From contig NZ_JACLZK010000002.1 in the NCBI RefSeq assembly GCF_014253065.1, positions 558,001 to 622,000 on the forward strand: a stretch of DNA of 64,000 nt. The letters run 5' to 3'. The position numbers and the translations under genes were made by a program. Shown piece by piece: positions 1 to 64,000 of this stretch. Source of the DNA: Campylobacter massiliensis. Its GTDB lineage: Bacteria; Campylobacterota; Campylobacteria; Campylobacterales; Campylobacteraceae. The notes under the pieces are model-generated. The model worked only from the letters and a program-made list of their open reading frames with translations, did no database searches and was not told the DNA's origin. How positions within the stretch are numbered: the first letter of the stretch is position 1; every line of letters begins with the position of its first letter.

Positions 1-1237
1 CGCAAAGCACAAATGCGGCGAGTAAAATCTTTAAATTTATCACTCCCGCCGCACGCTCGCAAAGTCCCGCAAATTTATCAAAAAACCTTGAAAATACGGC
101 GCTTTGCGAAAACGTCGCGCCCTCAAATATAAAAGGCAAGCAAAAATATGTAAATAAAAACGCCCCAAGCAGGGTAAATAGCGAAAATATCGCGGTTTGG
201 CGCAGTAGCTCAAGCGACGAAAAGGCAAAAACGCCGTATCCGCTCATCGTGATGCAAAGCCCGAGCAAGAAAATCTTAAGCATCGGACGCACGCTCGCGG
301 CAGCCACGGGCGCGTTTTGATTTTTACCCAGCCAGTGTAGCGCAAAATCAAACATGAGGCCCACAAGGCTCGTGCCGATAATCACGACCATGACGCTAAG
401 GCTCTCGTAGATCAAAAGCGAAGCCGCAAGCCCGCACGCAAAGCCGAAAATCGCGACGAAAACGACGCAAAAAATGCGCAAATTTTTAAACGCGAGCAGC
501 AAAAAAATCGCGCAAAGGCTAAGCGAAACCGCGCTCATAGCGGCACTTTCTTTGTCGCCGCCCTTTTTTCCATAGGCTCCGTATAGCGCGCCGCAGCTAG
601 CGTAAGCCTGCACCGCGTCCCCAGCCGCGAGCTCGCGTACGCTTTCATAAAATTTGATCAAATTTCGCGGTTCGTAGCCGGGTTTTAGGCGCGCTTTTAC
701 GAGGTAAAATTTACCGCTCTCGTGCGCGGCTTCCAGCATCAAATTTGACAAATTTAGGCTGATTTTTGAGCCATCTAAGCTCATGTGCGAGCTTAGGGCG
801 AAAAAATCATCCTTCGCGTTAAGCGGTTTAAAGGCGAATTGATTAAATAAATTTTGCGCGCTTTGTTTAAAAAACTCGTTTTTATCTTTTACTAAAAGCT
901 CAAAGGTTTGCTCGTTTAAAAGCGCGATTTTTAGGGCATTTAGCTGGGTTAGATAGGAGGTTAAATTTACGTCCTGCTTCGCGCGGTACTCCTCAAAAAC
1001 TCCGCTTTGCTCGGCTAAAATTTCGCTTTTTTCTAAAAACTCAGGCGAATTTGAAACTAGCAAAAACTCGTTTGAAGCGCTATCTAGCATCGATTTTAGC
1101 GCGGTTTGCTCGGTAGAGTTTTCAAATTTTACTAGAGAAAAAATATCCGCGTTTATCTTTTTCGCGTTTGTAAAACAAACGGCGAGCGCGGCCAAAAACG
1201 CCGCTAAAAAGATAAAAAAACGCGCGGATTTTTTCAT
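1..1237 (-). CDS. MMPL-family predicted lipid exporter (5' part; gene runs off the left edge)
   Basis: Partial gene; 412 residues are visible and the C-terminus lies outside the window. The protein begins MKKSARFFIF with one membrane segment, followed by a periplasmic-type loop of roughly 170 residues. A block of hydrophobic helices follows, including the stretch VVIIGTSLVGLMFDFALHWL with the Asp-Phe pattern of RND/MMPL permeases. This is the arrangement of the COG4258 predicted exporters found in aryl-polyene clusters, where they are thought to move the finished lipid toward the outer membrane. The start ATG overlaps the stop of the LolA-like gene by four bases (ATGA), so translation is coupled. 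Family assignment rests on topology and cluster context; the transported substrate is inferred. Confidence 0.75.
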   Translation of the reverse strand, partial: MKKSARFFIFLAAFLAALAVCFTNAKKINADIFSLVKFENSTEQTALKSMLDSASNEFLLVSNSPEFLEKSEILAEQSGVFEEYRAKQDVNLTSYLTQLNALKIALLNEQTFELLVKDKNEFFKQSAQNLFNQFAFKPLNAKDDFFALSSHMSLDGSKISLNLSNLMLEAAHESGKFYLVKARLKPGYEPRNLIKFYESVRELAAGDAVQAYASCGALYGAYGKKGGDKESAAMSAVSLSLCAIFLLLAFKNLRIFCVVFVAIFGFACGLAASLLIYESLSVMVVIIGTSLVGLMFDFALHWLGKNQNAPVAAASVRPMLKIFLLGLCITMSGYGVFAFSSLELLRQTAIFSLFTLLGAFLFTYFCLPFIFEGATFSQSAVFSRFFDKFAGLCERAAGVINLKILLAAFVLC

Positions 1238-1755
1238 TTTACGTTGTAAAAATCATTTACCGTTTTATCGCCGCTAACCTCGTTTAGCACGATCTTTTTG
1301 ACGAATTTATCGCCTCCGACCAAAATACGCGTAAAGATTTGTTTTAGCAGTACGTTTTTAGGCGTGAGCTCGATTTTCCAGTTGTTTTTGTCGCCTGAGA
1401 TTTTAAAGATAAATTCCTTCTCAAGCTCGGCTTTATCGAGCTTTATGATAGATAAAAAGAGCTTTTTATCAAAATTTTGATCGATTTTTATGAGCTGGTT
1501 GCCGCTTTTTTGAAAGATCCCGCGCTCGTTTATGACGATGCTCACCGCGATCGGGCTTAGCGTGTCGTAGAGCAGCTCGCTTTGGCTGAGTTCAAATTTG
1601 CCGTAGCTTTTAAACTCCACGTTAAAGCCGCTCAAAAACTTCGTCTGAGCGAAATCGCCGCTGATATTTTGCGTTTTGATTTGAGATTTTATCTCGTTAA
1701 AATCAAGCCCCATCAGGCTCGCCGCCAAACTAAAAATTATTGCTATTTTTTTCAT
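1234..1755 (-). CDS. LolA-like periplasmic lipid/lipoprotein carrier
   Basis: 173 residues with a short N-terminal signal peptide (MKKIAIIFSLAASLMG, probable cleavage near residue 16). The rest is beta-rich, with the pattern GDFAQTKFLSGFNVEFKSYGKF typical of the LolA-type fold. Such proteins carry hydrophobic molecules across the periplasm. A dedicated LolA homologue is a standard member of aryl-polyene clusters and probably works with the MMPL exporter encoded immediately downstream (ATGA overlap). Its own start overlaps the end of the thioesterase gene by 26 bases. It is unlikely to be the housekeeping LolA because of its operon position. Family call fairly secure; cargo inferred. Confidence 0.75.
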   Translation of the reverse strand: MKKIAIIFSLAASLMGLDFNEIKSQIKTQNISGDFAQTKFLSGFNVEFKSYGKFELSQSELLYDTLSPIAVSIVINERGIFQKSGNQLIKIDQNFDKKLFLSIIKLDKAELEKEFIFKISGDKNNWKIELTPKNVLLKQIFTRILVGGDKFVKKIVLNEVSGDKTVNDFYNVK

Positions 1756-2161
1756 TTATATACCTTTTTATTGCATTTTGTAACTCTTGCGGGATCTCAA
1801 AGCACGTCTGCATCGCGCACATATCGACGGCTGCTTGCGAGCTAGAGCCCGTGCACAGCGTCTCGCCTGTTTTTGCGTTTCTGACGACGTAGCCGATCTT
1901 TAGAAAGCACTCGCACTCTTTTAGCGTCGCCTCCACCTCGATCTCGTCGCCGAAAAACACGGGTTTTATGTATTTCGCCTCGATTTTTACGATCGGGTAG
2001 GCGTAGCCGTCCGCCCTCATCGCCTCGTAGTCGTAGCCTATCTCCTCTAGCAGCGCGCATCTAGCCGTCTCGAAATACTTCACGTAGTTGCCGTGCCACA
2101 CGACGTTCATACTGTCTACGTCGTAAAACTGCGCCTTTAGCGCGACTGATTTTGATATCAT
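1730..2161 (-). CDS. Acyl-CoA/ACP thioesterase, 4HBT hotdog family
   Basis: 143 residues from the ATG at 2161, which follows a GGAGATGAG ribosome-binding site. A TTG 18 bases upstream is in frame but would overlap the preceding gene. The hotdog signature is clear: AQFYDVDSMNVVWHGNYVKY contains the Asp (D-x-M-x-V-V-x-H-x-N-Y) active-site pattern of 4-hydroxybenzoyl-CoA thioesterases. In aryl-polyene clusters this position is held by ApeK-type thioesterases, thought to release or proofread acyl chains from the carrier proteins. It lies one base after the glycosyltransferase/acyltransferase gene, so it belongs to the same transcript. Confidence 0.85.
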   Translation of the reverse strand: MISKSVALKAQFYDVDSMNVVWHGNYVKYFETARCALLEEIGYDYEAMRADGYAYPIVKIEAKYIKPVFFGDEIEVEATLKECECFLKIGYVVRNAKTGETLCTGSSSQAAVDMCAMQTCFEIPQELQNAIKRYINEKNSNNF

Positions 2162-2162
2162 C

Positions 2163-3896
2163 TCATCTCCAAAAATCAAAAAAATTAAACCACTGCGTAG
2201 GCGTTTGCTTGCAGCGATTTTCCAGCTCGCGGACGTAAATTTGCAGATATTCGCGCGCTGCGGCGGTCTTATCTCGCCCTAGCTTTACGGCGCTTGCTAG
2301 CGGTACGAGCTCGATCCTAAATTTGCCGCCTATTTTTTGGCACCACAGCGAGCTTATTTTTACACCTAAAATCCCGGCGATCAAGTAAGGACCGTAGTTA
2401 AAGCTCGCCTCCTTGCCTAGAAATTTCACGCACGCGGCCTTATCGCCGCCAAGGGGCGTCCTATCGCCCATTATACCGATATGCGCGCCGCTTTCGACGA
2501 TATTTTTTAGCTCCAGCATCGCGGCTACGTCGAGCTCGTTAACTAGCATCATGCGCACGCTGCCGTCGCTTTGGCTGATCTGCTTTAGCACCTCGTTAAA
2601 CTCGCGCGAGTTTTTGTCATAGGCCAAAATCACCATCCTAAAGCCATCGACCCGCGCGCCCAGAGCCTTGCAAATTTCGACGTTTCCAAGGTGCGCCGTG
2701 AGCAAAATTTGCCCCTTTTGCGCGCCGATTAGTTCGCTTTTTATATGCTCTAGATCTATGATCTCTAGCTCGTCATCTTTAATCTTGCCTTTCCAGACTC
2801 TAAATTTATCGCAAATAGCTCCGCCAAACGCCTCAAAATGGCTAAAAACGCTCGTTTTTTTTAGCGTCTGCGCGCCCGCAAATTCGCTTAAATTTCGTCT
2901 AAATGCCGCGATGTTCTCGCGCTCGTTTTTTGAAAAAATATAATAAAACCAAACCACGATTTTAACGATAAGCTTTAGCGCGAACTCAGGCAAAATTTGC
3001 GCCAAAAATAGGCTAAGTCTCAGAAAAAACGCGCCGCCTCTTTCCTGCTTTTTCCACCAGAGATTTTGCTCGGCGTTTTCTTGCGATTTTTTTAAATTTT
3101 GCGCATCATTCGCTTTGTTTGCCTCATCAAATTTACGCGGCTCGACGTGCGTCTTCTCGCTCAAATTTAGCCCACACGCTCGCCAAATTTTACTCAGCGC
3201 AAATTTGGGCAGAGAAAAGAAGCATTTTGCGTGCATGAGGCTGATTAGCGCGTTATCGCGTAGCATCTTAAAGTGCGAAACGCCGCCCTTTTCGTAGCAC
3301 ACGCACGTATCTATCCAGCGCACGTCGATGCCCTGTCTTACGGCATTTACGAGGATCTCGATGTCAAATTCCATCCTATTTGTTTTGCTTTTCGCCGCCG
3401 CTTTTTTAAGCTGCTCTAAAGGATAAACGCGAAAGCCGCACATAGCGTCTTTTACGCCAAGGCTTAGCGTATTTATCGCGACCCAAAAATTCGTGATTTT
3501 CCTACCGTAAACGCGTGATTTTGGCGCATCATCGCCGTAGATAGGATTTGCGCAGACGATACTTTGCGGGTGCGCCCGGCTCTCGCGCAAAAACTCGCCG
3601 ATAAGCGCCGCGTCGTGCTGAAAATCGGCATCGATTTGCAAAACGTGGCTAAATCCGCGCTCCAGCGCAAATTTAAACCCCTCCTTCATCGCGATACCCT
3701 TGCCGCCGTTTTGCGCGCGCGTGAGCAGCAAGATACCCTCCGTGCGCTCAAGCTCCGCCAAAATTTGCTTGCTCGCCTCGTCCGAGCCGTCGTCCACGAC
3801 GATAACGGGTAGCTCGTATGTTTTTAGCGCGGCGATCAGGGCTTTGATATTTTGCGGATGGTTGTAAAAGGGCACCAAAAACGCAAATTTATTCAA
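2163..3896 (-). CDS. Fusion: family 2 glycosyltransferase + LpxL/HtrB-type acyltransferase
   Basis: About 577 residues in two domains. The N-terminal ~240 residues are a GT-A family 2 glycosyltransferase: VPFYNHPQNIKALIAAL, VVDDGSD, and LQIDADFQHD as the metal-binding DxD region. Residues ~285-577 resemble the lauroyl/myristoyl acyltransferases of lipid A synthesis, with LTAHLGNVEICKALG (H-x4-E motif) and MGDRTPLGGDKAACVKFLG. This fusion is characteristic of aryl-polyene clusters and probably attaches a sugar and a fatty chain to the polyene lipid at the inner membrane. I chose the TTG at 3896 because a GGGAAGGG ribosome-binding site sits eight bases upstream and it overlaps the ligase stop as TTGA. 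A GTG at 3920 is the alternative. Confidence 0.85.
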   Translation of the reverse strand: MNKFAFLVPFYNHPQNIKALIAALKTYELPVIVVDDGSDEASKQILAELERTEGILLLTRAQNGGKGIAMKEGFKFALERGFSHVLQIDADFQHDAALIGEFLRESRAHPQSIVCANPIYGDDAPKSRVYGRKITNFWVAINTLSLGVKDAMCGFRVYPLEQLKKAAAKSKTNRMEFDIEILVNAVRQGIDVRWIDTCVCYEKGGVSHFKMLRDNALISLMHAKCFFSLPKFALSKIWRACGLNLSEKTHVEPRKFDEANKANDAQNLKKSQENAEQNLWWKKQERGGAFFLRLSLFLAQILPEFALKLIVKIVVWFYYIFSKNERENIAAFRRNLSEFAGAQTLKKTSVFSHFEAFGGAICDKFRVWKGKIKDDELEIIDLEHIKSELIGAQKGQILLTAHLGNVEICKALGARVDGFRMVILAYDKNSREFNEVLKQISQSDGSVRMMLVNELDVAAMLELKNIVESGAHIGIMGDRTPLGGDKAACVKFLGKEASFNYGPYLIAGILGVKISSLWCQKIGGKFRIELVPLASAVKLGRDKTAAAREYLQIYVRELENRCKQTPTQWFNFFDFWR

Positions 3897-5581
3897 AGCG
3901 TAGCCCTTCCCGTCGAGCACTTTTCGCCGTTACAAAACAGCTCAAAGTAAAGCTTGCCGCCGCGTTTTTCAAAACAAACGCGAAGCGCGTCGCTAGGTCT
4001 TACAAACTTCATAAATTTTAGATTTTCAACCGTGCTAGCGCCGCCAACGTCGATACCTACGCCGCTAACTAGCTCAAAGACGTAGTCAAGCTGCATAAAT
4101 CCCGGCAGTAGCGGCAAATTTGGAAAATGGCTTTCAAAAATCTCAAGCCCCGCGTGCATGATAGCGCTAAATTCGTATTTTTGCGCGTGGTTTTCGAGCC
4201 GATCGCCGCCCTCGTCAAATTTAGCGCACCCATCGTTTACATTATCTGCGCCGCAGTTTAAGCCGCTCGCTAAATTTTGGCCGTTTTGGTAAATTTGACC
4301 GCCGCAAATTTCACCCGCTTCATTTACGCGCCCGCCGCTCCAAACGGGCTTAGGGCTAGCAAATAGCACTTTTTCAAATTCGCTTTTTTCAAATTTACCC
4401 TGCTGATTTCGCGGCATTTTTTCCACTATTTTAAAGTAGCGGACGCTGTTTTTAAACTCGAGCTTCAAAAGCTCTTTTAGCTCGGTTGCCACGCCTTTTT
4501 TGCCGATTTTTCTAAATTTTTTAAGCCCCTCGCCGTTAAGCTGTAAAAGCGCGGCGATGCGTTTAAATTTCGGGTGCGGCGCGCAGTAGCAGTCCGCGAG
4601 CAGACCGCTCTCTAGCAGCTTTGTTTCGATGCTCTCCAGGCTCACGCGCTTGTCATTTAGCTTCACGATGCGATCTATCCTGCCTTGTAGCGCGAGGCGG
4701 CCCTCGTCGATGCTAGCCGCGTCGTTAGTCTGAAAAAACTCGCACCAAGGTGAGCTCACGTTTAGCGCGCCCCTGTCATCCAGCCCCGCGTTCACCGCGC
4801 CAAATAGCCTAAGTCCGCACCCCTCGTCTCTAGCCACTATGCCCGTTTCCGTACTGCCGTAGATTTCGATGATCCGTGCGTCGCAGATTTGGCCTAGCTC
4901 GCTTCTTAGCTCCTTTTTTAGCGGCGAACCAGCACTTACGATCCCGCTTAAGCCTTTTAGCGCGCTTGCGGCGGGACTTTGAGCTAGAGTTCTAAGTAGC
5001 ACCGGACTAGCGATAAATACGTGATTTGCAAGCTCCAAACCCAAAATCGCCTCGGGATAGTTTAGCTCGTCCGCGATAACGCGAGCGCCCAGCACCAGCG
5101 GCAAAAAAACCTTAAACGTAAGTCCAAACATATGCCTGTGCGAAACGCTTGAAAAAAAGGTGTTTTGGCTACTAAAATTTAGCTCAGCGGCTAGATACTC
5201 GCTCTCTTTTATCATCTGCGCGAGCGACTTTTCTATCATCTTGCTTTTGCCGCTCGAGCCTGAAGTTTGCAGATAAAATTTAGCCTGCGGATCAAATTTG
5301 AGTCCGTTTGCGGGCTTGCTTGAAAGAAAATTTGAAAAATTTTCGTCGTTTACTGCAGTTAAATTTGGCTCATAAACCGGCTTTGCCAGCACGTAAGGCG
5401 CAGCGCCCGCCAAAAGCGAGCCGAAAAACGCAGCGTAAAATTTAAACGCGTCGTCAATGTAAATTTGCAGCTCTTTTATGCCGTTTTTTTCTAAAAACGC
5501 GGCAAATCCGAGGCACGCCTCAAATACGTCGCGCGAGTCGTCCGTAAATCTAAAATTTTTTAAATTTTCTTCAAAGCTCAT
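3893..5581 (-). CDS. Fusion: AMP-dependent acyl/aryl ligase + ApeI-like dehydratase (hotdog) domain
   Basis: 562 residues. Residues ~1-400 form an ANL-family adenylating enzyme: P-loop-like motif LQTSGSSGKSKM near 110, IEIYGSTETG near 245, GRIDRIVKLNDKRVSLESIE near 303 and a C-terminal lysine context PRNQQGKFEKSEF. Residues ~465-562 form a FabZ/FabA-like hotdog, with SHFPNLPLLPGFMQLDYVFE retaining His and Pro-Gly but carrying Asp where FabZ has Glu. In other aryl-polyene systems ligase (ApeH) and dehydratase (ApeI) are separate; here they form one polypeptide, joined by a low-complexity Asn/Gly-rich linker (~405-455). The ligase should load the aryl starter onto a carrier protein. The downstream gene overlaps it by four bases. 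Confidence 0.85.
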   Translation of the reverse strand: MSFEENLKNFRFTDDSRDVFEACLGFAAFLEKNGIKELQIYIDDAFKFYAAFFGSLLAGAAPYVLAKPVYEPNLTAVNDENFSNFLSSKPANGLKFDPQAKFYLQTSGSSGKSKMIEKSLAQMIKESEYLAAELNFSSQNTFFSSVSHRHMFGLTFKVFLPLVLGARVIADELNYPEAILGLELANHVFIASPVLLRTLAQSPAASALKGLSGIVSAGSPLKKELRSELGQICDARIIEIYGSTETGIVARDEGCGLRLFGAVNAGLDDRGALNVSSPWCEFFQTNDAASIDEGRLALQGRIDRIVKLNDKRVSLESIETKLLESGLLADCYCAPHPKFKRIAALLQLNGEGLKKFRKIGKKGVATELKELLKLEFKNSVRYFKIVEKMPRNQQGKFEKSEFEKVLFASPKPVWSGGRVNEAGEICGGQIYQNGQNLASGLNCGADNVNDGCAKFDEGGDRLENHAQKYEFSAIMHAGLEIFESHFPNLPLLPGFMQLDYVFELVSGVGIDVGGASTVENLKFMKFVRPSDALRVCFEKRGGKLYFELFCNGEKCSTGRATL

Positions 5582-6107
5582 TATTTTTTACAAATCTCTT
5601 TCTAAATAAAATTTCCCCGAAAAACAGCGCTCCCATCAGCGCGTAAGATATCGCGCCGCTATAAACGCTCCAGTAAAATTTATCCTCAATCAAAGCTAGC
5701 GCAAGCGATATGGCGGCGTTAAAAACAAAAAACGCGCACCAAATTTTGGTCAAATTTCGCGTATAGATCACGCCTTTTTCATCCAAATCAGGCTCTTTTA
5801 GTCTTGCGATTTTGGTGATGACGGCCTCGTTTTTTAGGCTAAAAGCAAAAAACGCTAAAAACGCCAAACTCACCAAAAAAGGGTAAAGGTACGCCAAAAA
5901 TCCGCCTCTAAAAATCATACAAATTATGAAAAAAACGGCGGCCGAGATACTAAGCCTTCTCTCAAAGCCGCTTGAATACGCCCCGCGCGCTATCCACAGC
6001 GCAGCCAGCGCCCATACGACCCAAAAGGCAAAATCGCCCGCGAAAAATAGCGCGAACGGGTAGATGACACTAACTACGCTTAGGACGATTTTAAGCTTGC
6101 TCGTCAA
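5571..6107 (-). CDS. Integral membrane protein of aryl-polyene clusters (COG4648-like)
   Basis: 178 residues, almost entirely hydrophobic with about five to six predicted membrane helices separated by short basic loops (for example FERRLS and EILFRKRFVKN). It resembles the COG4648 predicted membrane proteins (ApeG-like) that sit next to the carrier proteins in aryl-polyene clusters; no catalytic motif is visible. It overlaps the second acyl carrier protein by 17 bases and the ligase by 11, so it is translated as part of the operon. The specific biochemical role is unknown. Confidence 0.65.
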   Translation of the reverse strand: MTSKLKIVLSVVSVIYPFALFFAGDFAFWVVWALAALWIARGAYSSGFERRLSISAAVFFIICMIFRGGFLAYLYPFLVSLAFLAFFAFSLKNEAVITKIARLKEPDLDEKGVIYTRNLTKIWCAFFVFNAAISLALALIEDKFYWSVYSGAISYALMGALFFGEILFRKRFVKNNEL

Positions 6108-6342
6108 ATTTTTTAGCCACCGCGCTTACGATGTCTTCGAGCGTTTTTACATTTTTAAAGTCTTCAGGCATCAATCGGTATCCTGTTTTGCGCTTGATGT
6201 GATCTATAAGATCGATCGCGTCGATGCTATCTATCTGCAAATCCTCGTAAATGCGCGTTTGCAGCGTGATTTTAGCCTCATCGATCTCAAAAAGCTGCAC
6301 TAGCGCTGACTTTAAAATCTCAAAAATTTCTTCTTTTTTCAT
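6091..6342 (-). CDS. Acyl carrier protein (second of two in the operon)
   Basis: 83 residues with the phosphopantetheine attachment motif QIDSIDAIDLIDHIKR; the serine of DSIDAID (residue ~39) carries the prosthetic group. The protein is acidic and of normal ACP length. It starts two bases after the stop of the first ACP gene. Paired ACPs (ApeE/ApeF) are the defining feature of aryl-polyene type II polyketide systems and carry the growing polyene. Activation would need a holo-ACP synthase such as the AcpS encoded at 58085. Confidence 0.9.
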   Translation of the reverse strand: MKKEEIFEILKSALVQLFEIDEAKITLQTRIYEDLQIDSIDAIDLIDHIKRKTGYRLMPEDFKNVKTLEDIVSAVAKKFDEQA

Positions 6343-6344
6343 CG

Positions 6345-6602
6345 TTAGTTCCTGTTTTCAAAGATGTATTGCGCGAGGCTTTTTACGCTGTAAAAAATCT
6401 CTTTTAAATTTGCGGTTTTAGAGTCCAAAACTAGGCCGTAGCTTTTTTGTACTGCAAGGCCAAGCTCAAGCGCATCGACGCTATCAAGCCCTAGCCCTTC
6501 GTTAAAAAGCGGCGCGTTTTCGTCGATATCGCTCGGCTTCATATCCTCTAAATTTAAGCTCTTTATGATGAGCTCTTTTATCTCATCTATTAGTTCGTTC
6601 AT
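6345..6602 (-). CDS. Acyl carrier protein (first of two in the operon)
   Basis: 85 residues; the attachment motif is GLGLDSVDALELGLAVQ with the serine near residue 40. Sequence and length are typical of ACPs, and the protein differs clearly from its neighbour, so the two probably have distinct duties (starter or priming versus chain extension), as reported for ApeE and ApeF. The start overlaps the stop of the acyltransferase gene by four bases (ATGA). Confidence 0.9.
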   Translation of the reverse strand: MNELIDEIKELIIKSLNLEDMKPSDIDENAPLFNEGLGLDSVDALELGLAVQKSYGLVLDSKTANLKEIFYSVKSLAQYIFENRN

Positions 6603-7351
6603 CGTTTAAACTCCTTTGTATAATTTTCGCTGATAAAAGCGTGCAGCTCTCTAGCCCTGATCGGGTTTGGCCTATCCGCGCAAAATCCGTCCAAATTTAG
6701 CCTAAAAAGCTCTTTGAACTCGTATTTTATCATAACGCTCGGGGTTTTGTACCAAGGCTCGTTTTTTTTGAGGCTGGGCGGATCCATTTTGATGGCGACG
6801 GCGACTAGCTGCTTTGCCGCATTTACCGCGATATAGGCGGCCGCTTTATGAAAAACTATCTCGCCCGCCGTGCGCGTACCTTCGGGAAATATTATCAAAC
6901 TTTCGCCGCTTTTTAGGGCGTCCGCGCTTTTTTGCAAGAGCTCCTCATTAGCGGTATTTAGGATATATCCGCATGATTTTATCGCGGGAGCTAAGAAGAT
7001 ATTTTTACCAAGGCTTGCTTTTACCACGCAGTTTGCGCGGCGAATGAGCGCTATCAAAAAGACGACGTCTAAAAGCGAAGGGTGATTTGCGATGATTATC
7101 TGCGAGGCGGAGCCAAGCCCCAAAGGAAGGTCAAATTTGGTGCGCTGATAGCCGCAAATTTGAGTAGAAAATATAAAAAATATCCAAGCCAAACGCACCA
7201 AATCGCGGCAAAAATTTCGGATAAATTTAAATTTATAAAGCCCAAGAAGCGCAACCGGAACAAAGATCAAATTTCCAAGCGCGCAAATGAGTCCAAATAG
7301 CGCGAAATTCGCCCCTACGATAAAAATCTTAAACCAGTGACGAGGGCTCAT
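6599..7351 (-). CDS. PlsC-like lysophospholipid acyltransferase
   Basis: About 250 residues from the ATG at 7351 (MSPRHWFKIF). A longer frame opening at 7447 would overlap the upstream gene by more than 110 bases and adds no homologous sequence, so I reject it. Two N-terminal hydrophobic stretches are followed by the H-x4-D motif NHPSLLD and the FPEGTRT motif of 1-acyl-glycerol-3-phosphate acyltransferases. Within aryl-polyene clusters this family (ApeD-like) is thought to help attach the polyene or a fatty acid to the lipid anchor. Its stop overlaps the first ACP start by four bases. Confidence 0.85.
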   Translation of the reverse strand: MSPRHWFKIFIVGANFALFGLICALGNLIFVPVALLGLYKFKFIRNFCRDLVRLAWIFFIFSTQICGYQRTKFDLPLGLGSASQIIIANHPSLLDVVFLIALIRRANCVVKASLGKNIFLAPAIKSCGYILNTANEELLQKSADALKSGESLIIFPEGTRTAGEIVFHKAAAYIAVNAAKQLVAVAIKMDPPSLKKNEPWYKTPSVMIKYEFKELFRLNLDGFCADRPNPIRARELHAFISENYTKEFKR

Positions 7352-8009
7352 AATCCCACCGCCAAGCGGAGTTTTTATCCGCGCTTTGCCAGGAGCATTT
7401 TTGCTTCGGATCAAAATTTTGCAGGAATTTGACGAGCAAATTTTCATCCGTTTTGCCGCTAATTTCGCTTTGCGATAGGCTCAAATTTTCACCCTCGCTA
7501 ACTAGCAAACAAACCATACAAGAGGGCGCAGACTCGTCAAAATACTCCTGCGAAATGCTCTCGTGATAGGCTAAAACCAGAGCGTTTTTAGCTCCGCTTT
7601 TTAGCATCAGATGCGCCTGCACCAAAGCGTACTCTAGCGGCGCGTATGCCGAAACGGCTGAGATTTCGCTGCTATTTTTAAAATTTATCGCTAAAAGCGA
7701 GGAAAGGGCGTTGTGCACCGAGAGCGAAAACGAGGTCGGCGATATGAGCTCGCCGTGAGCTAGCGTGTTTTGCAGCTCAAAACAGCGATTTATCTCGCCC
7801 TCATAAGAGCTAAAAACGATAGGCATATTAAGCGGCGCGATGTTTTTGGTTAGATCAAAGGCGCACTTTGCCGCTCGGCTAAGCCTACGGCGCTCAAGCG
7901 GAGGCACGTGCGAGACGTCAAGCTCCCTCTCGTATGCCGCCAGCTTCGCATCCTGCTCGCCGTTAAAAACTACCGCGTCAAAAAAATCGAGTTTAAATTT
8001 TAGCCTCAT
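7329..8009 (-). CDS. Chain-length-factor-like ketosynthase partner (ApeC-like, Ketoacyl-synt_2 type)
   Basis: 226 residues resembling the short beta-ketoacyl-synthase N-terminal-like proteins (PF13723 type). There is no Cys-His-His catalytic triad. The hallmarks are IVFSSYEGEINRCFELQNTL, ISPTSFSLSVHNALSSLLAI and a C-terminal Ser/Trp-rich tail. In aryl-polyene biosynthesis ApeC pairs with the active ketosynthase ApeO and controls chain length. It is separated by 16 bases from the upstream small exported-protein gene and overlaps the acyltransferase by 23 bases. Confidence 0.8.
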   Translation of the reverse strand: MRLKFKLDFFDAVVFNGEQDAKLAAYERELDVSHVPPLERRRLSRAAKCAFDLTKNIAPLNMPIVFSSYEGEINRCFELQNTLAHGELISPTSFSLSVHNALSSLLAINFKNSSEISAVSAYAPLEYALVQAHLMLKSGAKNALVLAYHESISQEYFDESAPSCMVCLLVSEGENLSLSQSEISGKTDENLLVKFLQNFDPKQKCSWQSADKNSAWRWDYEPSSLV

Positions 8010-8025
8010 TCGCCCCTCTCGCCGC

Positions 8026-8445
8026 TTATTTTGCTATATCGCCTTTTAGCGTTACGCCCGCCATCAAAGCGCCCGCGCCGCACTGAAACTGCGTTTTGGA
8101 GTCAAAAGGCTGTTTTTTGTAGTAGCCCGTTAAATTTACTACCCTCGCGCCACCCTCTTGCACCGCGCGCTCTTGGAAAGTCTTTATCGCCGACAAAAAC
8201 GCCCACTGGCACGCCTCTTTGTCGCTTTTGTTAAAGGCGTTGGTTTTTTTGTTTGCCATTAGGCCGCTTTTGATGATGCCGCCTTTCGTACCCGAGCCAA
8301 AGCTTAGCTTGATGTTTGGATTTAGCACCTCTTTTGCCTTCGGCGAGCTTAACGCCTCCTCGATCGAAAAGCTAAGCACGTCGTCGCGCGCGCTCAAATT
8401 TAAAGCCAAGGCGCAAACGCCTGCTAAAACTAATAATTTTTTCAT
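8026..8445 (-). CDS. Small exported protein of aryl-polyene clusters, function unknown
   Basis: 139 residues with a clear Sec signal peptide (MKKLLVLAGVCALALNLSARD, cleavage near residue 20) and a strong ribosome-binding site AAGGAGAAAAA. The mature part contains two cysteines, in DKEACQWAF and KTQFQCGAG, probably disulfide-linked. It ends in an alanine/glycine-rich segment (CGAGALMAGVTLKGDIAK). It is paralogous to the next gene upstream: both share the pattern of a Cys before an aromatic-rich helix, VVN(L/I)xGxY and a second Cys before GxxxAxVxLK. Such proteins are often mislabelled as excinuclease subunits in databases. I do not know its role; a periplasmic assembly or transport role is only a guess. 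Confidence 0.75.
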   Translation of the reverse strand: MKKLLVLAGVCALALNLSARDDVLSFSIEEALSSPKAKEVLNPNIKLSFGSGTKGGIIKSGLMANKKTNAFNKSDKEACQWAFLSAIKTFQERAVQEGGARVVNLTGYYKKQPFDSKTQFQCGAGALMAGVTLKGDIAK

Positions 8446-8454
8446 TTTTTCTCC

Positions 8455-8907
8455 TTATTTCAAATTTGCTTTCAACGCCACCGCAGTCGCCATATTTCCG
8501 ACTACGCATTGAAATTTATCCTTGCTATCCAGCAACTTATCCCTATAGTTTCCTTGTATGTTCACGACGCTGCTTTTGCCCGCGTTTTTCGCCGCCGTTT
8601 GCAGATCGACTAAGACCTTAACAAAAACGTATTCGCAAGACTCCTTGTAGTTATCCTCGCGCGGGTCTTTTACCGCGTCGCCGAAACTATCTTCCTCGAC
8701 CGCGCGGTATTTGTTGCTACGCCTTTGCGATTTTACTGGCTCTAGCTCCTCATCTGTCTGCTTAGAAAACTGCAAGCTTATATCTTTTAGCAGATATTTC
8801 TTTGCAAATTTAGACTCCAGCGCGCTTGCGATATCGTGCTCGTAAAACTCGTCCTTTGCCGCCGAAAAAGAGCAAATCAAAAGCAAAACGGCTAAAATTC
8901 ATTTCAT
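8455..8907 (-). pseudogene. Second small exported protein, signal peptide interrupted by an in-frame TGA
   Basis: Paralogue of the gene at 8026. The best start is the ATG at 8907, preceded by a GAAGGT ribosome-binding site, but codon 3 is TGA: the frame reads Met-Lys-stop-ILAVLLLICSFSAAKDEF. With a single change of TGA to AGA it would begin MKRILAVLLLICSFSAAKDEF, a textbook signal peptide. The frame is open after the stop for 143 codons from the TTG at 8886, with the conserved cysteines in KESCEYVF and KFQCVVGN. Either the gene is inactivated, the TTG gives a shortened product with a poor signal peptide, or the base is a sequencing error. The middle carries a charged insertion (SQRRSNKYRAVEEDSF) absent from the paralogue. 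Confidence 0.65.
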
Positions 8908-8923
8908 ATTTTACCTTCAAATT

Positions 8924-10165
8924 TTAAATTCTTTTAAATATCAGCGATGTATTTACTCCGCCGAAAGCAAAGTTGTTACTCATCACAAAGTCCGTATCTA
9001 TCGCGGTTTGCTCGGTCAGGTAAAAAAGAGGCGCGCAACTAGGATCAACGCGGGTCAAATTTATCGTCGGGAAAAATCTTTTCTCCCGCATCATCATCAC
9101 GCTAAATATCGCCTCCAAACCGCCGCAAGCTCCTAGCGTATGGCCGAGGTAGCTTTTTAGCGAGCTGATAGCGATCTTATCGCCAAAAAGCTCGTTTGTA
9201 GCGATACTCTCGGCGATATCGCCTTGTTTAGTCGCCGTGGCGTGAGCATTTACGTAGCCGATCTTTTCAGGCGTTAAATTTGCGTCTTTTAGCGCCAAAG
9301 CCATCGCGCCTTTCATCGTCGCGCTTTGCGGACGCGTTACGTGCGAGCCGTCGCAGTTTGAGCCAAAGCCTACGACCTCGGCGTAAATTTTAGCCCCACG
9401 CTTTACGGCACTCTCTTCGCTCTCTAGTAAAAGTATCCCAGCGCCCTCGCCTAGTACTAGCCCGTCGCGCTCCTCGTCAAACGGGGCAGGCGAAATCTCG
9501 GGCGAGCTATTTTTCACGCTAGTGGCGTAGAGCATGTCAAACACATATGCCTCGCTCGGGCACAGCTCCTCCGCGCCGCCTGCTAGCATCATATCAATTT
9601 TGCCACTTTTGATACTCTCGTAGGCGTATCCGATCGCATGCGAGCCGCTCGTACATGCCGAGGAGGTCGGGATGATGCGCCCTTTTAGCGAGTAAAAAAG
9701 CGCGATATTTGCCGCCGTGGTGTGAGGCATCATCTTGATGTAGGTGTTGGCGTTACACTCGTTTTCGCCGCGCTCTAGTAGCTTTGCCATTGCTAGTATC
9801 GACTCGGTGCTGCCCGTGGACGAACCGCACGCAACGCCTAGTCTACCGTCTTGCATGCTAGGATCGAGGCTCGCGGCGTCTAAATTTTCGCCCCGCATTA
9901 GCCCCGCGTCTCTTAGCGCCAGCCCCGCCGCCTCGACGCTATACATAGAAACAGTGCCTAGGCTTCTTAGCTGCTTGCGGTCCCACGAACTAGGGCACTC
10001 ATAGTCCTCTATGGGTGCAGCTAGGCGGGTATTTAGATCCTCATATCTATCCCACTGCCGCATATATTTCACGGCGTTTCGGCCGAGCTCAAATTTAGCC
10101 CTTATCTCCTCCCAGCTCTTGCCAAAGGCGCTCACCATGCCCATACCCGTTATAAAAACTCGCAT
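8924..10165 (-). CDS. Beta-ketoacyl-ACP synthase, FabF type (ApeR/ApeO-like)
   Basis: About 413 residues. The Cys-His-His triad is complete: Cys near residue 171 in TSSACTSGSHAIG, His in VNAHATATKQGD and His in SYLGHTLGACGG. A C-terminal NNFAFGGVNTSLIFKRI closes the thiolase fold. It catalyses decarboxylative condensation of malonyl-ACP with an acyl chain. Aryl-polyene clusters carry two such active ketosynthases; this is one, the gene at 11308 the other. The ATG at 10165 overlaps the last base of the upstream reductase stop (TGATG); a TTG two codons upstream is less likely. Confidence 0.92.
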   Translation of the reverse strand: MRVFITGMGMVSAFGKSWEEIRAKFELGRNAVKYMRQWDRYEDLNTRLAAPIEDYECPSSWDRKQLRSLGTVSMYSVEAAGLALRDAGLMRGENLDAASLDPSMQDGRLGVACGSSTGSTESILAMAKLLERGENECNANTYIKMMPHTTAANIALFYSLKGRIIPTSSACTSGSHAIGYAYESIKSGKIDMMLAGGAEELCPSEAYVFDMLYATSVKNSSPEISPAPFDEERDGLVLGEGAGILLLESEESAVKRGAKIYAEVVGFGSNCDGSHVTRPQSATMKGAMALALKDANLTPEKIGYVNAHATATKQGDIAESIATNELFGDKIAISSLKSYLGHTLGACGGLEAIFSVMMMREKRFFPTINLTRVDPSCAPLFYLTEQTAIDTDFVMSNNFAFGGVNTSLIFKRI

Positions 10166-10878
10166 CAGCAAAGCCCTCCGTTTACGCCGATAACCTGCCT
10201 CGTTATGTAGGCTGCGCCCTCGCTTAGCAAAAACTCGACCAAAGGCGCGACCTCGTCCGCCCTGCCCGCTCTTTTAGCTGGGATTGCCCTTAATATCTCC
10301 TCCATCGGCAAACCGCCGTCCGTCATATCCGTCTCGATGAGTCCAGGCGCGATACAGTTTACGGTGATATTTCGCGAGGCTAGCTCGGCGGCTAGGGATT
10401 TTGCCGCGCCGATGAGACCTGCCTTGCTAGCCGCGTAGTTACTCTGACCGCGGTTGCCTATGACGCCTGAAACCGAGCTCATCACGACGATACGAGCGGG
10501 CTTTTTAGCGCGGATCATAGGCATGAGAGCGGGCTTTAGGACGTTATAAAAGCCGTTTAAATTCGTATCCACGACGCCAAACCAATCCTCGTCCTCGATC
10601 GCAACGAACGTATTATCGCGCGTGATGCCAGCGTTTAGCACGACGGCGTAATAAGCGCCGTTAGCCTCTATGTCGGCTTCGATCGCCGCCCTTGCCGCCT
10701 GCGTATCTGCTACGTCAAATTTTAAAGCGCTCAAATTTAACTCGTTTTGTAAATTTAATAATTGCTCGCTCGCGCTTTTACCGTGCAGCACGACCTCGTA
10801 TCCCGCCGCCGCCAGCCGCCTAGCCACCGCTTCTCCGATGCCGCGACTCGAGCCCGTTATCAGCACTCTTTTACTCAT
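10165..10878 (-). CDS. 3-oxoacyl-ACP reductase, FabG/SDR family (ApeQ-like)
   Basis: 237 residues of a classical short-chain dehydrogenase. It has a GSSRGIGEAVARRL NADP-binding motif at residues 8-21, NAGITRDN, a catalytic Ser in VVMSSVSGVIG, YAASKAG with the Tyr-x3-Lys pair, and ITVNCIAPGLIETDM. It reduces the beta-keto group after each condensation, before dehydration by the hotdog enzyme encoded just upstream. Overlaps are 8 bases upstream and 1 base downstream. Confidence 0.92.
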   Translation of the reverse strand: MSKRVLITGSSRGIGEAVARRLAAAGYEVVLHGKSASEQLLNLQNELNLSALKFDVADTQAARAAIEADIEANGAYYAVVLNAGITRDNTFVAIEDEDWFGVVDTNLNGFYNVLKPALMPMIRAKKPARIVVMSSVSGVIGNRGQSNYAASKAGLIGAAKSLAAELASRNITVNCIAPGLIETDMTDGGLPMEEILRAIPAKRAGRADEVAPLVEFLLSEGAAYITRQVIGVNGGLC

Positions 10879-11311
10879 CTAGTATCCTTTTTACGTATTC
10901 CTCGTCCGGGCTGAGCACGTTTAGCGTCGCACGTGCTCCAAGCTCGCCGTTTACGTAAAGCTCGCAGTCGTAAACGCCAAAACCGCTTGCATCTTGTATC
11001 GAGCAGGCAGCTTCGATGACGACTTCGTCTCCGACCTTTAAAAACTGCTTAAATATCTCAAATTTTCTACTGCCCAGCAAAAAACCCAGTCCGAATTTCA
11101 TCCCCTTTAGCTCGCGCATCTTTGAGTCGTAGATGCCCAGCGACTGAGCCATCATCTCGACGGTTTTATGCATGGCGAATTTGCCGTCTGCAAGAAATTT
11201 ATTATCCTCTTTTATAACGCTTTTGGTTTTTATGCGCCCATCTTCAAATTTAAGCACCTCGTCGATAAAAATGATCGCCGTGCCGTGCGGAAGATAATCT
11301 CCAAGGCTCAT
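10871..11311 (-). CDS. 3-hydroxyacyl-ACP dehydratase, hotdog family (ApeP-like)
   Basis: 146 residues. The motif YLPHGTAIIFIDEVLKFEDG near the N-terminus corresponds to the catalytic-histidine loop of FabZ-type dehydratases, and KTVEMMAQSLG supplies the second catalytic acid. It introduces the double bonds that remain unreduced in the polyene, as no enoyl reductase is encoded in the operon. A separate dehydratase domain is fused to the ligase at 3893, and in related systems ApeI and ApeP act together. It starts in an ATGA overlap with the ketosynthase stop. Confidence 0.85.
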   Translation of the reverse strand: MSLGDYLPHGTAIIFIDEVLKFEDGRIKTKSVIKEDNKFLADGKFAMHKTVEMMAQSLGIYDSKMRELKGMKFGLGFLLGSRKFEIFKQFLKVGDEVVIEAACSIQDASGFGVYDCELYVNGELGARATLNVLSPDEEYVKRILDE

Positions 11312-12474
11312 TTCGCCCTCCCAAACACGATCGCAGCGTTATCGCCGCCAAATGCAAACGACAGCGACATAGCTGAATTTACGACTGCTTTTTGGCCAAA
11401 TTTTACCAAATTTACCCCCTCTATCTCATCACCGTAAACGCCGTCATATACGTGCGGCGGCAGCGCGGTTTCGCCCTTGGCGCAAAGCATAGCGCAAAGC
11501 GCGCTCTCAATAGCTCCTGCGGCTCCTAACGTGTGGCCGATTAGAGGCTTAACGGAGCTGGCAAAAACGCTCGGCATAAGCGAGTGCACGATCTTTGCCT
11601 CGATTTTATCGTTTGCCTGCGTGCCCGTGCCGTGTAAATTTATATAATCGACGCTGCTTAAATTTGCCGCCCGAAGCGCCTTTTGCACGCACTTCGTTTG
11701 CATCTGAGCGCTAAAATCGGGCTGCGTCATATGAAACGCATCGCAGTTTGAGTGCTCGCCCGCGATAACGACGTTTGAGATTTCATCCCTGCTCGCCACG
11801 AAAAATGCCGCGCCTTCGCCGATATTTATGCCGTCGCGGTTTTTGGAAAACGGATTGGTTTCGCGCGCGCTTAGGATGCCTAGACTATCAAAGCCGTTTA
11901 TCGTTAGCGTGTTTAGGCTATCCACGCCGCCGCAGATAACGGCGTCGCAGATACCCGACTTCAGCAGTCTTTTTGCCGTTATGATCGCCTTGACGCCCGA
12001 CGTACAGGCGGTCGATACGGAAAACGCAACTGAGCTGAGCCCGTAAAAATCGGCGATAAATTCGGACGGATTGGCTAGAGAGTTGCGATTTATGCCAAAT
12101 TTTGAAGCATCGAAAACCCCCGTCGCGGCAAAATCTTTAAACGTTTCGTAATTTTCCTCTACGCCGCTAGTGGTCGTACCTACGACTACACCGACGCGGT
12201 TTTTGCCGTATTTTTTGATAGCGTTTCGTACGTCTATATCTATCTGCAAAAGCGCGCTTAAAACCAGAGCGTTCGTGCGCGTTTGCAGGTGTTTTGGCGT
12301 ATTTTGACTAAATTTAGCTAGCGGCGCGCCGACTTTGCCGAGGATAAAGCTTTTATCCGCCCTAAAGCCTTCGCAAACGCTCAAAAATCTCTTTTCGCCG
12401 CATAAATTTGCAAAATTTTCCTCCGCATCGGCTCCGGCTGCGCTGATGACGGCGGGCTTGCTAACGTATATCAA
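11308..12474 (-). CDS. Beta-ketoacyl-ACP synthase (second active ketosynthase, ApeO-like)
   Basis: 388 residues with an intact triad: Cys near 157 in FSVSTACTSGVKAI, His in LHGTGTQANDKIE and His in PLIGHTLGAAGAIES. It is shorter and divergent from the ketosynthase at 8924, consistent with the ApeO/ApeR pair. It probably partners the chain-length factor at 7329. The start is a TTG at 12474 after GAGAG; no ATG is available near the conserved N-terminus, and it overlaps the lipoprotein gene by 14 bases. Confidence 0.88.
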   Translation of the reverse strand: MIYVSKPAVISAAGADAEENFANLCGEKRFLSVCEGFRADKSFILGKVGAPLAKFSQNTPKHLQTRTNALVLSALLQIDIDVRNAIKKYGKNRVGVVVGTTTSGVEENYETFKDFAATGVFDASKFGINRNSLANPSEFIADFYGLSSVAFSVSTACTSGVKAIITAKRLLKSGICDAVICGGVDSLNTLTINGFDSLGILSARETNPFSKNRDGINIGEGAAFFVASRDEISNVVIAGEHSNCDAFHMTQPDFSAQMQTKCVQKALRAANLSSVDYINLHGTGTQANDKIEAKIVHSLMPSVFASSVKPLIGHTLGAAGAIESALCAMLCAKGETALPPHVYDGVYGDEIEGVNLVKFGQKAVVNSAMSLSFAFGGDNAAIVFGRAK

Positions 12475-12856
12475 GAGCTCTCACCTTAAAATTTTCGTTA
12501 TTTGCCGTTATGATGGCCTCTTTTTGATTTGATTTTACGATACTTAGCACTTTAACAAAAAGCTCGTTGTAAGCGCCATTTGGCGGTAAAAAGCCGATAG
12601 CTTCAAATTCGCCGCTCGGTCTTAAAACCCGCCTAGCCAGCGGAGTACCCATGGAATTTATCATCGTAAAATAAAAATCCTCTTTTTCATGCGAAATATA
12701 GAGCAAATTTGAGCCGCTTTGGGAAATCACTTCAAACTCGCGTTTATCGAAATTTACGATCTGCGGAACATCAAATTTAGCCTTCGCCGCACATCCGCCG
12801 AGCGCAAACGCTAGAGCAAAAATAGATATAAAATTTAAAACCTTTTTAAACCACAC
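12461..12856 (-). CDS. Outer-membrane lipoprotein, DUF3261-like; first gene of the aryl-polyene operon
   Basis: 131 residues. A signal peptide ends in the lipobox ALGGCAAK, so residue ~22 would be lipidated. The mature part is a compact beta-rich domain (SGSNLLYISHEKEDFYFTMI, GTPLARRVLRPSGEF). Its position and type match the DUF3261-like lipoproteins of aryl-polyene clusters, although it is shorter than most. The start codon is GTG (GTGTGG). A TATAAT box lies about 48 bases upstream, making this the likely first gene of the transcript. Confidence 0.65.
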   Translation of the reverse strand: MWFKKVLNFISIFALAFALGGCAAKAKFDVPQIVNFDKREFEVISQSGSNLLYISHEKEDFYFTMINSMGTPLARRVLRPSGEFEAIGFLPPNGAYNELFVKVLSIVKSNQKEAIITANNENFKVRALDIR

Positions 12857-12903
12857 TCTTTGGTCGCCTTATTAAATTTTGTTTGTTTTAGAATAATGCA
12901 CAG

Positions 12904-12909
12904 ATTATA
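12904..12909 (-). promoter_or_regulatory. Probable -10 box for the aryl-polyene operon
   Basis: Perfect TATAAT on the minus strand, 48 bases before the GTG start of the lipoprotein gene. A T/A-rich stretch lies upstream in place of a -35 hexamer, as is usual for Campylobacter housekeeping promoters. No other minus-strand promoter is obvious within the 11.6 kb of overlapping genes downstream. Confidence 0.5.
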
Positions 12910-13450
12910 TCTTTTTAACCTTTAAAAACAACGCAGGGTGCAAAAATCGGCATGCAAGATATTTTTTAATAAAATTTGTCGGGCTTTGTTAAAAAATTTG
13001 GCAACGAGATTTTGGTTTTAAAAATACAACAATGTAAATTTGGTAATCGTATTTTAAAAATTGTCGTATTTCATTAGTATGCATATATCCGTGTACGGAG
13101 AATTAAATTTGGCATTGTCAGCTATGGCACTATATTGTAATTTTCAAAATAACGCCATCAAAATATATTGTTTTTTACAGCCATTAACTATCAATAATAA
13201 AGATAACAGCAGTTAGTTTTTAAGTTGCTTGCTACTGGCAGGCGTTTTTATTGTTTTTTGACTAGCATTTACCAATGACGATTAATGTCAGATATAGCAC
13301 TTTAAATTTTGCATTTATCGTGATTTAAACAATTGTGGAGGACGTATATAGTCAGCAAGTGGTATTGCGTAAATCCTTTCAGATTATTTATCAAAAAGGA
13401 TTTACGCAGTTTAAATTATAGGCTCAAAATTGAACCGCAATGGTACAGAA
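12910..13450. other. AT-rich intergenic region, no gene seen
   Basis: About 540 bases without a convincing reading frame in either direction, much richer in A+T than the operon to its left. It contains the inverted repeat listed separately near its right end and otherwise no repeat, RNA gene or protein remnant that I can identify. Confidence 0.5.
13367..13407. repeat. 13-bp perfect inverted repeat, possible transcript end of the helix-hairpin-helix gene
   Basis: GCGTAAATCCTTT at 13367-13379 is exactly repeated in inverse at 13395-13407, with a 15-base loop. It lies 44 bases past the stop of the minus-strand gene at 13451 and could form a hairpin at the end of that transcript, but no run of T follows it in either direction. 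It may instead be a protein-binding site. Confidence 0.5.
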
Positions 13451-14032
13451 TTATTCTGATTTTTTCTTTGTATGTTTTTTAGCTTCAACTTCCTTGCCTA
13501 CGCTTTCTTCAACTTTCTTTTTTGAAACTTTTGTCTTAGTCTTAGCCTCATCAATATCTTTTTCTATTTTATCTTCGCCGGATTTTACTTTGCTTTTAGT
13601 ATTTTTAGAAGCCTTTTCCTCTATATCGGTTTTAGATTTGTCCATATCTTTTGCAGGCGTAGCTAATTTTTCTTCTGCATCTTTTGTTTTTTTAGCAACC
13701 TCCTTTTTACTCTGCTTCACCTTGTCAACCATATCACTTTTAGCTTCTTGCGCCTTTTTGGATACTTTGTCGCTTGAAGGTATTACGCTTGCGCCGCTCG
13801 TAGAAATATCACCTTTTAAATTTTCAAACGTCTTATCGCCGATACCGTTTACGTTTTTAATATCCTCTATGCTTTCAAATTTATTTGTTTTTCTGTATTC
13901 AATAATAGCATCGGCTTTTGCTGAACCAATGCCGTTTAAACTCATAAGCTCCTCTTTTGTAGCGGTATTTAAATTTATAGCAGCAAATACCATTGAGGCG
14001 CATGCCAACATTGATAACACGAATTTGTTCAT
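13451..14032 (-). CDS. ComEA-like exported helix-hairpin-helix protein with a long Lys/Glu-rich tail
   Basis: 193 residues. A signal peptide (MNKFVLSMLACASMVFAA) is followed by a double helix-hairpin-helix module at residues ~20-78 (INLNTATKEELMSLNGIG, IEYRKTNKFES, NVNGIGDKTFENL), the DNA-binding fold of the competence protein ComEA. The last ~110 residues are low-complexity and highly charged (SKKAQEAKSDMVDKVKQSKK and similar), probably disordered or weakly coiled, and are absent from ordinary ComEA proteins of about 80-100 residues. It stands alone between AT-rich spacers, with a ribosome-binding site AAGGAAAAACA. Role in DNA uptake is inferred from the fold only. Confidence 0.75.
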   Translation of the reverse strand: MNKFVLSMLACASMVFAAINLNTATKEELMSLNGIGSAKADAIIEYRKTNKFESIEDIKNVNGIGDKTFENLKGDISTSGASVIPSSDKVSKKAQEAKSDMVDKVKQSKKEVAKKTKDAEEKLATPAKDMDKSKTDIEEKASKNTKSKVKSGEDKIEKDIDEAKTKTKVSKKKVEESVGKEVEAKKHTKKKSE

Positions 14033-14637
14033 TGTTTTTCCTTTTTTAAAAATTTAAGTCCGCATTCTACCAAAAAATAATTATAAGATTATTAAGAAAT
14101 ATTATTAATATAAACAATCAACAATAGCTTAAAAAGTTTAATGGGGCTTTGAATGTACACTTTTAAGCACTCTGCTTAATTTTTATATTGATTTAGTCTA
14201 ATGCACTTCATCGTAAATAATATAAAGCAGCATTAGCTCAGCCGTTTACATAAAATAAACCAATGCTGTTACCACTAAAAAACTCCAACATCCATTTACT
14301 CCATACGATAAAAAGCTCTTAAAAGACTTTTTCGCTCTTATATACTTTACTTCCCTTGCTTTATTGCTATCTTTCCTTTTTATACCCCTCATTCTACCCT
14401 ACTACAACCCTCTTGCATACCCACAAATAAACCACAGAGCAGCCATTCGCCATCCTTGCACCAAATTAAAAACTTAATTCCCCTTAAGCATCCAATAACA
14501 CCTTGCTTTTTATTATTAGTTCAAATCATTCTATAACACCAACTTACCCATTCTAGAAACAGAACGGCCTTATTGTAATTATTTAAAAAAGCCCTGCTAT
14601 GAAAATACTTACCTAAACCAATTTCAAACTAAGTAAA
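14033..14637. other. AT-rich intergenic region, no confident gene
   Basis: About 600 bases. A short hairpin TTAAGCA-ctc-TGCTTAA followed by a T run (14163-14185) has the form of a plus-strand terminator, but no plus-strand gene precedes it. A 48-codon minus-strand frame (14246-14392) ends in a hydrophobic stretch but has only a weak ribosome-binding site. The plus strand is pyrimidine-rich from about 14300 to 14420. Nothing else recognisable. Confidence 0.4.
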
Positions 14638-14928
14638 CTACCCAAACCAACCAACACAGCTACACAAAATTAGTAATTTTTCTATATTAAACTCGCGAGC
14701 CAGCATACCGTCGATAGCATTTAACGCCATACGTAAAAACATCCAAATAGGTAGCAGAAAAAATAATGCTGAAATATCGGAAAATTTAGCAAGTAGCGCA
14801 CCTAATAAAATGGAGATAATGCAGGCTAGAAGCGTAACTTGATTTGCCGTAATACCGGCATTATAAAGATGCTTTACTAACGGACGAAGCAGGTTTTGAA
14901 ATTTGGGTTTTAGCTCGTAAATACTCAT
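14638..14928 (-). pseudogene. CDP-alcohol phosphatidyltransferase, truncated remnant
   Basis: 96 residues match the N-terminal part of a CDP-alcohol phosphatidyltransferase: PLVKHLYNAGITANQVTLLA followed by membrane helices and the start of the catalytic motif, NAIDGMLAREFN. The family motif is D-G-x2-A-R-x8-G-x3-D-x3-D; here the sequence departs from the family right after AREFN and stops 15 residues later, so the G-x3-D-x3-D half and the remaining helices are missing. No continuation was found in the 600 bases beyond. It lies directly downstream of the rRNA operon and is probably non-functional. Confidence 0.7.
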
Positions 14929-15108
14929 GATACTCCAAATAATTTTAATTTAGCATTTTCTCCTAAAAATACTTGAATAAAGTTTAATAAAGGAGCGCAC
15001 CAACAACTTCATCAATCCAAGAACAGACAACATATTACAAGACAAACAAACTAAAGAATACAGAGTGTAAAACAAGGGAGTAAATAGTATAAAAGAATAA
15101 AAAACAAA

Positions 15109-15226
15109 GCCCGCAACGACCTACTTTCCCGACATCCCAGTAAGGGAGAGTATCATCAGCCAGGACGAGCTTAGCTTCTTGGTTCGAGATGGAGCAAGGC
15201 GTTTCCTCGTCTGTATAGTCACGGGC
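15109..15226 (-). rRNA. rrf: 5S ribosomal RNA
   Basis: The reverse complement has the usual 5S form: complementary ends (GCCCG / CGGGC), the CCATCTCGAACC loop and the GATGATACTCTCCC helix region, total about 118 bases. It follows 23S on the same strand. A T-rich stretch (TTTGTTTTTTATTC) directly after the 3' end on the minus strand is the likely end of the rRNA transcript. Confidence 0.93.
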
Positions 15227-15271
15227 AGTGTTAAAGAAATAAACTATATTAATTTACTTCTTTAACACTGC
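15226..15271 (-). promoter_or_regulatory. Hairpin directly before 5S rRNA (processing signal)
   Basis: A perfect 13-base inverted repeat, CAGTGTTAAAGAA at 15226-15238 and its complement at 15259-15271, forms a hairpin touching the 5' end of 5S rRNA in the minus-strand transcript. Its position suggests an RNase cleavage signal for release of 5S; this is inference from structure. Confidence 0.6.
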
Positions 15272-15369
15272 TATTTAATTGTTAAAAGTCAAATCTCATT
15301 TTAACTAAAACAAGATCTTGATAAGGTATAGATTAGATATTTTATTTCGGATTTTCGAAATAAAATTAC

Positions 15370-15389
15370 CCTTAACAAGGAAGTGATGC
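15370..15389 (-). promoter_or_regulatory. 23S rRNA processing stem, 3' arm
   Basis: CCTTAACAAGGAAGTGATGC pairs with 18330-18350 (one bulged base), bringing together the two ends of 23S rRNA in the precursor. This is the standard RNase III stem. Confidence 0.8.
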
Positions 15390-15394
15390 TTATT

Positions 15395-18303
<2,909 letters not shown>

Positions 18304-18782
18304 TATTAGTATATAATATATTCTAATTCGCATCACTTCCTTGTTAAAGGTAACTCATAAATTTAAGATTTCATAACGAAGCCTCAAATTTAGATCTATT
18401 ACGAAATTTAAATCTCTAGCTTTTAAGACGGAAAGCATTGACTAATATCTAGGTAAGTTTTAAATCCTATGATATCTTGTGACGTCAAACTTCTGCATTA
18501 AGCAAATAAGCAAGATCTTTAAATCTTTAACAAGTCCTGTAAAATTGTTTTATTTATTAAAACTTGATTGTGACTTTTAACAATAATAAACTAAATAACG
18601 TTTAGACTTCGCAGACTAGTAAAGCTAGTCTTTGCGACCAAGGGCAAAGCCCTTTGGAAACCCCTAAAGCACACCGCTTCTTTCGAAAGCGCCGTAAAAA
18701 TAAAGAGTCTATTTCGACAAAGTCTAAACTAAATACTTAATAAAAATACTTAGTTTAGACTTTTTTGATGTTAAACTAATTA
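18304..18782 (-). other. 23S-tRNA internal transcribed spacer
   Basis: Spacer of about 480 bases with the 5' arm of the 23S processing stem (18330-18350) and several short hairpins around 18615-18710 (for example GACTAG/CTAGTC and AAGGGC/GCCCTT). Related copies of TTTAGACTT occur at 18600 and 18755. No gene. Confidence 0.7.
18330..18350 (-). promoter_or_regulatory. 23S rRNA processing stem, 5' arm
   Basis: Inverse partner of 15370-15389; the 20-base match with one bulge encloses mature 23S rRNA. Confidence 0.8.
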
Positions 18783-18858
18783 TGGTGGAGAATAGCGGGA
18801 TCGAACCGCTGACCTCCTGCGTGCAAAGCAGGCGCTCTCCCAGCTGAGCTAATTCCCC
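18783..18858 (-). tRNA. tRNA-Ala (TGC)
   Basis: 76 bases on the minus strand. The acceptor stem GGGGAAT pairs with its 3' strand, the D-loop is AGCTCAGCTGGGAGAGC, anticodon TGC sits in CTTTGCACG, the T-loop is GGTTCGATCC, and the terminal CCA is encoded. It lies in the 16S-23S spacer. Confidence 0.97.
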
Positions 18859-18870
18859 AATTAAATTCTC

Positions 18871-18947
18871 TGGTGGGCCTAACAAGACTTGAACTTGTGA
18901 CCTCACCCTTATCAGGGGTGCACTCTAACCAGCTGAGCTATAGGCCC
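18871..18947 (-). tRNA. tRNA-Ile (GAT)
   Basis: 77 bases on the minus strand. The acceptor GGGCCTA pairs with TAGGCCC, anticodon GAT sits in CCTGATAAG, the T-arm reads CAAGTTCAAGTCTTG, and CCA is encoded. It is 12 bases from tRNA-Ala; the transcript order is 16S, Ile, Ala, 23S. Confidence 0.97.
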
Positions 18948-18959
18948 CTATAGGTTTGC

Positions 18960-18993
18960 GTCAATCTTTCAAAACTAAACAAGGTCGATTGAG
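18960..18993 (-). promoter_or_regulatory. 16S rRNA processing stem, 3' arm
   Basis: This arm pairs with 20699-20733 with only small bulges (shared blocks GTCAATCTTT, CTAAACAAG and TCGATTGAG). The stem encloses 16S rRNA in the precursor and is the expected RNase III site. Confidence 0.75.
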
Positions 18994-19065
18994 TAGATTA
19001 TCTATAACGATAACCTAAATTTTCCTTTGACGAATATCTTGTGAGAGAATATTCGTTGTACTCTA

Positions 19066-20578
<1,513 letters not shown>

Positions 20579-20698
20579 AATTTACCTAAAATAAAATATC
20601 TTAGGATTTAATATGAAGTTTTAATCAAAAAACTTTAATTTTATTAATTAGTTTTATCTTTATATCTACTTTCCAGGGAAAGCCTGATAAAAGATTGG

Positions 20699-20733
20699 CT
20701 CAATCGATCACTTGTTTAGATTTCAAAGATTGA
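20699..20733 (-). promoter_or_regulatory. 16S rRNA processing stem, 5' arm
   Basis: Inverse partner of 18960-18993, about 120 bases before the mature 16S 5' end. Confidence 0.75.
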
Positions 20734-20790
20734 CTAATTAGTTTAACAGTGTTAATTTAAAAAACTCGCTTTCTGTGAAACGGAAAGTGA

Positions 20791-20796
20791 AGTATA
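20791..20796 (-). promoter_or_regulatory. Candidate -10 box of the rRNA operon
   Basis: TATACT on the minus strand, placed between the terminator of the preceding gene and the 16S leader. No clear -35 hexamer. It is the best-placed candidate, but other T/A-rich sites occur nearby. Confidence 0.3.
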
Positions 20797-20799
20797 TAG

Positions 20800-20839
20800 A
20801 AAACATGCTTAAACAAACATAAAAATTTGTCCAAGCATG
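20800..20839 (-). terminator. Probable terminator of the DUF945 gene
   Basis: On the minus strand CATGCTT (20833-20839) and AAGCATG (20804-20810) form a stem with a 22-base loop, followed by TTTTC. It begins eight bases after the stop codon of the gene ending at 20847 and separates it from the rRNA operon. Confidence 0.5.
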
Positions 20840-20846
20840 CTAAATT

Positions 20847-22160
20847 TTATTGAAAAAGAGATTTTAGAGATAAATTTTCGTTAAAGATCAAATCTTGCGT
20901 TCTTTTATTATATTTAAAAATAGTTACGTATTTGCCGCCGTTTTCTTTAAATAGTCCGCCGTTTACGAGCATCGCATTTATCCCCTCTTTTTCCTCGCCG
21001 CTGCCGAATATAAACTCTCCTGGCGTCGTATCAAGCTCGATTTTACCGCTAAAATTTATAGCAGCCGGGATATTATCAAGGAAATTTTGACTATCTATCC
21101 CGTCCGGGTCGATAGAAAACTCAAAATTTGAGACGTAGCTCTTGCCGGCCGCATTTTTAAAATTGAAATTTTCAAAGGTAAGCTTCGGCGCTCTTTTTAT
21201 AAATTTATCAAGCGCTTGCATTATCACCGCAAGCTGAGCCTCAGGCTCTCCCTTGGCGTTAATAATATCTTCAAACGCGGCTTTATCTAAATTTGCAAAT
21301 TTCGTTTTGATCAAAAAGTCTTTAAATTCATATTTTGCATATTTTATCTTCTCTATCGTGCTCGTATCGTCCTGCGTTAGAGTATCGCTTAGCACGGTTA
21401 GCTTGGAGTCGCTCGTTATCTTTCCGATTTGCAGAGCCTCGGCGCCCGAAATCACGTCTATGCCGCCAAGTTCAAATTTATAAGCGCTATTTACGAGCGC
21501 TTTTGAGATCATATTAGGCTCGATCGGCGTTTCATACTTCACGTCGTAGTCGATATTTTTGATTTTTATAGCGACGCCTTCTTTGCTTGCAAAGTCTATG
21601 AAATCATTTATAAAAGAGACTCCGGCTATTTTCTTTTCGCCGTTTATGTCAAAATTTAAAAGCGATTTGGCGAGATTTAGTTTATTGCCGTCTTGTTCTT
21701 TTTGTACTCCGACTAGCTCAAAGACAAATTTTTTATCTCCGCCCGAAGCGCCGTCCGCGTGAAATTTGATAGGTCTCGTCGTATCAAATATCTCTTTGAT
21801 GAAATTTTTATACGGGTCATTTAAAAACTCGGCATCGCCCGCAAGCTCAAATTTACCTAGCAAGCTATCAAATCCATGCGAGATATTCATGTCGATTTTT
21901 ATAGCTAGATCCTCGGGCGCACCGTACTCTTCGCCAAGAGAGACAAGCTCGTTTATGTAGTTTTTAGACAAAACCACGTCGTAGTTTGCGTGCGATTTTA
22001 GTAGACCGCCCTCAAATACGCTGTTTTTGACCTCCATACCGTTTGCTTTGATTAGGTTCAAAGCCTCGTTATATTTTTCCTCCACCTTGTTTGCGTTAAA
22101 TTTTAGCCCGCCAAAAACCACGCCGGCTATAATCACCAATACAATGAGTAACTTTCTCAT
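20847..22160 (-). CDS. DUF945 (YdgA-like) family protein
   Basis: 437 residues from the ATG at 22160, which overlaps the preceding stop as ATGA; a longer frame to 22271 has no homologous sequence. An N-terminal membrane anchor (MRKLLIVLVIIAGVVFGGLKF) is followed by a long, beta-rich periplasmic part containing repeated blocks such as DIDYDVKYETPIEPN and FENFNFKNAAGKSYVSNFEF. This resembles the DUF945/YdgA family, whose function is poorly defined. The last gene of a small minus-strand group with the DedA gene. Confidence 0.7.
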   Translation of the reverse strand: MRKLLIVLVIIAGVVFGGLKFNANKVEEKYNEALNLIKANGMEVKNSVFEGGLLKSHANYDVVLSKNYINELVSLGEEYGAPEDLAIKIDMNISHGFDSLLGKFELAGDAEFLNDPYKNFIKEIFDTTRPIKFHADGASGGDKKFVFELVGVQKEQDGNKLNLAKSLLNFDINGEKKIAGVSFINDFIDFASKEGVAIKIKNIDYDVKYETPIEPNMISKALVNSAYKFELGGIDVISGAEALQIGKITSDSKLTVLSDTLTQDDTSTIEKIKYAKYEFKDFLIKTKFANLDKAAFEDIINAKGEPEAQLAVIMQALDKFIKRAPKLTFENFNFKNAAGKSYVSNFEFSIDPDGIDSQNFLDNIPAAINFSGKIELDTTPGEFIFGSGEEKEGINAMLVNGGLFKENGGKYVTIFKYNKRTQDLIFNENLSLKSLFQ

Positions 22161-22729
22161 TCCGACCTTCCTTTCTTTTTCGTCGCTTGTTGCAGATATA
22201 CCCAGATGAGCGTCAGTAGAGAAAACATCGCAACCGGCATCAGCCAGCCGTTTTCGCCCATAAAATCCCACGCCCGCTCAAACGCCTCGCCCGCCCAAAA
22301 GCTGCCCAGCCCGAGCAAAATCGCCCAAGCTACCGCGCTAATAACGTTTATGACGCTAAATTTAGCAAACGAATACTTCGTAAGCCCTATAGCAAGCGGG
22401 ATGAGGGTCTTTAGTCCGTAGATAAATTTTTTGAAAAATATTATTTTATTTCCGTGCTGCTTAAATAAAATTTGAGAGAAGGCAAGCTTGCGTTTATGCC
22501 TAGCCAGATACGGCATCACGGCCGTGCGGTTATACCTGCTGACGTAAAAAAGCAAAGTATCGCCGATAGCATTGGCGGCGGCCGCCAGCACGATACTCAC
22601 GGTTATGTCCATCTTGCCAAGATGGGCAAGCACGCCGGCCGCGATGATAGCGACCATACCGCCTCCAAGCGAATATAAAAACACTATCACGTACCCGTAG
22701 GTCGATAGCGAGGTTAGCATCTCTTGCAA
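22157..22729 (-). CDS. DedA family membrane protein
   Basis: 190 residues with about five membrane helices. The family motif is visible as IIFFKKFIYGLKTLIPLAIG (the F-x-R/K-F-x-P/Y-G-x-R/K segment) and an N-terminal GGGMVAIIAAGVLAHLG. DedA proteins are now linked to lipid (undecaprenyl phosphate or phospholipid) flipping and membrane homeostasis. It overlaps the DUF945 gene by four bases and begins nine bases after the SYLF gene ends. Confidence 0.85.
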   Translation of the reverse strand: MQEMLTSLSTYGYVIVFLYSLGGGMVAIIAAGVLAHLGKMDITVSIVLAAAANAIGDTLLFYVSRYNRTAVMPYLARHKRKLAFSQILFKQHGNKIIFFKKFIYGLKTLIPLAIGLTKYSFAKFSVINVISAVAWAILLGLGSFWAGEAFERAWDFMGENGWLMPVAMFSLLTLIWVYLQQATKKKGRSE

Positions 22730-22738
22730 ATTCGGCCT

Positions 22739-23329
22739 TTAGTATTTTGAGATAGCGCCCATTAGCGCGTTATATCCGTAGCTATCCATCCTTAGAGGCG
22801 CGTCGCTAGTTTTAGCCAGCACCGCTCCGCCAAAGCTCGCTCCCGCGAAAAAACCGTCATTGTCCGTATATGCATAAATGTCGCTGGTGAAGCTAAAATC
22901 ACTCACTCTACCGTAAAATTTGCCCGTATCGGCAAATGCAAACGATGCGTCGGCGTTTATCGTGATTTTGGCGTCTTTTATGTCGGCTACGAGGCTATCT
23001 TTTAGGATAAAAAGCACGAGCGAGCTATTTTCGTAACCCACCTGTAGTCCGATACTGCCGCCGCTGATATCCACGACCATCATTTCGCTCGGCGCGTACG
23101 GGTTTCCCACGAGCATCACGCCTTTGCCGTGCATGCCGCCCAGTACGAAGCCGACTTTAGTAATGCCAGGAAAAATGACGACCGCTTTTGCATTTTGAAG
23201 CAAAGCCTTAACCGGCGCGTCTGGGTTCTTACGCATCGTCGTCGTAAAAGAATTTGACGCGTTTAGCACGAGCTCGTCGTTGGCACCGAGCGCTAAAACG
23301 CAAAAAATCGCTAGTAAAATTTTTCTCAT
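22739..23329 (-). CDS. SYLF (Ysc84-type) lipid-binding domain protein
   Basis: 196 residues with a signal peptide (MRKILLAIFCVLALGAN). The core of the SYLF domain is clear: ALLQNAKAVVIFPGITKVGFVLGG, KGVMLVG, ISGGSIGLQVGYENSSLVLF and FFAGASFGGAVL. Bacterial members are secreted or periplasmic and bind lipids. It is probably co-transcribed with the downstream DedA gene. Confidence 0.85.
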   Translation of the reverse strand: MRKILLAIFCVLALGANDELVLNASNSFTTTMRKNPDAPVKALLQNAKAVVIFPGITKVGFVLGGMHGKGVMLVGNPYAPSEMMVVDISGGSIGLQVGYENSSLVLFILKDSLVADIKDAKITINADASFAFADTGKFYGRVSDFSFTSDIYAYTDNDGFFAGASFGGAVLAKTSDAPLRMDSYGYNALMGAISKY

Positions 23330-23347
23330 TTTCTACCTAAATTTGAC

Positions 23348-24901
23348 CTATTTTGCCATTTCTATGGCTCTAGTTTCGCGGATCACGTTTACTTTGATCT
23401 CGCCCGGATACTGCACCTTGCTCTCAATCTCTGCGGCAATCTCTTTAGCAACGAGCACCGCTTCGTCGTCGTTTATGAGCTTTGCGTTTGCGATGACGCG
23501 GATCTCGCGACCGGCGTTTATCGCGTATGCTTGCTTGATACCCTCTTTGCTTTTTGCGATATTTTCTATCTCTTCGACGCGTTTTAGGAAGCTTTCAAGC
23601 ACCTCTCTGCGCGCTCCCGGGCGAGCCGCACTCAGAGCGTCCGCAGCGCAAACGGCGGCGCTTTCTACACTAGTTGCCTCCTCGTGTCCGTGGTGGGCGT
23701 AGATGGCGTTTATGACTACAGGATGCTCTTTGTAGCGTTTGCAAATTTCAGCGCCCAAATCGACGTGGCTACCCTCAAATTCATGCGTCAAGGCCTTGCC
23801 GATATCGTGCAGCAAGCCCGCTCTTTTGGCTAGCTTTTCGTCTCCGCCGGTTTCAGCCGCGATGATGCCGGCAAGATGCGCTACCTCGAGGCTGTGCGCG
23901 AGGGCGTTTTGTCCGTAGCTAGCTCTAAATTTTAGCTTGCCGATTAGTTTCATTATCTCGGGATGGATTTTGCTAAGGCCTAGGTCGATGACGATATTTT
24001 CGCCCTCCTCTAAGATCGAGGCTTCAAATTCTTCGCATACTTTTTTATGCAGATCCTCTATCCTTGCCGGCTGTATGCGGCCGTCTTGCACCAAAAGCTC
24101 TATCACGCGCGTAGCAATCGCTCTTCGGTATAGGTTAAAGCTGCTTAACGTGATAGCGTGAGGCATATCGTCGATGATGATATCTACGCCAAGCGCCATT
24201 TCTAGGGTCTTGATATTGCGCCCCTCTTTGCCGATTATACGGCCTTTTAGCTCATCGTTTTTGATATCCACTACGTTTATCAGGCGCTCAGCGGCAAATT
24301 CTCCCGCAAATCGCGACGTGGCCTGCGCCAAAATATAATTCACCCGTTTTTTAGCCTCGCGTTTAGCCTCTTCTTCGTGTTTTCGCACGATGTGAGCGAT
24401 CTCGGCGCGGCTTTTTTCCTCTACTTTTTTTAGTACCTCTTCGCGCGCCTCTTCTTGCGTTAGGCCGGCAGCGTGCTCAAGCACCTTTAGCGCCTCTTGC
24501 AGTTTGGCTTGATAGCTTGCTTTTAGCCCAAGACCCTCTTCATAGACGCTTTTTGCTTCATTTCGGGATTTTTCTAGCTCAGCCCTGCTTTCGTTTAAAA
24601 TTTCTTGCTCGTTTAGCAGGGTTTGCTCTTTTTTACCGATCTCTTCGAATTTTTGCGTGTACTCTTTTTGTAGTTTTACGGTTTTGTCGTCGTATTTTTT
24701 CTTGGCTTCAAATTCAGCCTCTTGGACTTGGATTTTAGCGTCTTTTAGCGTGCGTTCAGCCTCAAATTCTATCGCTTTAGCCTTCGCTTTAGCCTGCTCT
24801 AAAAATATATTGTAGTTAGCGTCGTTAATTTTTTTAGCGATGAGATAGCCTGCGCCAGCGCCCACCGCACCTGTTCCTAAGCCGATTAAAATCTCTATCA
24901 T
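23348..24901 (-). CDS. rny: Ribonuclease Y
   Basis: 517 residues. Domain order: an N-terminal membrane helix (GLGTGAVGAGAGYLIA), a long coiled coil to ~190 (repeated Glu/Lys/Ala heptads), a KH domain with GRIIGKEGRNIKTLE near 218-232, and an HD hydrolase domain with LLHDIGKALTHEFEGSHVDLG near 365. RNase Y starts mRNA decay as a membrane-anchored endonuclease. The start overlaps the end of the 5-FCL gene by 68 bases, so both are on one transcript. Confidence 0.95.
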   Translation of the reverse strand: MIEILIGLGTGAVGAGAGYLIAKKINDANYNIFLEQAKAKAKAIEFEAERTLKDAKIQVQEAEFEAKKKYDDKTVKLQKEYTQKFEEIGKKEQTLLNEQEILNESRAELEKSRNEAKSVYEEGLGLKASYQAKLQEALKVLEHAAGLTQEEAREEVLKKVEEKSRAEIAHIVRKHEEEAKREAKKRVNYILAQATSRFAGEFAAERLINVVDIKNDELKGRIIGKEGRNIKTLEMALGVDIIIDDMPHAITLSSFNLYRRAIATRVIELLVQDGRIQPARIEDLHKKVCEEFEASILEEGENIVIDLGLSKIHPEIMKLIGKLKFRASYGQNALAHSLEVAHLAGIIAAETGGDEKLAKRAGLLHDIGKALTHEFEGSHVDLGAEICKRYKEHPVVINAIYAHHGHEEATSVESAAVCAADALSAARPGARREVLESFLKRVEEIENIAKSKEGIKQAYAINAGREIRVIANAKLINDDEAVLVAKEIAAEIESKVQYPGEIKVNVIRETRAIEMAK

Positions 24902-25472
24902 AGATTCCTCTTTTTGCGTAAATTTTGCTCGGGGTCAGGTAAAAATCACAAGTAACGTCGTGATCTTCGGATATGATTTCATTTGTAAAATTGTCTAAAA
25001 TTTCAACGAATATCAAGGTAGGTCGGTAAGGCAAATTTGCAAAAAATCTATCGTAAAAACCTTTACCGTGCCCTATGCGCGCCATATTTCCGTCCACCCC
25101 GAGAGTCGGAACTATAGCTACGTCTATACGCTTTTTAAATATCTTGGTACTTAGCGGCTCTTTTACGCCAAATTTCGTCCGAGATACAAGCGGTAGCCTG
25201 GATTTTACCATTTCTAAACTAATACCAAGCATAAACGGAACGAAAATTTCATACCTTTTGGCTAGCTCGCGCCTCAAAATGTAGCAATTTGGCTCATAAG
25301 AAAGTGGATTAAATATCAAAATCCGTTTCGCTTTAAGCTCGGTTAGCAAATTTAAAAGCGGCTTAAACATCTTGTAATGCTTCGCTCGCGCCGAAATTTG
25401 AATCTCTTTTTTCAAAATCCGTTTCGCGTCGCGCCTGAACTCTTCTTTTATCAAATTTAACGCTCGTTTCAT
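24834..25472 (-). CDS. 5-formyltetrahydrofolate cyclo-ligase
   Basis: 212 residues. It converts 5-formyl-THF to methenyl-THF with ATP. Signature segments are KRILIFNPLSYEPNCYILRREL, TLGVDGNMARIGHGKGFYDRFF (the G-x-G-x-G-x-Y-D-R motif) and DVTCDFYLTPSKIY. The C-terminal ~22 residues (basic, Arg-rich) extend into the start of rny and are likely not part of the conserved fold. Confidence 0.9.
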   Translation of the reverse strand: MKRALNLIKEEFRRDAKRILKKEIQISARAKHYKMFKPLLNLLTELKAKRILIFNPLSYEPNCYILRRELAKRYEIFVPFMLGISLEMVKSRLPLVSRTKFGVKEPLSTKIFKKRIDVAIVPTLGVDGNMARIGHGKGFYDRFFANLPYRPTLIFVEILDNFTNEIISEDHDVTCDFYLTPSKIYAKRGIYDRDFNRLRNRCGGRWRRLSHR

Positions 25473-25524
25473 AAATTTTATGTATAATTCAAGCCTAAAA
25501 CCAATCTTAGACAGGAATTATTAA

Positions 25525-26109
25525 ATGAAAATAAACCTTTTGATTATACCATTTTTGGCGCTACTTTTGAGCGGCTGCGGCGATGAAAAAAAAAGCGACG
25601 TAAATCAGACCAAGACGAGCGACGCCGCGCCGACTACTTCCGCTCCGAGCCAAAGCCAAAGCCAAAGCGCAAACGTAGAAGCGCCTTTTGAGCTAACGCT
25701 AATGGACGAGAGCAAGATGACGCTGCAAAAATTTGACAAAGGCTTTAAAGTAGAGGGCAACGACGAGGCGATTTTGTTTAACTTTTTCGCCACTTGGTGT
25801 CCGCCGTGCAAGGCGGAAATCCCGCACCTAAACAATCTAAGCGATAAATTTAAAGGCAAGCTAAAAATCGTAAGCGTACTTATGGAAGATAAGTCAAAAG
25901 ACGAAATAGACGCCTTTATGAAGAAATTTAAAGTAAATTTCGGCGTTAGCTACGGCGAAAATAACTTCCTCTTCGCAAAAGCTCTAGGTGGCGTCGTAGG
26001 CATCCCATATATGGTGCTTTATAAGCCAAATGGCGAATACGCCACGCACTACGTCGGACTCGTGCCGGAAGAGATGCTAGAAAGCGATATAAATAAGGTA
26101 ATAAACTAA
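25525..26109 (+). CDS. TlpA-like thioredoxin-fold lipoprotein
   Basis: 194 residues. A lipobox LLLSGCGD near residue 19 indicates lipid anchoring. A Ser/Gln/Thr-rich spacer (~25-60) is followed by a thioredoxin domain with the redox motif FFATWCPPCKAEIPHL and a cis-Pro loop in GGVGIPYMVLYKP. It probably reduces periplasmic disulfides, for instance in cytochrome c maturation. Its stop overlaps the ftsY start (TAATG). Confidence 0.9.
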   Translation: MKINLLIIPFLALLLSGCGDEKKSDVNQTKTSDAAPTTSAPSQSQSQSANVEAPFELTLMDESKMTLQKFDKGFKVEGNDEAILFNFFATWCPPCKAEIPHLNNLSDKFKGKLKIVSVLMEDKSKDEIDAFMKKFKVNFGVSYGENNFLFAKALGGVVGIPYMVLYKPNGEYATHYVGLVPEEMLESDINKVIN

Positions 26110-26978
26110 TGCTTGGCTTTTTAAAAAAGGGGCTTGATAAGACGCTCGCGGTGATCCGCTCGTCAAAACCCGCCGATAAAAAAATCTCAAAGGAAATTTT
26201 AGAAGAGATCCTGCTCGAAGCCGACATCGCCTACGAGATCGTCGAGGAGGTCCTCTACTATCTGCCGCCGCAAAACGAGGTAAAAAAAGACGACCTAAAG
26301 CGGCTTTTAAATACCTACTTCATATACGAGAACGAGCGTGAGGCAAAAATCGGAAGGCCTTTTGTGGAGCTGATTTTGGGCGTAAATGGCGCAGGCAAGA
26401 CAACCACGATCGCAAAGCTTGCGAATTTATATAAAAATGAAGGCAAAAATGTTATTTTAGGCGCTTGCGATACGTTTAGAGCAGGAGCCATCGAGCAGCT
26501 ACGTCAGTGGGCGCAGCGAGCGGACGTGCCTATCGTCGCTACGCAACAAGGCCACGATCCGTCTGCGGTCGCCTTTGACACGATCAGCTCGGCTGTGGCT
26601 AAAAATCTCGACAACGTCATCCTCGACACCGCCGGTCGCCTGCAAAATCAAACGAATTTAGCCAACGAGCTAAGCAAGATCGTCCGCATCGCGGACAGAG
26701 CCTACGAAGGCGCGCCGCACCGCAAGATCCTCATCCTAGACGGCACTCAGGGCAACGCCGGTCTAGCGCAGGCAAAGGCCTTTAACGACATCGTGAGCCT
26801 TGACGGCGTCATCATCACCAAGCTTGACGGTACGCCAAAGGGCGGAGCGCTTTTTGGTGTCGCGCGCGAGCTGGAGCTACCGATACTCTACATCGGCACC
26901 GGCGAGACGATGAACGATCTAGTCAAATTTGACCCGCACGATTTCGTAGATACTATCGTGGATGAAATTTACACCTAA
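26109..26978 (+). CDS. ftsY: Signal recognition particle receptor FtsY
   Basis: 289 residues: only the N and G domains, without the long acidic A domain of the E. coli protein, as usual in this group. The G1 P-loop GVNGAGKTTTIAKLA lies near residue 90, then DTFRAGAIEQLRQWA, LDTAGRLQNQ and TKLDGTPKGGALFGVA. It docks ribosome-nascent-chain-SRP complexes at the membrane. It is translationally coupled to the upstream lipoprotein gene. Confidence 0.95.
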   Translation: MLGFLKKGLDKTLAVIRSSKPADKKISKEILEEILLEADIAYEIVEEVLYYLPPQNEVKKDDLKRLLNTYFIYENEREAKIGRPFVELILGVNGAGKTTTIAKLANLYKNEGKNVILGACDTFRAGAIEQLRQWAQRADVPIVATQQGHDPSAVAFDTISSAVAKNLDNVILDTAGRLQNQTNLANELSKIVRIADRAYEGAPHRKILILDGTQGNAGLAQAKAFNDIVSLDGVIITKLDGTPKGGALFGVARELELPILYIGTGETMNDLVKFDPHDFVDTIVDEIYT

Positions 26979-27084
26979 ATATCGGGCGTAAATTTTAGCT
27001 TTTTAAATTTATCCCCATTCCCTTAAATTTGCAAATTTTATATATAGTACCCGCGCTTAACGCAACTCGCTAAAAGGCATAAAA

Positions 27085-27763
27085 ATGACGACGCAAGAGT
27101 ACGAGGCTAAATTTAGCGAGGACGACGCGCCCGGCTGGGACTCCGATAGCACGCGCACTAGAAAATATCTACGATCCCGCAAACGAACGCCACTACCCGT
27201 CGCGGCTGCATGCGAGCTTGGGCGGCGAGGATTATCTAGAAGGCGTTAGTATATTTGATTTCGTCGAGGGCGCGCGCCGCCATCTAGTGAGCTTTACTAC
27301 GATCCGCAAAGCGCGCACGGGGAATTTAGCGGTTGGGGCTTTGAGTTTAGTATGTGTATCGCGCCGTTTGCGGACGATCCCAGCTTAGAGTCCTTTGGCA
27401 GCAAGGTAGTCCCAAACGAGCCTTTTTGGGCGATATCTCTCATGCAAAATCTCGCCGAATACGTCTATAAAAGCAAAAAATGGTTCGAGGCTTATCATTT
27501 CATACCGACCAATTCGCCTCTACGCCTTAACGCGGATACGAAACTCGCAGGCGTCTCCTTCGCGCCCGACCCAGCACTGGGCGGTATAGACCACGCCAAG
27601 CAGTAGAGTCGAGTTCCTTTAGTTGGTGGGTATCACGTAGCGCGAGCTAGACTGGCTGCGCTAGAACCCAACTACGCAGCGCGTAGAGAGGCTCATAGAT
27701 ATGATGCGCGAGGACAATCCTCTACTAATCACCGACCTAAAGCACACGAAAGAATACGTCTAA
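27085..27763 (+). pseudogene. Suppressor-of-fused (SUFU) domain protein, decayed
   Basis: Fragments in several frames reconstruct a bacterial SUFU-domain protein. From ATG 27085: TTQEYEAKFSEDDAPGWDS. After a frameshift near 27150: a segment reading YDPANERHYPSRL and GGEDYLEGVSIFDF. After another near 27290: YDPQSAHGEFSGWGFEFSM, then FWAISLMQNLAEYVYKSKKW and SFAPDPALGGID. Past a TAG at 27604 a third frame gives RELDWLR and MMREDNPLLITDLKHTKEYV, ending at TAA 27761, with a further internal TAG. At least two frameshifts and two nonsense changes make it inactive. Intact relatives occur in bacterial immunity or toxin loci; function here is lost. Confidence 0.85.
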
Positions 27764-27767
27764 TCGC

Positions 27768-27920
27768 GGCTGGGTAAATTTAGACGCACGGGGAATTTGA
27801 CGGCTGGGTAAATTTGACGGCTGGGTAAATTTAGACGCACGGGGAATTTGACGGCTGGGTAAATTTAGACGCACGGGGAATTTGACGGCTGGGTAAATTT
27901 AGACGCACGGGGAATTTGAC
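27768..27920 (+). repeat. Tandem repeat: four 34-bp units and one 17-bp unit
   Basis: Units at 27768-27801, 27819-27852, 27853-27886 and 27887-27920 are identical 34-mers beginning GGCTGGGTAAATTTAGACG and ending CACGGGGAATTTGAC. A 17-base unit (GGCTGGGTAAATTTGAC) lies at 27802-27818 and looks like a deletion between the two similar halves of a 34-mer. The array starts five bases after the SUFU remnant and ends 43 bases before the brnQ stop. Stop codons in the unit exclude a peptide repeat in most frames. Confidence 0.9.
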
Positions 27921-27963
27921 GGCGCGCCGACCCCTTACGAGCTCGGCGCTTTGCAGCTAGTAG

Positions 27964-29295
27964 TTAAAAAGTATTTTCTTTCTTTTCTAGCACAAGGTGC
28001 AGTATGTAAGTCACCGCAAATGCGACCGCGCTAGGCACGATCCAGCCAAGCATCGAGTCGTAAAACGGCATTTCCTTGACGAGATCCGTCACTAGCGGCA
28101 CGGAGACGCCCGCGATATCAAGGCCGTTTATCGTGCCGACGACCACACAGACGTAGACGCAGGTGCGGTAGACGAGCTTGCTCGAGTCGATCAGCGGATT
28201 GATGAGCGAAAGGATGATGAGCATGATGGCGATCGGATAGATGGCGATCAGTACCGGGATCGAGCCCTTGATGATGGTCGTGAGGCCGAAATTCGCCACG
28301 CCAAAACCGATCAAGCACCACGCCGCAACCCAAATTTTATATTTGACGCGTCCGTCCGTTAGTTCCTCGAAGTACTCGCTAGCAGAGCTGATGAGTCCCA
28401 GTGTCGTCGTGATACAAGCTAAGAAAAACGCTGAACCTAACACCAAAACGCCCGCCTTACCGAAGTAATGGCCGCTAATACGAGATAGTAGTTCGGCTCC
28501 GTTTATCTCCGGCGCGTCTTTAAAAAGCTCCGCCGACGTCGCGCCAAGGTAGCCCAGCATCAAATAAATCGCCATCAAAATCACGCCCGCCGTCATGCCG
28601 GCCTTTATAGTCGATGAGACAAGGTGGCGCTCGTCTTTTACGCCCACGGTTCTGATAGCGTTTATCACGATGATACCAAACGCCAGCGACGCCAGCGCGT
28701 CCATCGTCTGATAGCCCTCTACAAAGCCCTTGGCCGCTGCGCGCTGCGCATAATCTCCGATAGGAGCGACGAACTCGCCGATCGGGAATAAAAATCCCGC
28801 CCCAAAAAGTAGCAAAATAAGCGCCAAAAGCAGCGGAGTGAGGTATCTGCCGAGCAGATCGACTAGTTTTGACGGATTCATGCAGACGTAATAATTTAGC
28901 GCAAAATACGCCGCCGAGTAGAAAAACAGCCAAATTTGCAAATTTTCAGCCGCGATAAACGGCTTAACGGCGATATCAAATGGCATATTTGCCGCGCGAG
29001 GTATCGCAAAAAGCGGCCCAATCGTGAGGTATAAAAGCGCGGTAAAAAGCACCGCAAATACCGGATCTATGCGGCGAACTAGGCTTTGAAGCCCCTTTGC
29101 TCTAGCGATCGCTGCGACGCCAAGCACGGGTAAAAGCACCGCCGTAGCGCAAAAAAACATGATCGCGACGTAAAAATTCTGCCCAGCCTCTCGCCCCAAA
29201 TTCGGCGGAAAGATGAAGTTCCCTGCGCCGAAAAACATGGCAAAAAGCGTGAGCGAGATGACTAAAAACTGATTTTTGCTAAGCTTTTGTTTCAT
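27964..29295 (-). CDS. brnQ: Branched-chain amino acid transporter BrnQ
   Basis: 443 residues with about twelve membrane helices. The family N-terminus FFGAGNFIFPPNLGREAGQN is diagnostic of LIVCS/BrnQ sodium-coupled leucine/isoleucine/valine importers, and the GPLFAIPRAANMPFDIAVKP segment is also typical. It stands alone, and its 3' end runs toward the SUFU remnant. Confidence 0.93.
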   Translation of the reverse strand: MKQKLSKNQFLVISLTLFAMFFGAGNFIFPPNLGREAGQNFYVAIMFFCATAVLLPVLGVAAIARAKGLQSLVRRIDPVFAVLFTALLYLTIGPLFAIPRAANMPFDIAVKPFIAAENLQIWLFFYSAAYFALNYYVCMNPSKLVDLLGRYLTPLLLALILLLFGAGFLFPIGEFVAPIGDYAQRAAAKGFVEGYQTMDALASLAFGIIVINAIRTVGVKDERHLVSSTIKAGMTAGVILMAIYLMLGYLGATSAELFKDAPEINGAELLSRISGHYFGKAGVLVLGSAFFLACITTTLGLISSASEYFEELTDGRVKYKIWVAAWCLIGFGVANFGLTTIIKGSIPVLIAIYPIAIMLIILSLINPLIDSSKLVYRTCVYVCVVVGTINGLDIAGVSVPLVTDLVKEMPFYDSMLGWIVPSAVAFAVTYILHLVLEKKENTF

Positions 29296-29469
29296 TTTCG
29301 CTCCATTTTAGTTTTAAATTTGGCAAATTGTATTTAGATAAAGTTGAATTTTCGTTGATTTGAGTTAAATTTACTTACTTTTCGCTCGCGCGTGTTTCGA
29401 TTTGAAATTTAACCGCGCGTCGAGAGTAAAATTTAAACATTTTAAAGTATAATCGCGCAAAGGAAAAAT

Positions 29470-30810
29470 ATGGCAAAAATCAAAACGGTATTTGAGTGTC
29501 AAGCCTGCGGTAATCAGCAGAGCAAATGGGTCGGTAAATGCCCTCAGTGCGGGGCTTGGGATAGCTTTCTAGAGCTAAACGCGCAGCAGATCGAAACGCT
29601 AAAAGAGATCTCCAAAAGCTCTGCAAAACCAAGCCTGGCAAAACAAATCAGCGAGATCGAAATAGAAAAAATCACGCGTATCAGCACGCAAAATAGCGAA
29701 CTGGACCTGGTTCTTGGCGGCGGCGTCGTGGAGGGCTCGCTAGTGCTGATCGGCGGAAGCCCCGGCATCGGCAAAAGTACCTTGCTACTAAAAATCGCGT
29801 CAAATTTTGCCGCTCAAGGCAAAAAAACGCTATACGTAAGCGGCGAAGAGAGCGCAAGCCAGATCAAAATGCGAGCCCAGCGACTAGACGCGGTCAAAGA
29901 CGGGCTGTTTTTGCTCACGGAAATTTTACTCGAAAATATCCTCGCCGAAGTGCGCAAAAACGAGTATAAAATCCTCGTCATCGACTCCATACAGACCCTT
30001 TACAGCGAAAAAATCGCCTCCGCGCCGGGCTCCGTGTCACAGGTGCGCGAGATCACCTTCGAACTCATGCGCCTAGCCAAAAACGAAAATATCTGCGTCT
30101 TTATCATCGGCCATATCACCAAAGACGGCTCGATCGCGGGGCCGCGTATCTTGGAGCATATGGTGGACGTGGTGCTGTATTTCGAGGGCGACTCCAGCCG
30201 CGAGCTGCGCATGCTACGAGGTTTTAAAAACCGCTTCGGCTCTACTAGCGAAGTGGGGATTTTCGAGATGAGCGAAAACGGGTTAATCAGCGCCAACGAC
30301 GTCGCGGGCAAATTTTTCACGCGAGGTAAGGCCACTAGCGGCTCGGCGATCACTATCACGATGGAGGGTTCGCGCGCGCTTAGCGTCGAGATACAAGCGC
30401 TCGTGTGCGAGAGCGCGTATCCTAAGCGCAGCTCCACGGGCTTTGACAAAAACCGCCTGGATATGCTGCTAGCGCTGCTTGAGCGCAAACTAGAGATCCC
30501 GCTGGGTCACTACGATGTTTTCATCAACGTGAGCGGCGGCGTCAAGATCGGCGAAACGGCGGCCGATCTAGCCGTAGTCGCGGCGATCATTTCCAGCTTT
30601 AAAAACCGTCCGATCAGCAAAGAGAGCGTATTTATGGGCGAGCTTAGCCTAAACGGCGAGATTCGCGAGATATTTAACCTCGATCAGCGCCTAAAAGAGG
30701 CCAAAACGCAGAAATTTAAAAACGCGATCGTGCCGTCTAAGCCGCTTGACGCGCAGGGGCTAAAATGCTTCGTCGCAGGCGACATCACGCAGGTTTTGGA
30801 GTGGATGTGA
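29470..30810 (+). CDS. radA: DNA repair/recombination protein RadA
   Basis: 446 residues. A C4 zinc finger (CQACGNQQSKWVGKCPQCGAW) at 10-30, Walker A GGSPGIGKSTLLLK near 95, the KNRFGST motif near 255 that is specific to RadA/Sms, and a C-terminal Lon-protease-like domain. RadA processes recombination intermediates and supports natural transformation. Start ATG with GGAAAAAT upstream. Confidence 0.95.
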   Translation: MAKIKTVFECQACGNQQSKWVGKCPQCGAWDSFLELNAQQIETLKEISKSSAKPSLAKQISEIEIEKITRISTQNSELDLVLGGGVVEGSLVLIGGSPGIGKSTLLLKIASNFAAQGKKTLYVSGEESASQIKMRAQRLDAVKDGLFLLTEILLENILAEVRKNEYKILVIDSIQTLYSEKIASAPGSVSQVREITFELMRLAKNENICVFIIGHITKDGSIAGPRILEHMVDVVLYFEGDSSRELRMLRGFKNRFGSTSEVGIFEMSENGLISANDVAGKFFTRGKATSGSAITITMEGSRALSVEIQALVCESAYPKRSSTGFDKNRLDMLLALLERKLEIPLGHYDVFINVSGGVKIGETAADLAVVAAIISSFKNRPISKESVFMGELSLNGEIREIFNLDQRLKEAKTQKFKNAIVPSKPLDAQGLKCFVAGDITQVLEWM

Positions 30811-30841
30811 AATTTAGCCGTAAAAACGCAAAAGGAAAAAT

Positions 30842-31096
30842 ATGGAAAATCTAAAATGGAAACTCTCAAAATCGCTAAAAACAGCGATGAGACAAAAGGA
30901 TATCGATACTTTTACGCTAGCTAAAATCGCCGAGGAGACCTACGCAAAGGCTCATGCGAATAATGATTTGGACGTGAGACAAGAGGTTTTTAAAGTTATC
31001 GACGAATACGCGAGCGAGGTAAATTTAGAAATCTTAGACCTCGTTTGTAAAATTTTAGGCTCTAGCATTAAATTCGGCGAAAGCGGAGATTTTTAA
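30842..31096 (+). CDS. Small conserved-looking protein, function unknown
   Basis: 84 residues, mainly helical and mixed charge (KWKLSKSLKTAMRQKDIDTF, NNDLDVRQEVFKVIDEYAS). A good ribosome-binding site AAAAGGAAAAAT and a gap of 31 bases after radA suggest co-transcription. No signal peptide, membrane segment or known motif. I do not recognise the family. Confidence 0.65.
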   Translation: MENLKWKLSKSLKTAMRQKDIDTFTLAKIAEETYAKAHANNDLDVRQEVFKVIDEYASEVNLEILDLVCKILGSSIKFGESGDF

Positions 31097-31462
31097 ATTC
31101 ACCGCCACTTTAAATTTGCTTCAAAAATTTAAGCCGATACAAAAGCCTAAAACGCTTAAATTTACGGTAAAATCAAAACCAAAATAAACGCAAAAACGGC
31201 AAAGCTAGAGACGGTTAAATTTTATGCATACTTGGGCAAAAATATAAATACGGGCGGCAAATTTTACATATCTAGCCGGCTAAAAAAGGCGACAATCGCC
31301 TTTGCGCAATAAAGCTCGGCAAAAGGAGCCGTTTTTAGCGGTTTGCAACGGTCGCAGCCCAAAAGAGCAAAGCGGCGGAAATTTACAAAAAAATAAATTG
31401 CGCCGTAAAATCCGGCTAACTGCAGCCGCAAAATGCCGTAAAAAGTAAAAACTAGGAACAAA
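31097..31462. other. Intergenic region with an isolated minus-strand terminator and several hairpins
   Basis: About 365 bases with no convincing gene. A 65-codon minus-strand frame lies here, but it has no homologous look and the terminator at 31281-31303 lies within its end. Other foldable segments on the minus strand include CGGCT-AACTGC-AGCCG near 31416. Confidence 0.4.
31281..31303 (-). terminator. Strong rho-independent terminator pointing left, no gene before it
   Basis: On the minus strand AAAGGCGA-TTG-TCGCCTTT, an uninterrupted 8-base stem with a 3-base loop, is followed by TTT and A. No minus-strand gene precedes it within 2 kb, because both neighbours (30842 and 31463) are on the plus strand. 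Confidence 0.6.
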
Positions 31463-32413
31463 ATGTTTGGTTATATTAGGCTTATTTTAGCGTATTTCGT
31501 GCTGCTCTCGCACATAGGAGTCGGGCTAGCGGGCAAAAATATCGGCGTCTTTTCCGTCGTGATTTTTTATATCCTAGCAGGGCTGGTTACATCAAAGGTT
31601 TTTATCAAAATCGCACCGCAAAACGCGCAAATAAGCTACTTTATAAAAGATAGATTTCTGCGCGTTTATCCCGCGTTTTTCTTTGCGTTTGCGCTAACGG
31701 TACTGTTTTTTTGCGCGACGTCGTATCTACAGCCGCATTTTAACGCAAAAAATTTGCTCCTAAATGCGCTTATCGCGCCTCTAAATTACTTTTTTTGGCT
31801 TGATGTTTCCGTCATAGACGCGCCCGTGGGGCTAAATTTCATCATACCTCCGGCTTGGTCGCTAGGAGCCGAGCTTCAGGCCTACGCCTTGCTCGTGCTA
31901 GCGATCAAATTTAGACGGCTAGGCTACGCGCTAGCTACCGGCTCGCTAGGCGTTTACGCGGCGGCGAATTTGGGCTTTATAAATGCCGATATCTACGGAT
32001 ATAGGCTCGTTTGCGGCGTATTTTTTATGTTTTATACGGGATTTTTGATCTATCAAAAAGAGTTTGGCAAGCTCGCCGTTTTTTACGCGGCCGTAGCGGC
32101 GCTAGCTGGCTATCTTTTTTACTCGCGCGAATTTAGCGCCTTTGGGATAGAAACGGCAACCGGCTATCTAGTCGGAGCCGCAGCCGTACTAGCGCATGAG
32201 AGATTTAAATTTAAGCTTAAATTTAACGAGATCGCGGGCTCGCTTTCATATGCGATTTTTATCAGCCATTTTCTTTTTATTTGGCTTGGCCAACTTTTAC
32301 TAGGAGCCGTAAATTTGTTTTTTATCACGATTGGTTCGGTTGTATTTGGGTTTATAAATTTCTATTTTATAGAGAGAAAAATAAACAAAATAAGATTTAA
32401 AAAGCACCCGTAA
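31463..32413 (+). CDS. Membrane O-acyltransferase, acyltransferase 3 family
   Basis: 316 residues with about nine to ten membrane helices. The N-terminal motif LAYFVLLSHIG holds the catalytic His, and KDRFLRVYPAFFF is the R-x-x-R-x-x-P segment of the family. These enzymes acetylate sugars of LPS, capsule or peptidoglycan. It lies close to the S-layer and O-polysaccharide genes, so a surface glycan is a plausible substrate. Start ATG after AGGAAC. Confidence 0.85.
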   Translation: MFGYIRLILAYFVLLSHIGVGLAGKNIGVFSVVIFYILAGLVTSKVFIKIAPQNAQISYFIKDRFLRVYPAFFFAFALTVLFFCATSYLQPHFNAKNLLLNALIAPLNYFFWLDVSVIDAPVGLNFIIPPAWSLGAELQAYALLVLAIKFRRLGYALATGSLGVYAAANLGFINADIYGYRLVCGVFFMFYTGFLIYQKEFGKLAVFYAAVAALAGYLFYSREFSAFGIETATGYLVGAAAVLAHERFKFKLKFNEIAGSLSYAIFISHFLFIWLGQLLLGAVNLFFITIGSVVFGFINFYFIERKINKIRFKKHP

Positions 32414-32989
32414 ATTTAAGCTCGACCATCTACTTCTTGGCAAGTCTAAGGGCGTTAAATATAACTCGCAAATACAACCTGGCTCGATACGACCCACTAA
32501 AGCCAATACTCAAACATGACACAAAAGGATGCAAGACTCCGCAATTATATCCAAAACAAAACATATGTACTTTGATATACAACAAAACAACTAACAAGCT
32601 CTTATACGAAAAAGCATAAAAACACAAGCAGTCACCAACATCAAAACAAGTCGAGCACAATTAGCTACATAATAAGCGGTGGATAAAAATAAATTTAAAA
32701 GTAAAAATATAACAAAATTATTGACCTCCTCTTATGTTACTTTTTATTAGTTATTTTTTATCTTGTTAAGCAATTTTATTTAATGTCAAATTTGACTTTA
32801 TAACGACGAGGTCGGTAGCTTTTAGATTTGCGAAAATTATATCAACGAATAATTCAAATATGTTTATAAAATCAGCTTTTTGAGACGATAAAACAATAGC
32901 CATCAAAAGATTGTTTTGCTTATGGCGATAAAAAATGTAAATATTTTAATCATGGTATAAAAAAGAATCATTAATTTCATCTCCATGAG
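32414..32989. other. AT-rich intergenic region, no confident gene
   Basis: About 575 bases of low-GC sequence. Frames of 60-76 codons exist on both strands near 32430-32660, but none has a ribosome-binding site or recognisable motif. The composition shift compared with 31463-32413 is sharp. It may be remnant sequence of an element I cannot identify. Confidence 0.4.
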
Positions 32990-33020
32990 CAAAAAAATAA
33001 TGCGAGTAAATTTTACCCGC
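32990..33020 (-). terminator. Terminator of the small gene at 33029
   Basis: On the minus strand GCGGGTAAA and TTTACTCGC form a 9-base stem with one G-U pair, followed by ATTATTTTTTTG. It begins nine bases after the stop codon. Confidence 0.75.
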
Positions 33021-33028
33021 ACAGTCTG

Positions 33029-33562
33029 CTATAAATCACCTGATAAAAGACTTGACAATAAACTATTTTGTAAATTACTTATCGTAGAAAAATCTTTTTT
33101 AATAAAAGCTCTCTGATATTGGTCGTTAAATTTTTTTATATCACCAAAAGCCTTTTCTCTTAGATTTTCTTTAAAATCATTAAACTCATTATTTAATCTC
33201 AACCGTTCCATAAAATCATATTTGCCACTTGCAAGCTTTTCTTTTAGCTTTTTGCGTTCGATTTCTATCTCTTCATTTATTTTGTCAAGCGTAATCTTCT
33301 GATTATAGTTCGTAACTGAAGTCATAGTATATATATTTGGGCGATCTTGTATATCAAGTTTATATTTTGCAGCCTCATACCGATCGCGTAATTTTTTTTG
33401 CGTATCATAAAATTTATCAAAAGCTTCTTGTCTAGACTCTGTATCTTTTTCTTCGTAATTTTCTAGTTTTTTTACGTAGCTCTGAAAAATTCTATCGTAG
33501 CCTTTTGAAAAAGCCCTGCCTAAGGCAAGCTGTTGTGAATGTATGTCATTTTTTACTTGCAT
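33029..33562 (-). CDS. Helical, coiled-coil protein of unknown function next to the S-layer gene
   Basis: 177 residues, no signal peptide or membrane segment. Charged heptad-rich helices dominate (VKKLENYEEKDTESRQEAF, LDKINEEIEIERKKLKEKLA) and the protein ends in a Ser/Leu-rich tail (NLQNSLLSSLLSGDL). Strong ribosome-binding site AAAGGAGATAAAAT. It is separated from the S-layer gene by a terminator and has one of its own, so it is expressed independently. It lacks the glycine-rich repeats of type I substrates. I do not recognise the family. Confidence 0.7.
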   Translation of the reverse strand: MQVKNDIHSQQLALGRAFSKGYDRIFQSYVKKLENYEEKDTESRQEAFDKFYDTQKKLRDRYEAAKYKLDIQDRPNIYTMTSVTNYNQKITLDKINEEIEIERKKLKEKLASGKYDFMERLRLNNEFNDFKENLREKAFGDIKKFNDQYQRAFIKKDFSTISNLQNSLLSSLLSGDL

Positions 33563-33630
33563 ATTTTATCTCCTTTATAATATATAAGAATAAAACAGCA
33601 ATAAATGTTCCAGTTTTAATAAGTAGAAAT

Positions 33631-33662
33631 AAAAAAGGGTCTCTTGTTATAAAGAGACCCTT
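33631..33662 (-). terminator. S-layer gene terminator
   Basis: On the minus strand a perfect 11-base stem AAGGGTCTCTT / AAGAGACCCTT with a 6-base loop runs into TTTTTT. It starts 29 bases after the S-layer stop codon, so the S-layer message is monocistronic. Confidence 0.92.
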
Positions 33663-33690
33663 GAAATAGCTATTGCAAAAATACGAGGTA

Positions 33691-36600
33691 TTATGCAAGA
33701 ACTATAGTATCAGCACCAGCTGCACCACCTAAGGCTTGAACGCCGGTAGTACCTGCTAGCTGTACAACGGTATCCACAGCACCGTCTTGGAACAAGAACG
33801 TGCTATCTGCAGTACCGTCACCGTCCTGATCGTAAGCAAAAGCAACCGTCTTAGTAGTACCATTCAACTCTTTAGCAAAATAATCTAATACATCGTTAAG
33901 ATTCTTAGAATTTACCACCGTAGCTTGAGTATGAGCGGCATCGCTATAGAATGTAGCTACACCATTTGTAATTCCATAAGCTTGGATGGCTTTACCCTGA
34001 CCTGAGGCAATATCTTGAGCGCCAGCAGCTTTGTTATCAGCTACTAAAGTGCTTGAAAGCTCAAGCTTATCGCTACCGGCGGCAGCTGTAGAGAAACCAT
34101 ATATAACATCATGAGATCCTTTAACTGACTCTCCATCAGCTATTTTGATAGTATCTGTTGCTCCGTCGTCTTTTACTTTGCCACCCTCATAAATATTGTT
34201 TGTAGCAAATACGTCAGCACCTTTACCGCCTTCAAACACGTCAGCGCCTTTGGTACCTACCGCAGCATCGTTTCCATTTCCGCCATTAAACGTAAGCTTA
34301 GTAACATCAGGGGCGGTTATAACTACGTCGTTTCCATCTCCGCCATTAACTTTTGCATGGTGAGCGCCTTTTGCTATCCAGAAGTTATCCTTGTCATTGC
34401 CAGTTCCCTTTTTAAGCTTCTCTTCATCCGTAGCACCAGTACCGTCAACAGTATAATCCCATGTATCGTTATTTAGATTATAGTTTTCTGCAAATCTACC
34501 ATTTAAAGTAGTAGCACTACCTTGGATTTGGCCACCCTGCCACTGAACTTTTAGAGTAGATCCCTCTCCAGAAGCTATAACCTGGTTTACATAATTATTT
34601 GTACCATCTGTAGCTTGAGCTAGAGTAATATCAGTATTCTCAGCTACATCTCCTTTTACGGCAATCTGAACGTTAGCTACACCAGCTAATTTAGTAACTG
34701 TAGTAGCCGCGTTTACTGTATTTATAGATGTACCGAAGTTATCTTTATAAGAATCATAACCTCTACCAAATGCAACAGTATCGTTACCATCTCTAGCAGT
34801 TACAGCATCGTCGCCATCGCCTACGTCTATAACGTTGTCACCCCTGTGTGCGTAAACTTTATCATTTGCGCTTCCAGTAGTAATAAAATCAGACTGAGCA
34901 GAACCGGTAATCTCATTTTTGCCGTCACCAGCTGCTATCTTAATGCCTTTACCAGCTGAACCTAAGGCGTTAAATTTACTACCGCCATCACTAATCTTAA
35001 CTGTAGCACCGTCACCCAATCCTACGACGCGTGCAATAAATTCACCCATTACATTTGAAGCATCAACAAGACTTATACTGTTATTTAGGTCATTTGCAGT
35101 TACAGTATTGAGATTAAGATCTCTTTTTGCGTTTAGAGTCAAGGTCTCCAGATTTTTGCCTGCGATATTTTTAATCTCTGTAGTAACAGTTGCAGCATCC
35201 TTTTTTATTCTCTCATCATTTACATTAACGGTGATATTTTTAGTACCGTCGACAGTGATTTGCTCTACAGTGTAGCTCTTAGCACCTTTGTCAATATCAT
35301 CAAGTTTTGAGTCGATATTAACATTTACGCTCTCAGCTTTATTGTCTAAAAGTTTTACTCCATTAAAGTGCTGATCGGTTTCTTCATCAACGTAAGGCTC
35401 TGCAGGATTCGCACTTGGTCCTTTTTGATCAACCTTGTCAAGGTCACCTTTAAAGTTAAGCTCAGTTATGTTTGTAGAGCTCTTGACTGTAATAACTTTA
35501 GTGGCATCTACTGTTTTACCCATACCTTTGACACCATATCCCAAACTACTTACTTTGTCAGTTTGAGCAACAGCCTCTTGAGACATGACAACTAGTTTGC
35601 TTACATCTTTACTTACAATATCAAGAGTGACATTTTTGCTAGCAGCGATATGGATGCCTTCTATACCAGCTAGATTAAGAGCGCCATCTTTACTAAAGAT
35701 AGCTCTGACAGTATCATTATCTCCGCCGGCATCGGTTATCTTATCTTTACCATCAAGACCATCAAGCTCTGCAAATGTCAAGACATCATTACCTGTTCCA
35801 AGTTTAATATCTTGACCAGGATTTGTATCTTGATCTTTTACTGTTAGTCTTAGATCACTCTTTTGAGCGCTTGCATCCACAGTCTTAGCTACAACTTCGC
35901 CATCAACAGCATAGTATAAATCTTTTGTGCCACCTGTAAGAGTTATCGTTCCAGTGTGATCATTGGCATTTGTAAATTTAACACTATTGCTCTCAGAGTC
36001 GCTATCATTGATTTTTAAGTTTTCAACGCCTTTTGCGCCAATCTCATACTCGAAAGTATTGTCTTTATTGTTTGCATCTACGACTTTAAAGTTTAGAGTA
36101 TCATCTTTGCCTTTAGCGTCTTTTAAATTTGCAACGATTTTTGTATCAAAGTTGCCGTCACTATCAGAATCGCCAACAGCATGCTCTACAACTATCTCGC
36201 CTTCTTTTGCAAATTTTTCAGAAATATCATTAAGAGTAAATGTGCGAGCGGTGCCGATAGTTTCGTTTCGAACTACTACGTTCTTAAGATTTTCATCAAA
36301 TCTGTCAAAATCCATCTCTAGATCACTTTTTTGAGCTCTCATCTCTAGAGTTTCGATATTTGTTATAGTAGCCTTACCTTCAGTTTCATATTCGCCTATT
36401 GAGCCGCCCACCATAACTAATTTATCTTGACCTTCACCGCCATTAATAGAAATTCTATCTTCAACACCATTTCGTAGATAGAAAGTATCGCCCAGTTTGC
36501 TACCGATAATATCGGTATATTGTTTTTTACCAGAATCAAATGGATCAAATGCATTTTTAACAATATCTGATATGTCAAGAGTTAGCTTGCCATTATAGTT

Positions 36601-37902
36601 CGAAGCATCAAGTTTAGTAAAGCCTCTTGTTCCAACCGCTTGGATACCACCATCTTTAACTTCATAAAATTGAGGATTTGCACCAGCGTTTAGCTCAACA
36701 TCAGCTATTTCTAAGCTACCGCTACCTTTTATAGTAAGCTCTCTTAGCTGATTTGCCTCAAATTTATCCATAGAAACATCTTGTTTGGAAACTAAATCTA
36801 ATTGCTCGTATCCTTCAGTATTAGCGTCACTAGTAATTGAAAGAGATTTTGCGTCTACTTTTTCTAAGAACACACTAGATTTGTCTTCAAAACCCGCTAG
36901 AACGCCTTTTTTGTGTTCAAATTTGACATTTATGTCTTTTTTTGCAACATTAGCTAATCTCATACCGTCAAGCTTTTGACCTATGCTCTGAACAGTAAAT
37001 TTATTTGCAGCCTCTTGAGTAACTCTGTCTATATTGACTTTTTCTACATCATTAGAATCGCGCAAATCAAGAGTATTAACAGTTCCAGTTACTTGAATGT
37101 TAATGTTTTGAACATTATTAAGTATAGGCGTTCTTGAACCAGGATCAGCCTCGTCGCCATTTATATGTCCAAATTCAACATTTAATGTATTGTCCGCTCT
37201 TGAAGCATCGCCAGTTAGCCTATCACTACTTTGAAGCGTCATAATCCTATCAGTGCCACCAGGGTTATGCTTCATGCCCGCATTAAATACATTTGCAGTC
37301 AATGTATCTGTATCTGTAGTTAGCTCGGCAGCTGTTCCCGGATTTACAGGAGCAGAATTCCAATCTACTGAACTATCAGTTGAGATATTAACCAAACTAT
37401 CAACAAACGCTTTTGCATCAGTTAAACTAGATGGGTTTGAAGTTACTTTTGTAAGAGCTTCTTTGAAAGGTGCAAGATCTTTAACTTTTAGATCTTTTCC
37501 TTCAACCTTTGTAGCAGTATAGTCAGATAGAGCTACTTTATTGTTAAAATAATCTTGTGCGGCACCTTTATTTGCAGGATCTTGTGCAGCTTTGATAAGC
37601 TCAGAAACTACTAAACCACGTGAGTTACCAGCCTTTAGGGCATCAACCCAAAATTTGATACCCGCAGGATCTTCTACTTGTGTCTTGTTAAGCGTATTTT
37701 TATAGATATGCTTAATAAAAGCTTCGTCGCTAGTCAAAGCAGAACCGAAGTACTCTTGAGCAGCAGTTGTAGCTAGCATCGCATTAGCGCCGGCAGCTAC
37801 GTCTGAAACCGCACTTTGCCAGTATTTATTTCCAGCACCTTCAGATACTCTACCAAAAAGAGTAACGTAAAGCTGAGAAACTTGTGTTTGTGTTAAAGCC
37901 AT
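33691..37902 (-). CDS. S-layer protein with RTX-type calcium-binding repeats, type I secretion substrate
   Basis: 1403 residues, no N-terminal signal peptide and no cysteine that I can see, as typical of Campylobacter S-layer proteins. Residues ~1-170 contain a DUF4214-type module (LYVTLFGRVSEGAGNKYWQSA, DPAGIKFWVDALKAGNSRG). The middle consists of Asp/Asn-rich beta segments of repeated type (KNITVNVNDERIKKD, KNVTLDIVSKDVSKL). Glycine/aspartate repeats of the nonapeptide kind occur near 510-520, 690-720, 1000-1045 and 1160-1230 (GGDGNDVV, GGNGNDAAVGTKGADVFEGG). The last ~50 residues end AGADTIVLA, an uncleaved C-terminal export signal. Calcium would drive folding outside the cell. Strong AAGGAG site six bases before ATG. 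The divergent sapC-D-E-F-like genes are its likely exporter. Confidence 0.93.
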   Translation of the reverse strand: MALTQTQVSQLYVTLFGRVSEGAGNKYWQSAVSDVAAGANAMLATTAAQEYFGSALTSDEAFIKHIYKNTLNKTQVEDPAGIKFWVDALKAGNSRGLVVSELIKAAQDPANKGAAQDYFNNKVALSDYTATKVEGKDLKVKDLAPFKEALTKVTSNPSSLTDAKAFVDSLVNISTDSSVDWNSAPVNPGTAAELTTDTDTLTANVFNAGMKHNPGGTDRIMTLQSSDRLTGDASRADNTLNVEFGHINGDEADPGSRTPILNNVQNINIQVTGTVNTLDLRDSNDVEKVNIDRVTQEAANKFTVQSIGQKLDGMRLANVAKKDINVKFEHKKGVLAGFEDKSSVFLEKVDAKSLSITSDANTEGYEQLDLVSKQDVSMDKFEANQLRELTIKGSGSLEIADVELNAGANPQFYEVKDGGIQAVGTRGFTKLDASNYNGKLTLDISDIVKNAFDPFDSGKKQYTDIIGSKLGDTFYLRNGVEDRISINGGEGQDKLVMVGGSIGEYETEGKATITNIETLEMRAQKSDLEMDFDRFDENLKNVVVRNETIGTARTFTLNDISEKFAKEGEIVVEHAVGDSDSDGNFDTKIVANLKDAKGKDDTLNFKVVDANNKDNTFEYEIGAKGVENLKINDSDSESNSVKFTNANDHTGTITLTGGTKDLYYAVDGEVVAKTVDASAQKSDLRLTVKDQDTNPGQDIKLGTGNDVLTFAELDGLDGKDKITDAGGDNDTVRAIFSKDGALNLAGIEGIHIAASKNVTLDIVSKDVSKLVVMSQEAVAQTDKVSSLGYGVKGMGKTVDATKVITVKSSTNITELNFKGDLDKVDQKGPSANPAEPYVDEETDQHFNGVKLLDNKAESVNVNIDSKLDDIDKGAKSYTVEQITVDGTKNITVNVNDERIKKDAATVTTEIKNIAGKNLETLTLNAKRDLNLNTVTANDLNNSISLVDASNVMGEFIARVVGLGDGATVKISDGGSKFNALGSAGKGIKIAAGDGKNEITGSAQSDFITTGSANDKVYAHRGDNVIDVGDGDDAVTARDGNDTVAFGRGYDSYKDNFGTSINTVNAATTVTKLAGVANVQIAVKGDVAENTDITLAQATDGTNNYVNQVIASGEGSTLKVQWQGGQIQGSATTLNGRFAENYNLNNDTWDYTVDGTGATDEEKLKKGTGNDKDNFWIAKGAHHAKVNGGDGNDVVITAPDVTKLTFNGGNGNDAAVGTKGADVFEGGKGADVFATNNIYEGGKVKDDGATDTIKIADGESVKGSHDVIYGFSTAAAGSDKLELSSTLVADNKAAGAQDIASGQGKAIQAYGITNGVATFYSDAAHTQATVVNSKNLNDVLDYFAKELNGTTKTVAFAYDQDGDGTADSTFLFQDGAVDTVVQLAGTTGVQALGGAAGADTIVLA

Positions 37903-37931
37903 TAAGGACTCCTTAAAATGAAATTTGGTAG

Positions 37932-38035
37932 TTGCAAAGACCTACCATAGTAGAATCAACCGAGATAAGGTAACCGCAGATGAGCCTACTAAGGTCTGCT
38001 CTGTGTCCTACCTACTATCGATAGTACTTTTGCAA
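37932..38035 (-). promoter_or_regulatory. Structured 5' leader of the S-layer mRNA (predicted three-way junction)
   Basis: In the minus-strand transcript, CTTTTGCAA-region bases at 38027-38035 pair with 37932-37939 and close the structure. Inside are a 12-base palindrome hairpin ACTATCGATAGT (38014-38025) and a second stem pairing 37986-37997 (AGACCTTAGTAG) with 37938-37943 plus 37948-37953, with a 4-base bulge. Such leaders can stabilise very abundant messages or expose the ribosome-binding site. The fold is drawn by eye. Confidence 0.55.
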
Positions 38036-38048
38036 ATACTTAAGGGTT

Positions 38049-38054
38049 ATTATA
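38049..38054 (-). promoter_or_regulatory. Extended -10 promoter of the S-layer gene
   Basis: TGTTATAAT on the minus strand is a perfect TATAAT with the TGn extension. Transcription would start near 38041, just before the structured leader, giving a 5' untranslated region of about 139 bases. Confidence 0.7.
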
Positions 38055-38228
38055 ACATAAAAGCTAGGAAATAAGTTTAATTCATTATTAAAAACAGACG
38101 AAATTTACCGAAAATTTGAGAAAATTTTAAAAAAAATTGTTTTACTTTGGCACTTTTTAAATATATTTTAAGTTTATGGGTGATAAGATTGCATCTGGAC
38201 AAAAAATATTTCAAACGAAAGGAAGTCA
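38055..38228. other. Divergent promoter region between S-layer gene and its export operon
   Basis: AT-rich region. A TGGCAC sequence at about 38145 resembles the -24 element of a sigma-54 promoter, but the matching -12 element is absent. No clear -10 box for the export operon could be fixed. GGAAG at 38221 serves as ribosome-binding site for the GTG start at 38229. Confidence 0.4.
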
Positions 38229-39323
38229 GTGGGTAGAAAAGCAAGAGAGATAATCGGCGGAACGGTTTTAGTAAAACAAAACGGCGACTTTTGCAAAAAT
38301 GAGAGCGAAGTAGAAATATACAAGACCAAGCTTACGGATACGGCAAATAGATATGGAGCTCAAATTTACGGCTACTACATAGGCAAGACGAGCGTGATGC
38401 TGTATCTGCAAAGCGAAGATATAGCTAAATTTATGCAGATATTAAATAGTTCCTTTTCAAGGGAAAGAAATAAAAAAAGGGGAGACGAACCGATCGGCAA
38501 GACGGAAAGATACGAAGCAACTATAGTCGGAGATAATGAGAAGGACGACGTGGCTAAATTTATAAAGCAAAACGGCGGAACGGTATTTGTCAAGACTAGC
38601 AAAAATATCAGTATAGACAAAAAACATAATATAAATAATATAAAAAAAAGGAAAAACATGAACATAACGGCCCTGCATTCAGATGAACACAGAGACCTAA
38701 GATATGTGGGTGGCGCCCTGCCCGATACCCCAGTAGCAAAGATCACGATATCTGAGATGAAAAAATGCGCTGAAAATTTCTGCATAGTCTTTACCAACGA
38801 GATAGTGCCGACGATGCTGGTGCTGCTAGGACGAGACGGAAACGTAATGATAGATGAAAATTTTAACGGCTACGTGCCTGCAAGCCTAAAAAACTATCCG
38901 TTTTTACTCGGCAACGCAGACGGCAAAAGAGTACTCTGCGTCGATATGGACTCCGAGCAGATACAAAAAGGCGGTGAGAAAGGCGAGATATTATTTGACA
39001 ATGAGGGCAACAAAAGCGATTTCTTGGACAAAGTAGTATCGGCTTTAAAAAACTACGATGCGGATTTTAGAAAAACAGAAGTAATGATGGAAGAGATAAA
39101 AAAAGCAGGAATTTTAGTCGATAAAGAGTTAAATTTAAAGGTAGGCGAGGAAAATTACGTGCTAATAAAAGGCTTTTCGATCGTGAGCAAAAGCAAGCTA
39201 AACGAACTAGACGACAAAACTTTGGCAATGTTCGTTAGAAACGGATATATGAATCTAATCAACATACACCTAAGCAGTTTGAGCAACTTCCAAACTCTAG
39301 CCTCAAGGATACTTTCAAAATGA
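38229..39323 (+). CDS. sapC: SapC-family protein with an N-terminal degenerate Y1 (REP-type) transposase-like domain
   Basis: 364 residues from a GTG start with GGAAG upstream. Residues ~144-364 match the SapC family: HRDLRYVGG, FCIVFTNEIVPTMLVLLGRDGN, YVPASLKNYPFLLGNADGKRV, LCVDMDS and a C-terminal IKGFSIVSKSKLNEL with LINIHLSSLSN. SapC precedes the type I genes in C. fetus; its role is unclear. Residues 1-120 look like a REP-associated tyrosine transposase: GRKAREIIGGTVLVKQNG, YGAQIYGYYIGKTSVMLYLQ and MQILNSSFSRERN, but the expected N-H-x-H-L-L is K-T-S-V-M-L, so the catalytic His pair is lost. An internal ATG at 38658, after AAAAGGAAAAAC, could start SapC alone. Overlaps the next gene as ATGA. 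Confidence 0.7.
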   Translation: MGRKAREIIGGTVLVKQNGDFCKNESEVEIYKTKLTDTANRYGAQIYGYYIGKTSVMLYLQSEDIAKFMQILNSSFSRERNKKRGDEPIGKTERYEATIVGDNEKDDVAKFIKQNGGTVFVKTSKNISIDKKHNINNIKKRKNMNITALHSDEHRDLRYVGGALPDTPVAKITISEMKKCAENFCIVFTNEIVPTMLVLLGRDGNVMIDENFNGYVPASLKNYPFLLGNADGKRVLCVDMDSEQIQKGGEKGEILFDNEGNKSDFLDKVVSALKNYDADFRKTEVMMEEIKKAGILVDKELNLKVGEENYVLIKGFSIVSKSKLNELDDKTLAMFVRNGYMNLINIHLSSLSNFQTLASRILSK

Positions 39324-41047
39324 GCACGTCCAAAAAAGAAAACGAACTAAAAAGCATACTCAGAAAATCCAAAAAGTGCTTGATATATGCGGGTATCTTT
39401 AGTGCTTTCGTAAATTTACTGATGCTGACGCCTCCTTTATACATGCTTCAGCTTTACGGCCGCGTGGTAACATCAAGAAGCTTGGATACGCTCACTATGC
39501 TTACTTTAATAGTAGTGTTTCTATTTGTAACAATGGGGCTTTTTGAGATACTTAGATCGCGCGTACTGATAATATTTGCCAATCAGATGGATCAAAATTT
39601 ATCAGGCAGGGTTTACGACGCGATATTTAAACTAGCTGCAAGAAATCCGTCAAAAACTACTTCGCAGGCGATGAGTGACATAAATACGCTCAAGCAATAT
39701 CTAAGCGGAAACGGAGTGTTTGCATTTTTAGATGCTCCGTGGCTACCGATATATATCGCGATACTGTTTTTATTTCACCCGTACTACGGCTGGTTTAGCG
39801 TATTTGCCGCGATTTTTCTTTTTATCCTTGCGCTTTTAAACGAAAACGCAACAAAAGACGGGCTTAAAAACTCAAATGACAGCTACAAAAAAGAGATGCG
39901 TTTTGTGGATTCAAATTTGAGAAACTCCGAAGTCATACAAGCTATGGGAATGAATGCAAATTTGAGAAAAATTTGGGAGAAAAAGCATGATGAGTTTTTG
40001 AATTCACATTCGGACGCAAGCTCAAAAGCCGGAGTCTACGCAAACATAAGTAAAACGGCACGCGTCACCTTTCAGTCCTTGATGCTGGGCCTTGGTGCGT
40101 ACCTCGTCGTAAAAATGGAGCTAACTCCAGGAATGATGATTGCGGGATCAATTATAATGGGCAGAGCTCTGGCTCCGCTTGATATCTTGATAGCCAGCTG
40201 GAAAAACTACAAGGGTGCGAAAGAGAGCTATCAAAGACTAGATAGATTTTTAGACGAATTCCCTGCTGAAACCGACAGAATAAAACTTCCAGATCCTATA
40301 GGCCAGATAGAGTGTCAGAGCGTATCCTTAGTGCCGCCTAACGCAAAAACCTTATCGCTAATGGACGTAACGCTAAGCCTAAACGCCGGAGATATGTGTG
40401 CGGTGATAGGACCGAGTGCGGCAGGCAAAAGCTCGTTTGCCAGAGCAGTGCTGGGTGTATGGCCTTTATTTAAGGGAACAGTCAGAGTAGACGGTGCGGA
40501 TATAAACCAATACGACAGCAACCACCTTGGAGAATTTGTAGGGTACTTGCCTCAAGATGTGGAGCTTTTCGAGGGAACAGTAGCTGAAAATATAGCAAGG
40601 TTTGGCGAACTAGACTCCGAGGAAATAATAAAAGCGGCAAAACTAGCTAACGTGCATGAGATGATATTAAATTTACCGGAAGGCTACGATACCAAAATAG
40701 GCATGGGCGGCTCAAGCCTAAGCGGAGGACAAAGACAAAGGATAGCTTTGGCTAGAGCATTTTATAAATCGCCCAAGATAATCGTACTGGATGAGCCAAA
40801 CGCAAGCCTCGACGAAGCCGGAGAAAGAGCGCTGCATCAAGCTCTGCTAAATATGAAAGGCAAAGCTACTATCATATTGATAACTCATAAGCTAAACATA
40901 CTAGGAATAGTCGACAAAATAGCGGTTCTAACCGCCGGCAGACTTATATATTTCGGTCTAAGAGACGCTGTACTACACGAGCTTACCAAAAATCAAAACC
41001 AGGCTGTGCAGCAACAGGCTAAGCAAAAGATAACAGAGGAAAAATAA
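39320..41047 (+). CDS. sapD: Type I secretion ABC transporter (SapD/PrtD-like) for S-layer export
   Basis: 575 residues. An N-terminal permease of six membrane helices (residues ~20-300) includes PPLYMLQLYGRVVTSRSLDTL, typical of PrtD/HasD exporters, and there is no peptidase domain. The C-terminal ATPase has Walker A GPSAAGKSS near 364-372, signature LSGGQRQRIALARAF and Walker B IIVLDEPNASLDEAG. It energises one-step export of proteins with C-terminal signals, here most likely the S-layer protein encoded divergently. ATGA overlap upstream; the next gene starts at its stop codon. Confidence 0.93.
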   Translation: MSTSKKENELKSILRKSKKCLIYAGIFSAFVNLLMLTPPLYMLQLYGRVVTSRSLDTLTMLTLIVVFLFVTMGLFEILRSRVLIIFANQMDQNLSGRVYDAIFKLAARNPSKTTSQAMSDINTLKQYLSGNGVFAFLDAPWLPIYIAILFLFHPYYGWFSVFAAIFLFILALLNENATKDGLKNSNDSYKKEMRFVDSNLRNSEVIQAMGMNANLRKIWEKKHDEFLNSHSDASSKAGVYANISKTARVTFQSLMLGLGAYLVVKMELTPGMMIAGSIIMGRALAPLDILIASWKNYKGAKESYQRLDRFLDEFPAETDRIKLPDPIGQIECQSVSLVPPNAKTLSLMDVTLSLNAGDMCAVIGPSAAGKSSFARAVLGVWPLFKGTVRVDGADINQYDSNHLGEFVGYLPQDVELFEGTVAENIARFGELDSEEIIKAAKLANVHEMILNLPEGYDTKIGMGGSSLSGGQRQRIALARAFYKSPKIIVLDEPNASLDEAGERALHQALLNMKGKATIILITHKLNILGIVDKIAVLTAGRLIYFGLRDAVLHELTKNQNQAVQQQAKQKITEEK

Positions 41048-42330
41048 TGATACTGTCTGACGAAAGAGGAACGATAAGATTTGGCCTACTAACTATTTTG
41101 ATATTAGTTGGAGTGTTTGGCGGCTGGGCAGCTTTTGCCCCACTTAAAGGCGGTGCCGTAGCGGTCGGAAAAGTAAGCGTAATAAACGACAAGAAAGTCG
41201 TACAGCACCTAGAAGGCGGCGTAGTAGACGAAATTTACGTAAAAGACGGCAATAAGGTAAAAGAAGGGGACGTACTTTTAAGAATAAGAAACTCTAGACT
41301 CCAAGCAGACCTTAACGCTTCCGCAACAGAATATCTACAAAACGGTGTCTTGGAAGCCAGGCTTATAGCGCAGAGGGATAGCGAAAAACAGATAAATTTC
41401 AGCGACGAGCTAAAGAAACTAGACGGCTTTAAAGAAGCTTCGGAAGCGCAAATAAGTATCTTTAATGAGCAAAGAAAAATGCTAAGCGATGAAAAAGAGA
41501 TACTAAATCAGCGCATCTCTCAGCTCTATAAGCAAATAGATGGACTAAACGCCATAATATCCTCAAGAAAACTAAGAGCAGCATCGCTAGACGAAGAGAT
41601 AAAAGAGTGGGATAGGCTATATAAAGAACAACTAAGCGACAAGATAAGGCTTAGAGACTCAAAGCGAGAAAAGATAGCTGTTGACGGCGAGATAGCCTCA
41701 AGCGCGGCAGAAATCGCTAGACTAAACGTCCAAATAACCGAGACGAAATCTCAAATAATTTTAAGGGAAAGAACCTTTAAAGAAGAAGTCCTAAAGCAAC
41801 TAGAAAACGTAACAAAATCTATAAACGCTCTAAGATCAAGATATATAGCCCTAAACGATCAACTGACTAGAACCGAGATAAGGGCTCCGATAAGCGGAAC
41901 AGTTGTAGGTATGACCGTGCATACTATTAGTGGCGTCGTGCGCCCGGGCGAAGTAATAATGAACATAGTTCCGGATACGAGCGAATATATCGTCGATGCA
42001 AAGATGAACTTGACCGATATAGACAAAGTCACTATAGGACTACTAGCCGACGTGCGCTTTAGCGCATTTGAGCTTCAGCAAGCCCACGTAGTAGAGGGCG
42101 AAGTCATATATATATCCGCCGATAGCTTACAGGATAATAACGGACATCAGTTCTATGAGATAAAGGTTAAACTCACCGAAAACGGCATAAAGGAACTAGA
42201 GAATAATAAATTTTTCTTGCTTCCAGGTATGCCTGCAGAGGTAATGGTGCAAACGACCGATAGAACAGTTTTAAGCTATATCTTAAATCCGTTTACGAAT
42301 ATGTTTAAAAGGGCATTTAATGAAGATTAA
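41047..42330 (+). CDS. sapE: Type I secretion membrane-fusion protein (SapE/HlyD family)
   Basis: 427 residues. One N-terminal membrane helix (FGLLTILILVGVFGGWAAFAPL), then a biotinyl-lipoyl half (VVQHLEGGVVDEIYVKDGNKVKEGD), a long coiled coil (~90-270), the second lipoyl half (TEIRAPISGTVVGMTVHTISGVVRPGE) and a beta-barrel with PGMPAEVMVQT at the end, the HlyD hallmark. It bridges the inner-membrane ATPase and the TolC-type channel. The start overlaps the ABC stop by one base (TAATG), and its end overlaps the TolC-like start by 11 bases. Confidence 0.93.
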   Translation: MILSDERGTIRFGLLTILILVGVFGGWAAFAPLKGGAVAVGKVSVINDKKVVQHLEGGVVDEIYVKDGNKVKEGDVLLRIRNSRLQADLNASATEYLQNGVLEARLIAQRDSEKQINFSDELKKLDGFKEASEAQISIFNEQRKMLSDEKEILNQRISQLYKQIDGLNAIISSRKLRAASLDEEIKEWDRLYKEQLSDKIRLRDSKREKIAVDGEIASSAAEIARLNVQITETKSQIILRERTFKEEVLKQLENVTKSINALRSRYIALNDQLTRTEIRAPISGTVVGMTVHTISGVVRPGEVIMNIVPDTSEYIVDAKMNLTDIDKVTIGLLADVRFSAFELQQAHVVEGEVIYISADSLQDNNGHQFYEIKVKLTENGIKELENNKFFLLPGMPAEVMVQTTDRTVLSYILNPFTNMFKRAFNED

Positions 42331-43603
42331 AATTTTATCCCTACTTGCCGCGCCGATACTTTTGTCGGCGCAGTCCGCAAGCTTATCTCAAGCCTATAAT
42401 ATGGCTCTAGGCAACGACGAAGAGTACAAATATTATATGTACAACAGTCTAGCCGGAGAGCAAAGGTACAATCAAGCCTTATCTCAGTTGTTGCCTACCA
42501 TAAACGGCGACCTATCCTATCATGGCGACAAATATAAAAGATTCAACAAGAACAGCAATGAAAGCTACACGAGTTACGGCGTGACGCTAAGGCAGCCGAT
42601 ATTTCAACCATCCTTGTACTACCAAAGGCAACAAGAAGAACTAAGGATGCAAGGAAGTCATATCGAGCTAGAACATAGCAGACAAGAGCTTGCCAAAAAA
42701 GTAGCCAAGGCGTATTTTGAACTAGCCTATGCTAATGCAAATTTAAAACTAGCACTAAGCTATCAAGATGCAAATAGGGCTAAATTTGAGCAGATGGAGC
42801 GCTCGCTCTCACTAGGACTCACCAATAAAATGGACATGCTCGAATCAAAAGTGAGATACGATGAGTCGATGCTAGGCGTAAGCAAAGCACAAAGAAGCAT
42901 AGACATAGCCAAGATGTCGCTTTTTAAACTAGTCGGGCAGGACATCGATACTATGGAGTATTTTGAAAATATAAATATTGATTTTTTCAAAAATCTTGAT
43001 CTTAGAAAATACAGCGACATAGAACAAAATTTAGATTACAGACAAAGCGCGCTACTGACGCAAATAGCCGAAAAAGAGCACACCAAGCGTAAAAGCGAAC
43101 ATCTGCCGACCATCGACTTTTCTATAGGCTACTCAAACAACGATTACAAGGATGATAGAGCTTTTGGCGATAAAAATCATAGGGTTGAAACCAATATCCG
43201 CCTAAATATGCCGATATTTTCAAGCTGGTACACAAGCTATAGGGTTGAAGAAGGCATGTTTTTAAGGCAAGCTAGCATCTCTAGACAAAACGATACTAGA
43301 AAAAATGTCGATATCGCACAAAGACAAGCCACCATCAACCTCCAAAACTATATCCAAGAGTACGACATAAACGTAAGGTCGCTTGAGCACGCTAATGTAT
43401 ACGAACGCTCAATAGAGCGCGGATACGAAGAGGGACTAAAGGATCTAGTCGATCTACTAGACGCTAAAGCTAGAGTCCACAAGATAAAAAATGAACTGAT
43501 AGCTTCTGCTCGAAACGTGGTTTTGGCCTATCTTGAGCTTGAAAGCCTAATAAATGACATAAACGAACAAAGCATGAGCAAGCTTGAGAGCGCGTTTAAC
43601 TAA
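42320..43603 (+). CDS. sapF: TolC-family outer membrane channel (SapF-like) of the S-layer exporter
   Basis: 427 residues with a signal peptide (MKIKILSLLAAPILLSAQS). The internal duplication of TolC proteins is visible: SLSQAYNMALGNDEEYKYY in the first half and DYRQSALLTQIAEKEHTKRKSEHLPTIDFSIGY in the second, with long helices between. It forms the trimeric outer-membrane exit duct. The gene ends inside the 3' end of the opposite glycosyltransferase gene (8-base tail-to-tail overlap), leaving no room for a terminator between the export operon and the O-polysaccharide operon. Confidence 0.92.
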   Translation: MKIKILSLLAAPILLSAQSASLSQAYNMALGNDEEYKYYMYNSLAGEQRYNQALSQLLPTINGDLSYHGDKYKRFNKNSNESYTSYGVTLRQPIFQPSLYYQRQQEELRMQGSHIELEHSRQELAKKVAKAYFELAYANANLKLALSYQDANRAKFEQMERSLSLGLTNKMDMLESKVRYDESMLGVSKAQRSIDIAKMSLFKLVGQDIDTMEYFENINIDFFKNLDLRKYSDIEQNLDYRQSALLTQIAEKEHTKRKSEHLPTIDFSIGYSNNDYKDDRAFGDKNHRVETNIRLNMPIFSSWYTSYRVEEGMFLRQASISRQNDTRKNVDIAQRQATINLQNYIQEYDINVRSLEHANVYERSIERGYEEGLKDLVDLLDAKARVHKIKNELIASARNVVLAYLELESLINDINEQSMSKLESAFN

Positions 43604-44801
43604 GCAGTTTTAAAAACAGCTCATTATGAGCTTTGGCGGACTTTGCCCAAGAAAAATCTTTGCAGCGGCGAAGTCCAATCCTCGCGAAATCTTCCCTCAT
43701 TTTCTCGTCAGTAAGTAAAATTTGTAGCTTCTCTTTTAAATCCGCTTCGTTTAAAGGATCGAAATAAACCGCATCCTCGCCGTAAATTTCTCTAAAAACT
43801 TCGATATCAGATAACGCTACCGCACACCCGCAAGCCATCGCTTCAAGCGGTGGAATACCAAAGCCCTCATAGATGGACGGATATACAAAAACGCTAGCCG
43901 AACTATAAAGAGCCGCCAGCTCCTCGTCTGCGACAAAACCCGCAAATTTGATATTTTTATTTTGATTTATGAGCTCATGGACTTGCGAGTTTTCCCAGCC
44001 TTTTGCGCCGACGATAACTAGGTCAAATTTAGTCTGCAAATCGCTTGGCAATAGATTGTAGGCTTTAATAAGCGTAGCGAGATTTTTCCTAGGCTCAATA
44101 GAGCCCGCAAAAAGTATAAATTCTTTTGCCAAATTTAGCTTAGCCTTTACGGCTACTTTTTGTGTATCGTCTTTTGGGTGAAAAACTTTATCATCATAGC
44201 CGTGGTATATTACGCTAATTTTGCTTTCATCAAATCCTAAAATTTCCACAATCTCGTTTTTGGTAAAATTTGATCCAGTGACGATATGCGTGGCTTTTTT
44301 TATATTTTGCATAAAGGTTTTTTCAAAAAACTCTATGCGATCTTTCGGATGAAATTCGCTAAATTTGATAAAAGTAAAATCATGTACCGAGACCACGAGA
44401 TGTCTCGCTTCAATATCAAGTGGGATAAAATTCGGCTGAAAATAAAGGTCGAATTTCATCCCTTTAAAATTTCGCTCGTTTAGCTTTTTTAAAAATAGTC
44501 TAAAACGCGTCTTTACACCTAGAGGCAGTAGTCGCACAAACCATTTTAGTTTTTTTACCAAACTTTTTTTGAGTGAATTTGAAAAAGACGTTTTCTGTTC
44601 ACAGCCCTTAAAAATTAGCTCTTTTGAAACAAATCCATAGTCGTAAAAGAGCTCAAATTTATCTTTATCCAGCCTTTTTACGATCTCGTAAGCGTATCTG
44701 CCGATACCTGTGAGCTGCGAAATAAGCGGCTTTGCGTCGATTAAAATTTTAGCTTTGCCCTCTTTTTTTGGTGCGCAGTTTTTAATTTTACTCGTTTTCA
44801 T
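43596..44801 (-). CDS. Family 4 glycosyltransferase (GT-B), last gene of O-polysaccharide operon
   Basis: 401 residues. N-terminal acceptor domain with GIGRYAYEIVKRL, C-terminal donor domain with FILFAGSIEPRKNLATLIKAY and YPSIYEGFGIPPLEAMACG, the E-x7-E motif of GT4 retaining enzymes. Donor probably GDP-mannose or GDP-rhamnose given the neighbours; specificity is inferred. Starts 14 bases inside the end of rmd. Confidence 0.88.
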   Translation of the reverse strand: MKTSKIKNCAPKKEGKAKILIDAKPLISQLTGIGRYAYEIVKRLDKDKFELFYDYGFVSKELIFKGCEQKTSFSNSLKKSLVKKLKWFVRLLPLGVKTRFRLFLKKLNERNFKGMKFDLYFQPNFIPLDIEARHLVVSVHDFTFIKFSEFHPKDRIEFFEKTFMQNIKKATHIVTGSNFTKNEIVEILGFDESKISVIYHGYDDKVFHPKDDTQKVAVKAKLNLAKEFILFAGSIEPRKNLATLIKAYNLLPSDLQTKFDLVIVGAKGWENSQVHELINQNKNIKFAGFVADEELAALYSSASVFVYPSIYEGFGIPPLEAMACGCAVALSDIEVFREIYGEDAVYFDPLNEADLKEKLQILLTDEKMREDFARIGLRRCKDFSWAKSAKAHNELFLKLLS

Positions 44802-45639
44802 ACATCCATTTTAGCGTTTGCTTGATGTGCGTTTTGCACAAATTTAGCCCGTTTGCTTCAAGCCTCGCAGTATCGGCCGTTATTTCCTCGGGCTCGTCCG
44901 CTCGCATAAACGCGGGATTTTGCTCGACTTTTATATCGCACCCTGAGATCTCTCTCATAAAATCTAAAATTTCGCCTATGCCGTACCCTTTGCCCGAGCC
45001 GATGTTAAAAATCCTCTCGCCGGTCTTTAAATTTAAAAGCTTTTCATAAATTTTAACCACGTCCAAAACATTGTTGTATTCGCGCTTTGGGGTTAAATTT
45101 CCAAGCTTGATGACGCTAGCGTTTCGCTTAAAATGCGATACGATTTTAGGAATCAAAAAATTCACGCCCTGCCCCGCTCCCGTGTAGTTAAACGGGCGCA
45201 TTATCAAGATATCAAGGTCGTAATCCTTTGCTAAATTTTCCATTTGCAATTTACTTTTAGCGTATACAGATAGGGGATGCGGCGTCAAATTTTCGGACAA
45301 GGCTCCGGCTTCTTGCGCGCCGTAAACCGAAGCCGAACTTGCCAAAATCACTCTTTTGGGCTTTTTTCTTTGCTCGCCAAGCGCATCGAGCAGGTTTTTG
45401 CTGCCTGCAACATTTACCTTAAAAATAAGCTCCGCATCGCTTGGCGCAAAAGAAATACCAGCCAGATGGATCACGAAATCAGGATCAAATTTGAGGGCGT
45501 CTTTTATGCTTTTTATATCGCAGATATCGCAGTTTTGCGTCGTAGCCTCAAAGACTTCGTAGCCTAAATTTTTTAGATGCGCGCACAAATACCTGCCGCT
45601 AAAACCCTCCGCGCCCGTTACGAAAACCTTAAAACTCAA
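44788..45639 (-). CDS. rmd: GDP-6-deoxy-D-mannose reductase (Rmd-like)
   Basis: 283 residues of the extended SDR type: [21 protein letters not shown] at the N-terminus, SSASVYGA for the catalytic Ser, and YAKSKLQME for the Tyr-x3-Lys pair. Placed directly after gmd (11-base overlap), it most likely reduces GDP-4-keto-6-deoxymannose to GDP-D-rhamnose. A GDP-fucose synthase would be about 310 residues with a different active-site context, so rhamnose is preferred but not proven. Confidence 0.8.
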
Positions 45640-46660
45640 AGCCGCGCTCTATTTTTTTAAGATCGGCCTTAACCATCATAGCGCAAAGCTCTTTGACGTC
45701 CGTTTTCGCCTGCCAGCCAAGCTCTTTTTTAGCCTTGCTCGCATCTCCGATGAGCAGATCGACCTCGGCGGGACGATAAAACTGCGGATCGATGCAGACT
45801 AAAATTTTGCCGTTTTTATCGCGCGCGACCTCGTTTTCACCCTCGCCTTCAAATTTCAGCTCGATATCAAGCGCCTCGAAGCTAAGCCTCACAAAGTCGC
45901 GAACCGTCGTCGTTTCGCCCGTAGCGAGCACGAAGGTATCGGGCCTATCGTGCTGCAAGATCGCGTGCATGCCTTGGACGTATTCGTAGGCGTAGCCCCA
46001 GTCGCGCTTGGCGTCCATATTTCCCAGCTTTAAAACCTCGGCTTTTTTCAGCGCGATCTTTGCGGCGGTGTTTGTGATTTTTCTCGTAACGAACTCAAGG
46101 CCTCGCAAAGGACTTTCGTGATTAAATAGTATGCCGCTGGAGCCAAAGATATCGTAACTCTCGCGGTAATTTACCGTAATAAAGTGCCCGTAAAGCTTAG
46201 CCACGCCGTAAGGTGAGCGCGGATAAAACGGCGTATCTTCGCTCTGCGGGATAGCTTGGACCTTGCCAAACATCTCCGAGGTACTGGCTTGATAAAATTT
46301 GATATTTTTATCTACGATGCGCACGGCTTCGAGCAAATTTAGCACGCCTATGCCGGTAGCGTTTGCTGTGTGAAAAGGCTCTTTGAAGCTAACTCCGACA
46401 AAGCTTTGCGCGGCAAGGTTATAGATTTCGTCCGGTCTAACCTCGGAGACGACGCTTAGGATGTTAAAAGGATCGGTTAGATCCATCTCTAAAATTTGCA
46501 AATTTTCGTTTTGCGCGACTTCAATCTCGTTTAAACGCCACAAATTTAGGCTCGCCGTTCGCCTGCACGCGCCGTAAACTTTATAGCCAAGATCCAGCAA
46601 ATACTTCGCTAAATAGGCTCCGTCTTGCCCCGTGATACCCGTGATTAACGCTTTTTTCAT
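45629..46660 (-). CDS. gmd: GDP-mannose 4,6-dehydratase
   Basis: 343 residues from ATG 46660, which overlaps the preceding stop by one base (TAATG) and has GGAGAATT upstream. Motifs: [52 protein letters not shown] (Tyr-x3-Lys) and NHESPLRG, all characteristic of Gmd. It converts GDP-D-mannose to GDP-4-keto-6-deoxy-D-mannose for the rmd product. Confidence 0.95.
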
Positions 46661-49395
46661 TATAATTCTCCTGTTAAAATTTGATAAGCCTGCTCGGTGC
46701 TTTGTCGCCACGATACAAGCTCTATTAGGTCTGATTTGATGTGTTTGTCCTCTTTAAAATCCCCGAGCCACCTCTCTATGGTGCCCGCTAAATCATCGTC
46801 ATCCTTAAAAAACGTCGCCGAGCCGTTTGAAACCTCTTTAAACACATTAAGCTCGCGCGCTATTATCGGGATCTTGTGGATAGCAGCCTCAACGAGCGGC
46901 AGGCCAAATCCCTCGGCTCTACTTGCGGCGATGAGGCAGCTCGAGTTTTTATAAATTTCATCCAAAAGCTCGTCGCTGACGAAATTTAGATAAATAAGCC
47001 TTTTGCCGTTTTCCTCGTGTTTTTTTATCTTTTCGTAAAGCTCATCAACCATCCAGCCGACCTTGCCTGCGATAACCAAATTTATATCAAGCCCTTTTCG
47101 CCATAGCGTCTCAAACGCCATTATAGCCGCGTCGTGACCCTTTCTGGGCTCAAGCGTTCCGACCATTATAAAGGTCGGTTTTGAGCGAATTTTATCTAAA
47201 ATTTCAAGCGAGGCTTTATCGAGCCCGTAGCTTGGCGCGGTCGCTTTTATATCGCAGCCAAGCTTCATACTTTTTATGATTGGCGGAGTTGGCAGATCAT
47301 TTTTAGCGATATACTCTTTCACATCGTCTATGACGGCATCCGATATGCATGCAAGACCGTCCGCTACGTTTATAACGGCTTTCACCCAGCGGTCGTGATT
47401 GCCCGGGGAGACGGATGGCACAAACTGCGGATACAAAATCGGGATAAGATCGTAAATGACGAAAAACAGCTTGACACCTTTCGCGCGAAGCCTTTGATAA
47501 ACGCCGTTTTTGTATGCATTTACCGCGCCGATAGGCATATAATCAAGTCCGTAAAATATATCCCCTTCGCTCATATCGGCCGCTTCATTTACGGCGTTCC
47601 ACTCTTTTAGTCCGTATAGATCCCTCATAAAATCTTTAGCGCAAAAATACGTAGAGCGCAGATCGTCGTAATATATCGGCTCTATTTGGTAGGCTAAATT
47701 TCGCATTTGCAAAAGCTGCAAAAGTTGAGCTCTAACTACGCGCTGGATGCCTGTTTTTATATCTTTTACGTAAATTTCGGTTATATCGACGAAAATTTTA
47801 TTTTTCTTAAGAAGCGGCGGTTTTAGCGAAGCTATGGATTTTGAAAGAGAGATGATATCGCTTTTGGATTCTTTAAAATCGGGCAAAATTTCTCTTAGTA
47901 GCGGCTTTTTGGCGTAAATTTTTTCTATAAATTTAAAATATTTCTCGGCGCAAAATTTAGGATCGTGAAATTTATCCAAATACTCTTTAGCGTTTTTGGC
48001 TATTTTTTCTCTTAAAAACATATCGCCGCAAAGCTCGTCTATAGCGGTTGAGAGCTCTTGCGAGCTAAATTTATCCTCGACAAAGCGCACGCAATCTTGC
48101 GGCAAATCCCTCATAGAGCCGTGCTTATTTACGATAACGGGCAAAGCGTAGTTAAAACAGTCCAAAACCGCAGCCGACGTCTCGCCCCTGGAGTCCGCCC
48201 TTAACTGCACGGCTATATCGCAAGCGTTTAGATACTCTTTGTAGCTATCATCGTTTGTCCAGCCCGTGATTTTTACGCGCTCTTGCAGGTCGTGCTCTTT
48301 TATGTAGCGCTTTATGAGCGAGATATACTCCATACTCGTGCTGTCGCCGACTATGGCCAAAATCGCTTCGTTTTTGGCATTTGCCAAGGTCTGCTTAAAC
48401 GCCCTTACGATATCAAACGTAAGCTTGGTGGAGCCGACGTAGCCAAACGTGCAAACAACAAGCTTATCTACGGGTAAATTTAGCCTATTTTTGCATTCGT
48501 TTTTAGGCAAAATTTGAGCCGGTTTTCTAAGTAGCGGGATGACTTCAAATATACCGTTTTCGCCGTCGCAAAGCTCGTCAAATATCCTTTGAGGCTCGTT
48601 TGAATGAGCTATAACACCCAGCGACGCATCTATCAGTGCTTTATTTGCGGGATATTTTAGCACCGTTTTTTCAAGTCCGTTTTCTTTAAGAAAGCTAAGC
48701 GCTTCGTATCCGTGCGAATAGTAAAGCTCGTCGTAAAATATGGAGTGATAATAAGCGTCCTGCGTGTAAATAAGCTGCGACATATAAAAATCGTGAAAAA
48801 CGACGACGCCTTCGAATTTTTTCAAAATCTCATACATATAAAGATGATAGTGCGAACCGCCCATTTGGTATATTATGCGCTCAAATTTATGCGGACCCTC
48901 CAAAAAAGCCTTCGCCTCTTTTATATCGTAAATTTGCTTTAATTCGGCATCTACATTTGCTGCGTTTTCAACAAAAACGGTTATCTCGTAATACGCGCCA
49001 AGCTCATCTAAAAGCTCTTTTGAATACAAGCTAACGCCGGTTTTTTCATTCGGTAGCGGTGAAAAAAAGGCCAAGCTCGGCTTTTTATCGCTTATCTTTT
49101 CGGGCTCGCTTTCGGGGATTTTAAATTTTTCAAATTCGTCGTAAGAAACGATAAAATCGGAATTGGTATTTTTCAAAAAATACCGCTTTAGCTTTTTTAT
49201 CTCATTTTGATCGCTGATATAAAGAGTCGGCTCAAAAATATAGCATTTAAATTTGCCGAGTTTTTTTCTCAAATTTAGCGTATTTACGTCTTTGTTCGCG
49301 TTTATCAAAAACTCTATCTCGCGCTCGTTAAAACCTTCGAATTTAGCGGTATCTATGTCGCTCAAAAAGCCCAAATCGACTAAAACGCAACCCAT
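46660..49395 (-). CDS. Large bifunctional glycosyltransferase with two GT-B (family 4) domains
   Basis: 911 residues. Residues ~105-510 form one GT4 domain ([21 protein letters not shown] near 107, [34 protein letters not shown]). Residues ~540-911 form a second ([59 protein letters not shown]). Two-domain enzymes of this kind add two or more sugars of an O-chain repeat, as WbdA/WbbB-type proteins do. The first ~100 residues are an extra small domain of unknown role. One base separates it from the methyltransferase gene. Confidence 0.88.
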
Positions 49396-49396
49396 C

Positions 49397-50455
49397 TCAG
49401 TCCTTTTTTAAAAGATTATAAATTTGCAGCTCTTTTTTCGTGAGCGTCTTTGCTTGTTCGTTTATTATCATCTCTTTACTCATTAAAATTTTTGATTTAC
49501 GGGCGTATCTTTTTAGCCTGCCGACTATTTTTTTAGCTATTTTCATAGAAACTCGAAGCGGTTTTGTTATGCGCCACGATTTACTGTTTAGCATATCGTT
49601 TAGCTCGTTTTGAGCTGCCTCATAGCGCTGGATATAGCTACTCAAAATACCGTCTACTTGCTGTTTTAGTTCGTTATGTTTATTTAATAATTCAGCGTGT
49701 TTGTTTGCCAATTCGTTGTACTTATTGTTATAACTTGCCGAAATTTGAGCCAAATTTACTCCCGGCGTTACCGCAAAAGCTTCGTCAAATAGCTCGCTTT
49801 GATCTCCATTTTTTTGCACTATTACGGAGTAGTCGGGGCTCACACCCTCAAATACGTCAAAAATCCCCATATCGCGCTCGTATTCGGACGGCGATTTTTC
49901 ATTGGTTTTAAAGATAAAATTTCGCTCCAGCCCGTAATAATGCGTAGCAAACGACAAAAGCTCGCAAGGAATAGGATTTTTATGCGTGGCATCAAGATAA
50001 AACCACTGCGTGCCGACCATTATATTTTCGGGATTTGGCGTCTCGAGGATCAAGATACCGCATGGAGCCAAAACCCTTTTTGCTTCTTTGATTAGCTCTA
50101 GCACGTCGTCAAATTTGATATGCTCCACGACTTGAAAAGCGGTTATGATATCAAGACTGCTTTCATCTAAGCTTTTTAGTTCGCCTAAAGCGTCGTTTAC
50201 CGCCGCGTTTAGCCCCTTTTGCGAGGCTACTTTGACCATACTTTCATTCACGTCGATACCGCGCGCGTTAAAACCGTTTTCGTTTAGCAAGCTTATCCAT
50301 TCGCCGCGTCCGCAGCCGATATCCAGGGCTTTTACTTCGTCTTTTAAAATTTTTAGAGGATTAATAAATTTTAGATATTTTTTCTGCCTCTCTTTTATGA
50401 GCTCTTCACTACCCCTAAATTTTTCCTCAAACGCCACGTAAAAATCATCGTTCAT
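49397..50455 (-). CDS. SAM-dependent methyltransferase with a C-terminal coiled coil
   Basis: 352 residues. Motif I is VKALDIGCGRGEWISLLNENG with Asp in GIDVNES, then FQVVEHIKFDDVLELIKEAKRVLAPCG. Residues ~235-300 form a coiled coil (KYNELANKHAELLNKHNELK), followed by a basic tail with SKSWRITKPLRV. The combination resembles chain-terminating O-antigen enzymes such as WbdD, where a coiled coil measures chain length, but no kinase domain is present here. It directly follows wzt, consistent with capping before export. Confidence 0.85.
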   Translation of the reverse strand: MNDDFYVAFEEKFRGSEELIKERQKKYLKFINPLKILKDEVKALDIGCGRGEWISLLNENGFNARGIDVNESMVKVASQKGLNAAVNDALGELKSLDESSLDIITAFQVVEHIKFDDVLELIKEAKRVLAPCGILILETPNPENIMVGTQWFYLDATHKNPIPCELLSFATHYYGLERNFIFKTNEKSPSEYERDMGIFDVFEGVSPDYSVIVQKNGDQSELFDEAFAVTPGVNLAQISASYNNKYNELANKHAELLNKHNELKQQVDGILSSYIQRYEAAQNELNDMLNSKSWRITKPLRVSMKIAKKIVGRLKRYARKSKILMSKEMIINEQAKTLTKKELQIYNLLKKD

Positions 50456-51647
50456 TTTTTATCTCCACTATCGGTTCAAGCCTACAAAGCCCGACAAATT
50501 CCTTTTGCTCCCCGCTTATAACCTCGAAATTTAAAGCGTTATCTATCCAGTGATAGCACTCGTTTATGTGCGTTTCGTCAGGATGAACGGCGACGGTCAA
50601 GGTGTATAATCCCACGCCGATATTTAGACGCATTTTAAAATCCACATCGTAAATTTCGCCTTTTTTAAACGCGTATTTCGCGCCTAGCAAACCGGTATTC
50701 GTGCCGTAGACGTCTTGTCCGAATTTATCTTTTATCAAAATCCCGATCGATGCGTTATCACTATCTAAATCAGACAGAAGCTTGACGCTAAATTTTACCT
50801 CGTCGCCGCAGCTTACGGTTGTAGTTTGCAAGCCGTCTTTTTGCATCGAAATTTGTAAAATTTCAACCTCTTTCGTGCCATAGTTATTTTCAGAAATCCT
50901 GATCTCTTCGTCCTCTTTTGATATCTCGGAGATCAAATAGTTATAAGTATCGAGCACGTCGGAAGGATTGCCATCCTGGACCATCCTGCCTGATTTTAAA
51001 AGTATTATACGGTCGCAAAGCAGTTTAAGCGCGTTTAGATCGTGCGAGACGAATATCACGCTTTTTCCCAGTTGCTTGATCTCCTTTAGCTTTTTGACGC
51101 ATTTTTGCGAAAAGTGCGCGTCGCCCACGGACAGCGCCTCGTCGATGATAAATATAGACGCGTCCGAAAAAATAGCGATGGAAAAAGCAAGACGCACGAC
51201 CATACCTGAAGAGTAGGTACTTATGGGCAAATTTATAAAATCCTTTAACTCACTAAATTCAATGATATTTTGTAAATTCGCATCGATATAGGCTCTATCC
51301 ATACCGAGCAAATAGCCGTTAAAATAGATATTTTCTATACCATTTAGATCGTAGTTAAATCCCGCTCCAAGCTCCAAAATCGCGGCGATTTTTCCCGCTT
51401 TCTCGACAGTGCCCGAGCTTGGCGCCAAAACGCCGCTGATTATCTTTAAAAGAGTAGATTTGCCTGCGCCGTTAAGCCCGATGATGCCCAGACTCTCGCC
51501 GCTTCTTAGATCAAAACTAATATCGCGGTTCGCAAAGAAACTTTTGTGACATTTTTTACCGAAAAATATCTCTTTTAAGCGGTCGCTCTCGCGTTCGTAA
51601 ACTTTAAATTCCTTGCTTATATTTTTTACACTTAAAACTACGCTCAC
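50445..51647 (-). CDS. wzt: O-polysaccharide ABC exporter ATP-binding protein Wzt with carbohydrate-binding domain
   Basis: 400 residues. ATPase with Walker A GLNGAGKSTLLKIISG near 57, signature YSSGMVVRLAFSIAI and Walker B FIIDEALSVGD. Residues ~250-400 form the extra Wzt C-terminal beta-domain (TTVSCGDEVKFSVKLL, YDVDFKMRLNIGVGLYTLTVAV) that recognises the capped non-reducing end of the glycan. The fusion implies that chains are finished (probably methylated) before export. ATGA overlap with wzm. Confidence 0.92.
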   Translation of the reverse strand: MSVVLSVKNISKEFKVYERESDRLKEIFFGKKCHKSFFANRDISFDLRSGESLGIIGLNGAGKSTLLKIISGVLAPSSGTVEKAGKIAAILELGAGFNYDLNGIENIYFNGYLLGMDRAYIDANLQNIIEFSELKDFINLPISTYSSGMVVRLAFSIAIFSDASIFIIDEALSVGDAHFSQKCVKKLKEIKQLGKSVIFVSHDLNALKLLCDRIILLKSGRMVQDGNPSDVLDTYNYLISEISKEDEEIRISENNYGTKEVEILQISMQKDGLQTTTVSCGDEVKFSVKLLSDLDSDNASIGILIKDKFGQDVYGTNTGLLGAKYAFKKGEIYDVDFKMRLNIGVGLYTLTVAVHPDETHINECYHWIDNALNFEVISGEQKEFVGLCRLEPIVEIKNER

Positions 51648-52414
51648 AATACGTCCTTAACGGCGCTTATGAGTTTTTTATAAAAGTAAAATCCCAGCAA
51701 AAAAGCAACCGATGCCGCAAAAAACGGAGCGATAAAATCTGAAATTTTAAACTCGTCAAATAAAAATATATTTTGATACGGTTTTATAAAATAATAAAGC
51801 GGATTTATATCAAGCAAAATAGGCGCTTTTTTTTCTATAATCTCGGCCGGATAGACTATCGGAGTAGCCCAAAAAAGTAGCTGCAAAACTATCGGAACGA
51901 CCTCTTTGATATCTCTAAAAAATACCGAAAACACGGAAAATAAAAGCCCAAACCCAAATGTAAAAATAAACTGAAGCGCCATAAGCGGAATGAGAAATAG
52001 CAAATTTAAGCTAAGTCCCTTGACAGCGGCTAAAAACAGAATGCCGATAAACATAGAAAATGCAAATATTATGTACTGTATGATGAGCGGACTAAGCTCA
52101 AACGCATAAAGCGGGGTGCTAACTTTTTTTAGGATGCCGGCTTTTGCAAAGGGCGTTTCTATCATTATAGCCAACGCACTACTAAAAGCCGAAAACGCAA
52201 AAAGCCCCGGTATCAAGTATATGCTGTAAGAGTAAGCCTGATCGCTGATACCAAGCCTCGCACTCATAAAATCAGAAAATATAACGGTGTATATAAAAAG
52301 CATCACGATAGGCGAAACGATATACCAAATTTGGCCGAGTCCGGTTTTTGCGTATCTGCTTTTTAAATCGAATTTTACAAGTTGATAAATGTTTATTATT
52401 TTATTTTTTATCAA
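51644..52414 (-). CDS. wzm: O-polysaccharide ABC exporter permease Wzm
   Basis: 256 residues with six membrane helices typical of ABC-2 polysaccharide permeases: YAKTGLGQIWYIVSPIVMLF near the N-terminus and LFWATPIVYPAEII with LDINPLYYFIKPYQ near the C-terminus. It forms the inner-membrane channel with Wzt. The start is a TTG at 52414 with a weak site; no ATG precedes the conserved N-terminus. Confidence 0.9.
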   Translation of the reverse strand: MIKNKIINIYQLVKFDLKSRYAKTGLGQIWYIVSPIVMLFIYTVIFSDFMSARLGISDQAYSYSIYLIPGLFAFSAFSSALAIMIETPFAKAGILKKVSTPLYAFELSPLIIQYIIFAFSMFIGILFLAAVKGLSLNLLFLIPLMALQFIFTFGFGLLFSVFSVFFRDIKEVVPIVLQLLFWATPIVYPAEIIEKKAPILLDINPLYYFIKPYQNIFLFDEFKISDFIAPFFAASVAFLLGFYFYKKLISAVKDVL

Positions 52415-52471
52415 TAATTAGCCTAAATTTTTATTTATATTCTACCCAAATTTGATTAAATTTTATACAAA

Positions 52472-53086
52472 CTATCCCTTTAAAACGATACTGATTGTCC
52501 TAAAAAGTATGCTTATGTCGCCCCAAACCGATAAACTATCTACATATTTGCAGTCGATTTGAACCCGCTCGTCAAATGAAATTTCATTCCTGCCGCTCAC
52601 CTGCCAAAGCCCCGTAAGCCCCGGCCTGACCCTTGTTATCTTGCCTAAATTTTTGCCGATTTGTTTTTTTTCGTAAAACATATACGGACGCGGTCCAACC
52701 AGGCTCATTTCAAGCCTAAGAACGTTAAAAAGCTGCGGCAACTCGTCAAGAGAAGTGCGTCTGATAAATCCGCCGACTTTTGTTATGCGCGGATCAAATT
52801 CGTATTTGTGAAATTTTGCAAAATGCTCGACCTCTGCAGGATTTTGCTCGAGATAATCGTCTAAAATTTTACGCCAATTTTTATGCATAGATCTAAATTT
52901 ATAGCAGCTAAACGGCTTGCCAAAGCGCCCTATTCGCTTTTGCTTGAAAAATATGCTCTCGCCCGGCTCGTTTATCTTTACGACTGCGGCTATGACGGCG
53001 ACGACCGCAAGCCAAATCGGCGCACTAGCGATAACAATAGCATAATCAACTACGGCTTTTAGCAAAATTTTAGAGCGCAACCTCAT
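52472..53086 (-). CDS. Priming glycosyl-1-phosphate transferase (bacterial sugar transferase family)
   Basis: 204 residues. One N-terminal membrane helix ([21 protein letters not shown]) and the catalytic region: [48 protein letters not shown] and [18 protein letters not shown]. It transfers a sugar phosphate to undecaprenyl phosphate and starts the O-chain. Substrate (galactose-, glucose- or N-acetylated sugar-1-P) cannot be read from the sequence. It overlaps the upstream glycosyltransferase stop (ATGA) and is followed by a 57-base gap before wzm. Confidence 0.92.
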
Positions 53087-54204
53087 AGCTCGCCCTCTAA
53101 AAATCTCTCGTAGCTATCCTCTACGAGCCGCTTTATCTCGCGTTCAAATCGTTCTTTTGAAAATTTTAGCGCGTTTTGTCTGATCGCTTGCGGATCAAAT
53201 TTGTCACTATTTTTTTCAAATTTTATCAGCGCTTCGTTTAGGCTAGCTTCGCTTTGCTCGCTAAAATAAACACCCGTAACGCCGTCTATCACGCTCTCTT
53301 TCGCTCCGCCTCTACCCAGACAGACCACGGGCGTCCCGCAGGCCTGAGCCTCTACTGGAGCTATACCGAAGTCCTCTATCGCCGCAAAAACAAAGGCTTT
53401 TGCACTGCTCATCAGCTCAGCAGTCTCGCGCGCATCCCTGAAGCCTAAAATTTCAATATTACTTTTGGCGATATTTTTGATCTCGTTCATCTGCTCGCCG
53501 CCCCCTACAACGACTAGCTTTTTACCGTTTTCGTTAAAGGCGCGCACGATTAAGTCGATCTTTTTATATGGCACTATCCTTGAAACCGTGACGTAAAAAT
53601 CCTCTTTATTTTCGTTTAATTTAAAATTTGCGGTATCTACGGGCGGATAGATCACGGCGGCGTCTTTGCCGTAAATTTTACGTATACGGCGCGCGATAAA
53701 ATTTGAGTTTGCGACGTAAACGTTGGCTCTATTTGCCGCGGCGATATCCCACAGACGGATTTTATGTAAAATATACCTAGCCAGCATCGATTTTAGCCCG
53801 CATTCTAGCTCGTTTTGGCGCAAATAATCAAAATACATATCCCAAGCATAGCGCATCGGAGTGTGGATATAACTTATATGAAGCTGATTTGAATGCGTCA
53901 AAGCGCCCTTTGCCACGGCATGCGAGCTGGATAGCACGACATCGAATTCGCTCAAGTCAAACTGTTCTATCGCCAGCGGAAAAAACGGCAAATAGATTCT
54001 AAATTTGCTCTTTGCAAACGGTAAATTTTGAATAAAACCGGTGCGAGCAAATTTACCTTTTAAAATCTTTTGCCTATCGTCGAATTTAAGGTAATCAACG
54101 AGGCTAAAAACCTCAAAATCATCCCAAATATCCGTAAAGCTCTGCACGCAACGCTCGGCTCCGGCATAGGTTTCTAGCCAGTCGCAAACCAGAGCTTTTT
54201 TCAT
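53083..54204 (-). CDS. Family 4 glycosyltransferase (mannosyltransferase-like, WbaZ type)
   Basis: 373 residues. N-terminal ALVCDWLETYAGAERCVQSFTDIW, central SYIHTPMRYAWDMYFDYLRQ (the HTPMRY-W motif of GDP-mannose-using WbaZ enzymes), and donor-site FVFAAIEDFGIAPVEAQACGTPVV. Probably adds the first mannose or rhamnose. It lies 11 bases after manC. Confidence 0.88.
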   Translation of the reverse strand: MKKALVCDWLETYAGAERCVQSFTDIWDDFEVFSLVDYLKFDDRQKILKGKFARTGFIQNLPFAKSKFRIYLPFFPLAIEQFDLSEFDVVLSSSHAVAKGALTHSNQLHISYIHTPMRYAWDMYFDYLRQNELECGLKSMLARYILHKIRLWDIAAANRANVYVANSNFIARRIRKIYGKDAAVIYPPVDTANFKLNENKEDFYVTVSRIVPYKKIDLIVRAFNENGKKLVVVGGGEQMNEIKNIAKSNIEILGFRDARETAELMSSAKAFVFAAIEDFGIAPVEAQACGTPVVCLGRGGAKESVIDGVTGVYFSEQSEASLNEALIKFEKNSDKFDPQAIRQNALKFSKERFEREIKRLVEDSYERFLEGEL

Positions 54205-54215
54205 CCGCGTCGCCG

Positions 54216-55559
54216 CTACTTTCTATCATAGTCGTCGCTGATGCGCACGATATCGTCCTCGCCCAGATACTCGCCCGTTTGCACTTCTATGACGATGAGA
54301 TCCGAGTTCGTAGTGTTTTCCAGACGGTGAGTCTGTCCTTTTTTTATATATATAGACTCGTTTCGTTTTATCTGCATCTCACTATTATCTATGGTTACTA
54401 ACGCCTCGCCCTCTACGACGACCCAGTGCTCGTTTCGCTTAAAGTGCTTTTGCAAGCTTAGTCTTTTGCCGGGTTTAACCACTATCTTTTTCATTTTGTA
54501 GCCGCTGCCCTCGCCTAGCACCTCGTAACTACCCCACGGACGGTACACGCTCGTGTGCGTTTCGCAAATTTCAGGCAACGAATTTGAAAAGTGCTTATAA
54601 ACCTCTTTTACCTTTTGCGAGCTACCTTTTTTAGCGATCAAAAGCGCGTCTTTGGTATCGACTACGAGCAAATTTTGCACATCCACGAGCGCGGTCGGTT
54701 TTTTAGTTAGGATGAAATTTTCGCTTGCGCCGATTTGTAGCGATTCGCCCTCGTTTTTTATCTTTTTACTCAGCTCGTCAAAGCTGCCCATATCGCTCCA
54801 GCCAGCATCAAGAGGCACCATTTTGATGTTTAGGCTTTTTTGCATTAAGGCATAGTCGATACTGATATCCTCGATCTTATCCATAAAATTCGGACTTATT
54901 TTTAGCAGGCAAGGCTCGTTTACCGAGCCCTCTATCGCCGCCGCAACATCCTTTACGATACTTGGCGCATATTTTTTCATCTCGCTTAAAAACACGCCCG
55001 CCTTAAAGCAAAACATGCCGCTATTAAAATAATATCCGCCCTCTTTAATAAATTTAGTAGCGGTTTCGAGGTTAGGCTTTTCGATAAATCGCTCCACATC
55101 GCCGTTTTTATCAGCCTTGATGTAGCCGTAACCGGTATTTGGCTCGCTAGGTTTTATGCCAAACGTCACCAAAAATCCTTGACTTGCGTAACTTTTTGCG
55201 ATCAAAAGAGCCTTTTTGTATTCAGCCTCCTCCTCGATCAAATGATCGCTCGGAGTAACGAGTAAAATTTCGTCCTCATCGCAGCAAAGCGCCGCAAAGG
55301 TGATCGCCGCGGCAGTATTTTTACCGAAAGGCTCAAGAATAAATTTATCTATTTTTTTACTTCCGCATTCGTCAAGCGCCAAAAAATAGTGCGCCTCGTT
55401 GCAAACGATGATCGTTTTTTGTGCGTGTACGTTGCGTCTAAGCGTAAGGTCAAAGAGCGATTTGCCGTTAAAAAGTCTGATAAATTGCTTTGGCATTAGC
55501 GTTCGCGACAACGGCCAAAGTCTCGTGCCCGAACCGCCGCAAAGTATAACGTTTGTCAT
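54216..55559 (-). CDS. manC: Mannose-1-phosphate guanylyltransferase / mannose-6-phosphate isomerase (bifunctional)
   Basis: 447 residues. N-terminal nucleotidyltransferase with ILCGGSGTRLWPLSRTLMPKQ and ILEPFGKNTAAAI; C-terminal cupin isomerase domain with YRPWGSYEVLGEG and KPGKRLSLQKHFKRNEHWVVVEG. Makes GDP-mannose from mannose-1-P and, with the isomerase half, mannose-6-P. Starts two bases after manB. Confidence 0.95.
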   Translation of the reverse strand: MTNVILCGGSGTRLWPLSRTLMPKQFIRLFNGKSLFDLTLRRNVHAQKTIIVCNEAHYFLALDECGSKKIDKFILEPFGKNTAAAITFAALCCDEDEILLVTPSDHLIEEEAEYKKALLIAKSYASQGFLVTFGIKPSEPNTGYGYIKADKNGDVERFIEKPNLETATKFIKEGGYYFNSGMFCFKAGVFLSEMKKYAPSIVKDVAAAIEGSVNEPCLLKISPNFMDKIEDISIDYALMQKSLNIKMVPLDAGWSDMGSFDELSKKIKNEGESLQIGASENFILTKKPTALVDVQNLLVVDTKDALLIAKKGSSQKVKEVYKHFSNSLPEICETHTSVYRPWGSYEVLGEGSGYKMKKIVVKPGKRLSLQKHFKRNEHWVVVEGEALVTIDNSEMQIKRNESIYIKKGQTHRLENTTNSDLIVIEVQTGEYLGEDDIVRISDDYDRK

Positions 55560-55561
55560 TT

Positions 55562-56962
55562 TTACGCCTTTTGCTTTAAATTTTCGACCAAATTTAAAAA
55601 TGTTTCTTGAAGCCGCGCCAGTAAATTTTCATCCTTGGTCTCAAATCTCGTAACGATAACCGGCGTCGTATTTGAGGCTCGCACTAGCGCCCAGCTACCG
55701 TCGTCAAATCTCACTCTAACACCGTCTATATCGATGATTTCAGCTATCTTACCTAGGCCTGCTAGCAAATTTTGCGCGTCGCCCTTCTCGTAAATTTCTA
55801 CCAAGACCTCTTTTAGATTTGCAACCAGCTTAAATTTTTGCGCGTCGGTCGTTTTTACCTTGATCTCGTCGGTGCTAAAAACCTTCGGTAGTTTATCCAG
55901 CTCGCCGTCTAGGTTGAAGCCTTTTGCCACAAGCTCTAGCGCGCGAAACATCGCGTACGTCGCGTCGTCAAAGCCGAAATACCGCTCTTTAAAGAAAATA
56001 TGCCCGCTCACCTCGGCCGCCATGTCGATATTTAGCTCTTTCATCGCCTTTTTGATATTGCTGTGACCGGTCTTGCCCATGAAGCTTTTGCCGCCGTGCG
56101 CGTCGATCTCGTCGTACATATTTTGCGAGCATTTGACCTCGCCCAGCACTCGCGGATTTTTCATCGCAAGGCTATATAGATATGCTAGCTCGTCGCCTTT
56201 TATGTTGCGTTTTTTGGTTAGAACCGCGATGCGGTCGCCGTCGCCGTCAAAACCAAACCCTATGTCAAATTCGCCCTTGAGCGCGGCCTTTAGGTCGCTT
56301 AAATTTTTCTCCTCGCTAGGATCGGGGTGATGATTTGGGAAGTTTCCGTCGGGCTCGGGGTATAAAATTTGAGCATCCAAATTTAACGCCTCGCAAATTT
56401 CAGGTAGAACCGCTCCGACCGCGCCGTTTGCGCAGTCGATGACGATTTTGAGCGGCAGAGCCTTTAAATGCGCAAACTGCTCTATAAGAAAATTTTTATA
56501 AGGCGTCGCGATGTCGAATTTTTCGGCTCTCAAATCGTCTGGAATTTGCGTTTTTGCCGCGATGTCGTCTAGCACGGCGACTTTTAGCTTTTGCAAATCC
56601 TCGCCGAAGTAACTGTCCTTAAAAATCGTGATTTTAAAGCCGTTGTACTCTTTTGGATTATGAGAGCCGGTTATCATTACGTTTGCGTCAAATTTATCCG
56701 AAAACACGCTAAAATACCCGACCGGCGTCGGCAGTAAGCCGATACCATAGACCTTGATCCCGGCTAAATTTAACCCGCTAACCAGCCAGCCGAAAATCTC
56801 ACCCGCGCTTAGTCTAGCATCATATCCTACGCTAACGTTTTTTGCGCCTCGGCGTAGCATTTCTCGGCCCAAATTTAACCCGATCGCCTTGACGCTCGTT
56901 TCGTTTAGATCGCGCTCATAAACGCCGCGTATATCGTATTCTCTAAAAATTTCATCTATCAA
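55562..56962 (-). CDS. manB: Phosphomannomutase/phosphoglucomutase
   Basis: 466 residues. The phosphoserine loop MITGSHNPKEYNGFK near 96-110 and metal loop GFDGDGDRIAVL near 240 are intact, and the sugar-binding EVSGHIFFKERYFGFDD and the C-terminal phosphate loop RASNTTPVIVTRFE follow. Converts mannose-6-P to mannose-1-P for ManC. Likely first gene of the operon. The start is a TTG at 56962 with AAAGG upstream. Confidence 0.92.
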   Translation of the reverse strand: MIDEIFREYDIRGVYERDLNETSVKAIGLNLGREMLRRGAKNVSVGYDARLSAGEIFGWLVSGLNLAGIKVYGIGLLPTPVGYFSVFSDKFDANVMITGSHNPKEYNGFKITIFKDSYFGEDLQKLKVAVLDDIAAKTQIPDDLRAEKFDIATPYKNFLIEQFAHLKALPLKIVIDCANGAVGAVLPEICEALNLDAQILYPEPDGNFPNHHPDPSEEKNLSDLKAALKGEFDIGFGFDGDGDRIAVLTKKRNIKGDELAYLYSLAMKNPRVLGEVKCSQNMYDEIDAHGGKSFMGKTGHSNIKKAMKELNIDMAAEVSGHIFFKERYFGFDDATYAMFRALELVAKGFNLDGELDKLPKVFSTDEIKVKTTDAQKFKLVANLKEVLVEIYEKGDAQNLLAGLGKIAEIIDIDGVRVRFDDGSWALVRASNTTPVIVTRFETKDENLLARLQETFLNLVENLKQKA

Positions 56963-57029
56963 AATTTTACCTTTTTAAATTTATTTTATTTTAAGACGGC
57001 GTATTTTAGCATTTTTGGGTTAAATTTTA

Positions 57030-57503
57030 CTAAACGGCGACGTCGCCGAGCTTTGCGTTGGTGGCTTCTATTAAGCTTTGCGGCGCGATTTTTATCTGTT
57101 TTCCGCGCACGCCGGCGCTTACGTAGACGTAGTCTTGTTTTAAAATCCTCTCGTCAAAAAACGTTTCAAACGCCTTTTTCATCGCTATGGGCGAGCAGCC
57201 GCCGCGGATGTAGCCCGTCACTTTTTCAAGCTCTCTTAAGTTTAAAAGTTCGCATTTTTTATGCCCGCTTAGCCTTGCAAGAGCTTTTAAATTTAAGCTC
57301 AAATCGCCCTGTATGCACGCTACGACGTAGCCTTTCGGTTCGCATTCGCAGACGATGGTTTTGTAGATTTTTTCTATTTGCTCGCCGCAAACGGCGGCCA
57401 CGTGAACGGCGCTTAGATCGCTTTCGTCCACTTCGTATTCGACTAGCTCGTAGGGGATATGTTTGCCGTCTAGAAACCTCGCGACATTTGTTTTATGTAC
57501 CAT
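57030..57503 (-). CDS. ybaK: YbaK/EbsC-type aminoacyl-tRNA deacylase
   Basis: 157 residues from ATG 57503 (MVHKTNVARFLDGKHIPYEL); a TTG six codons upstream is less likely. The family pattern YEVDESDLSAVHVAAVCG, IYKTIVCECEPKGYVVACIQGDLSLN and YIRGGCSPIAMKK is clear. It clears Cys from mischarged tRNA-Pro. Divergent from fliL. Confidence 0.92.
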   Translation of the reverse strand: MVHKTNVARFLDGKHIPYELVEYEVDESDLSAVHVAAVCGEQIEKIYKTIVCECEPKGYVVACIQGDLSLNLKALARLSGHKKCELLNLRELEKVTGYIRGGCSPIAMKKAFETFFDERILKQDYVYVSAGVRGKQIKIAPQSLIEATNAKLGDVAV

Positions 57504-57531
57504 TGCCTTCCCATTTTTCAAAAATTTAAGA

Positions 57532-57537
57532 TATAAT
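57532..57537 (+). promoter_or_regulatory. Probable -10 box of fliL-acpS
   Basis: Perfect TATAAT on the plus strand, 27 bases before the fliL ATG. A good AAGGAG site lies between. Confidence 0.55.
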
Positions 57538-57563
57538 TATAGCTAAAATTTTAAGGAGAATAG

Positions 57564-58088
57564 ATGGCTGAAGAGACACAAGCTAAAAAAAGCAACAGCT
57601 TAGTTTTAATCATAATCATCGTTATTTTGATACTACTTTTGGTGGTCGGAGGGTTGCTTGCGTTTTTATTAATGAGTGGTAACGACGACGCTACGCAGGG
57701 GCAAACGGCACAAGCGCAAACCGAGCAAGTCCAATCAGCGACACCAAAAAACACGGCAGGCAAGCGCTCAAACGACTACATAAATATGGGGCCCGTTTAT
57801 CCGCTCGATCAGTTTATCGTAAATTTACTTAGCGAAAGCGGTTCAAGATACCTAAAAACAAAGGTCGATCTAGAGCTTAGCGCCGAGACGCTAACGCCTG
57901 AAATAGACAAGAAAAAGCCGCTAATCAGAGACATCATCGTATCTACCCTCTCGTCTAAAACGTATGAAGAGGTAAGCACTCAAAAAGGCAAAAACCGCCT
58001 CAAAGACGAGATAGTCGACCGCCTAAACGAAGTTTTGGCCGACGGTCACATAAAAAACATCTACTTTACCGACTTTGTGGTGCAATGA
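57564..58088 (+). CDS. fliL: Flagellar basal body-associated protein FliL
   Basis: 174 residues. A strongly hydrophobic helix ([23 protein letters not shown]) at ~12-35, a Gln/Thr-rich spacer, then the conserved periplasmic domain ([54 protein letters not shown] at the C-terminus). It supports stator function of the motor. It stands outside a flagellar operon, as is common in Campylobacter, and overlaps acpS as ATGA. Confidence 0.93.
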
Positions 58089-58438
58089 TCGGCATAGATA
58101 TCGTAGCGATCTCGCGAATCTCAAGGCTTAAAGAGCGGCGGGGCGAGGATTTTTTGAGATATTTTTTGAGCGACGACGAGATAAATATCGCAAAAACGGA
58201 CGCTACGATAGCGGGATTTTTCGCAGCTAAGGAAGCTATCAGTAAAGCTCTTGGCTGCGGGATCTCGGCTGAGTTTTCTTTCTTTGACGCACAAATTTAC
58301 AAAGACGACAAAAACGCTCCAAAAGTAAAACTCTCAGAAAAAATCATAAAAAATTTTAATATAAAAGACGCGCAAATCACCATAAGTCACGACGGCGGCT
58401 TTGCTATCGCCGCGGCGATACTGCAAAGCGCGGATTAG
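58085..58438 (+). CDS. acpS: Holo-[acyl-carrier-protein] synthase
   Basis: 117 residues. Family motifs [13 protein letters not shown] at the N-terminus (metal-binding Asp), [16 protein letters not shown] (Glu-Ala-x-x-Lys) and [15 protein letters not shown] are intact. Transfers phosphopantetheine to the fatty-acid ACP, and possibly to the two ACPs of the aryl-polyene operon, since no other phosphopantetheinyl transferase is visible here. Confidence 0.95.
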
Positions 58439-58628
58439 ACTTTTAAATTTAGCTCGGATATGGGCTGAAATTTACCGCTAAATAAAATCATGATTTAGCC
58501 AAATTTAACAACCGCTACAAACCCTGTTTTACTCGACAAACGCAAGCTAAATTTGATACTGTTTTTATCCGCGCCGATTTTTTACATTGCTCAAATTTAA
58601 GCCCGCAAACCCAACCGTAGCCGCAATT

Positions 58629-59035
58629 TTAATCGCACTGCAGCACCAACCAGCTTTTATAAAACTTCTTCTCGCGTAGATCGCTTTTTCTGATCCACAG
58701 ATAAATTTTACCGTAATCGCACTACATCATCTCGTTTTCATCATTGCTGCCAATCTGTAGCAGTAGAACCCGCTCGCCGATGTTTTGCCTAGTTTTTCAA
58801 CCCACAAAACTTCGCTAAAATTTATCTGCGCTATAAACCGAAGCGGCTCGCCGGTTTGTTCGTTCACGAGCCACGGCTCGCTGAATGGTTCACCAAATTT
58901 CGACGCGCCTAGCCCTATTTGCCGATCGGCGCTTTCTTTTGCCGAAATTTTCACCGCATTTTTAGCATAGTTTTTTATCTCCTCAAATATACGTCCGAGT
59001 CCGTATTTTTCATATCTTGCGCGTAAATTTTGCAA
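58629..59035 (-). pseudogene. YwqG/DUF1963-family protein, decayed and internally deleted
   Basis: The N-terminal part (LGASKFGEPFSEPWLVNEQTG, PLRFIAQINFSEV) matches the beginning of YwqG-like proteins. After a frameshift near 58800, a second frame gives the C-terminal part: VLLLQIGSNDENEMM, a TAG where a Trp is expected, then CDYGKIYLWIRKSDLREKKF and SWLVLQCD. The middle of the family (about 100 residues) is missing. It has no clear start (only TTG, without a ribosome-binding site). Confidence 0.75.
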
Positions 59036-59077
59036 ATTTTCAAATTTAACGCATCGCGGTAAAAAGTTAGATAAATT

Positions 59078-59689
59078 TCACTTCTGCAAAGTCGGCAAAT
59101 GCCAACCAAGATAATACGCCGCAAGCCTAAACACGACGCCAAACGCAAAAAGCCCCATCACCCAAAACACGCTCGTAAATCCCGCATAATCCATAGCAAA
59201 ATAAATCAGCCCCACGACGATGCTAACCGTCGCGTAAAGCCCGGTTTTAAGACACCAAGGGATCTCGTTAAACAGCACGTCGCGTATCATGCCGCCACCC
59301 ACGCCGTTACAAAGCGCGAGTAGCACGACGCCAAAGACGTTGTAACCAAACTGCAGCGCCACGATCGCTCCGACGATAGAAAAGCTCACCAGATCCACGG
59401 CGTCGGTGGTGACGAAAAGGAATTTTTTCTCGATATCGCTTCGTTTGTGCAGGCGCAAAAACGCCGAGAGAAAGAGCATCGCCATAACGATGATGCACGG
59501 AGCATAGTGCGTAAACGAATACGGCGGGCGCGAGACGATAGCGTCGCGCATAAAACCGCCTCCAAGCGCGGTCAGAAGTGCGGCGATAAAGATACCCAGC
59601 CAGTCGCAGTCGCGCTTAACCGCGAAGATAAAACCGCTCGTGGCTGCGGAGGCTATGCCGATGTATTCGGCGACGAGGAGCGCAGTCAT
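59078..59689 (-). CDS. TRIC-type cation channel family protein (YicG/UPF0126)
   Basis: 203 residues in two homologous halves of three helices each. Each half carries the family glycine-rich motif: ALLTALGGGFMRDAI in the first, ALCNGVGGGMIRDVLFNEIPW in the second, both with a conserved R-D. Inner-membrane cation (K+ or glycine-related) channel family; bacterial function not settled. Confidence 0.9.
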   Translation of the reverse strand: MTALLVAEYIGIASAATSGFIFAVKRDCDWLGIFIAALLTALGGGFMRDAIVSRPPYSFTHYAPCIIVMAMLFLSAFLRLHKRSDIEKKFLFVTTDAVDLVSFSIVGAIVALQFGYNVFGVVLLALCNGVGGGMIRDVLFNEIPWCLKTGLYATVSIVVGLIYFAMDYAGFTSVFWVMGLFAFGVVFRLAAYYLGWHLPTLQK

Positions 59690-60330
59690 TTTTAGCCTTA
59701 AGTTTTTAAACGAGATTTTACATTTTTAAAATAAAAAAGTAGTTGAATTTAAATGGGATTTAGCACATTAAGCAGTTTTGTAAACTTGGTTGCTAGATAA
59801 AATTTAGCTTAGTGCAGGCCATTTGCTGTTTAAATTTCAGCTTGCAGACTAAAGGGCTTTAAGCCTTAGCTCAAATTTTATTTTATAGGTAGATTATGGA
59901 CAAATTTAGGGCTTTTGGCTAGACTAAGAAAATAGCATAACGCGACACAAATTTGGAGCGTAAATTTCACCGCTTAAACCAAATGCTTCAAAAAATATCT
60001 GGCTAGATTAGTTAAATTTAGCTTGCAAAAATAGAAACTTTTATCAAATTTCACGGCAAATTTGACTATACTCAAAAATCACCCTAAATTTGCCACACTT
60101 TATGATTTTAAAGCTTTTGTGTCAGACAAATTTGCTCAACCCCCAAATGAACAAAACCGCTGTTATAAAAAATCAACAAAGATAAGAGTATGAATTTGTC
60201 GTTAATTTTTATATATGACTAGATTAGCAAGCAAAAAATAACCGGTTAAATAAGTTTGTCATGGACAAATTTACAGCAAAATTTATTTCAAAAGTATTTT
60301 AGATTTGAAGTTAAGATTTTAGGATATTTA
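59690..60330. other. Intergenic region, no gene seen
   Basis: About 640 AT-rich bases, full of AAATTT hexamers, with stops in all frames. No promoter, repeat or RNA gene could be supported. Confidence 0.5.
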
Positions 60331-60359
60331 AAAAGCCCGCCATCAAAAGACGACGGGCT
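60331..60359 (-). terminator. Terminator of the large S-layer-like gene
   Basis: On the minus strand AGCCCGTCGTC...GATGGCGGGCT forms a GC-rich stem followed by TTTTTAAA. It starts eight bases after the stop codon at 60367. Confidence 0.9.
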
Positions 60360-60366
60360 AAAATGC

Positions 60367-63300
60367 TTAATGACCAGCAGCTATATTGGCGTCAGTTAAA
60401 TTAACACCACCAACCAAAGTGCCTATCAAATGCACCTCAGTATCCTCTATTGTACCAGATGAGTTTTCATCGTATACAGATAAAAGCTTGGTCACATCAT
60501 TTCCTTTAACAGCAACTACAGACTTGGTATCAGCAACAACATTAGTTTTAAATGTTTTTCCAGAAGCCGCAAATAGCTCGCCAAAATGAACAGGATTGCT
60601 TCCGACTTTGCCATAAAATTTATCAGCTATATTACCATTAACGGTTGTAGTATAAATTTTACCGTTTTCTATGGATTGCTCCGCATCCTCCGCAACCGGG
60701 GTTGTGCTACTGTCAGTACCACCCCAACCTTTAAAGTATAGCTTATCTTGAGTAGCATCGAAGCCATTTATCTCCAAGGTACCCACTTTGTTGCCAAGCC
60801 CAATAGTGTCTGCTTTACCGTTTGCAGCACTATCATCAGCATTTTTAAGATTGATGGTAAGCTTTTTGGTGTTATAGTCCAGCTTGTGTAGCTCTATATC
60901 ACCGCCATCGGTACTCTTTAGAGTAAGGTCGTTAATAAGCTTCATAGTATCGTCGCTACCATTCTTTACGGCATTATATAAAGCAGTAAACCCTTTATGG
61001 CTCATAGTATCACTAGTTGTTTTTATCTCAACTTTTTCTATACTATCAAAAGAAACCTTTCCAGTATTGAGTGTTTCTACTCCAATCTTGTTTGAGGCAC
61101 CTACATTGGCAGTAGTTGTTTGATCATCCTCGACTGTTATAGTATCTATTGCATCTTTAGTTCCTGCTAATTTTACGCCGTTTGCATCAACAGTTTTAGT
61201 TATACCGCCTTCGAGTTTTTCTACAGATATAGTCTGAGCATTGTCTGCAGTCTTGTTTGTAAGGGTATATTTATCTGCTGCGACATCGCTAACGACATAT
61301 TTATTATTGCCCACTACAGCTTCGGTCTCTACATATCCAGCTGCTCCTTTTAGGAGATTTTTGCCTTCAATGACTTTGTAGTGAATAACCGCATCGTATG
61401 CAGGCTTGGTGGCGTTTGTGAAATTAAATTCTACATCGCCGATTTTTGCTTTAGATATTGCAACATTTGAGATATCAAAAGCGTTGTTAAATAATACAGT
61501 ATTACTGTCTAACGTTAGCTCATTATGAGCATCTACCTGTATCTTTTCTACCGTACCGCTGCCATCTGCTTTTAGCAACAGACGCCCACCATCAGTGTTA
61601 ATCGTTTTGGATATCTTTGCTAGCGCCAGCTTTGAATCAGACTCATTGGCTTTACTCCAAGCGTCACTAAAGCTCGCAGAATCTTTTAAAGTATAATGAT
61701 TGCCATCTTTTCTAACCGAAATAACTCTTTCGTTGTCATCAAGAGAAAACATATAATTATCGCCAGGAAGTATTTGCACTATTGAGACTTTATCTCCACC
61801 TTTATTTATAACCCAGAAATCACCTTGCTTACCAAGGAGCAGCTTGTCGTTTACTACAGGAACTTTTATCTGATCTAGATTGTGAACAGAAATATTTTTC
61901 TCTATATCCTTAATAATAGGACCTTGTTCAAATTCATATTCATTGGCTCCTCCAACATCGATTTTGGTGATTTTATAATCCTCAGAGCCTGCGACTTTAA
62001 CTATCGTTGCCTTATAAGCATCGGAAGCAGGCGCGGCAGAATTTAGCTTAAAGCCACTACCATCAACTACGGCATCTTTGATATTGTTGTAACTATCGTT
62101 TACGTCGGCTTTTAGCGCAAATGCATTGGTGCCGTCTTTATGTGCAAACAGTACCTTGCCATCTTTGGATACAAAACTAAACTCTTTTGTTCCGTTTTTA
62201 GCTACAAAGCCATCTTCTCCTGTCTTTACGATGATTTTATCGTTAAATTTAGCATCGGAGGTGCTAGGCAGGGCGGTAGTCTGAGCGTCTATCTCATATA
62301 GTTTATTGTCAGTTTTGCTAACTACCAAAGTACTACCTTCGGCTAATGTAGCATCGGTAATATCGACAGTATATTTACCGTCTGCGCTCTTGTATACCGA
62401 GCCATCTTTCGTTAAAACCACAGAGTTGAGTTTATCCGCTACTGCGGCTACATTACCAGCATTCGCCTCATTGAGTTTTTGGGTAGCTTCTATTACTTTG
62501 GCTTCTGCGTCAGCTTTTGCGGCCGTGGCTTTATTTAGAGTCTCTTGAAGTTCGGCATTATCAGGATCCTGGTTTTTATTGTTCTGTGCGGCCTTGACCT
62601 CAGCATCCCTTAGATCGACTATCGCTTTTGCTGCGTCAAGATCTTTTTGAGCTACATCCTTATTAGCTTTAGCTATACCTGCTTTATTTGCCTTTTGAGA
62701 ACCTAAAGCGGTATTATACAGACCATCTTTAGCATTTTTGTTGCCATTGGCGGTAGTTAGCTCACGACCAGCATCGGTTTTTAGAGCGTCATATTTGGCA
62801 CTATCAAAATCATCATCTAGTTTGCCTATGCCTTGTTTTGCCATTAGTTTAGCGATTTGTTCGGATATCGCCTTTTTTTGGCCATCGGTATATTTTGGAT
62901 CGCTAGTAATAGCAGATTCTATTTTTTTCAAGCTATCATTGGTTCCTGCTGCAAAAGCACCCTCAAAAGCGTCCTTAATAGCTTTAGCCGCTACAGCGTT
63001 ATCGTCAGCTTTTGATTTCTCATCAATCGCTTTTTGAAGATCTTTATCAAGTTCTTGTTCAGGTATTCTAGCTTCTGCGTACACTTTTTTAGCCTCAGCT
63101 AGTTTTTCTTGCTCATCGGCTACTTTTTTTATCTCGTCAGCTACTTTAGCTTCACCCGTTACTTCAACAAGCTTTTTTTCGTCCAATATTTTGGCAAAAG
63201 TTTTTACTATCTCTTTTGCTTTCTCTAAAGCTTCTTTTTGCGCCTCTGTAGTAGATGGATCGTCTATCTTGCTTTGGATATAATTTAAAGCGTCTTGTTT

Positions 63301-64000
63301 TATTCCGCCATGGCTATCAACGCTGTCTTTAACCGCATCTTTAACGTAATTTGCCACAAGCTTATCTGTTTGCGCTTGTTTTGCTTCTTCCTTTGCAGTC
63401 TCGAGATTTTTCTGGGCTTGTTTTACAGCCTCTTCTCTTGCTTTTTGCTCTTGCTGCTCCGGAGTAAGAGGAGTAGAACCGCTACCTGAGCCACCGCCTG
63501 AGCTTCCGCCGCCACCAGGAGTTGGCGTAGGTGTTGGAGTTGGGGTTGGAGTATTTGCGTAAATATCAGTAGTAGCAGTCGTTGCATCAAGAGCTTTTTC
63601 AGCCGCATTAGCATCGACAGATGGGAATACAGATTTTGTGATCTGAGCTAGTTCTTTGTTGCTTAGTACGGTTAAATTTGCTTTCATAGCTTCTTGTTTA
63701 ATAACTTGAGCTATCTGAGTAGGCGTGCTAGTATCTTTTATATTTTTTAGTACTGCAGCAAAGCCGGCTATCTTTTCAATTATAGTTCCGTTGCTTGGAA
63801 CGTTTTCGATAGCTTTATAAGCTATCTCAGCTGCTTTTACTTTATTTAGGAATAAATTTTGAGCTTTAAGCTCTTCAGGTTTAGTGTATTTATTATTCGT
63901 AGAAGCATCTAACATCTGAGATACGATAAAAGCTTTTGACTTGCCATCTTTAAGATGATCTATCCAAAATTTAGAGCCTTCCGGATCTTGGGCGATTGTT
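60367..64000 (-). CDS. Large S-layer-like secreted protein (3' part; 5' end outside the window)
   Basis: About 1210 residues visible. The first part (DPEGSKFWIDHLKDGKSKAF, with NLFLNKV further on) is the same DUF4214-type module as residues ~75-125 of the S-layer protein (DPAGIKFWVDALKAGNSRG, YFNNKV), and the frame is open to the window edge, so the gene continues. Then come a Thr-Pro repeat and glycine/serine hinge (PTPTPTPTPTPGGGGSSGGG), about 330 residues of Ala/Lys/Glu-rich coiled coil (EAKQAQTDKLVANYVKDAVK), and beta-rich repeats to the end (DSIEKVEIKTTSDTM, GTLEINGFDATQDKLYFKG). The C-terminus (NSSGTIEDTEVHLIGTLVGG) parallels that of the S-layer protein. I see no cysteine. Export by the same type I system is inferred. 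Confidence 0.85.
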   Translation of the reverse strand, partial: TIAQDPEGSKFWIDHLKDGKSKAFIVSQMLDASTNNKYTKPEELKAQNLFLNKVKAAEIAYKAIENVPSNGTIIEKIAGFAAVLKNIKDTSTPTQIAQVIKQEAMKANLTVLSNKELAQITKSVFPSVDANAAEKALDATTATTDIYANTPTPTPTPTPTPGGGGSSGGGSGSGSTPLTPEQQEQKAREEAVKQAQKNLETAKEEAKQAQTDKLVANYVKDAVKDSVDSHGGIKQDALNYIQSKIDDPSTTEAQKEALEKAKEIVKTFAKILDEKKLVEVTGEAKVADEIKKVADEQEKLAEAKKVYAEARIPEQELDKDLQKAIDEKSKADDNAVAAKAIKDAFEGAFAAGTNDSLKKIESAITSDPKYTDGQKKAISEQIAKLMAKQGIGKLDDDFDSAKYDALKTDAGRELTTANGNKNAKDGLYNTALGSQKANKAGIAKANKDVAQKDLDAAKAIVDLRDAEVKAAQNNKNQDPDNAELQETLNKATAAKADAEAKVIEATQKLNEANAGNVAAVADKLNSVVLTKDGSVYKSADGKYTVDITDATLAEGSTLVVSKTDNKLYEIDAQTTALPSTSDAKFNDKIIVKTGEDGFVAKNGTKEFSFVSKDGKVLFAHKDGTNAFALKADVNDSYNNIKDAVVDGSGFKLNSAAPASDAYKATIVKVAGSEDYKITKIDVGGANEYEFEQGPIIKDIEKNISVHNLDQIKVPVVNDKLLLGKQGDFWVINKGGDKVSIVQILPGDNYMFSLDDNERVISVRKDGNHYTLKDSASFSDAWSKANESDSKLALAKISKTINTDGGRLLLKADGSGTVEKIQVDAHNELTLDSNTVLFNNAFDISNVAISKAKIGDVEFNFTNATKPAYDAVIHYKVIEGKNLLKGAAGYVETEAVVGNNKYVVSDVAADKYTLTNKTADNAQTISVEKLEGGITKTVDANGVKLAGTKDAIDTITVEDDQTTTANVGASNKIGVETLNTGKVSFDSIEKVEIKTTSDTMSHKGFTALYNAVKNGSDDTMKLINDLTLKSTDGGDIELHKLDYNTKKLTINLKNADDSAANGKADTIGLGNKVGTLEINGFDATQDKLYFKGWGGTDSSTTPVAEDAEQSIENGKIYTTTVNGNIADKFYGKVGSNPVHFGELFAASGKTFKTNVVADTKSVVAVKGNDVTKLLSVYDENSSGTIEDTEVHLIGTLVGGVNLTDANIAAGH

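Follow-up and report, generated by a model that had tools for sequence, protein, structure and literature searches.

A putative rod-bearing surface protein with a SapA-type N-terminal module and no RTX repeats in Campylobacter massiliensis

Variation of the Campylobacter S-layer is a classic case of interchangeable coat proteins carried on one anchor. In the stretch of DNA analysed here from C. massiliensis, a Campylobacter of the oral type (64,000 nucleotides, henceforth the window), an open frame on the minus strand at positions 60367-63999, continuing past the window edge, raises the question of whether that anchor may also carry proteins of another build. A first-pass annotation had described its product as a second S-layer-like protein, related at both ends to the S-layer protein encoded in the same window. 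We favour, with a probability of roughly 0.68, the reading that the product of this gene, gene A, would be a type I-secreted, LPS-anchored and fast-diverging surface display protein of the Sap/Csx kind.

Gene A and its neighbours

Gene A is found whole in the genome (L009:6368-10228:-, genome C2:618367-622227; 2.25 Mb in three contigs), where it encodes 1286 aa from an ATG located 227 nt outside the window (genome C2:622227). The features of the window are collected in Table 1. Upstream of the gene there is a promoter-like site, TTGTAA-17-TATAAT, with TGC ahead of the second hexamer, and the hairpin with a T tail at its 3' end agrees with the strong terminator of its own that had been attributed to it. 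Protein A has no cysteine and an acidic pI of 5.2, as is usual among type I substrates. No GGxGxD-type RTX motif was found in it, versus four in the S-layer protein, nor any Pfam RTX match, and a search of NCBIfam gave no family for A, its paralogue B or the S-layer protein.

Table 1. Features of the window considered in this work (positions within the 64,000 nucleotides)
Feature	Position	Strand	Remarks
RTX S-layer protein gene (S)	33691..37902	-	1403 aa; C. rectus crs orthologue; related N-module
sapC	38229..39323	+	PF07277, E 9e-45
sapD	39320..41047	+	PrtD-type exporter ATPase; TIGR01842, 734 bits (cut-off 510); presumed exporter of A
sapE	41047..42330	+	HlyD-type membrane fusion protein
sapF	42320..43603	+	outer membrane efflux protein
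Terminator-like hairpin	60334..60359	-	directly 3' of gene A; 11-bp stem, 7 G-C pairs, T tail
Gene A	60367..64000	-	residues 77-1286 of 1286, plus stop
C-terminal part of A	60370..61047	-	residues 1061-1286; common to N-module proteins of 669, 777, 862 and 1728 aa
EDTEVHLIG motif in C-terminal part	60421-60447	-	
Beta part of A	61048..62427	-	residues 601-1060; fastest diverging
Helical rod of A	62428..63462	-	residues 256-600; missing from paralogue B
Pro-Thr stalk and Gly/Ser hinge of A	63463..63561	-	residues 223-255; predicted disordered
N-module of A, part in window	63562..63999	-	residues 77-222; helical, DUF4214-type, homologous to the SapA N-terminus

Paralogue B (L009:10411-13155:-, genome C2:622410-625154; 914 aa) lies just beyond the window, directly upstream of gene A on the same strand and 182 nt apart. 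It is composed of the same parts minus the stalk and the helical rod, with identities to A of 65% in the N-module, 35% in the beta part and 46% in the C-terminal part, and has two cysteines, whereas A and the S-layer protein have none. Divergent from B is gene C (L009:13301-15697:+), which encodes a 798-aa repeat protein without N-module and contains a perfect 18-nt tandem repeat (5.8 copies, L009:13718-13821, genome C2:625717-625820) coding for a Pro-Val-Pro-Thr stalk; the number of repeats likely differs among strains. In all, the genome holds six N-module genes, so that describing A as the second such protein was too low a count.

The shared anchor module and the presumed SapDEF exporter

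The first ~220 aa of protein A match the N-terminal module of the S-layer protein of the window and the N-terminus of C. fetus SapA. Two DUF4214 matches were found in this module (residues 1-222), the family (PF13946) being detected with E 2e-9 in A and 1.5e-9 in the S-layer protein, and direct BLASTP of the two N-modules gave 34.7% over 173 aa (E 3.5e-24). Both also align with C. fetus Sap in an alignment of 18 proteins; the genome treated as C. fetus (G085) was taken as such because sapC, D, E and F sit there between Sap genes with identical N-termini. The common N-terminal module proposed in the first-pass annotation is therefore supported by this alignment and by the significant similarity of the two modules (E 4e-24, rounded), whose absence would have refuted it, and by anchor homology A belongs to the SapA-type N-module surface proteins. 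The SapA N-terminus binds LPS according to Dworkin (1995), as cited in PMC8559796, and the homologous helical module of A would likewise keep the protein on LPS. An N-terminal LPS anchor combined with type I export is also known for RsaA of Caulobacter crescentus (PMC8559796, PMC3034196), which A may resemble in its way of working, although A has no RTX repeats; when the N-module profile was compared with solved structures no RsaA chain was retrieved, the single match (E 0.07) being unrelated.

With respect to export, a SapDEF-type exporter, as in the Sap/Csx family, is present in the same genome as A, in which no exporter ATPase other than SapD scores above the PrtD-type cut-off. Among 48 genomes of the genus, N-module proteins were found in six of the seven with a SapD-type exporter and in none of the 41 without it (Fisher p 6e-7, a value to be used as a guide only, given that the 48 genomes are related). 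The seventh genome, a fragmented assembly of about 80 contigs, gave no N-module match. These data support indirectly the earlier proposal that A is exported by SapD-SapE-SapF, which would recognize an uncleaved C-terminal signal. Another type I ATPase (C1:556846) exists in the genome and could in principle export a surface-anchored A, but this second transporter occurs in all 48 genomes, 42 of them without N-module protein, and thus does not track the N-module family, which makes it a very unlikely candidate.

Other observations were made on sap loci. The leader of the S-layer gene (window 37900-38012, ~110 nt) is nearly identical to that of crs in the C. rectus-like genome described below and contains none of the -10-like boxes that were searched for, so that the untranslated leader may be both long and conserved. 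Residues 27-115 of SapC showed a very weak similarity to IS200-type transposases (Y1_Tnp, E 0.22), absent in two other SapC proteins. From its gene content, the plasmid NZ_CP012551 of Campylobacter sp. RM16187 (G045 C3; L074, L063; 36,884 bp), with a SapD-type exporter and a 1469-aa N-module protein, is a putative plasmid-borne sap-like system; a plasmid search returned DUF4214 proteins, none of them full length.

Rod, beta part and C-terminal end

Between the anchor and the C-terminal end, the RTX repeats of the S-layer protein are indeed replaced in A by a Pro-Thr stalk (residues 226-237) and a Gly/Ser hinge (238-251), as had been noted, but the single long coiled coil predicted to follow them was not recovered. 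The AlphaFold model shows several long helices (256-305, 350-386, 390-427, 476-553 and 558-600; pLDDT mostly 80-95) and no continuous rod, followed by an all-beta region from residue 601 to 1286; the first 25 residues of the N-module are poorly modelled. The models were built on 6 and 10 sequences, reached pTM values of 0.51 and 0.57 and do not fix the arrangement of the domains. In the rod, short helical tips interrupt a number of long helices, which are probably packed as antiparallel hairpins. Ala, Lys, Asp and Glu abound in these helices, which have a hydrophobic period of 3.5 residues (p 0.007 among ten periods tried). A long helix followed by two short ones and another long one is found twice, in stretches that align with each other (HHalign probability 61%), a hint that the rod may derive from duplicated hairpins. 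Sequence searches against solved structures gave weak coiled-coil matches for the rod and nothing for the beta part. In Foldseek the beta part matched Rhs/teneurin repeats and single-layer OspA sheets with TM-scores below 0.3, and is taken here as probable repeated beta hairpins, without membership in either group.

The Foldseek matches of the rod model were to generic long helices (best E 0.026) and included alpha-type pore-forming proteins (E 0.04-0.09). These could point to A as a pore-former or other effector that acts on other cells, held by the anchor until its release. Such a role seems highly improbable to us, as the matches are not significant and appear among flagellar and structural coiled coils, and neither a hydrophobic membrane segment nor a sequence family was found for A; being weak and generic, they were not counted as evidence for a toxin.

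The layout of the protein also bears on whether A might instead be an alternative lattice-forming subunit of the csx type, replacing the RTX S-layer protein or mixing with it. The same anchor, a similar size and the presence of multiple copies beside csx genes in the C. rectus-like genome are compatible with this, as is the existence of several S-layer RTX proteins in C. rectus (PMC3034196). However, A lacks RTX repeats, and the stalk and helical rod that separate its anchor from the beta part are unfit for a flat lattice, both of which weaken this explanation, and a complete RTX S-layer gene adjoins sapCDEF; we therefore consider it unlikely, if less so than the effector or the second transporter. 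On the favoured reading of A as a surface display protein, the disordered stalk and the rod would hold the beta part beyond the RTX S-layer or over it, within reach of other bacteria or host surfaces that it may touch. As B has the anchor and the beta part without stalk and rod, the two proteins could present related heads at two heights. A function of A as an adhesin or structural partner, as first suggested, is plausible.

The similar C-terminal ends claimed for A and the S-layer protein could not be substantiated. HHalign of the last 235 aa gave a probability of 4% for a common domain, which was therefore rejected, and BLASTP of the two C-termini returned no match; the last ~170 aa of A are instead common to N-module proteins of 669, 777, 862 and 1728 aa (probabilities of 98-99.7%, versus the 4% of the S-layer protein). 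What remains is a short motif, [DE]x0-3[IV]x[LI]xG, which 24 of 29 N-module proteins have within 70 residues of their C-terminus, compared with 4.9% of internal windows, a contrast that is inflated because the motif was formulated on these same sequences after looking at them. Given that the C-terminal domains differ, a common export signal would rest on this after-the-fact motif.

Divergence and probable exchange among copies

The gene family was also studied in the genome of a close relative (G037), called C. rectus-like solely because the lengths of three of its genes equal exactly those of CsxA (1123), CsxB (1238) and Crs (1361) (PMC3034196). It has four rod-type copies, three intact and one split into two frames (L046:6823-9297 and 9480-10661). 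In a further genome (G038), a frame of 1486 codons is stopped by an in-frame TAG after the N-module and a Pro-rich stalk (L056:6134-6877:+, 247 aa). Copy r1 of the C. rectus-like genome and gene A are positional orthologues, sharing flanking genes for a yadS-type membrane protein, acpS, fliL and others with 88-95% protein identity, while the two proteins are only 46% identical overall, with 80% identity for the anchor as against 50% for the C-terminal part, 46% for the rod and 36% for the beta part. Divergence has thus been far more rapid in the displayed parts than in the anchor or the neighbour genes.

Recombination of the sap type between A and the S-layer gene had been raised as a possibility. 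Comparison of the two genes at the DNA level gave no match, for which reason they were rejected as partners, and the N-modules of A and B agree at 31% of fourfold sites, so that the copies in this genome are too diverged for recent exchange. Near-identical 5' ends among copies, absent here, were found for the same family in the C. rectus-like genome. There, copies r1, r2 and r4 are 93-100% identical in the first ~1050 nt; beyond this point the identity of r1 to the others falls to 56-87%, and that of r2 to r4 switches between 68 and 100%. This step is also seen at fourfold sites (89-94% in codons 1-340, and 65-78% thereafter for the r1 pairs), so selection at the protein level fails as its cause, and exchange of a 5' cassette, which would leave a near-identical 5' kilobase with divergent remainders, appears to explain it best. 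The resulting mosaic resembles that of the sap genes of C. fetus and looks recent. The csx family shows the same kind of step, the first 175 codons being 97-99% identical among CsxA, CsxB and another two genes.

The two families differ in where the shared segment starts. In csx copies it begins near the ribosome-binding site, for which reason they look like cassettes in need of a promoter, whereas in rod-type copies it reaches up to the promoter-like site or beyond it, so that these could be expressed side by side. The promoter-like site of gene A is kept in three of the four rod-type copies, and a TATAAT found 36-47 nt upstream of every one of them would speak against silent copies under one shared promoter.

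Compared with C. fetus SapA/SapB, A has a homologous N-module and a linked SapCDEF exporter, and its family occurs in the C. rectus-like genome as several copies that are conserved at the 5' end and divergent over the rest; it differs in its stalk, helical rod and C-terminal domain, in the promoter-like site of each rod-type copy and in the absence of recent exchange in this genome. With Crs, CsxA and CsxB it shares the N-module and the genomes in which they occur, and the csx genes show the same identity step, but these proteins have RTX repeats and no RTX nonapeptide was found in A, whose C-terminal region is not homologous to that of the S-layer protein of the window. A bolder possibility, which we hold only tentatively, is that SapDEF exports a second class of proteins on the LPS anchor, expressed independently and represented by A, in which rods with heads would pass through the S-layer from genes with their own promoters, the anchor-plus-stalk cassette being exchanged and the heads reshuffled. 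Several heads would then be displayed together, unlike the switching of C. fetus, which shows one surface protein at a time.

The observation on gene A thus holds in large part, and the complete gene with its surroundings adds somewhat to what could be seen at the edge of the window; the protein is a variant within a known type of surface protein. The same exporter probably serves both the S-layer coat and a rod-bearing protein without RTX repeats, and as the same anchor bears a protein outside the RTX coat type, it would serve as a general plug by which proteins are displayed at the surface. The far faster divergence of the displayed parts relative to the neighbour genes makes this family a good candidate for contact with hosts or partner bacteria, as well as for variation among strains.
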